Shown: piece after piece, positions 1 to 64,000 of the stretch | Numbering within the stretch: position 1 is the stretch's first letter | Layout: each line of letters starts with the position of its first letter | Source of the DNA: Synechococcus sp. MU1643 | GTDB taxonomy: Bacteria; Cyanobacteriota; Cyanobacteriia; PCC-6307; Cyanobiaceae | DNA length: 64,000 nucleotides | Assembly (NCBI RefSeq): GCF_020514095.1 | Contig: NZ_VTKY01000002.1 | Coordinates: forward strand, 186,001 to 250,000 | Direction of reading: 5' to 3' | Position numbers and translations under genes: made by a program | The notes under the pieces: model-generated | Database searches by the model: none | Told to the model about the DNA's origin: nothing | The model's input: only the letters and a program-made list of their open reading frames with translations

Positions 1-428
<428 letters not shown>

Positions 429-520
429 CTAAGGACCCGGGGGGCCTGTTCCCAAACACCAGATGTAGTGCTTTTGGTATTGACGAACGCAACATGTGGA
501 GATTAAATGAGTTTGGTTGG

Positions 521-547
521 GGAGCTGCCGTGGAAGAGGGCAGCTCC
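521..547. other. Perfect 9-bp hairpin in the speE-arfB gap
   Basis: GGAGCTGCC and GGCAGCTCC form a perfect 9-bp stem around a 9-nt loop. No T-tract follows on either strand, so it is not an ordinary intrinsic terminator. It lies between two divergent genes. It may be part of a 5' leader or a small RNA; function unknown. I see no gene elsewhere in the gap 405-673. Confidence 0.5.
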
Positions 548-673
548 AAAGCCTTATTCGTCAGATCAAGGCTTTCGTAGTTCGGCTAGATCACAGATTC
601 GAAGCACGTCTCTCCTCTTCCGAATCATCACCGTGCCGGACCATCCTGTTGTCCTTGGCCCAGGAGGACGGCG

Positions 674-1105
674 GTGCAAGATCTGGTGGTGAATGAGCGG
701 TTGACCATTCCATCCAGGGATCTGCGTTGGCGGTTCAGCCGTTCATCCGGTCCAGGCGGGCAGGGGGTCAACACCACCGATTCCCGCGTGGAGTTGTTGC
801 TGGACATGGCGAACTGCAATTGTCTGGGTCCATTTCGCCGTGCCCGACTGCTGGAACATTTCCAACCCCGGTTGGTGGAAGGTTGTTTGCGGGTTGTGGT
901 CGCTGAAGAACGTTCCCAATGGCAGAACCGTCAGAAGGCACTGCATCACATGGCGGAGCTGCTGCGGGAGGGTTTGCAGCCACCGCCTCCTTCCCGCAAA
1001 GCCACCCGGCCGGGTCGCGGTGCGGTGAAGCGACGTTTGGACACGAAGAAAAAGCGTGGTGACCTCAAGCGTCAACGCCGCAGTCGGCCATCCCTGGACG
1101 ATTAA
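674..1105 (+). CDS. arfB: ArfB-like peptidyl-tRNA hydrolase (RF-1 domain)
   Basis: Rescues stalled ribosomes by hydrolysing peptidyl-tRNA without a stop codon (family knowledge). The 143-residue length fits ArfB/YaeJ. The catalytic GGQ lies in RSSGPGGQGVNTTDSRVEL near residue 28, and the C-terminus is a basic tail (RRLDTKKKRGDLKRQRRSR) that in the family enters the mRNA channel. The start is GTG 674, seven bases after an AGGAGG ribosome binding site at 662-667. The 3' end overlaps the convergent mazG by 4 bp. Confidence 0.92.
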   Translation: MQDLVVNERLTIPSRDLRWRFSRSSGPGGQGVNTTDSRVELLLDMANCNCLGPFRRARLLEHFQPRLVEGCLRVVVAEERSQWQNRQKALHHMAELLREGLQPPPPSRKATRPGRGAVKRRLDTKKKRGDLKRQRRSRPSLDD

Positions 1106-1935
1106 TGGACGTCTGACGATCGGGATTGTTCTGCCCGGATCGCCGCCTTGGCCTGTTTCCAGAGGGTTTCCAATTCGTTGATGCTGCGTCCCTGGAGATC
1201 CCCATCTAGGGCGGCTTCAACGCGGGAGAAACGGTCGAGGAAGCGCTGATTCGTGCCGGCGAGGCCCTCTTCGGGTTCGATGTGGCACCAACGGGCCACG
1301 TTCACCAGGGTGAACAGTAGATCGCCCAGTTCCTCCTGGGCATGGCTTTGGTTGCCGCTGGCCACTGCCTCCTTGAGCTCGTCCAGCTCTTCATGGACCT
1401 TCTCCCAGACGCCGGCCATGTCATCCCACTCGAAGCCGGCCTTGGCTGCTTTCTTTGAGATGGTCATCGCTCCAGCAAGCGCTGGCAGGCCGCGCACCTT
1501 GGTGCTGAGCCGGTCGCTGAGGGGACTGGCGGAGCAAGCCAGGGCCTCTGCCTGCTCCTCCAGCTTGATGGCCTCCCAGCTGCGTCGCACCTCGTCACTG
1601 GTGCTGGCGTCGGCATCGCCGAACACGTGGGGGTGACGCCGGATCAGCTTGTCGCTGATGCCATCGGCAATCGCATTGAGATCGAAGCGTTGTTCTTCTC
1701 CAGCGATCTGTGCATGCAGCACCACCTGCAGGAGAAGGTCGCCGAGTTCCTCTTTGAGGTGGTGGTCATCGCCATGACGGATGGCATCAGCCACCTCGTG
1801 GGCTTCTTCCAGCACGTAGGGCACCAGGGATGCATGGGTCTGTTCCAGATCCCAGGGGCACCCCGTTGTTGGATCCCTGAGTTGTGCCACAACATCGATC
1901 AAACGTTCTATGGCATCAGACGGAGCGTTGGCCAT
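1102..1935 (-). CDS. mazG: Nucleoside triphosphate pyrophosphohydrolase MazG
   Basis: Hydrolyses (d)NTPs to NMP and PPi; proposed to clean nucleotide pools and modulate ppGpp (family knowledge). At 277 residues it carries the two tandem MazG domains of the long form. The first has the EExxD-type helix EEAHEVADAIRHGD and EELGDLLLQVVLHAQ in the first 85 residues. The second has ELDELKEAV and EELGDLLFTLVNVARW near 185-220. The start MANAPSDAIERL is a clear ATG at 1935. The downstream end meets arfB tail-to-tail. Confidence 0.95.
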   Translation of the reverse strand: MANAPSDAIERLIDVVAQLRDPTTGCPWDLEQTHASLVPYVLEEAHEVADAIRHGDDHHLKEELGDLLLQVVLHAQIAGEEQRFDLNAIADGISDKLIRRHPHVFGDADASTSDEVRRSWEAIKLEEQAEALACSASPLSDRLSTKVRGLPALAGAMTISKKAAKAGFEWDDMAGVWEKVHEELDELKEAVASGNQSHAQEELGDLLFTLVNVARWCHIEPEEGLAGTNQRFLDRFSRVEAALDGDLQGRSINELETLWKQAKAAIRAEQSRSSDVH

Positions 1936-1968
1936 GCAGGGTCAACAACTGGAGCAATGCTCACCTTC

Positions 1969-2451
1969 TCACCGCTGTCGTTTTTTCGACCATTCCTGGG
2001 GCCAGGGGTCGCCATCGAGGACCAGATGGATCCATGCGCTGCCCTCTAAGCCCACCAGCAGAGCAATCAACTCCTGCGGGTGCTGATGCATCAGTTGCTG
2101 CAGCACCGCCAGGAGCATCGCTGGCGACAGCGTCGGAACCGCGAGGGTGACAATCAAGCACCAGGTGAGCAGTACCGCCAGGCGCGCGGTCGTTCCCAGC
2201 ACGGGGCCATGGGACCAGAGCGAGCGATGGGGAATTAGGAGGCGATAGGGCAACCAGAGAAAGCCGAGGGCTCCCCATCGCCGCAGCGCATTGGAGCGTG
2301 TGTCGAGATCGGGGGAAAGCCACAGACCACCGGCCCAACAGCTGGCTGCGGCGACCAATCCTGCCGCCCATCCCAGCACCAATCCAAGTGCGATGCCGAG
2401 CGGCAGGCTCAGAATCCAGATGCTTTGGTCGTGGCGGCGACCCGTTGCCAA
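1969..2451 (-). CDS. DUF2227-like membrane protein (putative metal-binding)
   Basis: A 160-residue protein with about three hydrophobic segments (residues 12-45, 85-108, 112-145). Between them is the conserved-looking block SPDLDTRSNALRRWG with HRSLWSHGP, which resembles the DUF2227 uncharacterised metal-binding family common in cyanobacteria. Asp and His residues in that block could bind a metal. No function is known to me. It lies between mazG and tRNA-Val, on the mazG strand, 33 bp upstream of mazG, and could share a transcript with it. Confidence 0.8.
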   Translation of the reverse strand: MATGRRHDQSIWILSLPLGIALGLVLGWAAGLVAAASCWAGGLWLSPDLDTRSNALRRWGALGFLWLPYRLLIPHRSLWSHGPVLGTTARLAVLLTWCLIVTLAVPTLSPAMLLAVLQQLMHQHPQELIALLVGLEGSAWIHLVLDGDPWPQEWSKKRQR

Positions 2452-2508
2452 GTTTTTAAAGCTTCCGTGCCCCCCAACCTGACTCGTTAGGGCAGAATCT
2501 GACCAGTG

Positions 2509-2580
2509 GGGCGATTAGCTCAGCGGTAGAGCACCTCCCTTACAAGGAGATTGTCACTGGTTCGATCCCAGTATCGCCCA
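2509..2580 (+). tRNA. trnV: tRNA-Val (anticodon UAC)
   Basis: The 72-nt sequence folds as a cloverleaf. The acceptor arms GGGCGAT and ATCGCCC pair perfectly. The D-stem is GCTC/GAGC, the anticodon loop CTTACAA carries anticodon TAC (valine), and the T-arm ACTGG TTCGATC CCAGT is intact. The discriminator A is at 2580 and CCA is not encoded. The AT-rich island begins immediately 3' of it, and its last 46 nt are repeated at 15965-16010, so it is the likely integration site. Confidence 0.97.
2535..2580 (+). repeat. attL-like repeat: 3' part of tRNA-Val
   Basis: The last 46 nt of tRNA-Val match 15965-16010 with three mismatches (in the anticodon, the T-stem and the acceptor stem), same orientation. 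Site-specific recombinases typically use the 3' half of a tRNA and leave a partial copy at the far end of the inserted element. This copy belongs to the intact tRNA. Confidence 0.7.
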
Positions 2581-2655
2581 TTCTTCCAAAGCAACCACCA
2601 GCATTGGCTTTCTGCTCTGAGCAGGGAGGCCACTTTTCTTGATTTTCATCTAGGT

Positions 2656-2677
2656 GTGCTCCAAAACGTGCTCCAAA
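2656..2677 (+). repeat. Tandem decamer GTGCTCCAAA x2 beside the att site
   Basis: GTGCTCCAAA occurs at 2656-2665 and 2668-2677, a 12-bp period, about 80 bp inside the island from the tRNA end. Short direct repeats at this position resemble arm-type integrase binding sites of tyrosine-recombinase elements. That reading is inference; no integrase gene is present. Confidence 0.4.
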
Positions 2678-2795
2678 TAGTCCTATCGTTGAGTAGCCCC
2701 AAAAGTTCGCTTTACCAGCGGCTTTCACGAGTTGATCGGTTATGCCGCGAGCTACCGCAACAGAGATACTGGAGAGAGTCGAACACCTCTAGGGA

Positions 2796-3107
2796 ATGAT
2801 CCTGGAGGGGCAGCCCAACACCTCTTGTCTCACTTTTGCGAGACAAGCGTGGGGGGTCTCCAGAGCGCAGGGCTACCGGCTTCTGAAGAAGGCATGGGCG
2901 CAGATCAAGGACGACATCGAAGGTCCAGACCTCGACCGGCAGTAGATGCTGGCCTGGTGCGTTCAGACCTTGCTGGAGACGGCTGGCCAGGCCAAAGCGC
3001 AACGAAACCCAGGGGCGGTGGTGGCTGCCATCCGCCAGCCCGATTGGATGTGCGGGCTGGGTATTAATTCTCAACGCAGGTACAGCGCCCACAGACGCCC
3101 CCACTGA
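2796..3107 (+). pseudogene. Small HTH protein interrupted by an amber codon (terminase-small-subunit-like)
   Basis: An ATG at 2796, with an in-frame stop just upstream, opens a 103-codon frame broken only by TAG at 2943-2945 (codon 50). The first part (FARQAWGVSRAQGYRLLKKA) looks like a helix-turn-helix. After the amber codon an ATG follows directly and the frame continues MLAWCVQTLLETAGQ and RNPGAVVAAIRQ up to TGA at 3105. HTH plus a helical tail of this size is reminiscent of small phage terminase subunits or similar DNA-binding adaptors; that is a weak resemblance. A related, more decayed copy of the tail lies at 4806-4955. Confidence 0.45.
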
Positions 3108-3395
3108 GTTTTTGCATTATTTTCAAGCAGGATTTGCGGCTTCTCCAGTTTTGCTCGGCTGGAGAAATCAGATCAGGCCGGTAATGCACGACCCGCCTTT
3201 TTTATGGGCTGTGAGTCGTACTTGGAATTGCCAAGTGAGGCCCCCAGATCCACTGGAGCTAGCCAGCTTTGGAGCCCAGCCCATCACCCTCTGGCTACGT
3301 CGACGGGATGTCCCGCCTGTGGCATGGGGTTACTCAACACGCAACGTGATCGACATTTGAGTGCAAATGTCTTCCTCTACACCGCAATTCTTGTC

Positions 3396-3411
3396 CAATA
3401 TCGCGATATTG
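3396..3411. promoter_or_regulatory. Perfect 16-bp palindrome CAATATCGCGATATTG
   Basis: A perfect 16-bp palindrome centred on TCGCGA, about 60 bp upstream of a possible small gene at 3471. Palindromes of this length commonly mark operators of dimeric regulators. No regulator is encoded nearby, so its role is unknown. Confidence 0.35.
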
Positions 3412-3470
3412 ATCCCACGTGGCTGGGTCAGGCAGACCACTACGCGAGAACCACATATCAAGCCAGTTCA

Positions 3471-3671
3471 ATGAGCCGAAGAGGAATCCACCCTCTGCTG
3501 ATGGGTTTGGACAAACCGAAGCCCAAACCACATTCCAAAAAACAGACAGATCTGAGTGGTTACGAGTCAGCCCAGAGAAAACGGTTTCTGCGGGCGGAAA
3601 TAGAAGAGGAAAAGTTGGCTGCGGCAGCGGGGCGCCGACATCTCCTCAAGCTGGAACGGCAAGTGGCATGA
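3471..3671 (+). CDS. Small charged helical protein, unknown
   Basis: A 66-residue frame from ATG 3471. The C-terminal two thirds (ESAQRKRFLRAEIEEEKLAA and onward) is rich in Glu, Lys, Arg and Ala and looks like one long amphipathic helix or coiled coil, more protein-like than chance. The same frame is open upstream to 3204 but that part looks random. No family recognised. Between 3108 and 3470 I see only an 8-bp stem (3141-3148 with 3159-3166) and the palindrome at 3396. Confidence 0.33.
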   Translation: MSRRGIHPLLMGLDKPKPKPHSKKQTDLSGYESAQRKRFLRAEIEEEKLAAAAGRRHLLKLERQVA

Positions 3672-4352
3672 TCGACGTCTGATGGCTTTTGGACACGGGC
3701 TGGAGGCGCTGCCCGCCGCCTATCCGCTAATGCCATTAAGGGCAGAAGTATCCGCCCCATCCACATGATTTAGTTGGAGTAGCTCACCCCCCGGTATGTG
3801 AGAGCGGTGACAGCGCGAGAGGTATTGCTCATTGATGCCTGGTAAGCCTTGCCCATGTATTTGAGCTGAACAACTGATTTCTCCTTTGTCTCATTGCTTT
3901 TGGTGTACTTGTTGCCGAGAAAACAGAGTTCCATTGAGGGGAATGCGGAAGAGATTAGATTTCAGCCAAAGAGCCCTATGCGAACAATGTTCCAACGGAT
4001 ACTTAATGATTTAGTGATAGTTTGTTGTTGACTAGCTGATACATTTAAGTGCCTGAGTGTGTCGTTATGAACGTTTTTTCTAACAGCCCTGCTTGTTTAT
4101 CTCGATTCATAGATGAAGTGAAGTGACTATTGCTGTTGCTGCATCTGCTGCTGCCTCAGCGATTGAGGCTTGTGTGACGATGCGGAAGACGGGCTGGAGC
4201 CCCCCCGTTGTCTGCTGACTTGTCGTAACGAGCCTTGAGGCAGCTGTTGTGCTGAGTTTCGAAGCGCAAAGAAAGGTAAAACTGGTAGCGACCGTCGCAG
4301 ACAAGGTCACCCCTTGAGAAATGAGAATCTTTTGCGCCTTCAAGCTGTCGTT
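3672..4352. other. Island stretch without a convincing gene
   Basis: No frame here has protein-like composition. It contains two of three scattered copies of a short sequence built on ACGGGCTGGAG (near 3694 and 4189; the third is near 8416), which may be remnants of one lost gene. The rest is AT-rich and unassigned. Confidence 0.5.
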
Positions 4353-4529
4353 ATGACTGAAGCGCTGAAACTCCCTTACTCGGTTCAAGGGCGCGGAACC
4401 GTTGAGTCCATTGGCAATCACTTTTATCGGGTTTGTGGTCCTGCGGGCTGCACTGTTGTGATGGGTCTTTCCAATGCTCTGTATTTGAGCCGGAATGTTC
4501 CTGAATCAGCTTCCCCAGCCGACCGTTAA
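4353..4529 (+). CDS. Small hypothetical protein
   Basis: 58 residues from ATG 4353, starting MTEALKLPYSVQGRG and including FYRVCGPAGCTVVMGLS. Composition is natural, with two Cys four residues apart and a short hydrophobic stretch, but I recognise no family. There is no strong ribosome binding site. It sits alone among island remnants. Real gene or relic cannot be decided from sequence alone. Confidence 0.38.
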   Translation: MTEALKLPYSVQGRGTVESIGNHFYRVCGPAGCTVVMGLSNALYLSRNVPESASPADR

Positions 4530-4660
4530 CTACCTTCAGGTGGTTGCTGACTAGAGGCTCAGAGGAGGCCAGGCGTTTTTGATGTAGGAGCTTGTGTGCT
4601 GTGCCAGCTGCGATGGAACGCCACGGCTTGCGCTCGGTGCTTAGCTCGTTTTGAACACCC

Positions 4661-4683
4661 AAAAAAAAGCCCCCTGGTGGGGG
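4661..4683 (-). terminator. Terminator-like hairpin, minus strand
   Basis: Read on the minus strand, five C and five G bases (4679-4683 with 4670-4674) enclose TGGT and are followed by eight T (4668-4661). This is a good intrinsic terminator shape, but no convincing minus-strand gene lies directly upstream of it. Confidence 0.45.
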
Positions 4684-4805
4684 AGCTGATACGTCCGAGT
4701 CCACATGCTGAGGACGGCGGGCGGTTGTGGATCAACAGGTCAGTGAGTCCTCACTGGCTTGACATAAGTAACCGTCGCAATGGGGTTGCGACTTTCACTT
4801 GGGTC

Positions 4806-4955
4806 ACGTCACACGGCTGCCTTTGCTGGCCGCGGCTGGACAGGCGATGCAGCAGAAGAACCCTGGCACGGTGGTGAGTGCCATCCGCCAGCTCGACACA
4901 TGACCGGCACCGGATACAACTCCCACCGCGGTTACGGCATCAACAGGCGCAAATG
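4806..4955 (+). pseudogene. Second, decayed copy of the 2796-3107 protein tail
   Basis: The sequence encodes AAGQAMQQKNPGTVVSAIRQ, closely matching TAGQAKAQRNPGAVVAAIRQ of the copy at 2796-3107. A TGA follows, and the homology continues one frame over as MTGTGYNSHRGYG, matching the region before the first copy's C-terminus. The copy therefore carries a frameshift and lacks its N-terminal half. It shows that the island contains duplicated, eroding phage-like material. Confidence 0.45.
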
Positions 4956-4991
4956 CTGAACAAGCTCCTCATTCGATCGATGACTCAGCAC

Positions 4992-5022
4992 GCAAAAGCC
5001 CCGACTACGTCGGGGCTTTTGC
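4992..5022. terminator. Bidirectional intrinsic terminator
   Basis: A perfect 14-bp stem (GCAAAAGCCCCGAC / GTCGGGGCTTTTGC) with a 3-nt loop. It contains an A-tract on one side and a T-tract on the other, so it can terminate in both directions. It follows the remnant at 4806-4955 and separates it from the low-GC segment that starts near 5040. Confidence 0.75.
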
Positions 5023-5235
5023 TGACCTTGGACGGGTAATTAGTTATAGATCCAATCAGCACAAGTATGTGTAGATCGATTCAAAAGATACTTTTCGAAG
5101 TAGCCAAGGGGCCATCTCCTCTTTCGCTAGCCCAGCGAAACAGGAGAGTGCATTGGCCCGTCGATCCCGTCCAAGGACGACATAGGAATCTTGACCGATG
5201 GTATTCATATTGGATGTGATAAATATTTTCAATTG

Positions 5236-5418
5236 ATGTGGCATGCAGCACAAATTATCCTCGCTTATGAAGCCTTTAGGGTCGACTTAGCCGAAGATTC
5301 CAAGAAATTGCTGGATGCAGTGCGTTTTCTTGCTTATGGCCCATATTTTACTCAAATTAACCAATTTCCTCACATTTTTAAGTTAATTTTGGATGAACTC
5401 AATTTTATCAATGTTTAG
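5236..5418 (+). CDS. Small hypothetical protein in low-GC segment
   Basis: 60 residues from ATG 5236 (MWHAAQIILAYEAFRV), with a mixed helical composition (LAEDSKKLLDAVRFLAYGP). The frame is open further upstream to a TTG at 5191. Codons are AT-rich, like the next frame and unlike the chromosome flanks. No family recognised. Confidence 0.38.
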   Translation: MWHAAQIILAYEAFRVDLAEDSKKLLDAVRFLAYGPYFTQINQFPHIFKLILDELNFINV

Positions 5419-5433
5419 ATTATTTTTAGTGCT

Positions 5434-5658
5434 TTGTTGAAGGTGGTTGAACCTAATTGGGATTATTTCGTCCATGCACCTTTGGAAGAGGGTATAGTGC
5501 GCTTTGAAGCCAAAACTGAGCGTGCGCTTTACGCAAAGGTTGTCGCCTCTGAAGCGAACTGGATGGAATCTCAAAGTTGTGAGCGTCTCATCATTTATTT
5601 GAGAGCAAGGCAAGATTTGGAGTCTTTTCGAGAAGGATTTAAAGCCAAGGAAATTTAA
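5434..5658 (+). CDS. Small hypothetical protein in low-GC segment
   Basis: 74 residues from a TTG start at 5434, 15 bp after the preceding frame. It contains WDYFVHAPLEEGIVRFEAKT and ERLIIYLRARQDLESFREGF and is soluble-looking. The two adjacent frames in the same direction could form a small operon. No recognisable family. I see nothing in 5659-5917. Confidence 0.4.
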   Translation: MLKVVEPNWDYFVHAPLEEGIVRFEAKTERALYAKVVASEANWMESQSCERLIIYLRARQDLESFREGFKAKEI

Positions 5659-5917
5659 TTCTATAAGTCTAGATATAGTTAATGCATGAGTTTTCGCATG
5701 CAAAACTACTAATGCGCATAATTCGCCCTTTTATTTTTTGGTGATTCGCAGGCAGTTTATTGATGCCCTATGACGCAAGTGATTGGCTTTTCCCATGTGA
5801 GCAAGATGCCCTTGTTTATTGTCTAACAGCGTACAATATCTTTTGTTTCAAGGCAGGGTAGAGTTCGATATAGTGATCTTTATTTTATAAATTAATGTGT
5901 AGCAAATTTCTCTTGCT

Positions 5918-6055
5918 ATGCATCAAGGCTACACAGCTATTGCCCTTCTCCTTTTTACTGCATTGCCGCTCTTGTGCGTTGCCGCAGCGGCGTTCTTCTA
6001 TATAAAGAATAACGAGCGGAAAGCACCGCTTAAGAGAGAAGATTTTTATCGATAA
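5918..6055 (+). CDS. 45-residue single-pass membrane protein
   Basis: ATG 5918 to TAA 6053. After a short N-terminus (MHQGYTAIALLLFTALPLL) a hydrophobic stretch runs to about residue 29, followed by a charged cytoplasmic-type tail (KNNERKAPLKREDFYR). The composition is typical of the very small membrane proteins of picocyanobacteria. No functional assignment. It is one of several such peptides on this island. I see nothing in 6056-6288. Confidence 0.55.
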   Translation: MHQGYTAIALLLFTALPLLCVAAAAFFYIKNNERKAPLKREDFYR

Positions 6056-6288
6056 ATCTACGGCATAAGGGTTCTTGGGCTAGTAGTGATTGATCCTTTG
6101 GGTAAGCCAAGTCGACTGAGTTTCTAGATGCTGGCTAGAGATAGTTATTGGACGACAATAGAAAATAACTAATTATTATCACTGCGATTGCATATCACTT
6201 GGGGTATTTGCGTTGCTCGGAGTTGTGAAATCTGGCTATGGAATGATTCTTGGGTCTTAGGCCTTGAGGTGCTGCTCGCCTCCAGTTA

Positions 6289-6455
6289 GATAACGCTGAA
6301 CTGACTTCTCCCGGTCAGAAGAGAAGCCAGCTTTCTTGTCAGCGCCCAATGACCACGGCTTGTCATTGGATGGAGGTCTTGGGGACTCCGAAGACATAAT
6401 CACTTTTTCGTTGAGTGGTCTCTCTCCAGATGAAGCAATGTCAGAGTCCAAATGA
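6289..6455 (+). repeat. Multi-hairpin repeat, copy 1
   Basis: Starts AACGCTGAACTGACTTC and ends CCAAATGA. The outer arms CGCTGA/TCAGCG enclose an inner stem CTGACTTCTC/GAGAAGCCAG. The second hairpin is CCAATGAC (6346-6353) with GTCATTGG (6362-6369), perfect over 8 bp and differing from other copies by a compensated pair. A third short GGAG/CTCC hairpin and a conserved tail follow. About 25 nt upstream are also partly shared with copy 3. Confidence 0.8.
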
Positions 6456-6512
6456 TTCGCGTCAACGTTCCGAAGTGCAGGAGTTTGCTCATACGCTGTG
6501 TATGCCGGTACT

Positions 6513-6761
6513 TCAGACCCTTGGAACGATGTGAGTCACGAGGCCAGCATTGACCCAGTTGGTGACGTGATTATCTACATATGTCACCTGGAAAAACTTT
6601 GGAACCTTCGGGTTTTTGGTGCTGCCAATAACGTTAATGACATCAGCCACGCGCCAGGTCTTGTCAGTGTTCTTGATGATCACCGCCATTCCCACTTTGA
6701 CGTGGAGAAAGACCGGATCTGGTTTGGGCGTCGAGGCGCCACTTGCATGATCAATTGACAT
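6513..6761 (-). CDS. DUF3104 family protein
   Basis: 82 residues from ATG 6761 (MSIDHASGAST). The core DPVFLHVKVGMAVI, a KTWRVADVINVIG segment and the C-terminal VNAGLVTHIVPRV match the DUF3104 family, known from marine Synechococcus and Prochlorococcus. It looks like a small beta-barrel (SH3/KOW-like); function unknown. It sits between repeat copies 1 and 2 on the opposite strand. Upstream in-frame TTG starts exist, but ATG with AAGG just before it is preferred. Confidence 0.75.
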   Translation of the reverse strand: MSIDHASGASTPKPDPVFLHVKVGMAVIIKNTDKTWRVADVINVIGSTKNPKVPKFFQVTYVDNHVTNWVNAGLVTHIVPRV

Positions 6762-6813
6762 ACACCTTTTCAAGTCGGTCTCTACTGCTTCTGGCAGTTA
6801 GACGAGTTGCAAA

Positions 6814-6986
6814 TGACGCTGAACTGACTCCCCGCTCGCCAGAGAGGGAGCCAGGTCGCTCCAGCGCCCAATGGTCATTGGAGAAACCATTGGATGGAAG
6901 TGCCCAGCAACGGAACTCCCAAAGACACGATCAGTTCTGTCGTGGGCTGCGCTCTTTCAGATGAGGCGATGGCAGCGACCAAATGA
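6814..6986 (+). repeat. Multi-hairpin repeat, copy 2
   Basis: Outer arms CGCTG/CAGCG and inner stem CTGACTCCC/GGGAGCCAG. The second hairpin CCAATGGT (6868-6875) with ACCATTGG (6886-6893) is perfect over 8 bp. The tail GATGAGGCGATGGCAGCGAC ends in CAAATGA. Same orientation as copy 1. Confidence 0.85.
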
Positions 6987-7161
6987 GACGGAGTCCTAGA
7001 TCACCGTGGACGGAGCTGCAGTGGGTGATGCTGCGCAACGTGATTGAGCTGGCTGCGGACGGTTAGTGCACAACCCACTTCCTTCTGCCACGTTGGCGCC
7101 CAGTGCTTGTACTTCTTGTTCGTGGGCTCGCCTCTTTGGCGTAGCCCACTGCGCGAGTGAA

Positions 7162-7383
7162 TTAGTGGTGCCCCTGATGGCCTGCTTGTTCGTGCTTTTC
7201 ACAAACCATCCACATCTCACCCATTTGGTGAGCACCTGTGCAACCAAATTCAGGGGCAGCCGCCTCAGCCTCAGCTTGCGTCTTGAACATCGTCTTCTTG
7301 GGCTGCTCCCCGTCAGGGTCACCCATGGAGCACCCTGCGGAAATCATCAAGATGGAGCCGACAAGGAGAAGACCTCGTTTCAT
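7162..7383 (-). CDS. DUF3721 domain lipoprotein
   Basis: 73 residues. An N-terminal signal MKRGLLLVGSILMISAGC ends in a lipobox (ISAGC), predicting a lipid-anchored periplasmic protein. The C-terminal part (AEAAAPEFGCTGAHQMGEMW, then MVCEKH) is the Cys/His-containing DUF3721 motif seen in small marine cyanobacterial proteins. The spaced Cys and His residues could bind a metal; that is inference. Located between repeat copies 2 and 3. Confidence 0.7.
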   Translation of the reverse strand: MKRGLLLVGSILMISAGCSMGDPDGEQPKKTMFKTQAEAEAAAPEFGCTGAHQMGEMWMVCEKHEQAGHQGHH

Positions 7384-7559
7384 GTATCAAGTGCTACGCA
7401 AACCCAGTATGCGCTCAGTTCACGGCTACGTCAGTTGATTGACTTGTAAGGATGGCAGTCGCCTTGTCAATGACAACTAGCGGGTAGGCAAAGAGGCATG
7501 CAATTTTGAGTTTGCTCCCATGAAGAATTGATTAATATCGATTGTTTTTTTGAGGTGGA

Positions 7560-7706
7560 TTAACTGAACCTCAGATGGAAGCTGAACCACTCACAGCAAT
7601 AGCCGAGTTTCAAAATCAATGCTGCCATTACAACAAGGGCTGCTGAAACGAAACAAATTCCTTGAAAGACTTGGTGGCGCTTCTCTTCTTGGACCGATCG
7701 GGTCAT
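7560..7706 (-). CDS. 48-residue single-pass membrane protein
   Basis: ATG 7706 (MTRSVQEEKRHQVFQG) leads into a hydrophobic helix (CFVSAALVVMAALILKLG) and a short tail. The frame stays open a further ten residues upstream without an ATG. It follows the secreted protein at 7743-8234 by about 37 bp on the same strand, so the two may be cotranscribed. Function unknown. I see nothing in 7384-7559. Confidence 0.5.
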   Translation of the reverse strand: MTRSVQEEKRHQVFQGICFVSAALVVMAALILKLGYCCEWFSFHLRFS

Positions 7707-7742
7707 CTCGCGAGTGTAGAGATTGCTTCTTCCATAGATCCC

Positions 7743-8234
7743 TCAGAGTGACTCGGGCCTTAATCGACTGGGCCGGTAAGAGATCAAAAAGTTCTGCTGT
7801 TCTGCTGCATCTTCCTTCACGGCGGTGATCAAGTCGTCTCCAGTGTTCCAGACCCAGATCTGTTGGTTGTGGCTGGTGTGCTCCAGGTTGGTGCTGAGCG
7901 GTTGTCCATGCCGTGCCCGTAGACCCGCCAGAACCTCTGTCATGTCGTCAATGGCGAACTCGTAGGCCAGGTTCGTCAGGCCCTGTTTAGGGTCCACCTC
8001 AAAGGTGGCTTGTGAAACGGGCAATCGATCTAACAACACATCTCGAGCGACGTACCGCCTTGATGACTCCTGCTTCAGTTGTTTTCTATCGCCCAGATGG
8101 CTCGTTAACTGCTCCAGCGGCATTCCCCATGCCAAACCCTCTATGCACGCGTCCACACGACCTGCACTACAGAACAACAGCAGACCTAAAACCGCAGTGA
8201 TCAGAAGGGTCTGGAGCTGGTGGAGAACCTTCAT
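7743..8234 (-). CDS. Secreted protein, unknown
   Basis: 163 residues with a signal peptide (hydrophobic residues 10-25, cleavage likely near SAGRVDA). The mature part begins CIEGLAWGMPLEQLTSHLGD, a pattern seen in small periplasmic proteins that measure a start-of-domain GM/W motif. The remainder is a mixed alpha/beta sequence with one Cys. Function unknown. Downstream on the same strand is the small membrane protein at 7560-7706. Confidence 0.7.
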   Translation of the reverse strand: MKVLHQLQTLLITAVLGLLLFCSAGRVDACIEGLAWGMPLEQLTSHLGDRKQLKQESSRRYVARDVLLDRLPVSQATFEVDPKQGLTNLAYEFAIDDMTEVLAGLRARHGQPLSTNLEHTSHNQQIWVWNTGDDLITAVKEDAAEQQNFLISYRPSRLRPESL

Positions 8235-8910
8235 GCAGTTATCAATCTGTCTTCGGATTTTGCTGGGTAAAGGCTCAGTTGCCTACTGATCAGCGCCGGT
8301 AGTAGTGGGTGGCGATCAGGGCCTACAGCTACGTTCCGCCCCGTCCTCCTGAGCTGATGACACGCAGGCGGTTGCTGCGGCACAACGCCATAGAGGCTTG
8401 GCAATCGATGCAGAAGACGGGCTGGAGGCGCTGCCCCCCACCCGTGCGGTGAAAGTTGAATCACCCTTATGGGGAGACGCGGGCGAGGGAACCCGCTGGA
8501 TTTCATCTCCCAAGGCGTTTGCAGTGGTGCCAGCGCCACAGCAATTCTCACAGAAAACTTGAGGAGATCTGGATGGCGATTAATGCCTAATTAGCGCATT
8601 TGATACTCGGGAGGGCCCCCAGTTAGAGAGAATTGAAGAGAAGGCAGTGGTGCCTTCAATGCGTCTGTTTGGGGTGGGCTGAGGGGCCTGCCTCTTTTTT
8701 TGTTTCTGCTTGTGCGCTGAAGAGCAATCGTTTTTCGCTAAGACAAACGGACCCAGCAGTTGCCGCTGACATGGGTCCGCGTCCCGCCCGGAGCCCATCC
8801 AGAACGGGACGCACCTCAACTAGCTCAGTGACACCAGTCGATTCAGCGTGAATTGATACCAACTTCGGCATTTTGTTACCAGCAGAAAAAAAAGTGAGCA
8901 GAGTGGCGTG
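8235..8910. other. Island stretch without a convincing gene
   Basis: Frames here are short and compositionally random. It contains the third copy of the ACGGGCTGGAG-type short repeat (near 8416) and a weak terminator-like element GAGG...CCTC followed by a T-run near 8680-8700. Nothing else is identified. Confidence 0.45.
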
Positions 8911-9117
8911 ATGAGCACCACCAATGATCCGAACGCATGGCATCTGGGCCTGCGTCGGCCAATGGGGGGTGACCCTCTAAATGAACCCGTCATGGCGGCG
9001 ATATACGGCTACAAGTTCAACGGCGACTTTTGGCGACTTAATGACCAGGGCTATCCAGAACCTTTGTTAGAACCCATGCTCGGCCAGTGGGAACAACTGC
9101 ACGATCCCGAGGGTTGA
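8911..9117 (+). CDS. Small hypothetical protein
   Basis: 68 residues from ATG 8911 (MSTTNDPNAWHLGLRRPMGG), with several Trp, Tyr and Pro residues (FNGDFWRLNDQGYPEPLLEP) and a natural composition. It ends 29 bp before repeat copy 3. No family recognised. Confidence 0.5.
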   Translation: MSTTNDPNAWHLGLRRPMGGDPLNEPVMAAIYGYKFNGDFWRLNDQGYPEPLLEPMLGQWEQLHDPEG

Positions 9118-9145
9118 ACCTGAAGATGGTGCTGATCACCCGTCA

Positions 9146-9328
9146 GATAACGCTGAACTGACTCCCCGACCGGATAAAAAGGGAGTCAGTGAACAGTTAT
9201 CAGCGCCCAATTGTTAAAACGAAAAAACCATTGGATGGAGATGCCCAGCACAGGAACCTCCAAAGAAACCATCGCCCCTGCCAGGCGTTCAGTGCAGTTC
9301 CAATGAGGTGACAGCGGCGACCAAATGA
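9146..9328 (+). repeat. Multi-hairpin repeat, copy 3
   Basis: Outer arms CGCTGA (9151-9156) and TCAGCG (9200-9205) enclose a perfect inner stem CTGACTCCC (9158-9166) with GGGAGTCAG (9181-9189). The second hairpin is weaker (CCAATTG.. with ..CCATTGG). The tail ends at CAAATGA. Copies 3, 4 and 5 follow one another within 500 bp. Confidence 0.85.
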
Positions 9329-9345
9329 GTCGTCGAAGCCAGTCA

Positions 9346-9558
9346 AAACGCTGAGCTGACTCCCCTAGTTGAGGAGAGGAGCCAGGCCGTCACTTGCTAT
9401 GTCAACGCCATACTGGATAAGCGTAGACATACACAGCGTCCAATGGAAATTGCCCCTCCATTGGATGGAAGATCCATGCGACTGAACTTCCGCAGACACC
9501 ATCACTCCTAATGGGGGTTCAGTGCAGTTCAGATGAGGCAGTGGCAGTAACTAAATGA
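9346..9558 (+). repeat. Multi-hairpin repeat, copy 4 (long subtype)
   Basis: Like the others but with about 40 extra nt after the first hairpin. The insert forms its own stem TGTCAACGC (9400-9408) with GCGTAGACA (9421-9429). The second hairpin CCAATGGA (9440-9447) with TCCATTGG (9457-9464) is perfect and differs from copies 1 and 2 by compensating bases. Copy 10 has the same type of insert. Confidence 0.85.
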
Positions 9559-9584
9559 AGCACACCAATGTTGTGGCAAGCGAA

Positions 9585-9642
9585 GACTCTGAACTGACTT
9601 CTCCCCTGAAAAAGAGGAGCCAGTGCTTCTCGTCAGTGCCTA
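9585..9642 (+). repeat. Multi-hairpin repeat, copy 5 (5' part only)
   Basis: Only the first hairpin region remains: CTGAACTGACTTCTC with GAGGAGCCAG and then CGTCAGTGCC. The second and third hairpins are missing. Same orientation as its neighbours. Confidence 0.6.
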
Positions 9643-10050
9643 AAGCTTGCAGTAACCCGTTTCGGCAAGCCATCCCAACATTCGCGTAGATGCCATCAAT
9701 GGGGCAATGCGCCTTAATGCCGATGACTTTGTGCCCTGTAGGTACAAAAATATGGTCATCGAGATCGGAGGCGTTCATGAGAGACGACGGTCCAACCGAG
9801 CAGATCCAAGAAGTCAACTGACTTTCTGGCCCCTGCTCCAACAGTCTCATGAATGACCTGGGTTGGTCGTTTGGTTAGGTACACATCAGATACGTCACGC
9901 CATTCGACGCTCCGCTTGCACCGCCTGAGGTGCCCTAGGAGAAAACGACCCATCCTTTAGAGCAAATGGCCCCAGGGCGCCTCTAGCCAGAAGCTTCGCC
10001 CCTTTCTCTCTTAAGAAGTGATGGGTCGAACCATGCACAAGCGAGCGAGC
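9643..10050. other. Island stretch without a convincing gene
   Basis: A minus-strand frame here (within 9551-9778) contains HIFVPTGHKVIGIKAHCP and looks partly protein-like, but it runs into repeat copy 5 and is probably a relic. Nothing else is identified. Confidence 0.35.
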
Positions 10051-10090
10051 TAGGCCGTCTCTTCCATCTGGGAGGGGCGGCCTCCTTTTT
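10051..10090 (+). terminator. Terminator-like hairpin
   Basis: GGCCG (10053-10057) pairs with CGGCC (10078-10082), with further pairing inside, and is followed by TCCTTTTT. It would end plus-strand transcripts coming from the repeat copies 3-5 before the flavodoxin promoter region. Confidence 0.5.
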
Positions 10091-10098
10091 GCAAAGCA

Positions 10099-10159
10099 AA
10101 ATTTTTCAATATTACTTTTGCAGTGAAAAATTTGGCTGTAATCTAGTTCACTAAGTGAA
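10099..10159. promoter_or_regulatory. Two inverted repeats upstream of flavodoxin
   Basis: AAATTTTTCA (10099-10108) and TGAAAAATTT (10124-10133) form a perfect 10-bp inverted repeat. Fourteen bases on, TTCACTAAGTGAA (10147-10159) has 6-bp arms. They lie 180-240 bp upstream of the flavodoxin start. They could be operators or part of a long 5' leader. They do not clearly match a Fur box. Confidence 0.3.
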
Positions 10160-10335
10160 TTGAAGATCCGGATCCAATTGCTTTAGTTTCCGACAGATTT
10201 TATTAATTATTAGTGGAGAAAGTGAGCTTTAGAAGCATAAATAAGTCGTATAGGTGCTTTGGGCGACTTCGTTATGTCAAATAAGAACAAGGGGCATACA
10301 GCTGATATCTACTATTAAGTAGCTCTTTCGATTTT

Positions 10336-10851
10336 ATGCGCTTTACCATTGTTTATGCGTCTGCAACTGGTCATACAGAAGACATCGCAGAAAGGCTGAA
10401 AGTGCTATTGCCGGGATCAGAATTAAAAGACCTTGATAGAATGGATTTCGTAAAAGAGCTGGAAGAGTCTGAGGCACTTATTTGTTGTACTCCAACGTGG
10501 AATACGGGTTCTGAGACCAAGAGATCAGGTACAAAATGGGATGAGCATATTGATAATATTCCTTATTTATCCCTAAAAGGCAAGCCTATTGCAATTGTAG
10601 GCTTAGGTGATTCTGCGGCCTTCAGCAAGTATTTCTGTGATGCAATGGAAGAGCTTTATAAATCATTCGAATCTGCAGGAGGTCGGATGATCGGCCATGT
10701 ATCAGTTGAGCAATATATCTTCGATGATTCTAAAAGCGTTATTGACGGAATGTTCTGCGGCCTACCTTTGGATGAAGATAATGAATCCGAAAAAACCGAT
10801 GAGCGACTTCAGTCTTGGGCCAGGCTAATTATGAAAGAGGTGATTATATAA
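10336..10851 (+). CDS. Flavodoxin-like protein
   Basis: 171 residues. The FMN phosphate-binding loop is YASATGHTEDIAERL near residues 8-22, and the isoalloxazine loops are CTPTWNTGS (about 52-60) and VGLGDSAAFSKYF (about 94-106), as in long-chain flavodoxins. Such proteins replace ferredoxin as PSI electron acceptor when iron is scarce. The glycines and aromatic positions around FMN are present. Codon use is AT-rich, unlike the chromosome, fitting acquisition with the island. It stands alone, with a long non-coding upstream region. IsiB proper is the closest known role. Confidence 0.85.
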   Translation: MRFTIVYASATGHTEDIAERLKVLLPGSELKDLDRMDFVKELEESEALICCTPTWNTGSETKRSGTKWDEHIDNIPYLSLKGKPIAIVGLGDSAAFSKYFCDAMEELYKSFESAGGRMIGHVSVEQYIFDDSKSVIDGMFCGLPLDEDNESEKTDERLQSWARLIMKEVII

Positions 10852-10883
10852 AAGCCTGAGGGCGAAATATATACCATTGAAGC

Positions 10884-11129
10884 TTAGTCAGCCTTTTTGG
10901 CTTCCTCATTTGCGGTTGAACTATTATCACATCTTATGTTAAATCTCTCCTCCCAAAAATTAACAGGTAAGCCGCCAAAAATAGCAACAAGGGCTGGGGT
11001 CAATGCCATGCTTACCACTAATAGGCCAATTGGCTGTCTTGTTGATTCGCGAATGGCTATAATAAAAACTCCGCTGCACATAAGTGTGTAGAGAGATAAA
11101 ATAAATATAATCTTCAATGAACGCTTCAC
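10884..11129 (-). CDS. Small two-helix membrane protein
   Basis: 81 residues from a GTG start at 11129 (MKRSLKIIFILSLYTLMCSG). There are two hydrophobic segments, about residues 6-26 and 34-54, and a charged C-terminal tail ending NEEAKKAD. No family recognised. Convergent with the flavodoxin gene, 32 bp apart. Confidence 0.55.
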   Translation of the reverse strand: MKRSLKIIFILSLYTLMCSGVFIIAIRESTRQPIGLLVVSMALTPALVAIFGGLPVNFWEERFNIRCDNSSTANEEAKKAD

Positions 11130-11211
11130 AGTCTCTTGGGTTTTGTAGAGAAAATACTCTTGGTAAAAGAAGGATGACTAGGTTTCTTTAGGCTCTATAT
11201 CTCAGCGGTCA

Positions 11212-11378
11212 AATAACGCTGATCTGACTCCCTGCATCGTCCAAGAGGGAGCCAGTGGTGTTTACAGCGCCCAATGGTCATCACTCCATTGGATGGAGGT
11301 TCCGAGGCTCCGCAACAAGCATGGCTTTGTGGATGGATACTGTGACGTCGTGATGAGGCAATGGCAGTAGCCAAATGA
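11212..11378 (+). repeat. Multi-hairpin repeat, copy 6
   Basis: AACGCTGATCTGACTCCC pairs with GGGAGCCAG and CAGCG. The second hairpin CCAATGG...CCATTGG has an 8-nt loop TCATCACT. The tail GATGAGGCAATGGCAGTAGC ends CAAATGA. Confidence 0.85.
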
Positions 11379-11416
11379 TCGTTGCCTATGTTTCGATGTG
11401 GTGGAGTCAATAATCA

Positions 11417-11591
11417 GACAACGCTGAACTGGCTTCCCACTGAAGAAGAGAAGCCAGTTACTCTCCAGCGCCCCAATGACTGTGGATAGGCCATTGGATG
11501 GAAAGCCCTAACGGCAGAACTTCCATAAATATTATTACCTGTGTTGTAGGTTGAGTGCTAATTCGATGATGTAGAGGCAGTTATCAAATGA
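11417..11591 (+). repeat. Multi-hairpin repeat, copy 7
   Basis: The inner stem is CTGGCTTC/GAAGCCAG, perfect, with an A-to-G change on one arm matched by T-to-C on the other relative to copy 9 (CTGACTTC/GAAGTCAG). Outer arms CGCTG/CAGCG. The second hairpin CCAATG..GGCCATTGG is imperfect. Confidence 0.85.
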
Positions 11592-11619
11592 GTCTTATCA
11601 ATTTTTCCAAAGATGCCTA

Positions 11620-11718
11620 TTAATGCGTACCTTCGCTTTGGCTCTGAGGAGTAGTCCCGTAGATGATGTGATATGTCACCAGTACTAGGCCAATGATTGG
11701 CAGCACGAAAGGAACCAT
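11620..11718 (-). CDS. 32-residue single-pass membrane peptide
   Basis: ATG 11718 encodes MVPFVLPIIGLVLVTYHIIY followed by GTTPQSQSEGTH and TAA. It is one hydrophobic helix with a polar tail, the usual form of tiny photosystem-associated or stress peptides in cyanobacteria, although no specific family is recognised. There is no clear ribosome binding site. Confidence 0.42.
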   Translation of the reverse strand: MVPFVLPIIGLVLVTYHIIYGTTPQSQSEGTH

Positions 11719-11805
11719 GGATCAGGATCTGGCTTGAATTACATAATGAACACCGCACGAGCAGATCGCACAGGCAAATATCACTTTTCGATGTTCAGGC
11801 GCCAG

Positions 11806-11973
11806 TAACGCTTAACTGACTTCCCCCGTTCAGAAGAGGAGTCAGTCTCTGAACAGCGCTCAATGGTCATCACTCCATTGGATGGAAGTGCTGTAATAGA
11901 ACTTCCAAAAGAATTGTCTCTCTAGCCATGAGCTAAGTGCAGTACAGATGAGGTAATAGCTTCATCCAAATGC
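11806..11973 (+). repeat. Multi-hairpin repeat, copy 8
   Basis: CGCTTAACTGACTTCC pairs with GGAGTCAG and AGCG. The second hairpin is CAATGG...CCATTG with loop TCATCACT as in copy 6. The third hairpin GGAAGT/ACTTCC is perfect over 6 bp, the clearest example of that element. The tail ends CCAAATGC. Confidence 0.82.
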
Positions 11974-12107
11974 ACGCCAAATATGTTGTGGAATGTCTGG
12001 CACTAATGCCCTAGACAAAGTGAGACATCATTATTCGCTTTGACCTGTGGTCATCGAGTGTTAGAACTATTGCTAAGTCTAAGACTTCAATCAAAGTTTA
12101 GGTGAGA

Positions 12108-12476
12108 TTAAATCAGACCTAGTATTGAGAAAAGACCTCTGCTCAGAACTATTAGTAACGCAATTGATGTGCAAGTAATCAGGTTTAGTGATACCAGCTG
12201 AAAAATGATTGGACTTTGCATTTTTTCAGGAGTTCCCTCGTTTTTTTGTTTTCCAAGGGGCTTGTCCCAATAGGCAAAGACCAGTCCTTTCTTGACCTCA
12301 AGTGTGTTGCGTGTGTTGAGTGCGCCGTAGCCAAACTCACTAATTATTTCTGTTTGTTGCCGGATTTTTTTGCTCTCATTGACAAAGATCGATTGAATCC
12401 AATCGCTGTGTGTTTTGATTCCAGCGGCAATCCAGATGATCGCGGTAACCCCAACAAGAACATTGAGAATGTCCAT
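12108..12476 (-). CDS. Membrane protein, unknown
   Basis: 122 residues with an N-terminal hydrophobic helix (ILNVLVGVTAIIWIAAG) and a C-terminal one (LITCTSIALLIVLSRGLFSI). Between them is a polar loop containing SEFGYGALNTRN and KKGLVFAYWDKPLGKQ. AT-rich codons. No family recognised. The gap 12477-12849 downstream of the next minus-strand gene holds nothing I can assign. Confidence 0.6.
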   Translation of the reverse strand: MDILNVLVGVTAIIWIAAGIKTHSDWIQSIFVNESKKIRQQTEIISEFGYGALNTRNTLEVKKGLVFAYWDKPLGKQKNEGTPEKMQSPIIFQLVSLNLITCTSIALLIVLSRGLFSILGLI

Positions 12477-12849
12477 TAGTTTAAAATCATATCTTCGTTG
12501 GCTCCGGTTTCCTCATGAAATAATTTGATAGCAATTCATGTCCGCGATGCTGCTTTTACTAGGTCAATATCGATCTCATCGGGCGTAATAACGGCGCCTG
12601 AATGCTTTTCTTGTTACATGCAGATCGTATATTTTATGCTTCTACTGGCAGCCTGAATCGCTACTCATATTACGCAAAGAAGACTTAGCTTGATCAGACA
12701 TATTGTCTACATGTTTTCCTGTTTTGCTTTATTGATCACTCTTGCTTTTCGAGTTTGGTTGTTTGATTCGGCCGCATCACTTTTGATTTGTCTTCAGGCT
12801 AATTTTTGCTTGATATTGAAGTTTTCTCCTTAGCCGGCTTTGGCTGTTC

Positions 12850-13101
12850 TCACGCAGAAGCTTTTTTTTTGTTAGTGCTAGTCGTATTAATATTTTTCTC
12901 TATCTTTTGGGTTTTTGCTCCAGGGTCTTTCTTGTCAGCTGTAGGTGTTCCCTTTGCGACTGCTGTCGTTTTTTTGGGTTTAAGTTTGCTTGTATCTAAG
13001 GAACCTTCGCCTAAAGACTTATACCCTAGAAAGATTAGTCCACCTACAACTGGGATTGAAGTAAGCCCACCCATAGCAATTTCGAATTCGCTCAACGCCA
13101 T
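12850..13101 (-). CDS. Small membrane protein with Lys-rich tail
   Basis: 83 residues from ATG 13101. MALSEFEIAMGGLTSIPVV and GGLIFLGYKSLG form one short hydrophobic segment. The last 50 residues are Lys/Thr/Ala-rich (KPKKTTAVAKGTPTADKKDP), a disordered basic tail. The start overlaps the stop of the small frame upstream (13092-13250), suggesting translational coupling. Function unknown. Confidence 0.6.
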   Translation of the reverse strand: MALSEFEIAMGGLTSIPVVGGLIFLGYKSLGEGSLDTSKLKPKKTTAVAKGTPTADKKDPGAKTQKIEKNINTTSTNKKKASA

Positions 13102-13250
13102 GGCTCATTTGCCGTGATGATCAAGCCCATCATTAAGGAGCGTTGCCACATTGGACCTTTAAAAATTACCTTATGTGGTATCAAATTGTCTTTATGATTT
13201 GCCTTTTGTGATCGCTGTGTGTCTTGATTATCTTCGTTAGAGGTATTCAT
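13092..13250 (-). CDS. 52-residue small protein, coupled to next gene
   Basis: ATG 13250 to TGA 13094-13092. The polar N-terminal half MNTSNEDNQDTQRSQKANHK is followed by a weakly hydrophobic C-terminal half (MWQRSLMMGLIITANEPW). Its stop lies inside the start of the next gene on the same strand, a typical operon overlap that supports its reality. No family recognised. Confidence 0.42.
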   Translation of the reverse strand: MNTSNEDNQDTQRSQKANHKDNLIPHKVIFKGPMWQRSLMMGLIITANEPWR

Positions 13251-13306
13251 TGTTTTTGCCATTGATTTTTTGATGTCTTTAATAATGCAATATCACTTCA
13301 GATTAA

Positions 13307-14053
13307 TTGGCCTCCCTTTCTGCCAGGGCTCGCTTGCCATTCAAGCCATCAAGTCAAAACTCTCGAGTTGACTCAATATCAGCTTCTCGTCAACCCTGTT
13401 GGGATCGAGCGCCAGATTTGTCGTCAGAAATAATTGAAAGGTGTTATCGGCAGATATATTTTCATGCAATGAGTTGTGATCGTGATCGATTTTTAGAATC
13501 CCAGCTTAGGTCAGGTTCTATCACCGTAAGAGATTTTATAAGAGGACTACTACTTTCGGATCGTTTTTATAGGGGCTATGTCGAATGCAATGGGAACGAT
13601 CGAGTAGTTGAGCAGGTCGTAGGCCGTGTCCTTGGTCGTCCTGTCTACGGACAAGATGAAGTGAAATCTTGGTCCATTGTTATTGCTGAACAGGGATTTG
13701 CGGCTTTTGTTGATGACATCTTGGAATCTTCTGAGTATTTTGAGAGATTTGGAATTGATGGAATCCCCGATCAAGTAAACCGTATTTTGCCAGGACGCTC
13801 TCAAGGAGAGATGCCTATCTATCAGCGATTTCCTCGCTATGGAGAAAGTTGGCGTGATCGACTGATTCGTGATGGATTAATGATCTCTGTAGATGCCTTC
13901 AATAAAATCAGTCGGCCAATGACGGTATCCCGTCTGATCTATGAAAAGCCTGAGGGTCGTCTTTTTAAACTTTGGCTTGTTTTCTTGTTTGTTTTAGGCG
14001 TTGGAAGTGTTTCCTTGGTTCTTTTAGTCTTCCGCCAGATGTTCACGATTTGA
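13307..14053 (+). CDS. cpcL: Membrane-anchored phycobilisome rod linker, CpcL-like
   Basis: 248 residues. Residues about 8-170 match the CpcG-type linker domain: LPFKPSSQNSRV at the N-terminus, then RQIYFHAM, FLESQLRSGSITVRDFIRGL, VVGRVLGRPVYG and WSIVIAEQGFAAFVDDIL, then ILPGRSQGEMP. Instead of the core-binding C-terminus of CpcG, it ends in one hydrophobic helix (LVFLFVLGVGSVSLVLLVF), the hallmark of CpcL/CpcG2, which tethers rod-only phycobilisomes to the thylakoid and PSI. The start is odd. TAA is directly upstream of TTG 13307, no ATG occurs until about residue 51, and homology reaches nearly to the TTG, so TTG is taken. A ferredoxin gene follows after 26 bp. Confidence 0.85.
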   Translation: MASLSARARLPFKPSSQNSRVDSISASRQPCWDRAPDLSSEIIERCYRQIYFHAMSCDRDRFLESQLRSGSITVRDFIRGLLLSDRFYRGYVECNGNDRVVEQVVGRVLGRPVYGQDEVKSWSIVIAEQGFAAFVDDILESSEYFERFGIDGIPDQVNRILPGRSQGEMPIYQRFPRYGESWRDRLIRDGLMISVDAFNKISRPMTVSRLIYEKPEGRLFKLWLVFLFVLGVGSVSLVLLVFRQMFTI

Positions 14054-14079
14054 GTGAGATATTGGGTTAATCCAGAATT

Positions 14080-14403
14080 ATGTACATTTCGGAAAAATCA
14101 GTTAAGGCAGCTTTCTCGGCTAAATCAGGTAATTGCCATGGTCGCACTGGGCTAGAGCCATCTTTGGGTGGAGCATTGCGTGAAAAAGCAGTTTGGGTTG
14201 ATGAGTCTGATTGCATTGGTTGTCGTTACTGTGCACATGTGGCGTCTAATACTTTTGTCATGGTCCCAGAAACAGGTCGTTGCCGTGCTGTTCGACAAGA
14301 TGGCGATACAATAGATCGAATACAGGAGGCGATTGATACCTGTCCCGTTGATTGTATTCATTGGGTAGACTTTGAACATCGTGGTGACGGCGTAGAGATA
14401 TGA
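14080..14403 (+). CDS. [4Fe-4S] ferredoxin
   Basis: 107 residues. After a 35-residue N-terminal extension comes KAVWVDESDCIGCRYC (C-x2-C-x2-C) and, 33 residues later, TCPVDCIHWV supplying the fourth Cys. This is one 4Fe-4S cluster of the type found in thylakoid-associated bacterial ferredoxins. A soluble electron carrier is expected. It starts at ATG 14080, 26 bp after the CpcL-like gene on the same strand, so the two are probably one transcript. AT-rich like the rest of the island. Partner reductase unknown. Confidence 0.88.
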   Translation: MYISEKSVKAAFSAKSGNCHGRTGLEPSLGGALREKAVWVDESDCIGCRYCAHVASNTFVMVPETGRCRAVRQDGDTIDRIQEAIDTCPVDCIHWVDFEHRGDGVEI

Positions 14404-14519
14404 GCTATGTGAATACTTTGGTTCTTCTTTAATTGAAGAAACAAGATGCTATGAAAATGTTTGAGGGATGTGTCGATTGATTTTTTGATCTATAAAGGTG
14501 CGAATACTTTGTCAACGCC

Positions 14520-14678
14520 ATGCAAACCACAAACCACCCATGCGCATGTGAACCCTGTGGCTGCTGCGTCAATCCGGAAAAAGCTATCGAGAAAGAAGGC
14601 AAGATTTACTGCTCTCAGCCATGTGCTGATGGTCATGCCGGTGATGAGCAATGTTGCTCTAGTTGTAGTTGCTGCTAA
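14520..14678 (+). CDS. smtA: Bacterial metallothionein (SmtA/BmtA)
   Basis: 52 residues with ten Cys and two His. MQTTNHPCACEPCGCCVNPE, then YCSQPCADGH and a Cys-rich end CCSSCSCC match the SmtA pattern (CACEPC, Y-C-S-x2-C-A-D-G-H), which binds a zinc cluster. It sequesters Zn or Cd in the cytoplasm. The gene lies 116 bp after the ferredoxin stop. In strain WH8102 the homologous bmtA is activated by Zur (published knowledge), and a Fur/Zur-type regulator lies at 18436-18846. I see no obvious Zur palindrome in this promoter, only TTCTTC/GAAGAA around 14422-14440. Confidence 0.88.
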   Translation: MQTTNHPCACEPCGCCVNPEKAIEKEGKIYCSQPCADGHAGDEQCCSSCSCC

Positions 14679-14897
14679 TTATTCGCAGCAGTCACATCCT
14701 TGCAAGTCATCCACTCTGCATTCTTTCAAGGAGACCACCGATACACAGCTAACTATATTTGAATGCCTATGTACTCGTACTTGAATCCCGCCGTTCGATT
14801 CCTCTACTAATTCCAGAGCTAGGCCAACCAGCTCTTCATTATCGATATTCTTGTAATTCAATATCACAAGACGTTGAAGTGCTTTTGAATTCAACAC
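14679..14897 (-). CDS. Small hypothetical protein
   Basis: 72 residues, MLNSKALQRLVILNYKNIDN to a Cys-containing end (LKECRVDDLQGCDCCE). The stop abuts the convergent metallothionein stop exactly. Composition is acceptable and the frame is AT-rich. No family recognised. It could also be an antisense artefact, so confidence is low. Confidence 0.32.
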   Translation of the reverse strand: MLNSKALQRLVILNYKNIDNEELVGLALELVEESNGGIQVRVHRHSNIVSCVSVVSLKECRVDDLQGCDCCE

Positions 14898-14925
14898 TGG
14901 TGATAAAGATTCCTGGGAAGTTGAT

Positions 14926-15098
14926 CAACGCTGAACTGACTTCCCCGTCGATGCTCATTGGCAGAGAAGTCAGTGCAACTCAGCGCCCAATGGCTGTAGT
15001 TAAACCATTGGCTGGAGGTTGTGGATGCTCCAGACTAATTATTGCTCTGCCACAGTATTAAGTGCTGACAATATGAGGCGTTTGCAGCGACTTAATGA
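14926..15098 (+). repeat. Multi-hairpin repeat, copy 9
   Basis: The inner stem CTGACTTC/GAAGTCAG is perfect; outer arms CGCTGA/TCAGCG. The second hairpin is CCAATGGCT...AACCATTGG. The tail GATATGAGGCGTTTGCAGCG type ends TTAATGA, so this copy is slightly diverged at the 3' end. Confidence 0.82.
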
Positions 15099-15140
15099 GT
15101 CACATCAATGTCGTGGACTCGTTGCCTGCAACTGTTCATG

Positions 15141-15349
15141 CAACGCTGATCTGACTCCTCCCCTTCAAAAGAGGAGTCAGGCCGTTGCTTGCTGTGTCGG
15201 CGCGGGATGGTAACGCTGACACTCAGCGCCCAATGGTCATTGGAGAAACCATTGGATGGAAGGCCCATGCGACTGAAACTTCCAAACAAAGTATGGAATG
15301 TAGGTCGGATGCACGTGCTTTAGATGTTGCCAGGAGCAGTTTCAAATGA
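15141..15349 (+). repeat. Multi-hairpin repeat, copy 10 (long subtype)
   Basis: Outer arms CGCTGA (15144-15149) and TCAGCG (15223-15228). Perfect 10-bp inner stem CTGACTCCTC (15151-15160) with GAGGAGTCAG (15171-15180). The extra hairpin TGTCGGCG (15195-15202) with CGCTGACA (15214-15221) is shared in position with copy 4. The second hairpin CCAATGGT (15230-15237) with ACCATTGG (15248-15255) is perfect. Confidence 0.88.
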
Positions 15350-15375
15350 GCAGCGGCATTGTTGTGATGTCTAGT

Positions 15376-15455
15376 GACGACTAGTCGACACCTTGAGCAG
15401 AAAACAGGTGTCAGCTCTCGGATCATTGCCCAATAACCATGGTTGGCCAAAGGGA
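15376..15455 (+). repeat. Multi-hairpin repeat, degenerate copy 11
   Basis: GACACCT...AGGTGTC forms the first stem with different bases from the other copies. Then ATTGCCCAAT and CCATGGTTGG stand where the second hairpin is expected. Spacing and order match the family, but primary sequence is mostly lost; assignment is tentative. Confidence 0.4.
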
Positions 15456-15571
15456 GCTAAGTGCTGTGTTCCCGCCGACGCAAATCGCTGCCACAAGCAT
15501 TCCGAAGTAAAAGAGATTGAAGTACCCAAGATGTGTTTCGGGTACCCAAATATCAATTTCCTTTTTGGGCA

Positions 15572-15706
15572 TCACCCCATCCCGATTTGAGAAAGGATCC
15601 CTTGACCGGTGAGTAGCTCAGTGCCAAGACCAATGATGAAACCCATCATTGCCAGGCGGCCATTCCAGGTTTCAGCGAAAGACGAGAAGCCGAACTTGCT
15701 GTTCAT
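15572..15706 (-). CDS. hli: High-light-inducible protein (Hli)
   Basis: 44 residues from ATG 15706 (MNSKFGFSSFAETWNGRLAM). The chlorophyll-binding helix motif AExxNGRxAMxGFxxG is complete and is followed by LTGQGILSQIGMG. Single-helix thylakoid proteins of this family bind chlorophyll and carotenoid during stress and photosystem assembly. They are often carried by islands and cyanophages. This copy lies just inside the right boundary of the island. A second hli is at 17428-17664, outside it. Confidence 0.9.
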   Translation of the reverse strand: MNSKFGFSSFAETWNGRLAMMGFIIGLGTELLTGQGILSQIGMG

Positions 15707-15964
15707 AGCATCGTTAAGAAACGTAACAATCTTACAGGCGTTCTTCTGCCTCTGTTGTGCCAAATGAATCAACCAGCTCCACAAGCTTTACCTCTGAGCC
15801 TTATGCGGTTTTGACAACTCTTGGGAGCCTCCCGAGCGAACACGGAGTCAGGTCAGTTAACGCCCCTGCCCCAGCCCACTGTCTCGGGCTTAGAAACCAG
15901 TCGTGCTCAACGGTCTGGCCAGTGATTTGAAGGTTTTATCGATTTCGGCTTTCAGCTTGATGGT

Positions 15965-16010
15965 CTCCCTTGCAAGGAGATTGTCACTGATTCGATCCCA
16001 GTGTCGCCCA
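15965..16010 (+). repeat. attR-like repeat: diverged 3' half of tRNA-Val
   Basis: 46 nt matching tRNA-Val 2535-2580 at 43 positions, same orientation, ending TGTCGCCCA. The 5' half of a tRNA is absent. The anticodon position reads TGC instead of TAC, but with no D-arm or 5' acceptor strand this is not a functional tRNA. It marks the right end of the island. Outside it and the hli gene I see nothing in 15707-16054. Confidence 0.7.
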
Positions 16011-16054
16011 TCTCAAAATCCAGTACTGCTCTGGGTTGTCCCGAGATTGATGCA

Positions 16055-16219
16055 TCAGCTTGCTAACGCTTGCTCGCCAGAGCCATCGGTTGCTGGCTGG
16101 GAGCCGAACTCGCCACGCAAGACGCCTTCCGCCTTTCGCATCATTTTGAGGCAGGTCTCCCTGTCAACAGCGGCGTAGGCAGCGTCCATGCATTTCACAT
16201 ACTGCTCCTCAGGGGTCAC
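16055..16219 (-). CDS. 54-residue small protein, unknown
   Basis: From GTG 16219 the frame reads VTPEEQYVKCMDAAYAAVDR, then ETCLKMMRKAEGVLRGEFGS to TGA. It is helical and charged with two Cys 12 residues apart. A GAGGAG precedes the internal ATG of MDAAYAA, so a shorter start is possible. Protein-like composition supports a real gene. No family recognised. Region 16220-16611 beyond it holds nothing I can assign. Confidence 0.45.
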   Translation of the reverse strand: MTPEEQYVKCMDAAYAAVDRETCLKMMRKAEGVLRGEFGSQPATDGSGEQALAS

Positions 16220-16611
16220 AAGCCGTTCGCCATTGGGTGGAGTATCGATCCGATGCGTATGGCTCGCCGTAGCTGGAATTACTCATCCCAAACACGGTTT
16301 GAAGTGAGGTTCGAGACGACTTTTGAAACGCTGTGGTGTGCAGGGCAGGGAGGTGTGCAAAGGTAGAACTACGCCAAAGAGCCTGATTGAAGGCCCACTG
16401 CGCGAGATCCGATAACTCGATTCCATGAACCGAAGATCCAGCACTCCCCCAAGGGAGTGGCGAAAGGCTGGCATTAATGCCAGTCGAATTGACCTCAGCG
16501 GCTATGCATCGGCCCAACATCGTCGTTTTTTGAAAGAGGAAGCAGATCAGGGCTCAAGGGAGCCAAGACATCACTGACAACACCCTTGCCAATAGTGGGG
16601 TGAAGCCTTAC

Positions 16612-16707
16612 TCAGCCGTTGCCGCCGTCATCCATGCCGCGTCGGATCAGGCTCTGCGTTAGCCAGAGCAGACTGATGAAACCGGCGGTGACGATCAACA
16701 GAGTCAA
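16612..16707 (-). CDS. 31-residue membrane peptide
   Basis: From TTG 16707, directly after an in-frame TGA, the frame encodes a helix TLLIVTAGFISLLWLTQSLI followed by RRGMDDGGNG. One membrane helix and a short charged tail. The uncommon start and lack of a ribosome binding site keep confidence low. Confidence 0.35.
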   Translation of the reverse strand: MTLLIVTAGFISLLWLTQSLIRRGMDDGGNG

Positions 16708-16793
16708 GGTTCAGGCTGTGATGCGGATGTTGAGACGTTGCTCGGCTGGCCACCACATCATCATTGGAAGGCAGGCCTCAAAGGCATTTGGTG

Positions 16794-16979
16794 ATGCAGT
16801 TGTTCTTGGCGCTTGTGGTTTCTGTGGTTCTGCTTGTGGGGCTTACTGCGTTGCTAGCGACAGGCAGCTTGTCGTTCTCTAGAAACGCTGCATGGTTGTT
16901 GGAACGCCAAAGCAACGTATGGATGACTGGAATCGTGTCCCTTGCTTCCGCTGCGGCGGTGCTTGCTTTGCAGCGCTAA
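16794..16979 (+). CDS. Two-helix membrane protein, unknown
   Basis: 61 residues from ATG 16794. The hydrophobic segment QLFLALVVSVVLLVGLTALL is followed by a polar loop (RNAAWLLERQSN) and a second weakly hydrophobic helix (TGIVSLASAAAVLAL). Convergent with the gene at 17065-17370. No family recognised. Confidence 0.5.
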   Translation: MQLFLALVVSVVLLVGLTALLATGSLSFSRNAAWLLERQSNVWMTGIVSLASAAAVLALQR

Positions 16980-17064
16980 CCCGTCCCGCTTAGACGTCTC
17001 AACAAGCTTGACCCATCCCCCAAGGGCGGAGCGGGACGGGTGGCTTGTCACCAGGAGGCCTTGG

Positions 17065-17370
17065 TCAGCGGCTGCTAGAGCGTTTGCGAACCACCCGGGG
17101 AGTTTCACGCTCAGTTTTGGCATCCTCTTCAGACACCGTCTTATCTTCGCCGGCCGCTTCTCCCTGCAGGGGCTCATCGTCGGGTTCCTGCGCTTCAATC
17201 ACCCCAAGCACCATGGCGGCTTCCAGCTGATCGCTCATGTCACCGATGGTGAGCAGAGCTTTCAAGACCAGTTGGGCACGAGGCGCTTTCGGCAGGCCGG
17301 GACGGAGCTTCTTGGTGGTGTTCCACAGCTCTAGGGCCACTTCCTTTAGCAGTTCCTTGTCAGCAGCCAT
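17065..17370 (-). CDS. Conserved-type hypothetical protein
   Basis: 101 residues. The N-terminal helical part (ADKELLKEVALELWNTTKKL, then RAQLVLKALLTIGDMSDQLE) is followed by an acidic and then basic disordered tail (ending RVVRKRSSSR). It has the look of a soluble conserved picocyanobacterial protein. Function unknown. It follows the hli gene at 17428 on the same strand with a 57-bp gap. Confidence 0.7.
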   Translation of the reverse strand: MAADKELLKEVALELWNTTKKLRPGLPKAPRAQLVLKALLTIGDMSDQLEAAMVLGVIEAQEPDDEPLQGEAAGEDKTVSEEDAKTERETPRVVRKRSSSR

Positions 17371-17427
17371 TCGATTCGAACGTGAATCGCACCATTCTCG
17401 TCATCGGGGGGTGATCCCCATCCCGAA

Positions 17428-17664
17428 TCAGAAGCAGAAGGGCAGGAATTGGGTGCGGCAGGCGGCATAGCCATCCACCAGGGGACCTAAGCCGATCTGG
17501 TGAACGATGCCTGCACCGGTGAGCCCTTCGGTGATGATTCCGATCACGATGCCGAGCATGGCGGCACGGCCGTTGAAGCGTTCAGCCTTTTTGAGCTGCT
17601 CCATATGGATGTCGCGGGCGGCGACACCCTGGAACCAAGAATCGTTGGCTTGGGGAGATTTCAT
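17428..17664 (-). CDS. hli: High-light-inducible protein (Hli)
   Basis: 78 residues from ATG 17664 (MKSPQANDSWFQGVAARD); a TTG nine bases upstream is the alternative. The helix KAERFNGRAAMLGIVIGIIT carries the ExxNGRxAMxG chlorophyll-binding motif and is followed by LTGAGIVHQIGLG. Thylakoid membrane protein for photoprotection and pigment handling. Longer than the island copy because of extra N- and C-terminal residues. Confidence 0.9.
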   Translation of the reverse strand: MKSPQANDSWFQGVAARDIHMEQLKKAERFNGRAAMLGIVIGIITEGLTGAGIVHQIGLGPLVDGYAACRTQFLPFCF

Positions 17665-17701
17665 CGAACTCAAGCTGTTGTTATAAAGCTTAATCCGAAA
17701 A

Positions 17702-18439
17702 TCAGTTTTTCAGCAGCAGACGTTCCCCCGGTGTTGGATCGGTCCAGCGGCTGCTGGCCGGCAGCTGGGCTCCAGTGCTGGCCACAGATCCTTTCATTTG
17801 CAGGGCCCGACTCAGGGCGCCGCCAAAGCGCACATCGCCGCCGGAGGTGCTGGCGAGCACCGTGGTGGGTCGGAAGCGTTCCACCAGTTGCGGCACTACG
17901 GAGCAGCCCTTAACAAACGCCCCAAGCGCGGGCAACCCCAGGTCCACCATCGGCGTGATCACGGCATCCAGCGGTTGCGGCTCCAGGGCTGGATCGAGAA
18001 AACCATGGGGTTCCAGGTAGAGCGATCCGGCCGGATGCTCGAGCAGATAACCGTTTTCCACCATCGGCACCGGTGCACCGGCGCTGGCCTGCACCTGCAA
18101 GCCCTGGTGGGTGGTGCTTTCTCCGGGGGAGAGGGCTTGCACGCTGGTGAAGCCCAGGCGTTCCACCACCCGTGTTGCGGTCACCGATCCAATGACGGGC
18201 AGATCCTTGGGCAGCAACGCCAAGGTTTCCGGATGGGCGTGGTCCGCGAGTCCTTGGGTGAGCAGTAGCAGGTTCAGCTTCTCGGGTACCTTGCGCTCGC
18301 AGGGAAGCTCCCCTTTGAGAAGCCATTCTCCCGGGGGGAAACTCAGGCTGCCGCGCAGCCAGGGATCTACCAGAACGCGGAGATCATCGAATTCGAGCAA
18401 CCAGCCATTGGCTCCGTAGTAGGTAGCGGCCAGGGTCAT
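17702..18439 (-). CDS. MBL-fold metal-dependent hydrolase-like protein
   Basis: 245 residues with the metallo-beta-lactamase-like layout of UlaG/YtnP-type proteins. YYGANGWLLEFDDLRVLVDP is at the N-terminus, the motif LLLTQGLADHAHPETL near residues 57-72 replaces HxHxDH, and YLEPHGFLDP lies near 141-150. Because the canonical first His of the metal motif is missing, catalysis is uncertain. Its ATG overlaps the stop of the Fur-type gene, so the two are translationally coupled. Substrate unknown. Confidence 0.8.
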   Translation of the reverse strand: MTLAATYYGANGWLLEFDDLRVLVDPWLRGSLSFPPGEWLLKGELPCERKVPEKLNLLLLTQGLADHAHPETLALLPKDLPVIGSVTATRVVERLGFTSVQALSPGESTTHQGLQVQASAGAPVPMVENGYLLEHPAGSLYLEPHGFLDPALEPQPLDAVITPMVDLGLPALGAFVKGCSVVPQLVERFRPTTVLASTSGGDVRFGGALSRALQMKGSVASTGAQLPASSRWTDPTPGERLLLKN

Positions 18440-18846
18440 GACGGATTTTGCTGCCGCTCGCGGCAGTCGCTGCAGAGACCGAAGAATTCAAGCGTGTGAA
18501 ACAGGAGATCGAAGCCTTTGCGCCCGTCTTTGGGCACCTCCAGGTCGTGAATTGGGCAGTGGTCGAGCGCTTGTGTCTTGCCGCAATCGACGCAGGTGAG
18601 GTGGTGGCGATCCCGCTCCAGCGGCGCGTAGAGAGCTTCTCCATTGGGTAGGTGGCGGCAGCGCACCAGCCCACGTTGCTGCAGCTGACGCAGATTGCGG
18701 TACACCGTGGCCAGGCCCATGGCTTGGTCGGGCTCCAGGCTGCGGTGCAGTTGCTGACCGCTCATCTCATCACCACAGGCCTGCAGGCTCGCCAGCAAAA
18801 CCTTCTGGCGGGCATTGATCTGGCTGGAAGGGCGGCGAGTGGCCAT
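18436..18846 (-). CDS. zur: Fur-family transcriptional regulator, Zur-like
   Basis: 136 residues. The winged-helix DNA-binding part contains GLATVYRNLRQLQQRGLV (about 44-61), the usual Fur recognition helix. The dimerisation half has HHLTCVDCGKTQALDHCPIH and, near the C-terminus, CSDCRE, giving the two CxxC structural zinc pairs. HxH residues for sensing are present. Zur is favoured because the homolog in strain WH8102 is known to activate the bmtA metallothionein, and a metallothionein lies 3.8 kb away; PerR or Fur cannot be excluded. Cotranscribed with the MBL-fold gene (overlapping stop/start). Confidence 0.85.
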   Translation of the reverse strand: MATRRPSSQINARQKVLLASLQACGDEMSGQQLHRSLEPDQAMGLATVYRNLRQLQQRGLVRCRHLPNGEALYAPLERDRHHLTCVDCGKTQALDHCPIHDLEVPKDGRKGFDLLFHTLEFFGLCSDCRERQQNPS

Positions 18847-18896
18847 GGCTTTAAAGAGCGACCAACCAGCGCCTACTCAACATCACAGCGCTGGAT

Positions 18897-19805
18897 TCAG
18901 CCACCGATTAGCTGCTCGCTCAAGCTCCAGAGTCGCCGTCGTTCGGCGGATTGGCTTGCTCCTGGGGCAACTCGGCAGAGCGTCGGTGCACCCCGCAATC
19001 CGCCGAACTGCTCAGGGCCGTAGTGCTCGCCACCCTGCGCCGTTGCCGCGGTGGCGGCATGCAGTTGCGGCAGTGCACCCATGCAGGCGCTCTGAAAAAG
19101 GGGATCCATCAGCCGGTAGGCCAGGGCCTCGAAGCGGTTGCCGACGCTGGCGATCGCGGTGGGTTGGAGTTCCGTGCGCGCGACGCCGGGATGGGCCGCC
19201 AAGGAGCGGATGGGGCTGTCCTGCTCGCGCAGGCGTGCATCCAGCTCGAGGGCAAACATCACGTTGGCAAGTTTGCTTTGGCCATAGGCCCCATAGCGGT
19301 CGTAACCCTTGCTCCAACTGGGGTCATCCCAGCGGATCTTGCCGAAGTACTGCGCCCCGGAGGTCACCGTCACCACGCGGGGATCGGGCCGGTTCTGCAG
19401 CAGCGGCAGCAGGGCCTGGGTCAGGGCCATGTGCCCCAGGTGATTTACCCCGAACTGCAGTTCATGCCCCTGGGCGGTGATGCGACGCGGCGGTGCCATC
19501 ACACCTGCGTTGTTGATCAGCAGATCAAGGCAGCCGTAGCGCTCGCCCACGGTGGCCGCCGCCCTTTGCACGCTGGTCAGGTCCGCCAGATCCAGGTCCA
19601 CCAGATCCACCGCTCCTCCGTTCCGGTCTTGAAGCAAGTCTTGTTTGGCCGTCTCGGCTTTGCGGGGGCTGCGGCACGCCAGCACCACAGTGGCCCCGCA
19701 GCGTTTCAAGGCGCGCGCGGTTTCAAGGCCCAAACCGCTGTTGGCCCCAGTGATCAGGGCAATGCGCCCTTGCTGGTTCGGGATGTCAGCCGCGGACCAA
19801 CCCAT
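18897..19805 (-). CDS. Short-chain dehydrogenase/reductase
   Basis: 302 residues. The NADP-binding motif TGANSGLGLETARAL is at about 19-33, NNAGVM at about 97-102, and the catalytic pair is YGAYGQSKLANVMF (Tyr-x3-Lys) with an upstream Ser in TVTSGAQYFG. Overall it resembles retinol-dehydrogenase/protochlorophyllide-reductase-like SDRs. The substrate is unknown. Next to the Fur gene on the same strand, but 50 bp apart, so cotranscription is possible. Confidence 0.9.
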   Translation of the reverse strand: MGWSAADIPNQQGRIALITGANSGLGLETARALKRCGATVVLACRSPRKAETAKQDLLQDRNGGAVDLVDLDLADLTSVQRAAATVGERYGCLDLLINNAGVMAPPRRITAQGHELQFGVNHLGHMALTQALLPLLQNRPDPRVVTVTSGAQYFGKIRWDDPSWSKGYDRYGAYGQSKLANVMFALELDARLREQDSPIRSLAAHPGVARTELQPTAIASVGNRFEALAYRLMDPLFQSACMGALPQLHAATAATAQGGEHYGPEQFGGLRGAPTLCRVAPGASQSAERRRLWSLSEQLIGG

Positions 19806-19844
19806 GGATCAAGGAAGAGTGGCGCCATTGTGCCGAGTTTGCTT

Positions 19845-20658
19845 TCAGGGGCGTCGTGCCAGGACCTCCAGCACGGTTGGTCCAACCCAGTAGCAACCAG
19901 GATCAGCATGGGTACGGGCGATTTCGTCCTGAGCCTCCAGTGCTTTCGTCCGCATTCCAGTGGCCGAGCTGTTGGAGTTGCTGGCCGAACACCAGAACAA
20001 ACCGCTCCATCCATTGCCCGGCCATGGAGGTGGCATCACCCAACACGGGGATTGGCTTCAAGTGCTCGATCTGCCATCCGCCCTGGTGCAGCAAACCGGG
20101 TAGTTTCCGGTTCACGTCGGGATCGCCCCCGTCCTGACGAAAACTTGTTTAACAGGCCTTGCCAATCCGCTGAATCGCCTGCCCGTGGGGATGCAGCCCG
20201 AAGGTGTCCCAGTGAACGTATTCATGGAGGAGCCAACGGCCGCCCGGTGCGATGCATTGGGACACACCAGTAAGGATGGGCTCCAATTGGGGCAAGAACA
20301 TGGCCACCCAGCGGAACCAGATCAGATCGAAGGATTCCTCCGGCCAGGGATCGCTGAGTAAATCTTGTTGGCGGAGCTCCAGTTGATGCAAGCCGGCCAG
20401 CTCTGCCATGCGGCGACCCGACGCCACTTAATCCTCACTGCGCTCCAACCCCAGGACGCGACCTTGGGCACCCACAACGTCGGCCAAATCTGCTGCAGCG
20501 AAACCTGGCCCCGCCCCTAGGTCGAGGACGGACTGACCCTTTTGAAGCCCGGCGCGCTGCCAGGCGGCTTGTGCAATCGGGCGCCAGAGGGTGTGCTGAA
20601 AGCGCAGGCGTTCAAGCTCCTCGGTGTGCGTTCCGAGCAGATAGGGGGTCTCCGGCAT
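19845..20658 (-). pseudogene. SAM-dependent methyltransferase, broken by two stops and a frameshift
   Basis: The frame starts MPETPYLLGTHTEELERLRF and contains the SAM motif VLDLGAGPGFAAADLADVVG. It is stopped by TAA at 20428-20430 (after GLERSED). It continues in the same frame through FDLIWFRWVAMFLPQLEPIL to a second TAA at 20149-20151, then through GLLHQGGWQIEHLKPIPVLG. Near 19950-19985 the homology moves to another frame (RTKALEAQDEIARTHADPGC) and ends at 19845. The full product would be about 270 residues, a class I methyltransferase. Either a recent pseudogene or sequence errors. Confidence 0.8.
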
Positions 20659-20678
20659 GGCGGCCCGTGCGCCTGGGC

Positions 20679-20936
20679 TCAGTCCTCTGGGAAGAGCAGC
20701 TCGGCCAGTTCGTCGGCGTCCACGTCGTAGACGCGGGCCAGGCTGGTTTCGATGGCGCTGGTCACCTCACCGGGGAGAAACCGCATGGAGTTCAGTGCGT
20801 CTTCGGCGATGTCATCGGTGAGCAGCTTGTCGTCGCTGTCCAGCTTTTCGTCATTGATCACCGCCATCACCCAGCTCTGATAGGCGTAGACCAGATCTGA
20901 GAACTCGAGTTCGGGATCGTTTAGGTCCAGCGCCAT
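20679..20936 (-). CDS. Small acidic conserved protein
   Basis: 85 residues, strongly acidic, MALDLNDPELEFSDLVYAYQ to LARVYDVDADELAELLFPED. It resembles small conserved proteins found throughout marine Synechococcus and Prochlorococcus. Function unknown. Divergent from the gene at 20982 with a 45-bp shared promoter region. Confidence 0.8.
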   Translation of the reverse strand: MALDLNDPELEFSDLVYAYQSWVMAVINDEKLDSDDKLLTDDIAEDALNSMRFLPGEVTSAIETSLARVYDVDADELAELLFPED

Positions 20937-20981
20937 GGTGCGAATAGCCAGTCACCCCAGTTTGACCTTTCGCAGGAGAGG

Positions 20982-21443
20982 ATGAACAGCATGGATTCCG
21001 CTGATGCCACTGGCCTGCAGGCCACGCTGTTTGATTTTTCAATTGCTGAGCTGGTGCGGCAACACCGAGAGAGCTTCCAACCCCTGTGGACGGCAGAAAG
21101 TTGGGTGAAGCTGCTGATTTGGTTGTCGCTGAATTGCGGCAGCTCCGGGGATGAAGCCGGCATGGCCCGTTTCGTCGAGGCGCTTGGACCAAGCCTCACC
21201 ACCCGGATGCGGCGGGTGTTCTTTGAGCGGGAGCTGGAGGCCCTCGATCTTCAGGTGATGGCCGATCCGGCTGAGCAGCAGGTGCTGGTGCTGCCGATGG
21301 GCCCGGGTGTTCCCCTTGATCTGGAGCGTGCTGCCACGGTGATTGAGCAAGTGCAGTTGCAGGGCCATGTGGTGGCTGACCAAGCGCGTTGGCAGCAGCT
21401 CGATGCTGTGGTGGCGATTCCTCGTTTGGAGGCTGCGGCATGA
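20982..21443 (+). CDS. Conserved-type hypothetical protein
   Basis: 153 residues. An AGGAGAGG ribosome binding site precedes ATG 20982. Contains FDFSIAELVRQHRESFQPLW and TTRMRRVFFERELEALDLQV; alpha/beta and soluble, without membrane segments. Its TGA overlaps the ATG of the oxygenase gene (ATGA), so the two form a coupled operon. Function unknown; possibly a partner of the oxygenase. Confidence 0.75.
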   Translation: MNSMDSADATGLQATLFDFSIAELVRQHRESFQPLWTAESWVKLLIWLSLNCGSSGDEAGMARFVEALGPSLTTRMRRVFFERELEALDLQVMADPAEQQVLVLPMGPGVPLDLERAATVIEQVQLQGHVVADQARWQQLDAVVAIPRLEAAA

Positions 21444-22063
21444 ACCTGATCGGGCGCTACAGCAATCCCGGTTACGTCTCGGTAGCGGATGCGGTGTGTG
21501 AATTCTTCGACCGCCGGGGCGATTTGCAGCGGCCTGGCGTGGCCTTCGGGCCCGAGGGTGAGGGGGAACCGGCGAAGCAGAGCACCGACATCAGCCTGGT
21601 GGCGATTGATCGCTCAGAACCCGAATCCTTCGCCCTCTCGCAACTGATTCTGCGTGGGGTCATGGCCGGCTTGGAGCGCTATCTCAAGGAGCGGCCGCTG
21701 TTCCGGCAGTGCTGCCCGCAGCAGAGCCTTTATGTGAATCCGATCTTCAACCTCCAGCACTACGCCCCGGGGGAAGGGTTCAAGCGTTGGCACTGCGATT
21801 GGACCATCAGTGATGAGGCCACCGAACCCGTGCACCGGGTGCTGGCTTGGATTCTTTATTGCAACGATGTTGATGAGGCCGGCACTGAGTTCCACTGGCA
21901 GGACCATCACGAACCGGCGGAGCGGGGCAAGTTGGTGATCTTTCCCGCTGGTCCGTCCCACATCCACCGCGGACGGATCAATGAGAGCGCTAGCAAGTTG
22001 ATCGCCACTGGTTGGATCAATGCCGGACGCCAGGAGGACTACCTACGGCGTCTCGCCCGCTGA
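21440..22063 (+). CDS. 2-oxoglutarate/Fe(II)-dependent oxygenase (prolyl-hydroxylase type)
   Basis: 207 residues from ATG 21440, which overlaps the preceding stop. The Fe(II) ligands are visible as FKRWHCDWTISD (HxD) near residues 114-125 and FPAGPSHIHRGR with the distal His and the 2OG-binding Arg near 172-183, in the P4Hc-type fold (2OG-FeII_Oxy_3). Substrate unknown; such proteins hydroxylate proteins or free amino acids. An mscS remnant lies on the opposite strand at its 3' end. Confidence 0.85.
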   Translation: MNLIGRYSNPGYVSVADAVCEFFDRRGDLQRPGVAFGPEGEGEPAKQSTDISLVAIDRSEPESFALSQLILRGVMAGLERYLKERPLFRQCCPQQSLYVNPIFNLQHYAPGEGFKRWHCDWTISDEATEPVHRVLAWILYCNDVDEAGTEFHWQDHHEPAERGKLVIFPAGPSHIHRGRINESASKLIATGWINAGRQEDYLRRLAR

Positions 22064-22282
22064 GTCGTTCACTGGATCGATGTCTACTTCGGCCTGGAGC
22101 TGATGGGTGGGGCTGCCGAGCCGGTGGGTTTGCTCCTTGGAAGGGGGGCATTCCATCGGATACACCTGGCGCTGCGGGAAGGGAATGCCGATGCCGTTCT
22201 TGTCGAACGCCGTCCAGATGGCTTGTCGCAGATCGCGGCTATGCCATCGCTTTGATAGGTCGATGGAAGGGACGTTGGCCAT
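22043..22282 (-). pseudogene. C-terminal remnant of a mechanosensitive channel (MscS family)
   Basis: The minus-strand frame from 22282 to 22043 reads SIDLSKRWHSRDLRQAIWTA and DKNGIGIPFPQRQVYP. This is the C-terminal domain signature of MscS channels (R-x-AI...F...GI-x-IPFPQR). The channel's membrane domains are absent, and valS begins on the other strand at 22331, so only about 79 residues remain. It is probably the rest of a gene deleted or displaced by rearrangement next to valS. Confidence 0.55.
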
Positions 22283-22330
22283 TGCGGGCAGGGCTTTGCG
22301 AGCATGGCCGGCTGAACCGCTGAGCTTTCC

Positions 22331-25075
22331 GTGCCCGAACTGGCCAAGACCTATGACCCGGTTGGCACGGAGGCCCGCTGGCAGCAGGCCTGGGAAGACC
22401 GGGGAGCGTTTCATCCCGACCCGAAGGCCCCCGGTGAACCGTTCTCCGTGGTGATCCCGCCGCCGAACGTCACCGGCAGCTTGCACATGGGCCATGCCTT
22501 CAACACGGCCCTGATCGACACGATCGTGCGCTATCAGCGCCTGGCGGGGAAGAACGTGCTCTGCCTGCCCGGTACCGACCACGCCTCGATCGCGGTGCAG
22601 ACGATCCTCGAGAAGCAGCTCAAGCAGGAGGGCAAGACCCGCTATGGTCTTGGCCGTGAGGCATTCCTCGAGCGGGCCTGGCAGTGGAAGGCCGAAAGCG
22701 GTGGCCGCATCGTGGGCCAGCTTCGGCGGTTGGGGTATTCCGTTGATTGGAAGCGCCAGCGCTTCACCCTTGATGAGGGCCTGAGTGAGGCGGTGAAGGA
22801 GGCCTTTGTGCGCTTGCACGAGCAGGGGCTGATTTACCGCGGTGAGTACCTGGTGAACTGGTGCCCCGCCTCCGGTTCGGCGGTGAGCGATCTGGAGGTG
22901 GAGATGAAGGAGGTGGACGGCCACCTCTGGCATTTCCGCTATCCGCTCAGCAGCGGCGACGGCCACCTGGAGGTGGCCACCACCCGGCCCGAAACGATGC
23001 TGGGCGACACGGGGGTGGCGGTGAACCCCACCGATGAGCGCTACGCCCACCTGGTGGGCCAGACCCTGACGCTGCCGTTCGTGGGGCGGGAGATTCCGAT
23101 CGTGGCTGACGACCACGTGGAGAAGGAGTTCGGCACCGGCTGCGTCAAGGTGACGCCGGCCCACGACCCCAACGATTTCGCCATCGGCCAGCGCCACGGT
23201 CTGCCCCAGATCACGGTGATGCGCAAGAACGGCACGATGAACAAGGAGGCCGGCCAGTTCGAGGGGTTGGATCGCTTCGAGGCCCGCAAGGCTGTGGTGG
23301 CTGGCCTGGAGGAGCTGGGGCTGCTGGTGAAGGTGGAGGACTACCGCCACAGCGTTCCCTATTCCGATCGCGGCAAGGTGCCGGTGGAGCCGCTGCTCTC
23401 CACCCAGTGGTTTGTCAAAACCGAGCCCCTGGCGGCTCGCTGCCGTGAGGCCCTCGAGGAGCAGGACCCACGCTTCATACCCGAGCGCTGGGAGAAGGTT
23501 TATCGCGACTGGCTCACCGACATCCGCGACTGGTGCATCAGCCGTCAGCTCTGGTGGGGCCATCGCATCCCCGCCTGGTTCGTGATCAGCGAGACCGGCG
23601 GCAAGTACACCGACACCACGCCCTACGTGGTGGCCCGCAACGAAGCCGAAGCCCTGGAGAAGGCAAAGGCGGAGTATGGCGTGGCGGCGGAGATCGAGCA
23701 GGACGAAGACGTGCTCGACACCTGGTTCTCCAGTGGCTTGTGGCCCTTCTCCACCTTGGGTTGGCCTGATGCCGATAGCGCGGACCTGCAGCGCTGGTAC
23801 CCCACCAGCACCCTGGTAACGGGCTTCGACATCATCTTTTTCTGGGTGGCCCGGATGACGATGATGGCCGGCGCCTTCACCGGCGAGATGCCTTTCCAGG
23901 ACGTCTACATCCACGGTCTGGTGCGGGATGAGCAGAACCGCAAGATGAGCAAGAGCGCCGGCAACGGCATCGATCCGCTGCTGTTGATCGAGCGCTACGG
24001 CACCGATGCCTTGCGCTTCGCCTTGGTGCGGGAGGTGGCCGGTGCGGGGCAGGACATCCGTCTGGACTACGACCGCAAGAAGGACACCTCCGCCACGGTG
24101 GAGGCCTCGCGAAACTTCGCCAACAAGCTCTGGAACGCCACCCGCTTCGCGCTGATGAACCTGGGCGGTGAAACGCCGGCCCAACTCGGCGCCCCCGACC
24201 CCGCAGCCCTGCAGTTGGCGGACCATTGGATCCTCTCCCGCCTGGCCCGGGTGAACCGGGAGACGGCCGAGCGCTACAGCAGCTATGGCCTGGGTGAAGC
24301 GGCCAAGGGGCTTTACGAGTTCGCCTGGAACGACGTCTGCGATTGGTATCTGGAACTGAGCAAGCGCCGGCTCAATCCCGGTGAGAACCCCTCAGCCGAG
24401 GCCCTTACTGATCAGCGGGTGGCCAAGCAGGTGCTTGCCAAGGTGATCAGCCAGATGCACCTAATGCTGCATCCGCTGATGCCCCACCTCACCGAAGAGC
24501 TCTGGCACAGCGTCACCGGCGAGCCGGAGACCACCTTCCTGGCGTTGCAGCCCTGGCCGGCGATGGATGAAAGCGCTCTGGATGATGCCTTGGAAGCCTC
24601 TTTCGCTGAGCTGATTGGTGCCATCCGTGTGGTGCGCAACCTGCGCGCGGTGGCGGGTCTCAAGCCCTCCCAATCAGTGCCGGTGCGTTTCGTTACCGGC
24701 CGTGGCGAGCTGGCGGCGGTGCTGAGCAACGGCATGGCTGACATCACGGCGTTGACGCGGGCGGAGTCGGTGGCGGTGATGGCGCCGGCGGAGGCCGATG
24801 CGGCTCCAGTGGCCAAGGCACTGGCGGGTGTGAGCGGTGAGCTGCAGGTGTTGCTGCCGATCGAAGGCCTGGTCGATCTCGAAGCTCTTAAGGGGCGCCT
24901 GGAGAAAGACATCGCTAAGGCCGAGAAGGAGATCAAGGGCCTGGCGGGCCGGCTGGGGAATCCCAACTTCGCCGACAAGGCCCCGCCGGAGGTTGTGGCG
25001 GAATGCCAGGCCAACCTCGATGAGAAGCAGGCCCAGGCCGATCTGGCGCGTAAGCGCTTGGCGGATCTGAGCTGA
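22331..25075 (+). CDS. valS: Valyl-tRNA synthetase
   Basis: 914 residues, usual length for the family. Class I signatures: [16 protein letters not shown] (HIGH box) near residues 41-56 and [12 protein letters not shown] (KMSKS box) near 537-548. The editing (CP1) domain includes [17 protein letters not shown]. The C-terminus is the coiled-coil arm typical of ValRS ([14 protein letters not shown]). The start is GTG 22331. The ABC transporter gene follows after 4 bp, so cotranscription is likely. Confidence 0.98.
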
Positions 25076-25079
25076 TTCG

Positions 25080-26054
25080 GTGATTCAGGTTGAGGGGCTG
25101 AGCAAGATCTACCGGGTTGCCGAGAAGCAGCCCGGGTTGGCCGGCACCCTGCGCCATTTCGTCCGCCGTCGCACGCGGGATGTGACGGCTGTGCAGGACG
25201 TCTCCTTTCGGATCGAGCCCGGCGAGATGGTGGGCTTTCTCGGTGCCAACGGAGCCGGCAAAACCACCACCTTGAAGATGCTTTGCGGCTTGATCCACCC
25301 CAGCACCGGGGAGGTGCAAGTAGCGGGGCACCGGCCCCAGCGCCGTCAGGCGGATTTCCTGCGCCGGATCACCCTGGTAATGGGGCAGAAGCAGCAGCTG
25401 CTCTGGGACCTGCCGCCGATGGATTCGCTGCGGGTGAATGCTGCCGTGTATGGCATCCCGGATGGTGTGGCCCAACGGCGGATCAACGAGCTGGCCGATC
25501 TGCTGGAGCTTGGGGAGGAACTCACCCGGCCGGTGCGCAAGCTTTCCCTGGGTCAGCGGATGAAGGCCGAACTCTTGGCGGCGCTGCTGCACGAGCCAGA
25601 GGTGTTGTTCCTCGATGAACCGACCCTGGGGCTGGATGTGAATGCCCAGGCCCGGGTGCGGCAGTTCCTGGCGGAATACAACCGCCGCACGGGGGCAACG
25701 GTGTTGCTCACCAGCCACTACATGGCTGACATCACGGCGCTGTGTCCCCGAGTGCTGCTGATTCACCAGGGGCGGTTATTCCACGACGGTCCCCTTGAGG
25801 CGCTGGCTGATCAATTGGCGCCGGAGCGGGAGGTGCGGTTGGAGTTGGAATCCCCGGTGGAAGCGGATGCCTTGGCTGGGTTAGGGCGTCTGGAGCAGTT
25901 GAAGGGTTGTGATGTGCGGCTGCTAGTGCCCCGCGACCAGCTCACCGCCGTGGTGGCGCAGCTGCTGGATCGCTTGCCTGTGCGCGATCTAGATGTGACC
26001 GATCCACCGATCGAAGAACTAATCGGTGGGCTGTTCCGGCAGGGGCGCGTCTGA
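25080..26054 (+). CDS. ABC transporter ATP-binding protein (ABC-2 exporter)
   Basis: 324 residues from GTG 25080. Walker A GANGAGKTTTLKML near 60-73, a signature segment KLSLGQRMKAELLAALL near 157-173, Walker B EVLFLDEPTLGLDVN and the switch His in TSHYMADI. The C-terminal extension is as in COG4586-type exporters. With the two following ABC-2 permeases it forms a complete three-gene exporter, with ATG-stop overlaps between all three. Substrate unknown. Confidence 0.95.
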   Translation: MIQVEGLSKIYRVAEKQPGLAGTLRHFVRRRTRDVTAVQDVSFRIEPGEMVGFLGANGAGKTTTLKMLCGLIHPSTGEVQVAGHRPQRRQADFLRRITLVMGQKQQLLWDLPPMDSLRVNAAVYGIPDGVAQRRINELADLLELGEELTRPVRKLSLGQRMKAELLAALLHEPEVLFLDEPTLGLDVNAQARVRQFLAEYNRRTGATVLLTSHYMADITALCPRVLLIHQGRLFHDGPLEALADQLAPEREVRLELESPVEADALAGLGRLEQLKGCDVRLLVPRDQLTAVVAQLLDRLPVRDLDVTDPPIEELIGGLFRQGRV

Positions 26055-26851
26055 TGCGGATCTTCGGGTTGAACCGGCGGATCATCCGGGTGCTTCTTGG
26101 CTCCCAGTACGCCCACATGCTCGAGTACCGCGCCGAGATTGCCCTTTGGGCCCTCTCTGGGGTGCTGCCCTTCATCATGCTCAGCGTCTGGAGCGGCAGT
26201 GACGCGCGATCGGGGTTGGGGCTGGATGGTGTGGCGCTGGATCGCTATTTCCTCAGCGCTTTTCTGGTGCGCCAGTTCTCGGTGGTGTGGGTGGTCTATG
26301 CCTTCGAGGAAGACGCTCTTCTAGGCCGGCTCTCGCCCTACCTGCTGCAACCGCTTCATCCGCTTTGGCGATATATGGCGGCCCACCTCGGTGAGCAGCT
26401 CACCCGTCTGCCATTCGCAGCCCTGATGGCAGCTGTGTTCTTTGCGGTGCAACCCCAGGCCTTCTGGGTGCCGTCGTTGGGGGGCTTTCTGCTGGCCTGG
26501 CTGGCCACCTGGCTGGCCTTTGCCATCGCCTTCCTGTTCCAGAGCCTGATTGCGGCCCTCTGCTTCTGGAGTGAGAAGGCCAGTGCCTTGGAGCGGCTCC
26601 AGTTCATTCCATTCCTGTTCCTTTCAGGCTTACTGGCGCCGCTCACGGCGTTCCCGCCGGCGGTGCGGGCTGTAGCCCAATGGACGCCTTTCCCATATCT
26701 GATCGACTTTCCGGCCCGGGTGCTGGCGGGCCAGCCGGTGGATCTTTGGGCGGGCTTCGGGGCGCAACTGGCTTGGATCGTCCTGCTGTTGCCGCTGGTG
26801 CTGCTGCTCTGGCGGGCCGGCGTGCGGCGCTACAGCGCCATGGGGGCCTGA
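26054..26851 (+). CDS. ABC-2 type transporter permease (COG4587-like)
   Basis: 265 residues with about six hydrophobic segments (for instance IALWALSGVLPFIMLSVW and FLLAWLATWLAFAIAFLFQS). It matches the ABC-2/DUF990 permease family that accompanies COG4586 ATPases. ATG overlaps the ATPase stop, and its own TGA overlaps the next start by one base. It provides one half of the exporter channel. Confidence 0.88.
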   Translation: MRIFGLNRRIIRVLLGSQYAHMLEYRAEIALWALSGVLPFIMLSVWSGSDARSGLGLDGVALDRYFLSAFLVRQFSVVWVVYAFEEDALLGRLSPYLLQPLHPLWRYMAAHLGEQLTRLPFAALMAAVFFAVQPQAFWVPSLGGFLLAWLATWLAFAIAFLFQSLIAALCFWSEKASALERLQFIPFLFLSGLLAPLTAFPPAVRAVAQWTPFPYLIDFPARVLAGQPVDLWAGFGAQLAWIVLLLPLVLLLWRAGVRRYSAMGA

Positions 26852-27639
26852 TGGGTCGGTACTGGCGAACCCTGCGTCGCTTCTGGGGCACGGCCGTGGC
26901 GGTGCAGCTGGAATATCAGGCCAACGTGCTGATTGAGCTGCTGGCGGTGGCGATGAGCCTCAGCGGCAGCCTGTTCCTGCTTTCGCTGTTTTATGGCCCC
27001 GATCAGACGTTGGGGGGTTGGATCTGGGCCCAGGCCCTGATGGTGCAGGGGCTCTACACGGTGTTCGACGGCATGGCCACCACCTGGTTGCGCCCGAACC
27101 TCGGGGCGATCGTTACCCATGTGCGCGAGGGCACCCTGGATTTCGTGCTGCTCAAACCGATCGACAGCCAGTTCTGGTTGTCGCTGCGCACGCTCTCGCC
27201 GGCGGGGCTGCCGGAGATCGGCCTGGGGCTGGGGCTCTTGGCCTGGGGCAGCCATCAGGCCGGTGTGGTGCTCACCTTGTCCTCACTGCTCACCGTGCTG
27301 GTGATGCTGTTGGCCGGTGGCTTGATCCTCTATTCGCTCTGGTTTCTGATCGCCGCTACCAGCATCTGGTTCGTCAAAACCTGGAATGCCACCGAGGTGT
27401 TGCGGGCCCTGCTGGCCTCCGGCCGCTATCCCCTCAACGCCTATCCGCCCGCCCTGCGCCTGCTGTTTACCCTGGTGCTGCCTGTGGCCTTTCTCACCAC
27501 GGTTCCCGCACAGGTGTTGCTCGGTGAAGCCGCGGCACCAATGTTGCTCGCAGGTTCGGGGTTGGCAGTGCTGTTTTTTGCGGCGGCACGGACCTTTTGG
27601 CTTTTTGCCCTGCGCTCCTACACCTCGGCATCCAGTTAA
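26851..27639 (+). CDS. ABC-2 type transporter permease (COG3694-like)
   Basis: 262 residues from ATG 26851 (MGRYWRTLRRFWGTAVAVQL). An alternative upstream frame exists but would overlap the previous gene heavily. Six membrane segments, including VLIELLAVAMSLSGSLFLLS and LLFTLVLPVAFLTTVPAQVL. The amphipathic stretch GTLDFVLLKPIDSQFW is typical of DUF990 permeases. Second half of the exporter channel. Confidence 0.88.
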   Translation: MGRYWRTLRRFWGTAVAVQLEYQANVLIELLAVAMSLSGSLFLLSLFYGPDQTLGGWIWAQALMVQGLYTVFDGMATTWLRPNLGAIVTHVREGTLDFVLLKPIDSQFWLSLRTLSPAGLPEIGLGLGLLAWGSHQAGVVLTLSSLLTVLVMLLAGGLILYSLWFLIAATSIWFVKTWNATEVLRALLASGRYPLNAYPPALRLLFTLVLPVAFLTTVPAQVLLGEAAAPMLLAGSGLAVLFFAAARTFWLFALRSYTSASS

Positions 27640-27674
27640 GTGCAATGCTTCGCGCCATGCGTGGGTGATTCCGC

Positions 27675-28273
27675 TTGATCTCCTTGGTTCAGCATTGGCT
27701 GCCTGATGTGTCGGAGCTGCTGCGCTCCCCCGCTGGGGCGTTGCTGTTCATGCCGCTCTACGCCCTCTGGGTGACGCTGCTGCTGCCGGGGGTGTGGGCC
27801 TCAATGTTGGCCGGGGTGCTTTATGGCACCTGGCTCGGCAGTGGCCTGGTGTTTGTTGGGGCCTGCCTGGGGGCAGTGGTGGTGTTCCTTCTGGGGCGTT
27901 CGGTGCTGCGTGATTGGGCCCGGTGCCGGTTGGAGCAGCTCCCCAAGCTGCAGGCGGTGGAGCGGGCCGTCAGCAAAGAGGGGTTGAAGTTGGTTCTGCT
28001 GACGCGTCTCTCGCCCGCTTTTCCTTTTTCTCTGCTCAACCTGGCCTACGGCCTCAGTGAGGTGAGCCTGCGGGACTACAGCATCGGCTTGATCGGCATC
28101 CTCCCCGGCACGGTGTTGTTTTGCGGGTTGGGGGCGCTGGCCGGCGATGTGGCCCGTTTCGGTGAGGTGCTGGGGGGTGAGGCCGATGCCGGCACCTGGG
28201 CGCTGCGGGTGCTTGGCGTGCTCGCCACGCTGGCGGTGGTCTGGCTGGTGAGCCGGGCAGCCCGGCGGGCCCT

Positions 28274-28298
<25 letters not shown>
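27675..28298 (+). CDS. TVP38/TMEM64 (DedA-like) membrane protein
   Basis: 207 residues, probably from TTG 27675. The family core is the segment TRLSPAFPFSLLNLAYGLSE, with GRSVLRDWARCRLEQLP before it and several hydrophobic helices (VTLLLPGVWASMLAGVLYGT, VFVGACLGAVVVFLLG). Proteins of this VTT-domain class are linked to lipid scrambling or membrane transport. The 3' end overlaps the small minus-strand gene at 28274 by 25 bp. Confidence 0.85.
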
Positions 28299-30913
<2,615 letters not shown>

Positions 30914-30954
30914 CAGCTTTCAAAGCAGGGCCGAGTCTGACTGACCACGGCAAG

Positions 30955-31530
30955 ATGGCGCTGATTCGGATCTCCTCCCCCCGTTCTGTGCCTTTGCAGC
31001 CCCTGCTGCCGTTGTTTCACCGCCTCAATCTGGAACACTTTGGCGGTGCGCTGGTGGATGGGGGCCAGCCGTTAACGGCGGTGCGCTGGAGCGATGGGCG
31101 GATGAGCCGTACTGCCGGTTTTTATCGTCGTGGACCTGGGGTGGGTGAAGGTCGCGGTAGTGAAATCGTGCTGTCGCGGCCGGTGCTCGAGCCGCTTCCG
31201 CAGAGCGCCACAGAAAGCACGCTCTGCCACGAGATGATCCACGCCTGGGTTGATCTGGTGCAGCGTCGTAGCGAAAGCCACGGCCCGCTTTTCCGTGCCC
31301 GGATGGCCGCTATCAATGCGGCTCAGAGCCGGTTTCAGGTGAGCATCCGCCACAGCTATCCAGTGCCGCCCCGGCCGCCCCGCTGGTTGGCGGTCTGTCC
31401 CCGTTGCGGCCGGCGCACCCCCTGCCGGAGACGCACGCGCAATGCCGCTTGCCGTGCCTGTTGCGTCGAGCACTTTCATGGCCGTTGGGATTCCAGTTGT
31501 GTGCTCAGTTACATGGAGGCGGAGGGTTAG
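30955..31530 (+). CDS. SprT-like zinc metallopeptidase domain protein
   Basis: 191 residues. The zinc motif STLCHEMIHAWVDLV (HExxH variant HEMIH) lies near 89-103, with a downstream SHGPLFRARM that supplies the third His. The C-terminus has a Cys-rich zinc ribbon (CPRCGRRTPCRRRTRNAACR). Similar to SprT/Spartan domains that cleave DNA-protein crosslinks in eukaryotes; bacterial roles are unclear. A very short frame follows immediately. Confidence 0.85.
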   Translation: MALIRISSPRSVPLQPLLPLFHRLNLEHFGGALVDGGQPLTAVRWSDGRMSRTAGFYRRGPGVGEGRGSEIVLSRPVLEPLPQSATESTLCHEMIHAWVDLVQRRSESHGPLFRARMAAINAAQSRFQVSIRHSYPVPPRPPRWLAVCPRCGRRTPCRRRTRNAACRACCVEHFHGRWDSSCVLSYMEAEG

Positions 31531-31626
31531 ATGGAGGTGTTCTGGTTGTCATTGGAGTGCGGCGGTGTGGTGATTGTGTTGCTGGGATTGCGGCGGGAAC
31601 AGTGGTTGCGCCGCCGCCGTCGGTAA
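31531..31626 (+). CDS. 31-residue peptide after the sprT-like gene
   Basis: ATG 31531 directly abuts the preceding stop (TAGATG). Encodes MEVFWLSLECGGVVIVLLGL and then a run of Arg residues (RREQWLRRRRRR-like) before TAA. One hydrophobic helix with a basic end. May be a real leader or membrane peptide, or chance. Confidence 0.33.
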   Translation: MEVFWLSLECGGVVIVLLGLRREQWLRRRRR

Positions 31627-31635
31627 CGTCGGGGG

Positions 31636-32169
31636 ATGGAGGAGCGTTTTGATCGGTTGGATCGGTTCCGTGATCAACGGGATCGCCGTCTCGACCAGTT
31701 CTTGGAAACCGGACGTCAGTTCGTGGATGGGGTGTCCGGCCGTCGACCAGGACAACGGCTCGGAGGGCGGCGCTCCGGTTTGGATCTTGATTCAGTTGGC
31801 CGCTGGGTTGGCGAGAAAGTCGAGTGGCTTCTGGAGGAGGACGACGATTGGCAGGAGCCTTGGCAAGAAGCTGGCCGTGGCCGCCCGGAGCCTGCGCGTT
31901 CGATGCGTTCAGCCCGGCGACCCCTCGATGCGATCTCACGACGGAGCCGCCGAGGAACAACAGCTCAAGCTCCAGCGCCAACTTCAACGCCGCCTGTGGC
32001 TCAGGAGTGCAACGCAGACCAGGGGGAGTGGCCGGAAGACGACAGCTTCCGGCTGCAGCGCTGGTCGCGCTCAGCCCAGCCGGCAAAACGTCCGGAGCCC
32101 GAAGCCACTCCCAATTCCTCTGGATCTCGTAGGGCCTTGCCGCGCTCCAGCCGTCGCCGGGCCGACTAA
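31636..32169 (+). CDS. Arg-rich hypothetical protein
   Basis: 177 residues, very rich in Arg, Asp and Trp (MEERFDRLDRFRDQRDRRLD at the start). A middle segment SVGRWVGEKVEWLLEEDDDW looks amphipathic. The second half is disordered and basic. Proteins of this kind in marine Synechococcus are sometimes misnamed RNA helicases; no helicase motif is present. Convergent with the gene at 32166 (4-bp overlap). Confidence 0.6.
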   Translation: MEERFDRLDRFRDQRDRRLDQFLETGRQFVDGVSGRRPGQRLGGRRSGLDLDSVGRWVGEKVEWLLEEDDDWQEPWQEAGRGRPEPARSMRSARRPLDAISRRSRRGTTAQAPAPTSTPPVAQECNADQGEWPEDDSFRLQRWSRSAQPAKRPEPEATPNSSGSRRALPRSSRRRAD

Positions 32170-32627
32170 CGGCTGGGGTGCAATGAGCGTGGGCTGACCC
32201 TGTAGCGGCAGCCCCGTGCTTCCAGCTGGTGGTTCACATCCTCGAGCAGCTCTCCGGGCATCTCTTCCGCCATCTGGTCTGCGGTGGCAGTGATCGATGG
32301 CGATCCCACCTGGAGGGCCTCCAGCAGTTGGGTCCACTGCTCCACCTGCAGGCTGCGGCTCATGGGCTCATAGCCCTTGTGCTCTAGCAGCTGACTGCAA
32401 ACCGAGCGGTTCCAGAGCACGGTGCGTCCCTGGCCATGGGGGCCTGTCTGCATGGCGGCATTGGCGTCGAGGGCGCTTTGGGTGGGGCGACCGCGACGGT
32501 CACGCCAGCCTTGATGCTCGAGGGTCTTGCCGCAGTGAATCGCCGAAATGCCGTAGATCCGACCGAGGTCGGTGAGGCTGAGCCAGGAGGTGGTGGCAGC
32601 CATGACACGGTGAACCGAAGTGCCCAT
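32166..32627 (-). CDS. Hypothetical protein with DNA-binding-like N-terminus
   Basis: 153 residues from ATG 32627, preceded by AGGA; a later ATG at 32603 is possible. The N-terminal half (SWLSLTDLGRIYGISAIHCG, then GWRDRRGRPTQSALDANAAM) resembles small phage-antirepressor-like or anti-sigma-type helical domains, a weak impression. The second half is helical (EQWTQLLEALQVGSPSITAT). Function unknown. Confidence 0.65.
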   Translation of the reverse strand: MGTSVHRVMAATTSWLSLTDLGRIYGISAIHCGKTLEHQGWRDRRGRPTQSALDANAAMQTGPHGQGRTVLWNRSVCSQLLEHKGYEPMSRSLQVEQWTQLLEALQVGSPSITATADQMAEEMPGELLEDVNHQLEARGCRYRVSPRSLHPSR

Positions 32628-32693
32628 ATCTTCCTGAGAGCACAAGCGATGGCAAGTTGTCAAGAGCAAATCCCAACAAACCCGCAGGGTTTT

Positions 32694-33377
32694 TCATGAA
32701 TTTTGTTGAAACTCCTGGCGCAGCGTTGGTCCGAGCCAGGTTTCGAGTTGCGGGCTGAACACTTCGCGAATCACGGTGAGGGCCTTGCCCTGGCGGAAGA
32801 AGCGGTAATGACGGCTCCAGTAGGGGCCGCGATGGCCAAAGGTCTGGTCCAGCCAATCCCCCTCCACCAGTGCCAAGCCGTCCACCTCGCGGAACAGCTC
32901 GGAACGCCCTTCGGTGAGGCTTTTCCAAATCGGCTGGTTGCGGTCCCGCAGGTGCCAATCCGCTTCGGCTTGGTTCCACCAGCTCTCGGCCCAGGCCAGC
33001 GGGGTGCCGCCGCAGGTCAGCCACACCTGTCGCCGCAGCAGCGGTGCCATCAATTCATTCACCTCTTTAGGTGCCCCGGGGTGGTCGGCCTGGTCGGCCT
33101 CCATGGCGATCAGATCCACGGCAACGGGCGAACCGGTGAGCAAGCGCAGGTGGCGGGTCGGGCTACCATCACCTAGCAGCATCAGCCGCCAGGGGCCGGG
33201 CAGTTGACGTGGCCCGTCCGCTGAGAGCACGGCATTGGTGGGGGCTTGCCAGAGCTGGTGCGGTGATGGGTGAAGACGGGGGGCGGGGTTCAGAACAGTC
33301 CTCCCACCGAGAGAGTTTGGCGTTGGCCGGTGCGGCTGATCAAAGCACCTCGGTCGGTAACGTCGGTGAGTACCCAA
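32694..33377 (-). CDS. ubiC: Chorismate lyase (cyanobacterial UbiC type)
   Basis: Cyanobacterial chorismate lyases convert chorismate to 4-hydroxybenzoate for plastoquinone synthesis. The family core is present: LWQAPTNAVLSADGPRQLPG, then WRLMLLGDGSPTRHLRLLTG, RRQVWLTCGG and WAESWWN. The annotated ATG at 33377 overlaps the upstream gene by 88 bp. Homology begins only about residue 40, so the true start is probably later and non-ATG near 33300. Ends with LGPTLRQEFQQNS. Confidence 0.82.
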   Translation of the reverse strand: MGTHRRYRPRCFDQPHRPTPNSLGGRTVLNPAPRLHPSPHQLWQAPTNAVLSADGPRQLPGPWRLMLLGDGSPTRHLRLLTGSPVAVDLIAMEADQADHPGAPKEVNELMAPLLRRQVWLTCGGTPLAWAESWWNQAEADWHLRDRNQPIWKSLTEGRSELFREVDGLALVEGDWLDQTFGHRGPYWSRHYRFFRQGKALTVIREVFSPQLETWLGPTLRQEFQQNS

Positions 33378-33964
33378 CCGCTGCTGCCGATCGCTTCACC
33401 GATGCCGGCGGACACCGATCCCTGCCCCAGTTGAAAAATGGCGGAACTGCTGCCACCAGGGCCTTTCACCACACCGGTCAGTTGGGGGATGGGCCCCATC
33501 GGCGCCAATGCCTGATGGCTGCTCAGGGGCTCAACCGTCAAGGGCTGTTGAATCGGCACGGTCAGCGGTTCGAGGCTTTGGAGCGCCACGGATGCCTCCT
33601 CGCGCGTTGCTGTCTCTTCTGCGCGGCTCTCTTGAGCAGCCACTTGCTCGCGCAGCTGCTCGATCAGGGCGGCGCTTTGCTGCCGTTCCAGCTCCAAGCG
33701 GGAGCGCTGCAGGCTGCTCACTAGCCAGGCGCTGCCTATCACCCCGGTCACGGCGATGCCACTGATCAGCGGCAGCAGCCAAGTGGAGGGGGAGCGGCGC
33801 TCGCTTGGTTCGGTTGTTGGTTCGTGTACTGCCACATCCATCGGCATCAGGTGCGGCTGGCTTGGGGCAGTTGCCGTCTCACGCTCGAACACGTTGTCCA
33901 TCACCTGCTCGGCCCGCAGGTTCCAGTAGGCACGTGAGGCAGGAACCCAGGCTGACACGGCCAA
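33290..33964 (-). CDS. Single-pass membrane protein with PilP/GspC-like C-terminus
   Basis: 224 residues. One membrane helix about 63-83 (TWLLPLISGIAVTGVIGSAW), then a periplasmic coiled coil (SRLELERQQSAALIEQLREQ). The C-terminal beta domain (PQLTGVVKGPGGSSSAIFQL, then DRGALISRTGQRQTLSVGG) resembles PilP/GspC-type domains of secretion or pilus systems. No other pilus gene is close, so the role is unproven. Confidence 0.65.
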   Translation of the reverse strand: MAVSAWVPASRAYWNLRAEQVMDNVFERETATAPSQPHLMPMDVAVHEPTTEPSERRSPSTWLLPLISGIAVTGVIGSAWLVSSLQRSRLELERQQSAALIEQLREQVAAQESRAEETATREEASVALQSLEPLTVPIQQPLTVEPLSSHQALAPMGPIPQLTGVVKGPGGSSSAIFQLGQGSVSAGIGEAIGSSGWVLTDVTDRGALISRTGQRQTLSVGGLF

Positions 33965-33983
33965 AAGTTTCAGGACTCCAACG

Positions 33984-35915
33984 CTATCGAGCTTCTGCTG
34001 TTGGGGCGAGGGTTTGGCGTTCCCGTTGCTGCAGTTCCAGCCACATCAACAGGGCGGTGATGTCGGCTTTGCTGACGCCGGGGATACGGCTGGCTTGCCC
34101 CAGGGTGCTGGGTTGAATGGCCGTGAGCTTTTCGCGTGCTTCGTTGGAGAGGGTGCCGATGCCGGCGTAGTTGAGATCGGCTGGAAGCTTGCGCTGGCTC
34201 TGGCGTTTCACCTGATCGATCTGCCGCTGCTGGCGTTGCAGGTAGCCGCTGTATTTGATGTCGATCTCAGCACCTTCGCGCACCGGCAGGGGCAAATCTG
34301 CGTCGGCCAAACCGTGGCGTACCAGATCGGCGGCGTGCATGCCGGGCCGGCGCAGCAGGTCTGCCAGGGTGATCGAGCCTTTGATCTCTGCACCGGTTTC
34401 CTCTTCCACCGCTGGGGCCGCCGGATCGCTCACCTTGAGCCGCACGGTTTCCAGCCGCTGCTTTTCGCCGTCCATCGCCTGGAGTTTGTCTTTGAACAGC
34501 TGCCAGCGGCGGTCGTCGATCAGGCCCAGTTCGCGGCCCAAAGGTGTGAGACGGCGGTCGGCGTTGTCACCCCGCAGGATCAGGCGGTATTCGCTGCGGC
34601 TGGTGAGCACCCGGTAGGGCTCGCGCAGGTCTTTGCTCACCAAATCGTCGATCATCGTGCCGGTGTAGCTGCCCTCACGGGGGAAGTGCACCGGCTCCTG
34701 GCCACCGATCAGCCGGGCCGCGTTGACGCCGGCCACCAGGCCCTGGGCGGCAGCTTCCTCATAGCCCGTGGTGCCATTGAGCTGGCCGGCACTGAATAGG
34801 CCGCGCACCCGCTTGGTTTCTAGGGAGGGTTTGAGTTGGGTGGCGGGCAAGTAGTCGTAATCCACTGAATAGGCCGGGCGCAGCATCACGGCCTGCTCCA
34901 GGCCCGGCAGGCTGCGCAGCAATTGCAGCTGGATAGGTTCCGGTAGGCCGGTGGAGAAGCCCTGCACATAGATCTCCGGCGTGTCGCGCCCCTCTGGCTC
35001 GAGGAAGATCTGGTGGCTGTCCTTGTCCGCGAAGCGAACGATCTTGTCCTCGATTGATGGACAGTAACGCGGGCCCTTGCTGTCGATCACACCGCCGTAG
35101 ATGGCGGTGAGGTGCAGGTTGTCGCGAATCAGCTGATGGGTTTCGGCGGTGGTGCGGGTGATATGGCAGCTCATCTGCTCACCGCTCACCCAGGCGGCTG
35201 GGTCGAAGGAGAAGAAGCGATCGGCTGCATCGCTGGGCTGCTCCTCCAGTTGATCGAGGGCGATGCTGCGCCGGTCCACCCTGGCGGGGGTGCCGGTTTT
35301 AAGCCGGTCGGTCTGGAAGCCGAGTCGCTGCAGCGCTTCGGTGAGCCCTTCGGCGGCCTGTTCACCAGCGCGGCCGGCGGCCATCGATTGATGCCCCACC
35401 CAGATGCGGCCCCCCAGGAAGGTGCCGGCGGTGAGGATCACCGCTTCAGCGCCATAAACGCTGCCGAAATAGGTGCGGATGCCGCTGATGCGTTGCTGAT
35501 CGCCTTCCCCGGTGGTTTCCAGGCCGGTCACCATCGCTTCGCGCAGGGCGAGGTTGGGGGTGTGCTGCAGCAGCTGCAGCATCTGGCGGGAATAGAGCCG
35601 CTTGTCGGTTTGGGCGCGCAGGGCCCACACCGCCGGGCCGCGGCTGGCGTTGAGGATGCGCTTTTGGATGGCGGTGGCATCGGCCAGGCGACCGATCACC
35701 CCACCGAGGGCATCCACTTCGTGGACGAGCTGGCTCTTGGCGGGACCACCGACGGCCGGGTTGCAGGGCTGCCATGCGATGCGATCGAGATTGAGGCTGA
35801 ACAGGGCAGTGTTCAGGCCTAGCCTGGAGGCGGTGACTGCCGCCTCACAACCGGCATGGCCGCCGCCGACCACGATCACGTCGAAGGATTCGGTGAGGGC
35901 GACGGAGCTGCTCAT
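33984..35915 (-). CDS. mnmG: tRNA uridine-5-carboxymethylaminomethyl modification enzyme MnmG
   Basis: 643 residues. The FAD-binding [18 protein letters not shown] is at the N-terminus (about 16-33). The family signature [19 protein letters not shown] and the C-terminal helical tRNA-binding domain (ending near [20 protein letters not shown]) are present. Works with MnmE to modify the wobble uridine of several tRNAs. Start ATG 35915. On the same strand as dnaB, 22 bp away. Confidence 0.97.
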
Positions 35916-35936
35916 GGCTCCATTATCTGAGTTGGC

Positions 35937-37343
35937 TCAGGCCGCCAGGTTGCGGAAGCGGGTGAACTGAGGCTCGAACAGCAACTTCACCGTGCCCACT
36001 GGCCCGTTGCGGTGCTTGGTCACGATCACTTCGGTAATGCCGCGGTCCTGTGTTTCCGGGTTGTAGTACTCGTCGCGATAGATCATCAGCACCAGGTCGG
36101 CGTCTTGCTCGATCGAGCCCGATTCCCGCAGGTCGCTCAGCATCGGTCGCTTGTTGGTGCGTGCCTCCACACCTCGGCTCAGCTGGGAGAGGGCAATCAC
36201 CGGCACGTTCAGTTCCCGGGCCATCTGCTTCAGGCCCCGGGTGATACGCGACAGCTCCTGCACCCGGTTGTCGGAGCCCGAACCTTCCATCAGCTGCAGG
36301 TAGTCGATCATCACCAGCCCCAGCTCCTTGCCCTGTTCGGCCATCAGCCGCCGGCAGAGCGACCGCATCTCCAGCACGCCGGAGTTGGGTTTGTCGTCGA
36401 TGAAGATCGGTAGTTGGCCCAGGCTGTTGATGCCCTGGCCGAGCAGCGGCCATTCCTCCTGCTGCAGGCGGCCGGTGCGCAGCCGTCCCGCTTCGATGCC
36501 CACTTCCATCGAGAGCAAGCGGTAGGTGAGCTGTTCCTTGCTCATTTCCAGGGAGAACAGGCACACCGGCATGTCGTGCAGCTGGGCCACGTTCTTGGCC
36601 AGGTTCAGCGCGATCGAGGTTTTGCCCATGGCCGGCCGGCCCGCCACGATGATCAGATCGCTGCGCTGCAGGCCCTGGGTCATCGCATCCAGGTCGTAGA
36701 AGTTCACCGGGATGCCTGCCACCGAGGTGCCTAGCGAACGGCTCTCGATCTCCTCAAAGGTCTGGGTGAGTATCTCGGCTGTGGGGGTGAGTCCCTTGGA
36801 AGGTTTTTCCTGGCTGATGGCAAAGATCTTCTGCTCCGCCTGGTCCAGCACCTGCTCCATTGGCAGGCTCTGATCAAAGCCCAGCTTGATCACTTCGTTG
36901 CCGGAGCGGATTAGCTGGCGGCGAAGGAACTTGTCCATCACCAGACGGGCCACCTGCTCGATCGAGGCGGTGGACGGCACTCGCTCCACCAGCTCAACCA
37001 GTCGGTTGTTGCCGCCAACCTTCTCGAGGGCGCCGGTGTCGGCCAGCCAGGCGCTCATGGCGGTGAGATCCGTCGGCTTGCCCTGGCCGTGCAGCATCAG
37101 GGCGGTCCGGAAGATCTCCCGGTGGGCGTTCAGATAAAACGCTTCAGGCTGCAGCACATCAGCGACACGCCCGATCGCATCGGGATCCAGCAGAATGCCG
37201 CCCAGCACTGCTTCCTCTGCCTCAAGGTTCTGGGGCGGAAGCGAATCGGGCAGAGCCTCAAAATTGGGCTCGTCGTCGCGGCGGCCCTGGCCAAAACCAC
37301 GGCGTCCCCCATCGTTGTTTTCTGGTAGGGGGGCTCTCACCAT
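35937..37343 (-). CDS. dnaB: Replicative DNA helicase DnaB
   Basis: 468 residues. The N-terminal domain LEAEEAVLGGILLDPDAIGR and the RecA-like motor with Walker A GRPAMGKTSIALNLAKNV and Walker B LVMIDYLQLM are in the usual places. The sequence is continuous, without the intein seen in some cyanobacterial DnaB proteins. Unwinds DNA at the replication fork. ATG 37343; rplI follows upstream on the same strand. Confidence 0.97.
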   Translation of the reverse strand: MVRAPLPENNDGGRRGFGQGRRDDEPNFEALPDSLPPQNLEAEEAVLGGILLDPDAIGRVADVLQPEAFYLNAHREIFRTALMLHGQGKPTDLTAMSAWLADTGALEKVGGNNRLVELVERVPSTASIEQVARLVMDKFLRRQLIRSGNEVIKLGFDQSLPMEQVLDQAEQKIFAISQEKPSKGLTPTAEILTQTFEEIESRSLGTSVAGIPVNFYDLDAMTQGLQRSDLIIVAGRPAMGKTSIALNLAKNVAQLHDMPVCLFSLEMSKEQLTYRLLSMEVGIEAGRLRTGRLQQEEWPLLGQGINSLGQLPIFIDDKPNSGVLEMRSLCRRLMAEQGKELGLVMIDYLQLMEGSGSDNRVQELSRITRGLKQMARELNVPVIALSQLSRGVEARTNKRPMLSDLRESGSIEQDADLVLMIYRDEYYNPETQDRGITEVIVTKHRNGPVGTVKLLFEPQFTRFRNLAA

Positions 37344-37414
37344 GGCGGCAGGGCCTGAAGCGAAGGGATCACACTCTGGCTCGAATGAGCCGTTTGAGTG
37401 TCAATTGACAGGGA

Positions 37415-37873
37415 TCAGTAGCCGACCACTTCCAGGTTGATCTCAGCGGTGACTTCGGTGTGCAGCTTCACCGTCACGGTGTACTTGCCGGTGCGGTGGA
37501 TCTCAGGCACCAGGATGTCGCGGCGGTCGATCTCCTTCTTGGTGGCGGTTTCGATGGCTTCTGCCACGTCACCGTTGGTGACGGTGCCGAACAGCACGTT
37601 GTCTTCACCGGTCTGCTTCTTGACGGTGAAGCGACCAATGGTGGACAGAGCAGTCTTGAAGTCGACGGCTTCCTGCTTCAGGGCAGCCTGACGCTCAGCT
37701 TCCTTGGCCCTGCGGTGCTCCACCTGCTTCATCACCGCAGGGGTGAGGGGGATAGCCTTACCAAAGGGCAGCAGGAAGTTGCGGGCGTAACCGGGAGCAA
37801 CTTCCACCAGGTCTCCGTCCTTGCCCAGGCTGAGGATGTCCTCACTCAGAACGACTTGTACACGCTTAGGCAT
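37415..37873 (-). CDS. rplI: 50S ribosomal protein L9
   Basis: 152 residues, the family length. The N-terminal rRNA-binding domain ([20 protein letters not shown], then [13 protein letters not shown]) and the connecting helix with a C-terminal domain ([20 protein letters not shown]) are intact. Located upstream of dnaB on the same strand with a 71-bp gap, the usual neighbourhood in cyanobacteria. Confidence 0.97.
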
Positions 37874-37951
37874 GGGACCGGTACGAAGGATGGAGACGGG
37901 TGCGATCGACCACGTTACGACGTGGCCTGTTGTTGAAGATGGTTTCGAGCC

Positions 37952-38863
37952 TCAGGAGGCTCCGGGGACATAACGGGCTGTGCGGATCCGGCTGGCTAGT
38001 CCAAGCCGCTTAAGCAGGCGCACATGCTGCCAAGTGAGATCAAACTCAAACCAGCGCAAACCGTGGCGCGCACTGGCTGGATGGGCGTGGTGGTTGTTGT
38101 GCCAGCCCTCGCCAAAGGAAAGCAGCGCCACCCACCAACAGTTGCGGGACAGGTCGGGGCAGTCGAAATTGCGGTAGCCGAAAGCGTGGGTGGCGGAATT
38201 CACCAGCCAGGTCACGTGGTAGACGACCACAAGGCGCAGTGGGATGGCCCAAAGCACCAGGCCAATGCCACCGCCATGCACCTGGGCAGCTTCACCGAAC
38301 CAGTAGAGCCCCAGGCCTAGGGGGATCTGCAGCAGCAGGAACCAGCGGTCGAGCCAGCGATAGAAGGGGTCGCACTGAAGATCGCCGGCGTAGCGGTCGA
38401 GTTCCCTCAGGGCAGGGATGTCATGCAGCATCCATTCGCTGTGGGCCCACCACAGGCCACGCCCAGCGTCATGGTGATCCGTGGGCTGATCTGAAAAACG
38501 GTGGTGATGGCGATGCAGACCCACCCATTCGATCGGTCCGCTCTGGCAGGCGAGGGTGCCCATCAGCACCAGGATGCGCTCAACCCATACGGGCACCACC
38601 AGGCTGCGGTGGGCCACCAGACGGTGCAGGCCCAGGGTGACGCCCAGCACCGTCATCCAATACAGAACGCCGAAGGCCACAACGCCCTGCCAGCTCCAGA
38701 AGCGCGGGAGCAGCGCCACGGTGGCGAGCACGTGCATCACCAGCATGAAACTGGTGGTTCCCGTCTTGAATTTGCGCTGACGTGCAGGCAGGGGATCGCG
38801 CGGTGCCATCACCGCGGCCCGTTGCCGAAGCTCTCGGGTGTCAGCTGTTTGCGAGGAAACCAA
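37952..38863 (-). CDS. desC: Acyl-lipid delta-9 fatty acid desaturase
   Basis: 303 residues with the three His boxes of membrane desaturases: HRLVAHRS (HxxxxH), HRHHHRFSDQPTDH (HxxHH) and HNNHHAHPAS (HxxHH), plus four to five hydrophobic helices (FGVLYWMTVLGVTLGLHRLV among them). Introduces the first double bond into membrane lipids, important for cold acclimation. No lipid-electron partner gene is adjacent. Confidence 0.9.
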   Translation of the reverse strand: MVSSQTADTRELRQRAAVMAPRDPLPARQRKFKTGTTSFMLVMHVLATVALLPRFWSWQGVVAFGVLYWMTVLGVTLGLHRLVAHRSLVVPVWVERILVLMGTLACQSGPIEWVGLHRHHHRFSDQPTDHHDAGRGLWWAHSEWMLHDIPALRELDRYAGDLQCDPFYRWLDRWFLLLQIPLGLGLYWFGEAAQVHGGGIGLVLWAIPLRLVVVYHVTWLVNSATHAFGYRNFDCPDLSRNCWWVALLSFGEGWHNNHHAHPASARHGLRWFEFDLTWQHVRLLKRLGLASRIRTARYVPGAS

Positions 38864-39011
38864 GCGGATTCTCCTTGGATTGACAAAGCCGCTCAGACAG
38901 GAAAACCAGGGAGCGGATGGTGCCGTTAGTGACAGAAATCTAAAGGAGTTGGCGAAAAGCAGAGGTTCGGTCGGGTTGTGAATCCTGGCTTTGGTCAGGG
39001 TTTAGGAAGGC

Positions 39012-40304
39012 ATGACGTCCGTCAGGCAAGTGGTGATCAGTGCATTTGCAGAGGAACTGATCGACGCGGTGGCGCGGGATCAGGCCGGTCTGGCTGCAGC
39101 AAGGACGGCAGCGGTGGAGCAACGCTTGCAGCGCGTTTTGGAGGCCCTGGCAGCCGAGCGCGTTGGAACCCAGCACTTTGCGTCGCTCACTGGTTACGGC
39201 CACGGGGATCAGGGCCGTGAGGTGGTGGATCGTGTCTTTGCCCGGGTGCTTGGGGCTGAAGCCGCAGCGGTGCGCCTGCAATTCGTCAGCGGCACCCATG
39301 CCATCGCCGCAGCGTTGTTCGGTGTGTTGCGGCCCGGTGATCGTCTGCTCTCAATCACGGGCCGTCCCTACGACACCCTTGAGGAGGTGATCGGTCTTCG
39401 CGGCAAGGGCCAGGGTTCCCTGGCGGAATTCGGGGTTGCCTACGACGAAATCGATCTGCAGCCGGATGGGGCGGTCGATGAGGCGGCGTTGAGCCAAGCT
39501 TTGGAGCAGCCTTGCCGGATGGTGCTGATCCAGCGCAGCTGCGGCTACAGCTGGCGTCCGTCGGTCACGGTTGAGCAGGTCGCCGGGCTGAGTGAGCGCA
39601 TCCATGCCCGCCAGCCCAACTGCGTTGTCTTTGTCGACAACTGCTACGGGGAGTTGGTGCAGGAGCAGGAGCCAACGGCGGTTGGGGCGGATCTGATCGC
39701 TGGATCGTTGATCAAGAACATTGGCGGCACCATTGCCCCCACCGGCGGCTACATCGCAGGACGGGCCGACCTGGTGGAGCAGTCCTGCTGCCGGCTAACA
39801 GCGCCGGGAATCGGCAGTGAAGGCGGCACGGGATTTGACCTGCAGCGGCTGGTGCTGCAGGGACTGTTCCTGGCGCCGCAGATGGTGTCGGAGGCCTTGA
39901 TTGGCGCGGATCTGGTGGCGGGGGTGTTTGAGCGGTTGGGCTTCCCCGTGAACCCGCTGCCAGGTGCGGTGCGCAGCGATTTGATCCAGGCGGTGCGGCT
40001 GGGCAGTCCGGACGCTCTCAAAGTCGTGTGCCGTGCCTTCCAGGCGATGTCGCCCATCGGGGCCTACCTCGATCCGGTGCCAGCCTCGATGCCTGGCTAT
40101 GCCTCTGATCTGGTGATGGCTGGTGGAACCTTCGTCGACGGCTCCACCAGTGAATTTTCGGCCGATGCGCCGCTGCGGGAACCTTTCAACCTTTATGTGC
40201 AGGGCGGCACCCATCGCGCCCACATCCGCTTGGCCCTGTCCCGTGCGTTGTGTGACCTCAATGCGGCAGGACTGATCAATCTCCCGCAGACTGGGACCAC
40301 CTGA
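39012..40304 (+). CDS. Aluminium-resistance-type PLP-dependent lyase
   Basis: 430 residues of the methionine-gamma-lyase-like family (Pfam Met_gamma_lyase, often called aluminium resistance protein). The PLP lysine lies in DLIAGSLIKNIGGTIAPTGG near residues 230-249, and LITYGHGD-type and FVDNCYGELV motifs are present. Substrate unproven in cyanobacteria. gcvH starts 10 bp after the stop and gcvP follows, so the three are probably one operon. Confidence 0.9.
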   Translation: MTSVRQVVISAFAEELIDAVARDQAGLAAARTAAVEQRLQRVLEALAAERVGTQHFASLTGYGHGDQGREVVDRVFARVLGAEAAAVRLQFVSGTHAIAAALFGVLRPGDRLLSITGRPYDTLEEVIGLRGKGQGSLAEFGVAYDEIDLQPDGAVDEAALSQALEQPCRMVLIQRSCGYSWRPSVTVEQVAGLSERIHARQPNCVVFVDNCYGELVQEQEPTAVGADLIAGSLIKNIGGTIAPTGGYIAGRADLVEQSCCRLTAPGIGSEGGTGFDLQRLVLQGLFLAPQMVSEALIGADLVAGVFERLGFPVNPLPGAVRSDLIQAVRLGSPDALKVVCRAFQAMSPIGAYLDPVPASMPGYASDLVMAGGTFVDGSTSEFSADAPLREPFNLYVQGGTHRAHIRLALSRALCDLNAAGLINLPQTGTT

Positions 40305-40314
40305 AACTGCGTCG

Positions 40315-40704
40315 ATGGCGTTCGCGTTCCCCGACTCTTTTCGCTTCGCCGACAGCCACGAGTACGCCAATACCGACGGTGAGCTGGTGCGGGTGGGCAT
40401 CAGTGCCTTCGCTGTTGATCAGCTGGGCGACATCGTCTTTGTGGATCTCCCGGACGTGGGCGTCAGCCTGGCGAAGGGCACCAGCTTCGGATCGGTGGAG
40501 TCGGTGAAGGCTGTGGAAGACATGTATGCACCGATTGCCGGTGAGGTGGTGCAACGCAATGAAGCGGTGCTGGCCAGTCCCGAGGAACTGCAGAACGATC
40601 CCCACGGCGAGGGCTGGTTGCTGGTGCTGCGTCCGGCGGATCCCTCTGAGCTCGACTCCTTGATGACCGCCGATGCATACGGCGCCAAGGTTAACGCCGG
40701 CTGA
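40315..40704 (+). CDS. gcvH: Glycine cleavage system H protein
   Basis: 129 residues. The lipoyl domain has [20 protein letters not shown], where the Lys of [10 protein letters not shown] is the lipoylation site. Carries the aminomethyl group between the P, T and L proteins of glycine cleavage, needed in photorespiration. ATG 40315. No gcvT is in the window. gcvP follows after 55 bp. Confidence 0.97.
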
Positions 40705-40759
40705 CATCAGCACCGGAACGTCGCTTCTACGATCACCGCGTGGGCTGCTGCATTCGACG

Positions 40760-43630
40760 TTGATTTCTCCTTTTTCGCAGCGGCACATCGGCCCGAGCGA
40801 GGCTGAAAAAGTCCGCATGCTGAATGCTCTTGGCTACAGCGATCTGAATGAGTTCGTCGCTGATGTCGTGCCCGCTGACATCCTCGATCCAGCGCCGCCG
40901 GTCGAGGCGTTGCCGGAGGGCTGTGGGGAGTCGGAGGCCCTGCAGCAGCTGAAGCAGTTGTGCGATACCAACACGCTGCGCCGCTCCTTGATCGGGCTGG
41001 GTTACTACGGCACGGCAACCCCGGCCCTGATTCAGCGCCACGTTTTTGAGAATCCGGCCTGGTACACCGCCTACACCCCATACCAGGCGGAAATCGCCCA
41101 GGGCCGCTTGGAGGCCCTGCTCAACTTCCAAACACTGATCAGTGAGCTCACGGGCTTGCCGATTGCCAACGCGTCGCTGCTAGATGAGGCCACTGCCGCC
41201 GCAGAGGCCATGAGCCTCAGCTTCGGCGTGTGTCGTCGCCCCGAGGCGACACGGTTTTTGGTGGACGCCAATGTGCTGCCTCAAACCTGGGCGGTGCTGC
41301 AGACCCGCGCCGAACCCCTTGGCATCAGCCTTGAGCGGATCGACCCGGCTATGGCTCCGATTGATGCGTCCGTGTTCGGAGTGCTTTTGCAGTTGCCCGG
41401 AGCCGATGGATGCCTCTGGGATCCAACCGCCGTGATCGAAGCGGCCCATGCCGCCGGTGCCTTGGCAACCGTAGCCATCGATCCCTTGGCGCAGACTCTG
41501 ATGGCGCCTATGGGATCCCTGGGGGCTGACATTGCCGTGGGTAGCGCCCAACGCCTTGGGGTGCCGATGGGTTTCGGTGGCCCCCATGCCGCCTTCTTCG
41601 CCACGGTTGAGGCCTACAAGCGCCAGATCCCCGGCCGTTTGGTGGGGCAATCCAAGGATGCAGAAGGCCGCTCGGCTTTGCGTTTGGCGCTGCAAACCCG
41701 TGAGCAGCACATCCGTCGCGACAAGGCCACCAGCAACATCTGCACGGCCCAGGTGCTGCTCGCAGTGATGGCCTCGTTTTTTGCTGTGCACCACGGGCCC
41801 GACGGTTTGCAGGCCATCGCCCAGCGCATTGTTTGCCTGCGCTGCCAGTTGGAGCAGGGCCTGCGGGCCCTTGGCTATCCGCTGGAGGTCGCCGATCGCT
41901 TCGACACCGTCACCGTGCACTGTGGGTCGGCACCGACTGTGCACCGTGCAGCAGCAGCGGCAGGTTTCAATCTGCGGGTCCTGCCCGATGGCGCAGCTCC
42001 GGCGGATGCCACCGGATTCGGCATCAGCCTGGATGAGCTCTCGGATCAACGGGAGCTGCAAGCCCTCCTCGCAGTGTTGGCTGAGGCCTGCGGCCAGGCG
42101 TTGCCGGAGCTTGGGGCTGAACAGCCCCCGTCCCTCTCCCTGCCGTCACGTAGCCAACCCTGGCTGAGCCAGCCGGTCTTTCATCAGTACCGCAGCGAAT
42201 CAGAGCTGATGCGTTACATCCAGCGGTTGGTGAGTCGTGATCTGTCGCTCGTGCACGGGATGATCCCGTTGGGCAGCTGCACCATGAAGCTCAATGCCGC
42301 CGCTGAGCTGCAGCCGGTGAGCTGGCCTGCGTTTGCGGCACTGCATCCCTTTGCCCCAGGCGATCAGGCCCAGGGCTATCACCGTCTGGCTGATGATCTT
42401 GAGCAATGGCTGGCTGCCCTGACGGGCTTTGCCGCCGTGTCGTTGCAGCCCAATGCCGGTTCCCAGGGGGAATTCGCGGGGCTGCTTGTGATTCGCGCCT
42501 GGCATCGTTCCCGCGGTGAGGCCCATCGCGACATCTGTCTGATCCCCACCAGCGCCCATGGCACCAACCCGGCCAGTGCCGTGATGGCGGGCCTCAAGGT
42601 GGTGGCCGTGGCCTGCGATGACGAGGGCAACATCGATCAACAGGATCTGGCGGCCAAGGTCGCCCAGCACGCCGATCGTCTGGCGGCGCTGATGGTTACC
42701 TACCCCTCCACCCACGGCGTGTTTGAAACCGGCATCCGTGAGATCTGCTCGGTGGTGCATCAGCACGGTGGCCAGGTGTACCTCGATGGGGCCAACCTCA
42801 ACGCCCAGGTGGGGCTGTGCAGGCCCGGTGCCTTCGGTGCCGATGTTTGCCACCTCAACCTCCACAAGACCTTCTGCATTCCCCATGGGGGTGGTGGTCC
42901 TGGAGTGGGGCCGATTGGTGTGGCGGCGCATCTGGCGCCCTTTCTGCCGGGGCATCCCTTGCAGGCCGGTGCCTCATCGGCCATCGGCCCTGTGTCTGCA
43001 GCAGCGCTCGGCAGCGCCAGCATCCTGCCGATCAGCTGGATGTACCTCCGGATGATGGGGGCGGAGGCCCTGCGGCAGGCCAGTGCCGTAGCGCTGTTGT
43101 CGGCCAACTACCTCGCCCATCGGCTCGACGCTTCGTACCCCGTGCTGTTTCGAGGCAGTACCGGGCGGGTGGCCCATGAATGCATCCTTGACCTGCGCCC
43201 GCTCAAACGGGATGCGGGGATCGATGTGGATGACATCGCTAAGCGTTTGATGGACTACGGCTTCCATGCGCCCACCGTCAGCTGGCCGGTGGCAGGGACG
43301 GTGATGGTCGAGCCCACCGAAAGCGAAAGCCTGGCGGAGCTGGATCGTTTTGCCGATGCCCTGGTAGCGATCCGCGAGGAGATTCGCGCCATTGAAACCG
43401 GCTCCAGCGATCCTGCGAACAACCCGCTCAAGCGTGCTCCCCACACCCTGGCTGCCGTGACAGCGGATCACTGGGACCGTCCCTACAGCCGTCAGCAGGC
43501 CGCCTTCCCCATGGATGGGCAACGGGAGAGCAAGGTCTGGCCCGCCGTGGCTCGGATTGACAACGCCTTTGGTGATCGCAACCTGGTGTGCACCTGTCCT
43601 TCGGTGGAAGCGGTGGCTGTGGCGGCTTGA
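40760..43630 (+). CDS. gcvP: Glycine dehydrogenase (decarboxylating), P protein
   Basis: About 956 residues. A TTG at 40760 ([20 protein letters not shown]) is taken as start because the conserved RHIGP block follows at once; the frame is open upstream to 40673 and no ATG precedes it. The PLP lysine is in [18 protein letters not shown], and [18 protein letters not shown] and [18 protein letters not shown] are typical. Decarboxylates glycine with GcvH as acceptor. The last gene of the lyase-gcvH-gcvP operon. Confidence 0.96.
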
Positions 43631-43759
43631 AGCCCTGGTGTAAGGGGTTCAGAGCGTGTAAATTTTCACCGAAAACGGAAAAATTGGTTTGATTCCGTTT
43701 ATCGCTCTTGCGAGTTCGGTCAAACTGTTCGACAACTGATTCGTCTGTCGGGGGACACC

Positions 43760-44014
43760 ATGGATCGGGACAACAACAAGAAATCTGCGCTCAGCAGCAT
43801 TGAAGGGCCTGCCCTTCCTCAACTTCCGGACGGTCTGGAATCGGCCTTTAATCGCGGCCACACCTTGTCAATTGAAGGAACCAATGTGGTTCGGGTTCCA
43901 TTCGGTACCCGCCGTTCCCGTCGCAGCCGCCCTGAGAGGCCCGATCACTGGGCCACCTTGGTGATTCCTTTTCAACCGGTGGGCGATCCAACCCCACCAC
44001 CGGCGGCGGCCTGA
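43760..44014 (+). CDS. Small hypothetical protein
   Basis: 84 residues, MDRDNNKKSALSSIEGPALP to a Pro/Ala-rich end. Contains NVVRVPFGTRRSRRSRPERP, basic and probably disordered. No recognised family. In the gap after gcvP. Convergent with the gene at 44017. Confidence 0.6.
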   Translation: MDRDNNKKSALSSIEGPALPQLPDGLESAFNRGHTLSIEGTNVVRVPFGTRRSRRSRPERPDHWATLVIPFQPVGDPTPPPAAA

Positions 44015-44016
44015 GT

Positions 44017-44223
44017 TCAGGCCACGCCGATTTCAGATTTTTCCTGGGCAAGACGCCAGTCCAGTAGGGCTTTGACGTCAGCCAGTGAGCAAGTTGGTGT
44101 GCGGAATGGCAGCAATCTCATCGGGCTGCGTTCCGGCCGCACCAGCCAGCTCCGGTTGGTTTGAGGCATCAAAAGAAAGCCGCGGTAACGAACCGAGGCC
44201 TCTTGGCCGTTAATGAATCCCAT
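44017..44223 (-). CDS. Small conserved-type hypothetical protein
   Basis: 68 residues (MGFINGQEASVRYRGFLLMP, NRSWLVRPERSPMRLLPFRT, SLADVKALLDWRLAQ). The YRGFLLMPQ...R.W.V.P pattern looks like short cyanobacterial proteins of a few beta strands and one helix. Function unknown. Ends three bases from the convergent neighbour. Confidence 0.68.
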   Translation of the reverse strand: MGFINGQEASVRYRGFLLMPQTNRSWLVRPERSPMRLLPFRTPTCSLADVKALLDWRLAQEKSEIGVA

Positions 44224-44312
44224 CGCTCTAGGGATTATTTGTAAGTGACACAGCTATTTCAGGGCACAAGCTCTGGTGTCTCGCGCTTGCACCAGATCTT
44301 TTCCGGATTGCT

Positions 44313-45036
44313 TCACGCCACAGCAAACAGCAGCACGTCAGCGCGTTCACTGGGGCTGATCATCTCGCGTTGTGTTGATGCATGCTGGATTAGTCATACC
44401 CAATCGCCTCCCCGCAGCGAATGCTCGGGTGTGCCGTTGTTGTGGAGGCTCAGCTCTCCATCAATCACCTGAATCCAGAGCGACTGCTTTTCGCCGGTTG
44501 GAAGGGCCAAATGCTGTTGGTGTTCTGGCTTGGCGCGCCACAGGCGCACGTGCTAGGCGATTGCCATCGCTTCCCCGGAAGCACTTGGCTCAATCAGAGC
44601 CGTCCAGTTGTCGCCGATCTCGAAGGGCTTCTGTTCATAGGCGGGCTTGAATGCCCAGCTGAGCAGGTTCAATCCAGATCTGCAGCAGCCTGCAAGGTGC
44701 GCCGGTTTGGTTCATTTCGCTGTGAACGATGCCGGTACCGGCACTCATCCGCTGCACCTCGCCGGCGTGCAGCACCGCGCTGTTGCCCATCGAGTCGGCA
44801 TGGGTCAGGTCCCCAACCACCATCACGGTGATGCTCTCCATGTCGCGGTGGGGGTGCATGCCGAAACCTTTCCCGGCAGCGATGGTGTCGTCGTTGATGA
44901 TTCGCAAGGGGCCGAAGCCCATCCAGTTCGGATCCTTATGGCTGCCGAAGGACAAGCTGTGCCATGAGTCGAGCCAGTCCAGTTGGCTGTGAAAGCGCGC
45001 GTCAGCGGGGCGCATCACGGCTTCAGGAGTGTTCAT
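44313..45036 (-). pseudogene. Pirin family protein, broken
   Basis: The N-terminal cupin is intact (MRPADARFHSQLDWLDSWHS, FGMHPHRDMESITVMVVGDL, GTGIVHSEMNQTG, with the metal-binding HxH, E and H). Frame is lost by one inserted base near 44641-44647. In the new frame homology continues EQKPFEIGDNWTALIEPSAS, meets TAG at 44553-44555 and then VRLWRAKPEHQQHLALP. After a further disruption near 44390 it ends ISPSERADVLLFAVA at 44313. A full pirin would be about 240 residues. Pirins are iron-binding redox proteins or quercetinase-like. Confidence 0.8.
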
Positions 45037-45101
45037 TGATGTTGCTGCAGTCGTGGTCTGTGGGCGAGGTGATAGGTGGAGAGGTGATGGTTGGGCTCGA
45101 C

Positions 45102-45617
45102 TCAGAGCTTGAGAGGCGACATTTGCAGCAGCCGCTGCACCAGGTCGTTGATGCTGTCGTCCTGCGCTGGTTTGGCGTGGTTGCTCAGCAGCTGACGCCC
45201 CACCACCTGGGCTCCGAGGTGGGTGAGTTGGATGCGCAGCGACACCAGCAGTTCCATGCCGCCACCGCCGGAGAAGGTGGCCATGGCGATCGGCCGTCCG
45301 TTGAACAGGGATCGGAAGTCGTCGTCGGTCACCGAGAGCCAGGCAATGGCATTGGTGAGCGACGGCGGAATCGAGCCGTTGTATTCCGGGGCGCAGATCA
45401 CCCAGCGTGGGGTTCGGTGCAGCTGGTCGTGCAGGGTCGCCAGGTCAGTGCCTGGCCCTGAGTCCTTCACTCGTGGCGTGAACAGGGGCAGGTCGAGCTG
45501 CGTGAGATCGGTCAGTTCGGCGCTGGCGTTCTGAGCTGCGGCGGCCTGCACGAAGCGTTCCGCCAGCTTGAGGTTTTCGCCATTGCTCGCTGTCAGAACG
45601 ATGAGATCAGAGGGCAT
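45102..45617 (-). CDS. NADPH-dependent FMN reductase-like flavoprotein
   Basis: 171 residues with the flavodoxin-like fold: LIVLTASNGENLKLAERF binds FMN phosphate, and VICAPEYNGSIPPSLTNAIA is the family signature PEYN-GS. Similar to chromate/quinone/azo reductases of the FMN_red family. Cytosolic, NAD(P)H-dependent. Located on the same strand as the rubrerythrin gene upstream, 72 bp apart. Confidence 0.88.
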   Translation of the reverse strand: MPSDLIVLTASNGENLKLAERFVQAAAAQNASAELTDLTQLDLPLFTPRVKDSGPGTDLATLHDQLHRTPRWVICAPEYNGSIPPSLTNAIAWLSVTDDDFRSLFNGRPIAMATFSGGGGMELLVSLRIQLTHLGAQVVGRQLLSNHAKPAQDDSINDLVQRLLQMSPLKL

Positions 45618-45689
45618 GGAGACGAAGGCTCTTTGTGGAATCGTGCAAGGTCTCGTCTGTTTTCACAACGAGACCCTTCTGCCAGGGCG

Positions 45690-46404
45690 TCAGGCCGCTT
45701 TCAACTCGGCTTCGCGGTAAGGAGCGAAGCTGGCTTTGCGGGCCCCGCAGATCGGGCACTGCCAATCGTCGGGAATTGCCTCGAAGGGGGTGCCTGCAGC
45801 GATGCCGGAATCCGGATCCCCCTCGGCAGGGTCGTAGATCATCGAGCACACCTCGCAGATCCACTTGTCCTGGATCGGTTGATCGGCCTGGCCTGCCGTG
45901 CCCTTGCCTTGCAGGGCCTCGAGGGCAACGCCATAGGTGTCGGCGTGATGCTGCTCGGTCGGGGTCAGCAGGCCGAAGTTCTTGGTGGCGGTGCGGAACA
46001 GGCCGGCATGCTCCTTGGATTCGCTGCTTTGATCGGCGAATTCCGCTTCGGCTCCGCTGTCCCGGTCCTGCCTGGCCTGGGCGGCGAACTCCGGATAAAT
46101 CGTTGTGTATTCACTAGGTCTCGCCCTCAATCGCCAGTTCCAGGCAGCGGCTCAGGATGGACTGCTTCTCCTCGTTGCTGAGCTGCTCGGGATGGCTCAA
46201 CACCAACTCAGGGTGCAGCAGACGGAAGTGGGCAAAGGCGTGTTCCGTTTCCTGCGCTGCGGTTTCACGAAACAACTTGGCCAGGTCTTTATGGCCGAGT
46301 TGTTTGGCCACCTCTGAAAAGAACAGGTATTTGCGGTTGGCCATGCTCTCGCTACCGAAAGCAGCCTCGAGGTTGGCGTGGGTGGAAGGCTTGGAAATGT
46401 CCAT
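45690..46404 (-). pseudogene. rbr: Rubrerythrin, disrupted by a single frameshift
   Basis: The N-terminal four-helix part (MDISKPSTHANLEAAFGSES, KYLFFSEVAKQLGHKDLAKL, AAQETEHAFAHFRLLHPEL) ends LAIEGET and then TAG near 46116. One base over, the frame resumes [20 protein letters not shown] and continues to the rubredoxin domain ([39 protein letters not shown]). A single inserted base (ACCTAGTGAA versus an expected ACCTACGAA-type sequence) explains it. Intact, it would be about 235 residues, reducing peroxide with electrons from the rubredoxin Fe. Start ATG 46404. Confidence 0.85.
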
Positions 46405-46498
46405 CGACGGCACCAGGGATCGTTCCAACAGGCTAGTTCTAACTCGTAGTGGGTATGAGTTAGCCGAGGGGTTCGGGTTGCCGGCTCAGGCTGCTAGC

Positions 46499-48301
46499 TC
46501 AGTAGTTGGCGCCGCTGCGGCGTTGGTGCACTGCGGTGCTGCCCTCTGCATCCAGCACGCCGCCGTGATCCACTTCGGCGTAGATCAGCCAGTGGTCGCC
46601 GCATTCCATCCGCTGGCTCACCTTCCCGTCCAGCCAGGCCAGGGCACCCGGCAGCAACGGCTGTTCGGAGGGGCTGCTCTCCAGCTCAAGGCCTGCAAAG
46701 CGATCGGCACCGGGTTCGAACGGTTGCAGGAACTGCTTCATCAGGGCGGTTTCGCGCCCTTCGGCCAGCACGTTCAAGGCGAAGCGATCGCCCTTGTGCA
46801 GCAGGGCTTCCACGGCACGGTCCTTGGCGACGGCCACGGTGATGCCGGGGGGATTGAAGCTGGCTTGACTCACCCAGCTGGCCACCATGGCCCCGCTCAG
46901 ATCGGCTTTGCGTGTTGTGAGCACGCAGAGGGAGCCGATCACGCGGCCCAGGGCCAGCACCGCTGGATCGCTGCGGCTTTCGCTCAAGCCCCCTGCACTG
47001 CGCCGTTGCGCCCGCTTCTGGTTTTGCAGCAGCTGACGGGCGAAACGGGTGCCGGTTTCCTCCAGCTCCTTCACTCGGGCGGCATCCGGACTGAACTTCA
47101 CCCGGATCGGCTCGAAGCCAAAGCTGAAGCCGCCATCCCGCAGCTTCGTTTCCAGCAGATCCACGGCCTCGCCGCTCCAGCCGAAGCTGCCGAACACCCC
47201 CACTGGTTTGCTGCGATCCCCCTCCGCCAACAGGGTTCCCAGGGCCGAGACGATCGGTGTGGGGGCATGGCCTCCCAGGGTGGGTGAGCCGATCAACACG
47301 GCATCGACCTGCTGGATCGTGCTCACCAGTTCATCGGCGGGGGTGAATTCGCAGTTCAAGCTGCTCACCCGGATGCCGGTGCGGCTGACCCCGCGGGCCA
47401 GGGCATCAGCAATGGCTGCGGTGTTGCCGTAGGCGCTGGCAAACAGCAGGGCCACCGTCAGGCTGGCGGTCTGCTGGCCTTCGCCCCAGCGGCGGTAGTC
47501 ATTCAGGAGGCTGCGCCAACTGGCTTCAATTGCCGGGCCATGGCCCGGTGCGATGGTGCGGATGTCGAGCTCTTCGAGCCGTTCCACCAGGGCATCCACC
47601 TGACGGGCCATCGGGGCCATCAGGCAGTCATAGAAGTGACGGCGCTCTTCTTCGGTGCTGCTGCGGTTGCTTTCGGCCCAGCTGTCCGTGCAGAGATGAG
47701 CACTAAAGAACTTGTCGCTCATCAGCATGCCCAGGCTTTCCTCGAAGGCCAGCAATCCGCCTGGCCAGCGAGGAGTTGGGGCCGGCAGCAGCATCAAGCT
47801 GCGTTGATGGCTGAGGGGAAGTGTTTGCTCCTGGCGGATGACCCGCAGAGGCGGCAGATCTGGCAGCGGTGGTTGTTCGCTTGTTTCGCCGGGAGGGGCC
47901 GGCTTGCGTTGTCTCCACAGCTCCTCGATCAGCTTTGCGCCAGGGTTGGAGACGATCAGTTCCAGGCCGGCATAGGCCTCCGCCAGATCCCGCAGCAGGG
48001 CAACGCGGTTGGGGTTGACGTGGCCAACCACCACCAACAGCGGTGCGTCGCTGCTGGGCAGGGCTTCAGCAAGCACCGGCAGAAAGGCTGCGCTGTAGGC
48101 CACCCCCGGGGGGTGGACCAGCACGGCAGGGGCGCCATCTCCGGCCTCGAACAACACACTGTTGGCGGTGCTGCCCCGCTCCAGGGCGTATTCCAGTTCG
48201 AAGCGGTGCCGTTCAGGGCTCAGACCGCGCAGACCAACGACTCCATCGTCGATCGGCAGCTGGATCGTGCGACGAGTGGTTGCGGTGCTGGTCACGCTCA
48301 T
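46499..48301 (-). CDS. flv1: Flavodiiron protein Flv1
   Basis: 600 residues: degenerate metallo-beta-lactamase domain, flavodoxin domain (SAYGNTAAIADALARGVSRT), then a flavin-reductase C-terminal domain (ASWVSQASFNPPGITVAVAK), the arrangement of cyanobacterial class C FDPs. The diiron ligand motif HxExDH is replaced by GHVNPNRVALL, as in Flv1 proteins, which pair with Flv3. Flv1/Flv3 reduce O2 to water on the PSI acceptor side under fluctuating light. flv3 lies beyond a divergent gene. Confidence 0.92.
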   Translation of the reverse strand: MSVTSTATTRRTIQLPIDDGVVGLRGLSPERHRFELEYALERGSTANSVLFEAGDGAPAVLVHPPGVAYSAAFLPVLAEALPSSDAPLLVVVGHVNPNRVALLRDLAEAYAGLELIVSNPGAKLIEELWRQRKPAPPGETSEQPPLPDLPPLRVIRQEQTLPLSHQRSLMLLPAPTPRWPGGLLAFEESLGMLMSDKFFSAHLCTDSWAESNRSSTEEERRHFYDCLMAPMARQVDALVERLEELDIRTIAPGHGPAIEASWRSLLNDYRRWGEGQQTASLTVALLFASAYGNTAAIADALARGVSRTGIRVSSLNCEFTPADELVSTIQQVDAVLIGSPTLGGHAPTPIVSALGTLLAEGDRSKPVGVFGSFGWSGEAVDLLETKLRDGGFSFGFEPIRVKFSPDAARVKELEETGTRFARQLLQNQKRAQRRSAGGLSESRSDPAVLALGRVIGSLCVLTTRKADLSGAMVASWVSQASFNPPGITVAVAKDRAVEALLHKGDRFALNVLAEGRETALMKQFLQPFEPGADRFAGLELESSPSEQPLLPGALAWLDGKVSQRMECGDHWLIYAEVDHGGVLDAEGSTAVHQRRSGANY

Positions 48302-48351
48302 CTTCGAAGCCAGTCGAATGTAGGCGTGTTGTTGATGGGAGCAGCAGGCCG

Positions 48352-49452
48352 TTGGCGCAGAGCGTTGTTGTTCTCTCCTCCGAGCTGATTACCACCCTCT
48401 CGGTACTGGCCTATCTGCGCTGGAGAGGGATCCGGGGCACCCGGCTGGAGGTCGTATCGCTTTATCGCGACGACCTCAGCCATTGGGCCATGGCCTTCCA
48501 GCCGCTGCTGCAGGGTCTTGCGGCCCAGGATGGGCATGACTGCCGGTTCATCACTGGCGATAGTGCGTTGATCGAGCCGGAGCCCAGGGCCTGCAGCCTG
48601 CTGCTGCTGCCGCGCTTGGATGATCGCGAAGGCCAGCAGATGCTGCGCGCGTATCTGGCGTCAGAGGTGGTGGAGCTGGGGGAATCGATTGGGGTGGAAA
48701 CACGTCTTTATTCAGAGCAAGCCCAGCGCAACCGGATCAGGGCGCTCGAGTTGGTGCGTCGTTCCCAAGCCATGGCTTCGGTCCGTTTGGATCAGCTGGT
48801 GCCGTTTGATCGCCCGGTAGAGCCGTTGCGGCTCCAGGAATTGCTCGAAATCTGCGCCAGTTTCCGCAGGGCTTTCGTCGATGCCGAAGCGCCCTACGGG
48901 CCGCAGACAGAGGGAGTGCTGCTCTGCTTGCCCTATTTGAGAGTGCCCAAATGGCAAATGCGCTGGCGGCTCTTGGGTCGATCGTTTGGCTGGCGCCTGG
49001 CGCCAGGCATCGAGAACCGGACCTATTTCAAGCACGCCATCTGTGCCGCGTTACGACCGTTGCCAGCCAATGCGCCGTTGCGGGTGCAAGCTCATCCCAA
49101 GAACGAAACACACCATGGCTTGATCGAACGGCTGTTGGCTTTGTTGCGGCCAGGCAGATCCTGGGAGCTGCTCCCCGCCGATGAACCCCTTGAGGTGCGG
49201 TTGTTGCGTGGATGGTCTGATGAAGGGATCGGGCGTTGGAACGTACTGGGTTTCGGCACCAATCTCTTGTCTGCAGCGGTGTTCCTCTCGCCCCATCACC
49301 GTGGAGTTGGTCTTTGCCAGCCGGCGGAACATGGTTGGTGGCGCCGCTGCATTGATCCTTGGCTCAACCGCCGTGAATGGAAGAGGAGCCAGCACGTGGG
49401 CCCTCTGCTGACCAACCTGTTGGATGCTTTGGACCAGCTCCAGGCTCAGTAG
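48352..49452 (+). CDS. Hypothetical protein between flv1 and flv3
   Basis: About 366 residues from TTG 48352; no ATG is in frame upstream of the first conserved-looking segment. It reads LAYLRWRGIRGTRLEVVSLY, LLLLPRLDDREGQQMLRAYL, RLDQLVPFDRPVEPLRLQEL and VLLCLPYLRVPKWQMRWRLL, a globular alpha/beta protein without membrane helices. No family recognised. Divergent from flv1, and its stop overlaps the end of flv3 by 7 bp, so it is inserted exactly between the two partner genes on the other strand. Confidence 0.65.
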   Translation: MAQSVVVLSSELITTLSVLAYLRWRGIRGTRLEVVSLYRDDLSHWAMAFQPLLQGLAAQDGHDCRFITGDSALIEPEPRACSLLLLPRLDDREGQQMLRAYLASEVVELGESIGVETRLYSEQAQRNRIRALELVRRSQAMASVRLDQLVPFDRPVEPLRLQELLEICASFRRAFVDAEAPYGPQTEGVLLCLPYLRVPKWQMRWRLLGRSFGWRLAPGIENRTYFKHAICAALRPLPANAPLRVQAHPKNETHHGLIERLLALLRPGRSWELLPADEPLEVRLLRGWSDEGIGRWNVLGFGTNLLSAAVFLSPHHRGVGLCQPAEHGWWRRCIDPWLNRREWKRSQHVGPLLTNLLDALDQLQAQ

Positions 49453-51194
49453 TGGTTTCCCACTTTGCGGTGGTGCACCGCGGTGCTGGCTTCGGCATCG
49501 GCCACGTTGCCCTGTTCCACCACGGCATAGATGATCCAGTGGTCGGGGCCCTCCATCCGTTGCTCAACCCGGCAGCCCAGAAACGCCAAGGCATCGGCGA
49601 GCACCGGGCCGCCATCGGCAGTTCCCTCTAGCACGCTCACCCCAGCAAAACGATCGGCACCGGGGGGAAAGCGCTTGAGGAAGTGACGCATCAGTGCCTG
49701 ATGGTTGTCCTGCCGTAGAACATTCAGCACGAAGCGATCTCCCACCTGCATCAGGGCTTCGATCGCACGGTCTTTGGCGACGGCGATGGTGAGGCCCGGT
49801 GGGGTGAAGCTGGCCTGGCTCACCCAGCTGGCCACCATGGCGCTGCGGCGCTGCGACTCGCCTTCCCCTTGGCTGGCGGTCACCACATAAAGGCCACCGC
49901 TGATGCGACCCAGGGCTTTGTCGAGGTCTCCATCGAGGCTTTTCATCGCCGCGATCGTCTTCTCTTTGGTCAGCAGCTGGCCGAGGTCAGTGCCGGATTC
50001 CTCACAGCGTTGGTAGTCGCTGCCCTGGGGCAGCTGTTTGATCCGTAGCGGGTTGAACGCTTGCTTCTGACCCTGGCTGCGCAATTGATCGGCGACGGCA
50101 TCGATCGGTTCGTCGTTGCCGCCGAAGGCGTCGTAAAACCCCACCAGTTGCTTGGGATGCAGGGCCGCCAGCAGAGTTCCGATGGATGCCTGGAGATCCG
50201 GCTCCGGTTCCGCGGGCCAGGTGGGCACCACAACGGCCTTGGCATCGCCGATCAGGGCGGTGAGTTCCTGGGGGTCGGTGGCCCGCAGATCCACCAGCTG
50301 CACCTGGGCATCCGCTTTGCCGATTCCGTGGGCAATGGCCTGGCTGATCCGATCAGAGAAGCCGTACTGGCTGAGGTAACAGACGGCGGCATAGCTCTCT
50401 CCTTTGCTGCGCTGGCCGCTCCACTCGCGGTAATCGCTGATCCAGTGGCTGAGGTGATGCCGCAACAGCGGCCCATGACCCACAGCGATGGTGTTGATCT
50501 CCGGCAGGCCATCCATGCGTTTGAGGGCCTGCAGCACGCTGCGGGCGTTGGGGCCCATCAGGCAGTCGTAGTAGAAGCGGAAATCGGGAGCGATGGCGCC
50601 GGGATCGGCATCGAAGACGTCGTCGGAGCAGTAGTGCAGACCGAAGGCGTCGCAGGTGTAGAGGATGCCTGTGCCGTGATCAAAGGAAAAGATCGTGTCC
50701 GGCCAGTGCAGGTTCGGAGCACTGAGGAATTCGAAGCGGTGCTGGATGCCGCTGTCGGGGTTGGTGCCGAGATCCAATTCTGCGCCGGACTTCACCGCAC
50801 GGGATTTGAACGGCCTGTGCACCTGGTCCTTGAGGAACTGCAGCGCCACCTTCGAGCCCACGATTTCGATCTCAGGATTGAGATCGATTAGGTCACCGAT
50901 CAAACCGGAGTGGTCGGGTTCGGTGTGGCTCACGATCAACACATCGATCGCGGTTGGATCGATCTGCTCCTTGAGCAGGGGGATCCAGGTGTCGCGGAAC
51001 TTGGCGTGGCTGGTGTCGATCAGGGCGGTGCGTTCTCCCCGCACCAGAAAGGCGTTGTAGGTGGTGCCGTTGCGCAGGCCGAATTCGATGTCGAAGCGGC
51101 TGCGGTCCCAGTCGAGGGAGCGAATCGTGCTGGTGTCGGCAGCGATGGCCTCGCACTGCAGCGACAGCTTCGGAGCAGCGGGAGCAACGACCAT
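49446..51194 (-). CDS. flv3: Flavodiiron protein Flv3
   Basis: 582 residues in the same three-domain order as Flv1. Here the diiron motif is complete: IVSHTEPDHSGLIGDL (HxExDH) near 90-105, and downstream FLSAPNLHWPDTIFSF and CDAFGLHYCSDDVFDAD supply further ligands. Flavodoxin loop SQYGFSDRISQAIAHG, C-terminal ASWVSQASFTPPGLTIAVAK. Partner of Flv1 in the Mehler-like reaction. Divergent from the Nramp-like gene. Confidence 0.93.
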   Translation of the reverse strand: MVVAPAAPKLSLQCEAIAADTSTIRSLDWDRSRFDIEFGLRNGTTYNAFLVRGERTALIDTSHAKFRDTWIPLLKEQIDPTAIDVLIVSHTEPDHSGLIGDLIDLNPEIEIVGSKVALQFLKDQVHRPFKSRAVKSGAELDLGTNPDSGIQHRFEFLSAPNLHWPDTIFSFDHGTGILYTCDAFGLHYCSDDVFDADPGAIAPDFRFYYDCLMGPNARSVLQALKRMDGLPEINTIAVGHGPLLRHHLSHWISDYREWSGQRSKGESYAAVCYLSQYGFSDRISQAIAHGIGKADAQVQLVDLRATDPQELTALIGDAKAVVVPTWPAEPEPDLQASIGTLLAALHPKQLVGFYDAFGGNDEPIDAVADQLRSQGQKQAFNPLRIKQLPQGSDYQRCEESGTDLGQLLTKEKTIAAMKSLDGDLDKALGRISGGLYVVTASQGEGESQRRSAMVASWVSQASFTPPGLTIAVAKDRAIEALMQVGDRFVLNVLRQDNHQALMRHFLKRFPPGADRFAGVSVLEGTADGGPVLADALAFLGCRVEQRMEGPDHWIIYAVVEQGNVADAEASTAVHHRKVGNHY

Positions 51195-51276
51195 GAAACC
51201 GACCGTGACGGAAGTCCACTTTAAGAAGATTCAGCGGGGGAAGGCGTCGGAGACTGGTCGCAACCGCAACCTTGTG

Positions 51277-52572
51277 ATGGCGTCATCGACGCTCAGGCAG
51301 AGCATCGGGCCTGGGATTTTGCTGGCCGGTGCCTGCATCGGTGGATCCCATTTGATGTCGTCCACCACGGCGGGAGCCCGATTCGGCTTTGCACTCGTGG
51401 TATTGATCCTGCTCACCAACCTGATCAAGTACCCGTTCCTGCGTGTGGGCACCCGCTTCACAGCGGCCACGGGACTGTCGCTGCTGGAGGGTTTCCAGAA
51501 ACGCAATGCCCTTTACCTGCCGCTGTATCTGGTGGTGAGCCTGGTGACGGGGACTTTCACCATTGCGGCGGTGAGCTTTGTGGCGGGGCTGCTGCTCACC
51601 AATATTCCTCTACTGGCGGGACTGGACCCCTACGGACTGTCTATCGCCGTGCTGGTGGTGAGTGGCCTGGTGCTGCTGCTGGGGCACTACCGAGCGCTCG
51701 ACCGTCTCTCCAAATTGTTGGTGGTGCTGCTCACCCTGCTCACGGGGGTCGCGGCCGCATCGCTGCTGATCCGTGGCCCTGTCGGGGATGTGGCGGCGAG
51801 TTGGGTCAGCACCGAGCCCAGCCCCTGGACACTCGCCAACCTGGCCTTCCTGATTCCCCTGATGGGCTGGATGCCCGGACCGGTGGAGATGTGCGTGTGG
51901 CCATCGCTGTGGATGTTTTCGCGCGCGCGCGACACCGACCACACCGCAACGCCGAAGGAGGCCGAGTTCGATTTCAACCTCGGCTACAGCGTCACTGTGG
52001 TGACGGCCATGTTCTTCGTGATCCTGGGCGCCTACACGATGTACGGCAGCGGTGAAGGAATGCTGGCTGGCAGTGGCGTCTCCTTCGCTCAGAAGCTGAT
52101 CAAGCTCTACACAGCAGCCATGGGTGGTTGGGCGGCCTGGGTGATTATCCCGGCGGCCTTTTCCGCCATGTTCAGCACCACCCTCACCTGCCTGGATGCC
52201 TACCCCCGCAGCATTGCGGCGATCCAGGGCTTGTTGCGTCATCACGACACTGGGGATTCAGCGCCGGGGCCCATGCAGCGTCGCTTCGACATCTGGTTGA
52301 TCGTGCATTTCCTGGCGGCTGTGCTGGCGCTGGTGGTGGCCAAGAGCGGCGGGATCGGGGTGAAGGATTTCGTCTTCGGGGCGATGACCGGCAGTTTTCT
52401 CACCGCTCCTCTGTTCGCCTGGATGGCGATGGACACGATCAACAGCCCCCTGGTTCCGTTGGAGCACCGTTATGGGCGGCTTACCCAGGCCTTCTGCTGG
52501 TTTGGCCTGGTGTTTTTCAGTGGCTTCAGCCTGCTGTTCATCGGCCGCTTCTTCCTGGGCCTCGGCGGCTGA
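51277..52572 (+). CDS. Nramp-related divalent metal transporter
   Basis: 431 residues from ATG 51277 (MASSTLRQSIGPGILLAGAC), about eleven hydrophobic helices (FALVVLILLTNLIKYPFLRV, LVVSGLVLLLGHYRALDRLS, for example). The start IGPGILLAG fits Nramp TM1, but the usual DPGN metal motif is replaced by GGSHLMSST and the TM6 MPH-type motif by WMPGPVEMC. So it is an Nramp relative with altered metal ligands and unproven substrate. Next to flv3, which needs iron. Confidence 0.82.
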   Translation: MASSTLRQSIGPGILLAGACIGGSHLMSSTTAGARFGFALVVLILLTNLIKYPFLRVGTRFTAATGLSLLEGFQKRNALYLPLYLVVSLVTGTFTIAAVSFVAGLLLTNIPLLAGLDPYGLSIAVLVVSGLVLLLGHYRALDRLSKLLVVLLTLLTGVAAASLLIRGPVGDVAASWVSTEPSPWTLANLAFLIPLMGWMPGPVEMCVWPSLWMFSRARDTDHTATPKEAEFDFNLGYSVTVVTAMFFVILGAYTMYGSGEGMLAGSGVSFAQKLIKLYTAAMGGWAAWVIIPAAFSAMFSTTLTCLDAYPRSIAAIQGLLRHHDTGDSAPGPMQRRFDIWLIVHFLAAVLALVVAKSGGIGVKDFVFGAMTGSFLTAPLFAWMAMDTINSPLVPLEHRYGRLTQAFCWFGLVFFSGFSLLFIGRFFLGLGG

Positions 52573-52590
52573 TTCCGCCCCGGTTTCAAC

Positions 52591-52619
52591 AAAAAACCCC
52601 TGCCATGGGCAGGGGTTGG
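52591..52619 (-). terminator. Terminator of hsp20
   Basis: AACCCCTGCC (52595-52604) pairs perfectly with GGCAGGGGTT (52608-52617). On the minus strand the stem is followed by a T-run (52596-52591). It ends the hsp20 transcript and lies 20 bp after the converging Nramp-like gene. Confidence 0.8.
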
Positions 52620-52687
52620 GCTTCCGTTCTTCTCGTCTTGGTGTTGGGCTTGTCCAGCCCAAAGCTGTTTTGTGCTCGGGTCCTGAC

Positions 52688-53080
52688 TCAGCTCTCGACC
52701 TTCACAGAAACGCTGGTGTGCTCCACAGCTTTGCCGGCGTTGATTTCAAGAATGCCGTCCCGATAGCTGGCCTTGAGCTGGTCGCGATCGAGGCTGTGGG
52801 GGAAACGGAAGCTGCGGCTCCAGGTGCCGCAGCGGAATTCGCTCAGCAGAGGTGCTTCGGTGTCTTCGCTGCCTGTCGCTGGTCGTTCGGCGCTGATCAC
52901 CAGGTTGCGATCGGTGGCCTTGACGTCGATCGAGTCCCGGTCCACCCCGGGTAGTTCCAGCTGCACGGTGTAGCTGGTTTCGGTCTCGCGGATTTCAGCG
53001 TTGGGAACGCGTTCAGCGGTGGCCACTTGCTGCTCGAGACGCTCGAACAGCTCGAAGGGGGATTGGCGAAGGGTCAGCAT
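52688..53080 (-). CDS. hsp20: Small heat-shock protein Hsp20
   Basis: 130 residues. Alpha-crystallin domain from SYTVQLELPGVDRDSIDVKA through FRCGTWSRSFRFPHSLDRDQ and YRDGILEINAGKAVEHTSVS, complete and of normal length. ATP-independent chaperone holding unfolded proteins. Intrinsic terminator directly downstream. Start ATG 53080. Confidence 0.93.
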   Translation of the reverse strand: MLTLRQSPFELFERLEQQVATAERVPNAEIRETETSYTVQLELPGVDRDSIDVKATDRNLVISAERPATGSEDTEAPLLSEFRCGTWSRSFRFPHSLDRDQLKASYRDGILEINAGKAVEHTSVSVKVES

Positions 53081-53246
53081 GATGGTGGCTCCGAAGAATG
53101 AACATCTGCGGACTGGGTTGATCGCCCGCCATCACAATCTGCGCTGCTTGGATGAGAACCAGAAGCGTGAGAACCGTCCGTTTTGATTCGGTCTCTACCA
53201 CCAGGTTCGGCTGGCACTACAGGGATGTTGTTGAAACCGAATCTCC

Positions 53247-53726
53247 TTAAAGCCACCACCAGTCGCTGAAGCAGGCCGCCTGGCCGCAGACCCGTTCTTC
53301 TGCATCCCAGAGGGTCCAGATCCGGGCCTTGTTGATCATGAATCGTCGCCCTTTGCGGCTAATGCGAATGCCGCGGTAGTTCTGCACTGCATCGAGACGT
53401 TTGGCCTGGCCGAGGGCGCTGCTGCGTTCCGCCCGTTCGCTGTCCGGTGCGGTGAGCCGCGAGGGCATGCCGATCAGCTCATCCCAGCGGCTGTCCCATA
53501 GCTGCAGGGCCGCAGCGTTGGCGTAACTGAGCTTGGGATCCTGCTCCGTGCCGTGGGCCAGCACCGGGAAGCCGCAGGCAAACAGGTTCTGGCAGAGCAG
53601 CCGCTTTGCGTGGCCTGGTTGGGTGGCGGCGATCAGCGGCCTGCTGAAGGCCTGTTGATGCGATTGGAGCAGCAATTCGGCGAGCCCTTGTTTGTCGTTG
53701 CTGAGCCAGGCGGCTTCGCTGGCCAT
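53247..53726 (-). CDS. MEKHLA-domain protein
   Basis: 159 residues from ATG 53726 (MASEAAWLSNDKQGLAELLL). Contains QNLFACGFPVLAHGTEQDPK and LSYANAAALQLWDSRWDELI, then MINKARIWTLWDAEERVCGQ, the PAS-like MEKHLA domain also found in plant HD-ZIP III proteins. Role in bacteria unknown, possibly ligand sensing. Upstream neighbour on the same strand is the SWIM protein (14 bp apart). Confidence 0.85.
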   Translation of the reverse strand: MASEAAWLSNDKQGLAELLLQSHQQAFSRPLIAATQPGHAKRLLCQNLFACGFPVLAHGTEQDPKLSYANAAALQLWDSRWDELIGMPSRLTAPDSERAERSSALGQAKRLDAVQNYRGIRISRKGRRFMINKARIWTLWDAEERVCGQAACFSDWWWL

Positions 53727-53740
53727 GGCTCTGCTCCGCT

Positions 53741-54628
53741 TCAGCTGCCAGCTGCCATGGCCTGCAGCATCGCCTTCTGGGCACTGGCCTGGCCATGAGC
53801 CTTGAGGTTGTTCAGGAAGGTGCTTCGGGCCTCTACAAAGCGCGGGTCTTCCGCCAGAGGCAGCTCTCCGGCGGCATCGAGGCCCGTGTCGCCCTCCATC
53901 GCTGGGGCAATCACCACCAGGTCGCCATCGAGGCTGCGGTTGTAGCGCCACCACAGGGCCGGGTCCTGCACTGCCGCATGTGGCGGCAGCGGTGTTGCCT
54001 CGTGAGGTGTGCTGGCTTTTTTCTCGTCTTTGGCTGCCGCCGCCCGCTCCGCCAGGGCCTTGCGCCGATGTTCCGCCAGGTCTTCCAGCAGCCGAGCTCG
54101 GTTGCGGCCCCGCAGTTGGAACAGCACGAAGGGGTCTTCGCTGAAGCGATCCCCCATTAGGAAATACACCGCGCTGATGTGTTTGCAGGGGTTGGCTTTG
54201 TCGGGGCAGCTGCACTCGCTGCGTACTTCCTGCAACTTGAACGGGAACAGACGTTTGCCGCTGGCGGCGAAGGCCCGCTCGATGTCGGAGGGCATGATCC
54301 CCGCCAGCAGCTGTGCCGACCAGCGGGCTTTTTGGGTCAGGGCTTCCAACACATAGCCCCAGTCCTCATCGTTGAGCACGTCCAGCCAGAGCTTCACTTT
54401 GTAGGGCGCTTCATCGGTGCCCTGGACGCGGGCGTGAACGCGGCGGCCTTCGAAGCGGATCGAGGTCACATGGCCTTCGCGGGCGTAACCCCAGGCCCGC
54501 TCCAACCTTTTTTTGAAGCGGTAGCCGTTGATGAGCTCCATCCACTGCTCCACCCACCAGGGCTGTTGGCCCAGGCCGTCGTCGCCGATGGCGGTGATGC
54601 CGTTGGTGTTGCCGTTGCTCAGGGTCAT
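53741..54628 (-). CDS. SWIM zinc-finger protein
   Basis: 295 residues from ATG 54628. The SWIM motif is VRSECSCPDKANPCKHISAV (CxC...CxH) near residues 133-152. The remainder is a helical protein with a Lys/Ala-rich linker (AERAAAAKDEKKASTP). It starts two bases after the stop of the SNF2 helicase gene on the same strand; SWIM-domain proteins beside SNF2 helicases are a recurring bacterial pair. Presumed partner in DNA or RNA binding. Confidence 0.88.
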   Translation of the reverse strand: MTLSNGNTNGITAIGDDGLGQQPWWVEQWMELINGYRFKKRLERAWGYAREGHVTSIRFEGRRVHARVQGTDEAPYKVKLWLDVLNDEDWGYVLEALTQKARWSAQLLAGIMPSDIERAFAASGKRLFPFKLQEVRSECSCPDKANPCKHISAVYFLMGDRFSEDPFVLFQLRGRNRARLLEDLAEHRRKALAERAAAAKDEKKASTPHEATPLPPHAAVQDPALWWRYNRSLDGDLVVIAPAMEGDTGLDAAGELPLAEDPRFVEARSTFLNNLKAHGQASAQKAMLQAMAAGS

Positions 54629-54630
54629 GG

Positions 54631-57600
54631 TCAGGTGTCCTCCAAGGCGACGAGATTGCGCAATTGATCGCCACCGAGGCTTCCCAGCCAATCCTCCCCG
54701 GAGCCGATCACATCCTCGGCCAGTCGTGATTTCTCCCGGATCATGCGATCGATTTTTTCCTCCACCGAGCCGCTGGTGATGAATTTGTGCACCATCACCC
54801 GGTTGGTCTGGCCGATCCGATAAGCCCTGTCGGTGGCCTGGTTTTCCACGGCCGGGTTCCACCAGCGGTCGATGTGGAAGACGTGGCTGGCCCGGGTGAG
54901 GTTGAGGCCCACACCACCAGCCTTGAGCGAGAGCAGGAACAGCTGCGGACCGCGGGGATCCTCCTGGAAGCGATCCACCATTGCCTGGCGTTCGCTCTTG
55001 CGGGTGCCGCCATGCAGGAAGGGCACTTCTGATTTCCAGCGCTGCTGCATCCAGGCCTGCAGCAGATGCCCCCATTCGGCGAACTGGGTGAACAGCAGAG
55101 CCCGATCACCTGCTTCTATCACCTCATCGAGGATTTCTTCCAGCCGCTGCAGCTTGGCCGAACGGCCCAGGAAGCCATCGTCCACCGCACCTTCGCTCAG
55201 GGCCAGGGCGGGATGGTTACAGATCTGTTTCAGCCGGGTGAGCAGGGCCAGCACCTGACCGTGGCGCTGCCCGCGTGGCGCCCGCGCAATGGCATCGAGG
55301 GTGTCTTCCACGGTTTTGCTGTACAGGGATTTTTGCTCTTTGCTCAGCCCCACCCATTCGCTCAGTTCTACCTTTTCCGGCAGGTCGGAAATGATCGTTT
55401 TGTCCGTCTTCAGCCGGCGCAGGATGAAGGGACCCACTCGGCCTTTGAGATCCCGCAGGGACGACATATCGCCGTACCGCTCGATCGGCATCCGGTAGCG
55501 CTGGCGGAAGAAGTCCTCTTCCCCCAGCACCTTGGGATTGAGAAAGTCCATCAAGGCCCACAGTTCACTTACTCGGTTCTCCACTGGGGTGCCGGTCAAG
55601 GCGATGCGGAAGCGGTTGCTCTTGCTGCGGCCGGGGCGGGCCAGGTCGCGGGCGGCCTGGCTCTGCTTGGCGCCGGGGTTCTTGATCGCTTGGGCTTCGT
55701 CAATCACCACCCCCTGCCAGTCCTGGGTTTCCAGCAGTTCGCTGTCCCGCTGCAGCAAGCCGTAGCTGGTGAGCACCAGATCCACATCCTTCAATGCTTT
55801 CTTCAGTTCGACGGGTGTGGAGGGGCGGCGCGGGCCGTAGTGCTCGATCACCGCCAATTCCGGGGTGAACGATTCCGCTTCCCGTCGCCAGTTGGTGAGC
55901 ACCGATGTGGGAGCCACCAGCAGCACCGGGCGCTTCAGTTCTTGCTCTGCTTTGAGGTGTTGCAGAAACGCCAGCAGCTGGATGGTTTTGCCCAGGCCCA
56001 TGTCATCGGCCAGGCAGGCCCCTTGGTCGAAGCGGTGCAGGAAGGCGAGCCAGCCCAGCCCTCGCTCCTGGTAGGGCCGCAACTGGCCACTGAATCCCTC
56101 TGGGGCCGGCAGGGGGTCGGGGGCCTTCTGCTGGTGGTATTGCTCCAGCACCGATTGCAGCCGCGGACCAGCATCGAAGCGGTGCACCGGCATCCTCATC
56201 AGCAGTTCCCCTTCTGTTCCGGTCAGCCGCAGTGCGTCATCAAGGCTTAGTTCCGGTTTCGCCCCACAGAATCTTTCGGCGTTCTTGAGGTCGTTGGGCC
56301 GCAGTTCAATCCAGGCCCCCTTGTGGCGCACCAGGGGGCTGCGCTTGCCGCTTAGACGCTCCAGTTCCCGCAGGGTGAGTGTCACCCCGCCGATCATCAG
56401 ATCCCACTCCCAGTCCAGACATTCGCCCAAGGTGAAGCCGCGGGAGCGCTCTGGAAGTTCGGCCTTGATCGACAAGCCCAGCCGGCTGGCCAGGCCACCG
56501 GAGAGGCTGGGCGGCAGCTCCACACCCACGCCGGCATCCCGCAGCTGGCGAGCGGCTGTGCGCACCAGCACGAAGGCTTCCGCCGGGGTCAGCTGCATCG
56601 TGTCCGGCGTGGCGCTCTCCAGGCCGCGTTCGATCGGTGGGAACACCGTCAGGGCTCGTCCCAGACCCTCCAGCAGCACTTCGCCCGGTTGATCCACCTG
56701 GATCTCCCCCAGTTGCAGCATCTCAGCGCCAGAGGCCCAGGCCGCGGCGGCCGGGAGCTTCAGGCTGGGGTCAGCTTCCGCCTGCAGCCCGAAGCGCAGT
56801 TCCCAGAGATCCTCTCCATCCGGTGGGGTGTGCAGTTCCAGGCATGTGCGGGCTGCGGCAAATCCGCCGGCGATGCCCTCTCTCCAGTGATGGCTGGCGG
56901 TGGCCAGGCGTTCGGCCTCTTCATCACCGATTTCGATCACTCCGGTGTCCGAGCCCAGCGCCTCTTGCCAGAGGGTCAGCAGGGGATCAAGCCCATCCGT
57001 GGACGGTTCAAAGTCCTTGCGCAGCTGCGCGTCCACCAGGTCTTCCAGCAGCGTCGCCACCCGCAGGCGTCCGCTGCGGGGCCGGCAGCTCGCCACGGGG
57101 TTGGCGGCCCGCATGGCCTCTGGTCGCAACCGGGTGGTGCGGTTGCTGCGGCGCCCCAGGGGTTCCCGCCAGGGCAAGGCGCAGGTGGCCACCAGCGGCA
57201 GGCTGGCCGCCAGATCCTCGAGCCGGCGCCGGTCTTCTTCCCGGTTGAGCAGCGGCACCCAACGGGCCCGATGGGGATAGCCCTCCCCTTTGCTGAGCTC
57301 CATCTGGGGAATCCAGCGGCCCCGGGCCACCAGGCTCAGTGCCCAGCGCTGCAGATGGCTCCACCAGCGCAGTTCGTCAGCTAGGTCGGGATTGGTGCCG
57401 GAGAGCGGCAATCGTGATAACCACTCCGTGGCTGCCGATGCTTCGACGGCTAGTCCCTGCACCTGCCAGGGCCACCATTCGGTTTGCTTGGGAATCGGTT
57501 CGCCGGCTTGCATTGGCAGCCCGGTCCAGCCCGGTGGCTCTGCGGCCGGCTCTTCTTTTTTGGTTCGGCTTTTGCGCGGCTTCACCGTGCGACTCGGCAG

Positions 57601-57828
57601 GGTGAGACAGGCCGTGGCGTCGATGCAGCCGCCCGGCAAAAGGTCGCGTTCACTCAGCCAGGCCCTGAGGTCGTCATGGCTCAGGGTGAAGGGATGCAGA
57701 GCCGGGGTGAGGCCTGGACCTTCTGGTGTGGCTACCCGCCAGGTGTCAGCCCAAACAAGCAGTGCCGGTTGACCGGAACTGCTGGAGGTGCGGATGGCGG
57801 GAAGCCAGGTGGCGTGCAGCAGGCTCAT
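54631..57828 (-). CDS. SNF2/RapA-family helicase
   Basis: 1065 residues from ATG 57828 ([20 protein letters not shown]). Helicase core: CLADDMGLGKTIQLLAFLQH (Walker A), VIDEAQAIKNPGAKQSQAAR (DEAQ, the DExx box), then the second RecA lobe with FLHGGTRKSERQAMVDRF and LSLKAGGVGLNLTRASHVFH and QATDRAYRIGQTNRVMVHKF. A long N-terminal domain (about 450 residues) of unknown type precedes it. Possible DNA translocase in repair or transcription recycling; partner SWIM gene downstream. Confidence 0.95.
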   Translation of the reverse strand: MSLLHATWLPAIRTSSSSGQPALLVWADTWRVATPEGPGLTPALHPFTLSHDDLRAWLSERDLLPGGCIDATACLTLPSRTVKPRKSRTKKEEPAAEPPGWTGLPMQAGEPIPKQTEWWPWQVQGLAVEASAATEWLSRLPLSGTNPDLADELRWWSHLQRWALSLVARGRWIPQMELSKGEGYPHRARWVPLLNREEDRRRLEDLAASLPLVATCALPWREPLGRRSNRTTRLRPEAMRAANPVASCRPRSGRLRVATLLEDLVDAQLRKDFEPSTDGLDPLLTLWQEALGSDTGVIEIGDEEAERLATASHHWREGIAGGFAAARTCLELHTPPDGEDLWELRFGLQAEADPSLKLPAAAAWASGAEMLQLGEIQVDQPGEVLLEGLGRALTVFPPIERGLESATPDTMQLTPAEAFVLVRTAARQLRDAGVGVELPPSLSGGLASRLGLSIKAELPERSRGFTLGECLDWEWDLMIGGVTLTLRELERLSGKRSPLVRHKGAWIELRPNDLKNAERFCGAKPELSLDDALRLTGTEGELLMRMPVHRFDAGPRLQSVLEQYHQQKAPDPLPAPEGFSGQLRPYQERGLGWLAFLHRFDQGACLADDMGLGKTIQLLAFLQHLKAEQELKRPVLLVAPTSVLTNWRREAESFTPELAVIEHYGPRRPSTPVELKKALKDVDLVLTSYGLLQRDSELLETQDWQGVVIDEAQAIKNPGAKQSQAARDLARPGRSKSNRFRIALTGTPVENRVSELWALMDFLNPKVLGEEDFFRQRYRMPIERYGDMSSLRDLKGRVGPFILRRLKTDKTIISDLPEKVELSEWVGLSKEQKSLYSKTVEDTLDAIARAPRGQRHGQVLALLTRLKQICNHPALALSEGAVDDGFLGRSAKLQRLEEILDEVIEAGDRALLFTQFAEWGHLLQAWMQQRWKSEVPFLHGGTRKSERQAMVDRFQEDPRGPQLFLLSLKAGGVGLNLTRASHVFHIDRWWNPAVENQATDRAYRIGQTNRVMVHKFITSGSVEEKIDRMIREKSRLAEDVIGSGEDWLGSLGGDQLRNLVALEDT

Positions 57829-58241
57829 GGCCGCGACGCGGGCAGGAAGCGGAGGATGCCGTGGAGCAGGAGAGCACTGCCGATCAACGGCAGCCAAGCC
57901 TGAAGAAGCTCCACTGTTAATGATGCCATGCCATCGACCTGCCAGTTGTCAAGGGGTAGGGGCATGCCGAGGCTGCGCAGCCCGCAGACCGCTCCCACCA
58001 GGCCCGCCTGCAAATGCCCGTCGTCGGGGTCCACCCGTTGCAGGTGGAAGGCCAGCAGGCCGTAAAAGAGACCGCAACCGCCGGAACGCACGGCAGCGTC
58101 CAGGCCCCAGGGCAAGCTGAGTAGCCCAGCACTGATGCCCGCAGCCAGAGCCCAACCGATCGACTGCAGCCGCAGTTGCTGGCGAATCTCGGGATCACTG
58201 GGTGGAACGGCCACGGGCGCCGGCGGTTCAAAGGCGATCAT
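57825..58241 (-). CDS. Membrane protein, unknown
   Basis: 138 residues from ATG 58241 ([20 protein letters not shown]). About four hydrophobic segments, e.g. [20 protein letters not shown] and [18 protein letters not shown], no charged motif. Overlaps the SNF2 start by a few bases, so it is likely upstream in the same operon. Divergent from alaS. Function unknown. Confidence 0.68.
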
Positions 58242-58266
58242 GACGGCAGGATCCCCCTTTCCTGTC

Positions 58267-60936
58267 ATGGTTGCCGCCGCATCGTCGTCTTCTGCAGCGT
58301 CTGCGCCGCGCAGTGGGGAGGAGATTCGTGAGGCTTTTCTCAACTTCTATGCCGAGCGCGGCCATAAGCGGATGGCCAGCGCCTCGTTGATTCCCGAAGA
58401 CCCAACGGTGCTGCTCACCATTGCGGGAATGCTGCCGTTCAAGCCTGTTTTTCTGGGTCAGCAGGAGCGACCCGCTTCCCGGGCCACCAGTTCGCAGAAG
58501 TGCATCCGTACCAACGACATCGAGAACGTGGGGCGCACGGCTAGGCATCACACCTTTTTCGAGATGCTCGGCAACTTCTCGTTCGGGGATTACTTCAAGC
58601 AGCAGGCGATTGAGTGGGCCTGGGAGCTCAGCACCGGCGTTTATGGCATCGATCCCAAGAACCTGGTGGTGAGTGTCTTCCGGGAAGACGATGAAGCCGA
58701 GCAGATCTGGCGCGATGTGGTGGGGGTGGATCCCAAGCGGATCATCCGCATGGATGAGGCCGACAACTTCTGGGCGTCCGGCCCCACCGGCCCCTGTGGC
58801 CCCTGCTCGGAGATCTATTACGACTTCAAGCCCGAGCTCGGGGATGAGGGCATCGATCTCGAGGACGACGACCGCTTCATCGAGTTCTACAACTTGGTGT
58901 TCATGCAGTACAACCGCGACGCGGAGGGCACCCTCACGCCGCTGGCCAACCGCAACATCGACACCGGTATGGGCCTCGAGCGAATGGCCCAGATCCTGCA
59001 GAAGGTTCCCAACAACTACGAAACCGATCTGATTTTTCCGCTGATCCAAGCAGCCGCGGATCTGGTGGGGGTCGACTACCACCAGCTCGACGACAAGGGC
59101 AAGACGTCCTTGAAGGTGATCGGCGACCACAGCCGTGCGGTGACGCAGCTGATCTGCGATGGCGTTACTGCCAGCAACCTGGGCCGCGGCTACATCCTGC
59201 GGCGCCTCCTGCGCCGGGTGGTGCGCCATGGCCGCCTTCTCGGCATCGACAAACCTTTCCTCGTCACGATGGGCGAGGCGGCGATTGCCCTGCTTAAGGG
59301 GGCTCACCCCAGCGTGATTGAGCGCAAGGAGGTGATCCTGGCCGAGCTTCAGCGGGAGGAAGCCCGCTTCCTCGAGACCCTCGAGCGCGGTGAGAAGTTG
59401 CTGGCCGAGGTGCTGGCCTCCAAGCCCACACAGATCAGCGGTGCCCAGGCCTTTGAGCTGTATGACACCTATGGCTTCCCGCTGGAGCTCACCCAGGAGA
59501 TCGCGGAGGAGCAGGGCTTGGTCGTCGACCTCGACGGGTTTGAGGCGGCGATGGAGGAACAGCGACAGCGGGCCAAGGCAGCCGCGGTGAGCATCGATCT
59601 CACGCTGCAGGATGCGATCGATCAGGTGGTTGCCGATCAGGCGGCCACCTGTTTCGAGGGGTATGAAGCCCTCGACCAGGCCTCCTGCGTGCAGGCGTTG
59701 GTGGTGAACGGCGAGCCAGCTACCACCGCCAAGGCGGGTGATGCGGTTCAGGTGGTGCTCGACACCACGCCGTTCTATGGAGAAGGCGGCGGTCAGGTGG
59801 GCGATCGCGGTGTGCTGGTGGGCAGCGATCTGATCGTGCGGATTGAGTCTGTGAGCCGCAGCCGCGATGTCTTCGTCCATGCCGGGCGGGTGGAACGCGG
59901 GGCGCTCGCCCTGGGCGACACCGTGAAGGCTCAGGTGGATCGCGCCTGCCGGCGTCGGGCCCAGGCCAATCACACCGCCACCCACCTGCTGCAGGCTGCG
60001 CTCAAGCAGGTGGTGGATCCAGGCATCGGCCAGGCCGGATCACTGGTGGATTTCGATCGCCTGCGCTTCGACTTCCGCTGCCCCACGGCGGTGACGGCGG
60101 ATCAGTTGCAGCAGGTTGAAACCCTGATCAACGGCTGGATTAACGAGGCCCATGCGCTGCAGGTGCAGGAGATGGCGATCGACCAGGCCAAGGCGGCCGG
60201 TGCCGTAGCGATGTTCGGTGAGAAGTACGCCGATGTGGTGCGTGTAGTCGATGTGCCCGGTGTGTCGATGGAGCTCTGCGGCGGCACCCACGTGGCCAAC
60301 ACTGCGGAGATCGGTTTGTTCAAGATCGTGGCGGAAAGTGGCGTCGCCGCCGGCATTCGCCGCATTGAAGCTGTTGCCGGCCCTGCCGTGCTCGCCTATC
60401 TCAACGAGCGCGATGCGGTGGTGAAGCAGCTGGGAGATCGCTTCAAGGCCCAGCCGGCCGAAATCGTTGACCGTGTAGCAGCCCTCCAGGAGGAGCTCAA
60501 GGCCACCGGCAAGGCCCTGGCGGCGGCCCAAGCGGAACTGGCGGTGGCCAAAGCCGGCGCTCTGGCCGCCAAGGCCCAGGCCGTGGGCGACTTCCAACTG
60601 CTGGTGGAACGTCTCGATGGTGTGGATGGCGCCGGTTTGCAGGGGGCAGCTCAGAGCCTGGCGGATCAGCTGGGGGATGGTGCGGCCGTGGTGATCGGCG
60701 GTCTGCCGGATCCTGGCGACCTGGGCAAGGTGATCCTGGTGGCAGCCTTCGGCAAGCAGGTCATCGCCGCCAAGCTCCAGGCCGGCAAGTTCATTGGTGG
60801 CATCGCCAAGCAGTGCGGTGGCGGCGGTGGTGGTCGCCCGAACCTGGCCCAGGCTGGTGGTCGCGATGGTGCCGCCCTGCCTGCCGCTCTTGAGGCAGCG
60901 CGCTCAGAGCTTGCGGCAGCGTTGCCTCAGTCTTGA
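58267..60936 (+). CDS. alaS: Alanyl-tRNA synthetase
   Basis: About 889 residues from ATG 58267; an ATG at 58240 is also possible. Class II core with RPTS-like [20 protein letters not shown] and [20 protein letters not shown], the anticodon-independent recognition domain, the editing site [19 protein letters not shown] and the zinc-binding [13 protein letters not shown], then the C-Ala domain with [20 protein letters not shown]. Normal length and order for the enzyme. Confidence 0.97.
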
Positions 60937-62855
60937 AGGTACGTGGTCTGTCGCAGGCTGCTTTCGAGGTGATCGAGCAGGCGTCGTGATTCATCGATGC
61001 GGAGTTGGTCAGTGTTGATGGCCGCCTCCGCTGCTATCCGCAACCGCTCCAGCAAGGCGCGGGGGTCGTGCTCCATGGCCTCCAGTACATCGGCATTGGT
61101 GTCGCCCCGCACGACATGGTCAATGTGATAACTACCGCCTGGGCTGAGGCGAATGTGCACGGCATTGGTGGTGCCAAACAGGTTGTGCAGATTGCCCATC
61201 ACCTCTTGGTACGCCCCGCTGAGAAACAGGCCGATCAGATAGGGGTTGTCGCCGTCGAGCTCGTGCAGCTCCAGCAACTGTTTGGGTTGCCCATCTCCGA
61301 TGAAGCGATCCAGGCGTCCATCGGAATCGCAAGTGAGGTCCGCGAGGTTGGCCAGTCGGGTCGGCCGTTGATCCAGCTTCTGGATGGGCACCACCGGAAA
61401 CAGTTGATCAATGGCCCAAGTGTCGGGAGCTGAGCGAAAGATCGACAAGTTGGCGTAATAGGTCCCAGCCAGTGCCTTGTTCAGGGCTGCGAGCTCCTCC
61501 GGGATGGCTTGATCCTTGGGCAGCCGTTGGGCGATGGCGTCTGCACAGGCCCATGTCAGTTGTTCGGCCGTGGCGCGGTCGGGGAGACCCATGTACCCGA
61601 GCCGGAATGCGGCAAGCGCATCCTGCTTGAACTTCAGGGCATCATTCCAGGCTTCTTGCAGTCGCACCAACTGCGCATCCGCCGTCGCCGATAACTCCTG
61701 AATGGTGGCAAGGGTGTCCCGCAGGTTGCGAACGGTGAGTGGTTCGTCTCCACTTGCGTTGGGAATCGATGCGGGGAGTGCGCTGCTGCCAAGAATGTCG
61801 AACACCAGCAGGGAGAAATGGCTGGCAATGGCGCGGCCGCTTTCGCTCACCAGCGTGGGCACGGCAACACCATTGGGTTCGCAGCATTCCCGCACCGTGG
61901 CCACAACGTCGTTGGCGTAGTTCTGCAGCGAGTAGTTCGTGGAGGCCGACGATGCGGTGCGGCTGCCGTCGTAGTCGATGCCGAGTCCACCACCCACATC
62001 CAGGAAACCCATCGGGGCCCCCAGTCGGTTGAGCTCCACATAGATCTGCCCCGCCTCTTGGAGAGCGTCTTTAAGCACGGCAATGTCGTTGATTTGGCTG
62101 CCGATGTGGAAGTGCAGCAGGCGAAGATCTTGGAGCAGGTTGTTGTCCCTCAGCCGCTCCACCGTTGCCAGCAACTCAGGAATGGAGAGGCCGAATTTGG
62201 CCTTGTCGCCAACGGAACTACCCCAACGCCCTGTGCTGCGGCTGGAGAGCTTGGCCCGCACGCCGATGTAGGGCGCTGCTCCCAGGCTCTTGCTGGCTTC
62301 AATAATCCGGTCGACTTCGTCCGGCTGTTCGATCACTACCACCGGTTGGCGTCCCAGACGTCGCGCCAGGATTGCGGTCTCGATGTAGAGCCGATCCTTG
62401 TAGCCGTTGCAGATCAGCAGGGCCTCGGGGTCGTCCAGCAGCGAGAGCGCGATCAGCAGCTCTGCTTTGCTGCCCGCCTCAAGCCCGAAGTTCCAGCGCT
62501 TGCCGCAGCTCACCAATTCCTCCACGACGTGGCGTTGTTGGTTGCACTTCACTGGAAAGACGCCTTGATACCGGCCGGGGTAGCTGTATTGCGAGATAGC
62601 GCGTTCAAAGGCGGCGTGGAGCCGCTCGAGACGGTCTTCGAGGATGTCGTCGAAGCGAATCAGCAGCGGCAGAGCCAGGTTGCGGCTTTTCAGCTCCGAC
62701 ACCAGATCCACCAGATCGAGGCTGCCGCCGCGATCCCCTTGGGGTTGAACGCTGATGTGTCCGCGCCCATTGATGGAGAAGTATGGATCGCCCCAGCGGT
62801 CAAGGCCATACAGCGCAGCACTGTCTTGAATCGACCAGTGTTCGCCGTCTGACAC
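60927..62855 (-). CDS. speA: Arginine decarboxylase
   Basis: 642 residues. PLP-binding region [18 protein letters not shown] (Lys in VKCNQ), [11 protein letters not shown]-type segments, [20 protein letters not shown] and [20 protein letters not shown], typical of the large biosynthetic decarboxylase (SpeA). Converts arginine to agmatine, the first step toward spermidine; speE is at the other end of the window. Convergent with alaS. Confidence 0.96.
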
Positions 62856-62977
62856 CTGCGTCTGGATGAAGGGGATGGCTGGAATCTAGGGACATTCCCT
62901 GCGCTGCCCAAGGCCTGTGCTTGCCAAGCGGGGTGGCCAGCACTGACGATGGCGGCGCTTTTATTCACACCAAATCC

Positions 62978-63433
62978 ATGGCCGAACGCACGTTCATCGC
63001 CATCAAGCCCGACGGCGTCCAGCGCGGCCTGGTGGGCGAGATCCTCGGCCGCTTTGAGCGCAAGGGATTCAAGCTGGTCGGTCTGAAGCAGATCACCCCC
63101 AGCCGCGCCCTGGCTGAGCAGCACTACGGCGTTCACAAGGAGCGTCCCTTCTTTGCTGGCCTGGTCGACTTCATCACCTCTGGCCCCGTGGTTGCCATGG
63201 TGTGGGAAGGCGATGGCGTCATTGCCAGCGCCCGCAAACTGATCGGTGCCACCAAGCCCCTCGAAGCCGAGCCCGGCACCATTCGTGGCGATCTGGCCGT
63301 CAACATCGGCCGCAATGTCATCCACGGTTCCGATGCTGCTGAAACCGCTGCCTTCGAGATTGGCCTCTGGTTTGAAGCCTATGAGCTGAACGACTGGTCC
63401 CCTTCTGATCAGGAGTGGCGCGTCGAAGGCTGA
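62978..63433 (+). CDS. ndk: Nucleoside diphosphate kinase
   Basis: 151 residues from ATG 62978 ([20 protein letters not shown]). The active-site His is in [12 protein letters not shown], and IKPDGV and [20 protein letters not shown] are family signatures. Moves phosphate from ATP to other nucleotides. A terminator-like hairpin follows. Divergent from speA by about 120 bp. Confidence 0.97.
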
Positions 63434-63437
63434 TCGC

Positions 63438-64000
63438 TCAGTTTTCGAATCGGTTCCACCGGAAAGCCTCCAACAACGCCTTTTCGGCTGCGTTGGGGGC
63501 TTTTTTCATGACTCCGCCCGCCGTCAGCTCAGCCGTGATGGCAGCGAGTAAAACGCCATTGCGGTGATGCCCGCAGGCCAGCCATAGGCCTGGCAGTGGA
63601 CCAGGGCCGAGCAAGGGGCCTTCGTCGGGTGTGCAAGGCCGGAACCCCCACCAACGCTCCATTGGGGGCCAGTTGGCTGCTGTTGGCAGCAGGCAGGCGA
63701 TGCCCGTTTGCAGTTGTTTTTGGCCATCGGGCGTGAGGCCTTCAGCAAATCCTGCGCCCCGTTCGCTGGTGGCTCCCACCACGATCAATCCGTCTTCACG
63801 TGGAACCAGATAGGTGCCGGGGCCGAAGATCACCCGCTTCAGTGCCTCCCGCGGCCCTTGAAGCGACAGCATCTGGCCTTTTACTGGGAACACCGGCAGT
63901 TGCGGCACCAGTTGTTGGCTCCAGGCGCCACTGCAGAGCACCGCCTGCCGGCAGCTCAGTTGCTGCTGTTCCCCTTCGGCGCTGCGCAGACGGATGCCGC
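63438..64000 (-). CDS. thiO: FAD-dependent glycine oxidase ThiO, C-terminal part
   Basis: About 187 residues are visible, from the window edge to the TGA at 63438. Segments LPVFPVKGQMLSLQGP, YLVPREDGLIVVGATSERGA, ERWWGFRPCTPDEGPLLGPG and LWLACGHHRNGVLLAAITAE match the C-terminal half of DadA/ThiO flavoenzymes, which make dehydroglycine for thiazole (thiamine) synthesis. The start and FAD dinucleotide motif lie outside the window. D-amino acid dehydrogenase remains possible. Confidence 0.8.
   Translation of the reverse strand, partial: GIRLRSAEGEQQQLSCRQAVLCSGAWSQQLVPQLPVFPVKGQMLSLQGPREALKRVIFGPGTYLVPREDGLIVVGATSERGAGFAEGLTPDGQKQLQTGIACLLPTAANWPPMERWWGFRPCTPDEGPLLGPGPLPGLWLACGHHRNGVLLAAITAELTAGGVMKKAPNAAEKALLEAFRWNRFEN
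63464..63507 (+). terminator. Terminator of ndk
   Basis: GCCTCCAAC pairs with GTTGGGGGC (one G-T wobble), with further pairing inside, and the 3' arm is followed by TTTTTT. It ends the ndk transcript but lies within the coding region of the convergent oxidase gene. Confidence 0.75.

Follow-up and report, generated by a model that had tools for sequence, protein, structure and literature searches.

A predicted membrane-anchored phycobilisome linker and its ferredoxin neighbour: a candidate low-iron antenna and redox module in marine Synechococcus

Why would a marine Synechococcus strain carry a third CpcG-type phycobilisome linker that ends in a hydrophobic helix, with a ferredoxin gene close behind it? 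Large parts of the ocean hold too little iron for marine Synechococcus, and the question bears on how these bacteria keep PSI lit when making less PSI. The two genes lie in the window, by which we mean the whole 64,000-nucleotide stretch analysed here, from the 2.07-Mb picocyanobacterial genome of Synechococcus sp. MU1643. The reading developed below, to which we give roughly even credence, is that they belong to an accessory antenna-and-redox module of low-iron-adapted marine Synechococcus; we infer its PSI target, its rod-only phycobilisome, its iron-related induction and its contact with FTR (ferredoxin-thioredoxin reductase).

Anatomy and descent of the linker

The linker gene (13307..14053, + strand) starts with TTG and encodes a protein of 248 amino acids and of the CpcGIII type. 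The initial annotation had seen in it a CpcG-type N-terminal domain and a single C-terminal hydrophobic helix, and profile search, hydropathy and AlphaFold2 all agree. A PF00427 (PBS_linker_poly) match of 116 bits spans residues 40-155 (13424..13771, + strand). The last 30 residues form one hydrophobic helix, the putative membrane anchor, with a maximum Kyte-Doolittle mean of 2.84 over 19 residues, a measure that stays below 1 in all of the canonical CpcG proteins compared. AlphaFold2 models the helix at residues 218-247 (13958..14047, + strand), in a block with a pLDDT of about 76-88. Such a helix is kept in all accessory linkers compared, and the VPYR/VPRR-type C terminus common in canonical CpcG is absent from the window linker.

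Two further CpcG-type linkers are encoded in this genome: a canonical CpcG without the helix (L078, on contig C9) and a linker of the phycobilisome rod region (L007, C5:34279) that is likewise helix-ended. The CpcGII-type relatives of L007 that were examined all end in a hydrophobic helix, with one borderline exception (L159). Could the window copy be an ordinary rod-core linker duplicate with no special role? It has the same PF00427 domain as CpcG, but it branches apart from L078 of its own genome, and its distribution is patchy and tied to isiA (described below). The missing canonical tail, the membrane helix and a tree position apart from canonical CpcG rule out an ordinary CpcG, and a duplicate of this kind seems to us very improbable indeed. 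Grouping with ordinary CpcG, against which the initial annotation had staked its reading, is not seen in the trees.

What about CpcL, the other obvious candidate? The window linker has the parts that mark a CpcL: there is one N-terminal PF00427 domain and a single predicted C-terminal transmembrane helix, and the canonical CpcG tail is missing. A tree of 92 linker proteins, which contains several long branches, divides the helix-bearing linkers in two. Those of the window's family, CpcGII and CpcGIII alike, make up one group, and those from other cyanobacteria make up another, separate group. The latter is that of real CpcL, its member L129 being a near-twin of Synechocystis CpcL (8hfq_n; 539 bits, full length). 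With the C-terminal columns left out, a tree constrained to a single clade of helix-bearing linkers is worse by 51 log-likelihood units and is rejected by the AU test (p = 0.0019). Membership in the classical CpcL clade is ruled out by this test, and the window linker is not an orthologue of its members; the expected branching with CpcL gave way to a place among picocyanobacterial CpcGII and CpcGIII. The window linker is CpcL-like in anatomy, not in descent. With the tree unrooted, the anchor may have been gained twice, or gained once and then lost. If the separation is true, phycobilisome linkers with a membrane anchor have appeared, or disappeared, on more than one occasion, and a hydrophobic end would not suffice to make a gene called cpcL an orthologue of the CpcL that has been studied.

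The gene already has a name. Four relatives (G216, G234, G089, and G222), which we take to be CC9605, CC9902, BL107, and CC9311, respectively, each carry a linker of the window type. Six et al. named cpcGI, cpcGII, and cpcGIII and place cpcGIII only in BL107, CC9902, CC9311, and CC9605 (Six et al. 2007, PMC2246261). The window linker matches this cpcGIII, which is named in the open-licence literature searched only in that paper. The initial annotation knew of no earlier description, and this holds in part: the gene is the cpcGIII of PMC2246261, but its anchor, its Fed7-type partner and its tie to iron genes were not found described in the main texts of open-licence papers, and an earlier report of the pairing may exist.

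The ferredoxin, its pairing with the linker and their surroundings

The ferredoxin gene (14080..14403, + strand) begins 26 bp past the linker, and both open reading frames lie where the initial annotation had put them. Its 107-amino-acid product matches Fer4_13 (60 bits) and, because it has a single CxxCxxC...CP set of ligands (C45, C48, C51, and C88), is expected to hold one [4Fe-4S] cluster. An extra cysteine, C92, stands four residues past the last ligand, in a CPVDC motif (14341..14355, + strand) that reads CPV[DN]C in all sequences compared. By motif and published description, this is a Fed7-type ferredoxin, an assignment made with Synechocystis Fed7 (sll0662) itself outside the tree. Fed7-type genes occur in nearly every genome of the window's family (376 of 400), and the window copy is the second, distinct paralogue of its genome. 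Accessory copies form one clade (98/98) apart from the core copies, from which they are told by a further cysteine, C68 in the window protein (codon at 14281..14283, + strand). All 22 accessory copies read G[RK]CR at this place, while all 19 core copies have a serine (GRSR). What might such a protein do? In Synechocystis, iron starvation induces Fed7, the fed7 mutant is iron sensitive, and residue C100 of the protein contacts FTR (PMC4284462). C92 of the window ferredoxin is apparently the counterpart of this C100, which is needed for the contact.

The pairing is conserved in other marine Synechococcus, as the initial annotation had anticipated. Of 30 accessory linker loci, 21 have the ferredoxin next door: in 13 it follows directly on the strand of the linker, and in 8 the two genes stand tail-to-tail. 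The other 9 have none nearby. These 21 loci rule out a pair unique to one genome. Looked at from the other side, 21 of the 22 genomes with an accessory Fed7 have it beside the linker. The 22nd, G314, has it 2.1 kb from the second flavodoxin, not by the linker; the module is split there, with the accessory Fed7 and one flavodoxin on contig C12 and the linker, isiA, and the other flavodoxin on C27 (L035 and L059). The tail-to-tail loci (L027-L034, in G271, G277, G283, G295, G307, G312, G317, and G327) come with a second flavodoxin, which suggests that they may belong to the low-iron clade CRD1. Tail-to-tail order makes a single operon impossible in that lineage; the pairing is nonetheless kept in two orientations, which favours a functional tie, though not one operon everywhere. 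Nor is the ferredoxin obligatory for the linker, since some loci lack it next door. A consensus scan found no terminator past the linker, which is weak evidence for read-through.

What else surrounds the pair? GC content is 40-44% over the 10-15 kb around it, against roughly 60% on either side and 60-65% in the flank beyond 17 kb, and "island" is therefore a fair label for this variable, low-GC region. "Mobile cassette," the other term used initially, is not borne out, as no integrase or transposase match was found among the open reading frames scanned. The flavodoxin noted at the same time is real: a profile match identifies the genome's second flavodoxin (10336..10851, + strand), located upstream in the same low-GC region and stopping about 2.5 kb short of the linker. 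The stretch between these two genes encodes two small conserved proteins that match no known family. One, of 122 amino acids with hydrophobic ends (12108..12476, - strand), is found close to the linker at most of the loci from the window's genus; the other, of 83 amino acids (61-135 in relatives) with a hydrophobic N terminus and a Lys-rich tail (12850..13101, - strand), is divergent from the linker in nearly all of them. Both accompany the linker even at ferredoxin-less loci. A prokaryotic metallothionein (14520-14678, + strand; PF02069, 45 bits) follows 116 bp past the ferredoxin; its homologue holds the same position in L091 and lies elsewhere near the linker in L092. Two small high-light-inducible-type proteins (15572-15784 and 17428-17673, both - strand; weak PF00504 matches) lie downstream, at the edge of the low-GC region, and some 4 kb past the ferredoxin, where the GC-rich flank begins, sits a Fur-family regulator (18436-18846, - strand; PF01475). 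Between 8 and 18 kb of the window, no Rfam match to a structured RNA was found. A viral or phage origin finds no support: the phage records searched have no match to the linker or the ferredoxin, and the viral contigs searched have no linker-family match.

Might the linker and the Fed7 paralogue be independent low-iron or stress genes that share one variable region, each acting alone? The 9 of 30 linker loci without a ferredoxin would fit this, as would the metallothionein and high-light-inducible-type proteins in the same low-GC region, the G314 ferredoxin that stands by a flavodoxin and the tail-to-tail order that excludes a shared operon in one lineage. Loose neighbours, however, would hardly adjoin in 21 of 22 cases, in two arrangements and several genomic contexts, and we regard independence as possible but on the unlikely side.

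The tie to iron-stress genes

Which other genes does the linker keep company with? In 42 genomes listed as near complete, from two marine genera, isiA is present in 18 of 18 genomes with the linker and 5 of 24 without it (p = 1e-7), and flavodoxin in 18 of 18 and 6 of 24 (p = 5e-7), though these Fisher tests overstate significance because the genomes are related. A second flavodoxin is found in 11 of the 18 linker genomes and a second Fed7 also in 11, and neither occurs in the 24 others. The link to flavodoxin that was first suggested by the window is thereby borne out. The sample of 400 genomes includes four fragmented or incomplete genomes with two Fed7 matches but no linker and three incomplete linker genomes without an isiA match. 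The linker also lies less than 2 kb (1-2 kb) from isiA in two linker subclades, one represented by G267, G186, and G314 and the other by G234, G089, and G291. A PetF-type ferredoxin stands between linker and isiA in G267 and G186, where ferritin is directly beside the linker and flavodoxin about 5 kb off. In the source genome, the first flavodoxin (C1:284502) is about 6 kb from isiA, on another contig than the window.

How does this compare with published surveys? Dufresne et al. found isiA and isiB in only 4 of 11 strains, BL107, CC9311, CC9605, and CC9902, and a specific ferredoxin in the same four (Dufresne et al. 2008, PMC2441476). These are exactly the four cpcGIII strains of PMC2246261. 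The ferredoxin in question need not be the accessory Fed7, which BL107 and CC9902 lack. A second isiB has been reported in the low-iron clade CRD1 (Doré et al. 2020, PMC7522525), and the window flavodoxin is a second copy like it. At the transcript level, iron-addition metatranscriptomes show pcbA, isiB, trxB, and a subset of ferredoxins raised in Synechococcus from iron-limited water, with the linker unnamed (PMC9723758), and iron limitation reduces the cpcG transcript, copy unspecified, of an oceanic strain from clade II (PMC12274634). A consensus scan upstream of the linker gave no convincing Fur box, the best candidate having 7/19 mismatches and not rising above the background of the window, and an alignment of 14 upstream regions gave no conserved promoter footprint, only close relatives aligning.

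It was initially postulated that the linker fixes rods to PSI/NDH-1 and that the ferredoxin takes electrons from PSI to NDH-1 in cyclic flow. Classical CpcL does work with PSI (PMC10322944), and a predicted membrane anchor and a ferredoxin partner are what such a scheme would use. On the other hand, the known role of the Fed7 type is in stress redox chemistry, downstream of FTR, and not as an NDH-1 donor (PMC4284462), and the surroundings of the linker hold no recognisable ndh genes. Its company of isiA, isiB, ferritin, and Fed7-type genes is that of iron stress and points to iron limitation. Cyclic or alternative electron flow has become the weaker reading, and an improbable one.

A possible role and comparison with known systems

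How could these parts work together? The low-iron module favoured here takes the predicted anchor, the domain, the paralogy, the conserved pairing and the co-occurrence with isiA and isiB as its firm ground in sequence. The PF00427 domain would bind the hexamer at the base of a phycocyanin-based rod, and the hydrophobic C-terminal helix would fix this rod directly in the thylakoid membrane, with no allophycocyanin core in between. Its most likely place is next to PSI, with or without a ring of IsiA. PSI takes much iron to build, a burden when iron is low, and each scarce PSI centre would keep a large, iron-free antenna; the rods would enlarge the antenna of every centre that remains, much as IsiA enlarges it with chlorophyll. 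Flavodoxin would take over as the bulk PSI electron acceptor. The accessory Fed7 would most likely be a stress redox regulator fed via FTR and not a bulk acceptor. Adding a [4Fe-4S] protein to save iron is odd unless its role is regulatory, which counts against the proposal; against the PSI role stands the finding that the linker is no orthologue of the proven PSI-bound CpcL. In PMC2246261, CpcGII goes undetected in phycobilisome fractions from most of the strains studied, which fits with membrane linkers being lost from soluble preparations, though nothing there bears directly on CpcGIII.

Might the rods be anchored for some other use, such as attachment to PSII or to the IsiA ring, or the parking or quenching of surplus rods under iron stress? 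A phylogeny without a tie to PSI-bound CpcL leaves room for this, as does the presence of IsiA in all near-complete genomes that carry the linker. PSI, however, is the nearest precedent in function for a PF00427 linker with a membrane anchor, and nothing seen here speaks for PSII binding; such a use has, in our view, little probability. A bolder form of the low-iron module, offered as a tentative speculation that is unlikely to hold in full, is that the picocyanobacterial anchor evolved apart from CpcL and that one of its branches became an iron-limitation antenna, taking rods to PSI-IsiA with a dedicated Fed7, marked by its extra cysteine, as redox controller. With its distribution nested in that of isiA and isiB, and usually with a ferredoxin paralogue of its own, the known but unexplained cpcGIII gains a testable role, and metagenomic surveys could use the linker-ferredoxin pair to mark low-iron ecotypes.

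How does the locus compare with systems already known? Like the cpcGIII of Six et al., the linker gene is the third cpcG of its genome and stands apart from the other phycobilisome genes; PMC2246261 lists it as a rod-core linker, with no mention in the accessible portion of the membrane helix, the ferredoxin partner or the iron link. Its closest paralogue group is CpcGII (C5:34279 in its own genome), which also ends in a hydrophobic helix and is about 47% identical. The CpcGII gene is resident among the phycobilisome rod genes in the marine Synechococcus genomes of Six et al., and no accessory ferredoxin is known for it. With CpcL/CpcG2 of Synechocystis (8hfq), the window linker shares PF00427, the single C-terminal membrane helix and the lack of a canonical CpcG tail; it differs in belonging to a separate clade, and its PSI binding is putative where that of CpcL is proven. 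The ferredoxin has in common with Fed7 (sll0662) of Synechocystis a single [4Fe-4S] cluster, the CxxCxxC...CPVxC motif and the extra C-terminal cysteine, but it is a second paralogue, has the additional GRCR cysteine and adjoins an antenna linker. Lastly, the window locus is no isiAB operon, isiA and the first flavodoxin being on another contig, but the distribution of the linker is nested in that of isiAB, and the two share the same genome place in two sublineages.
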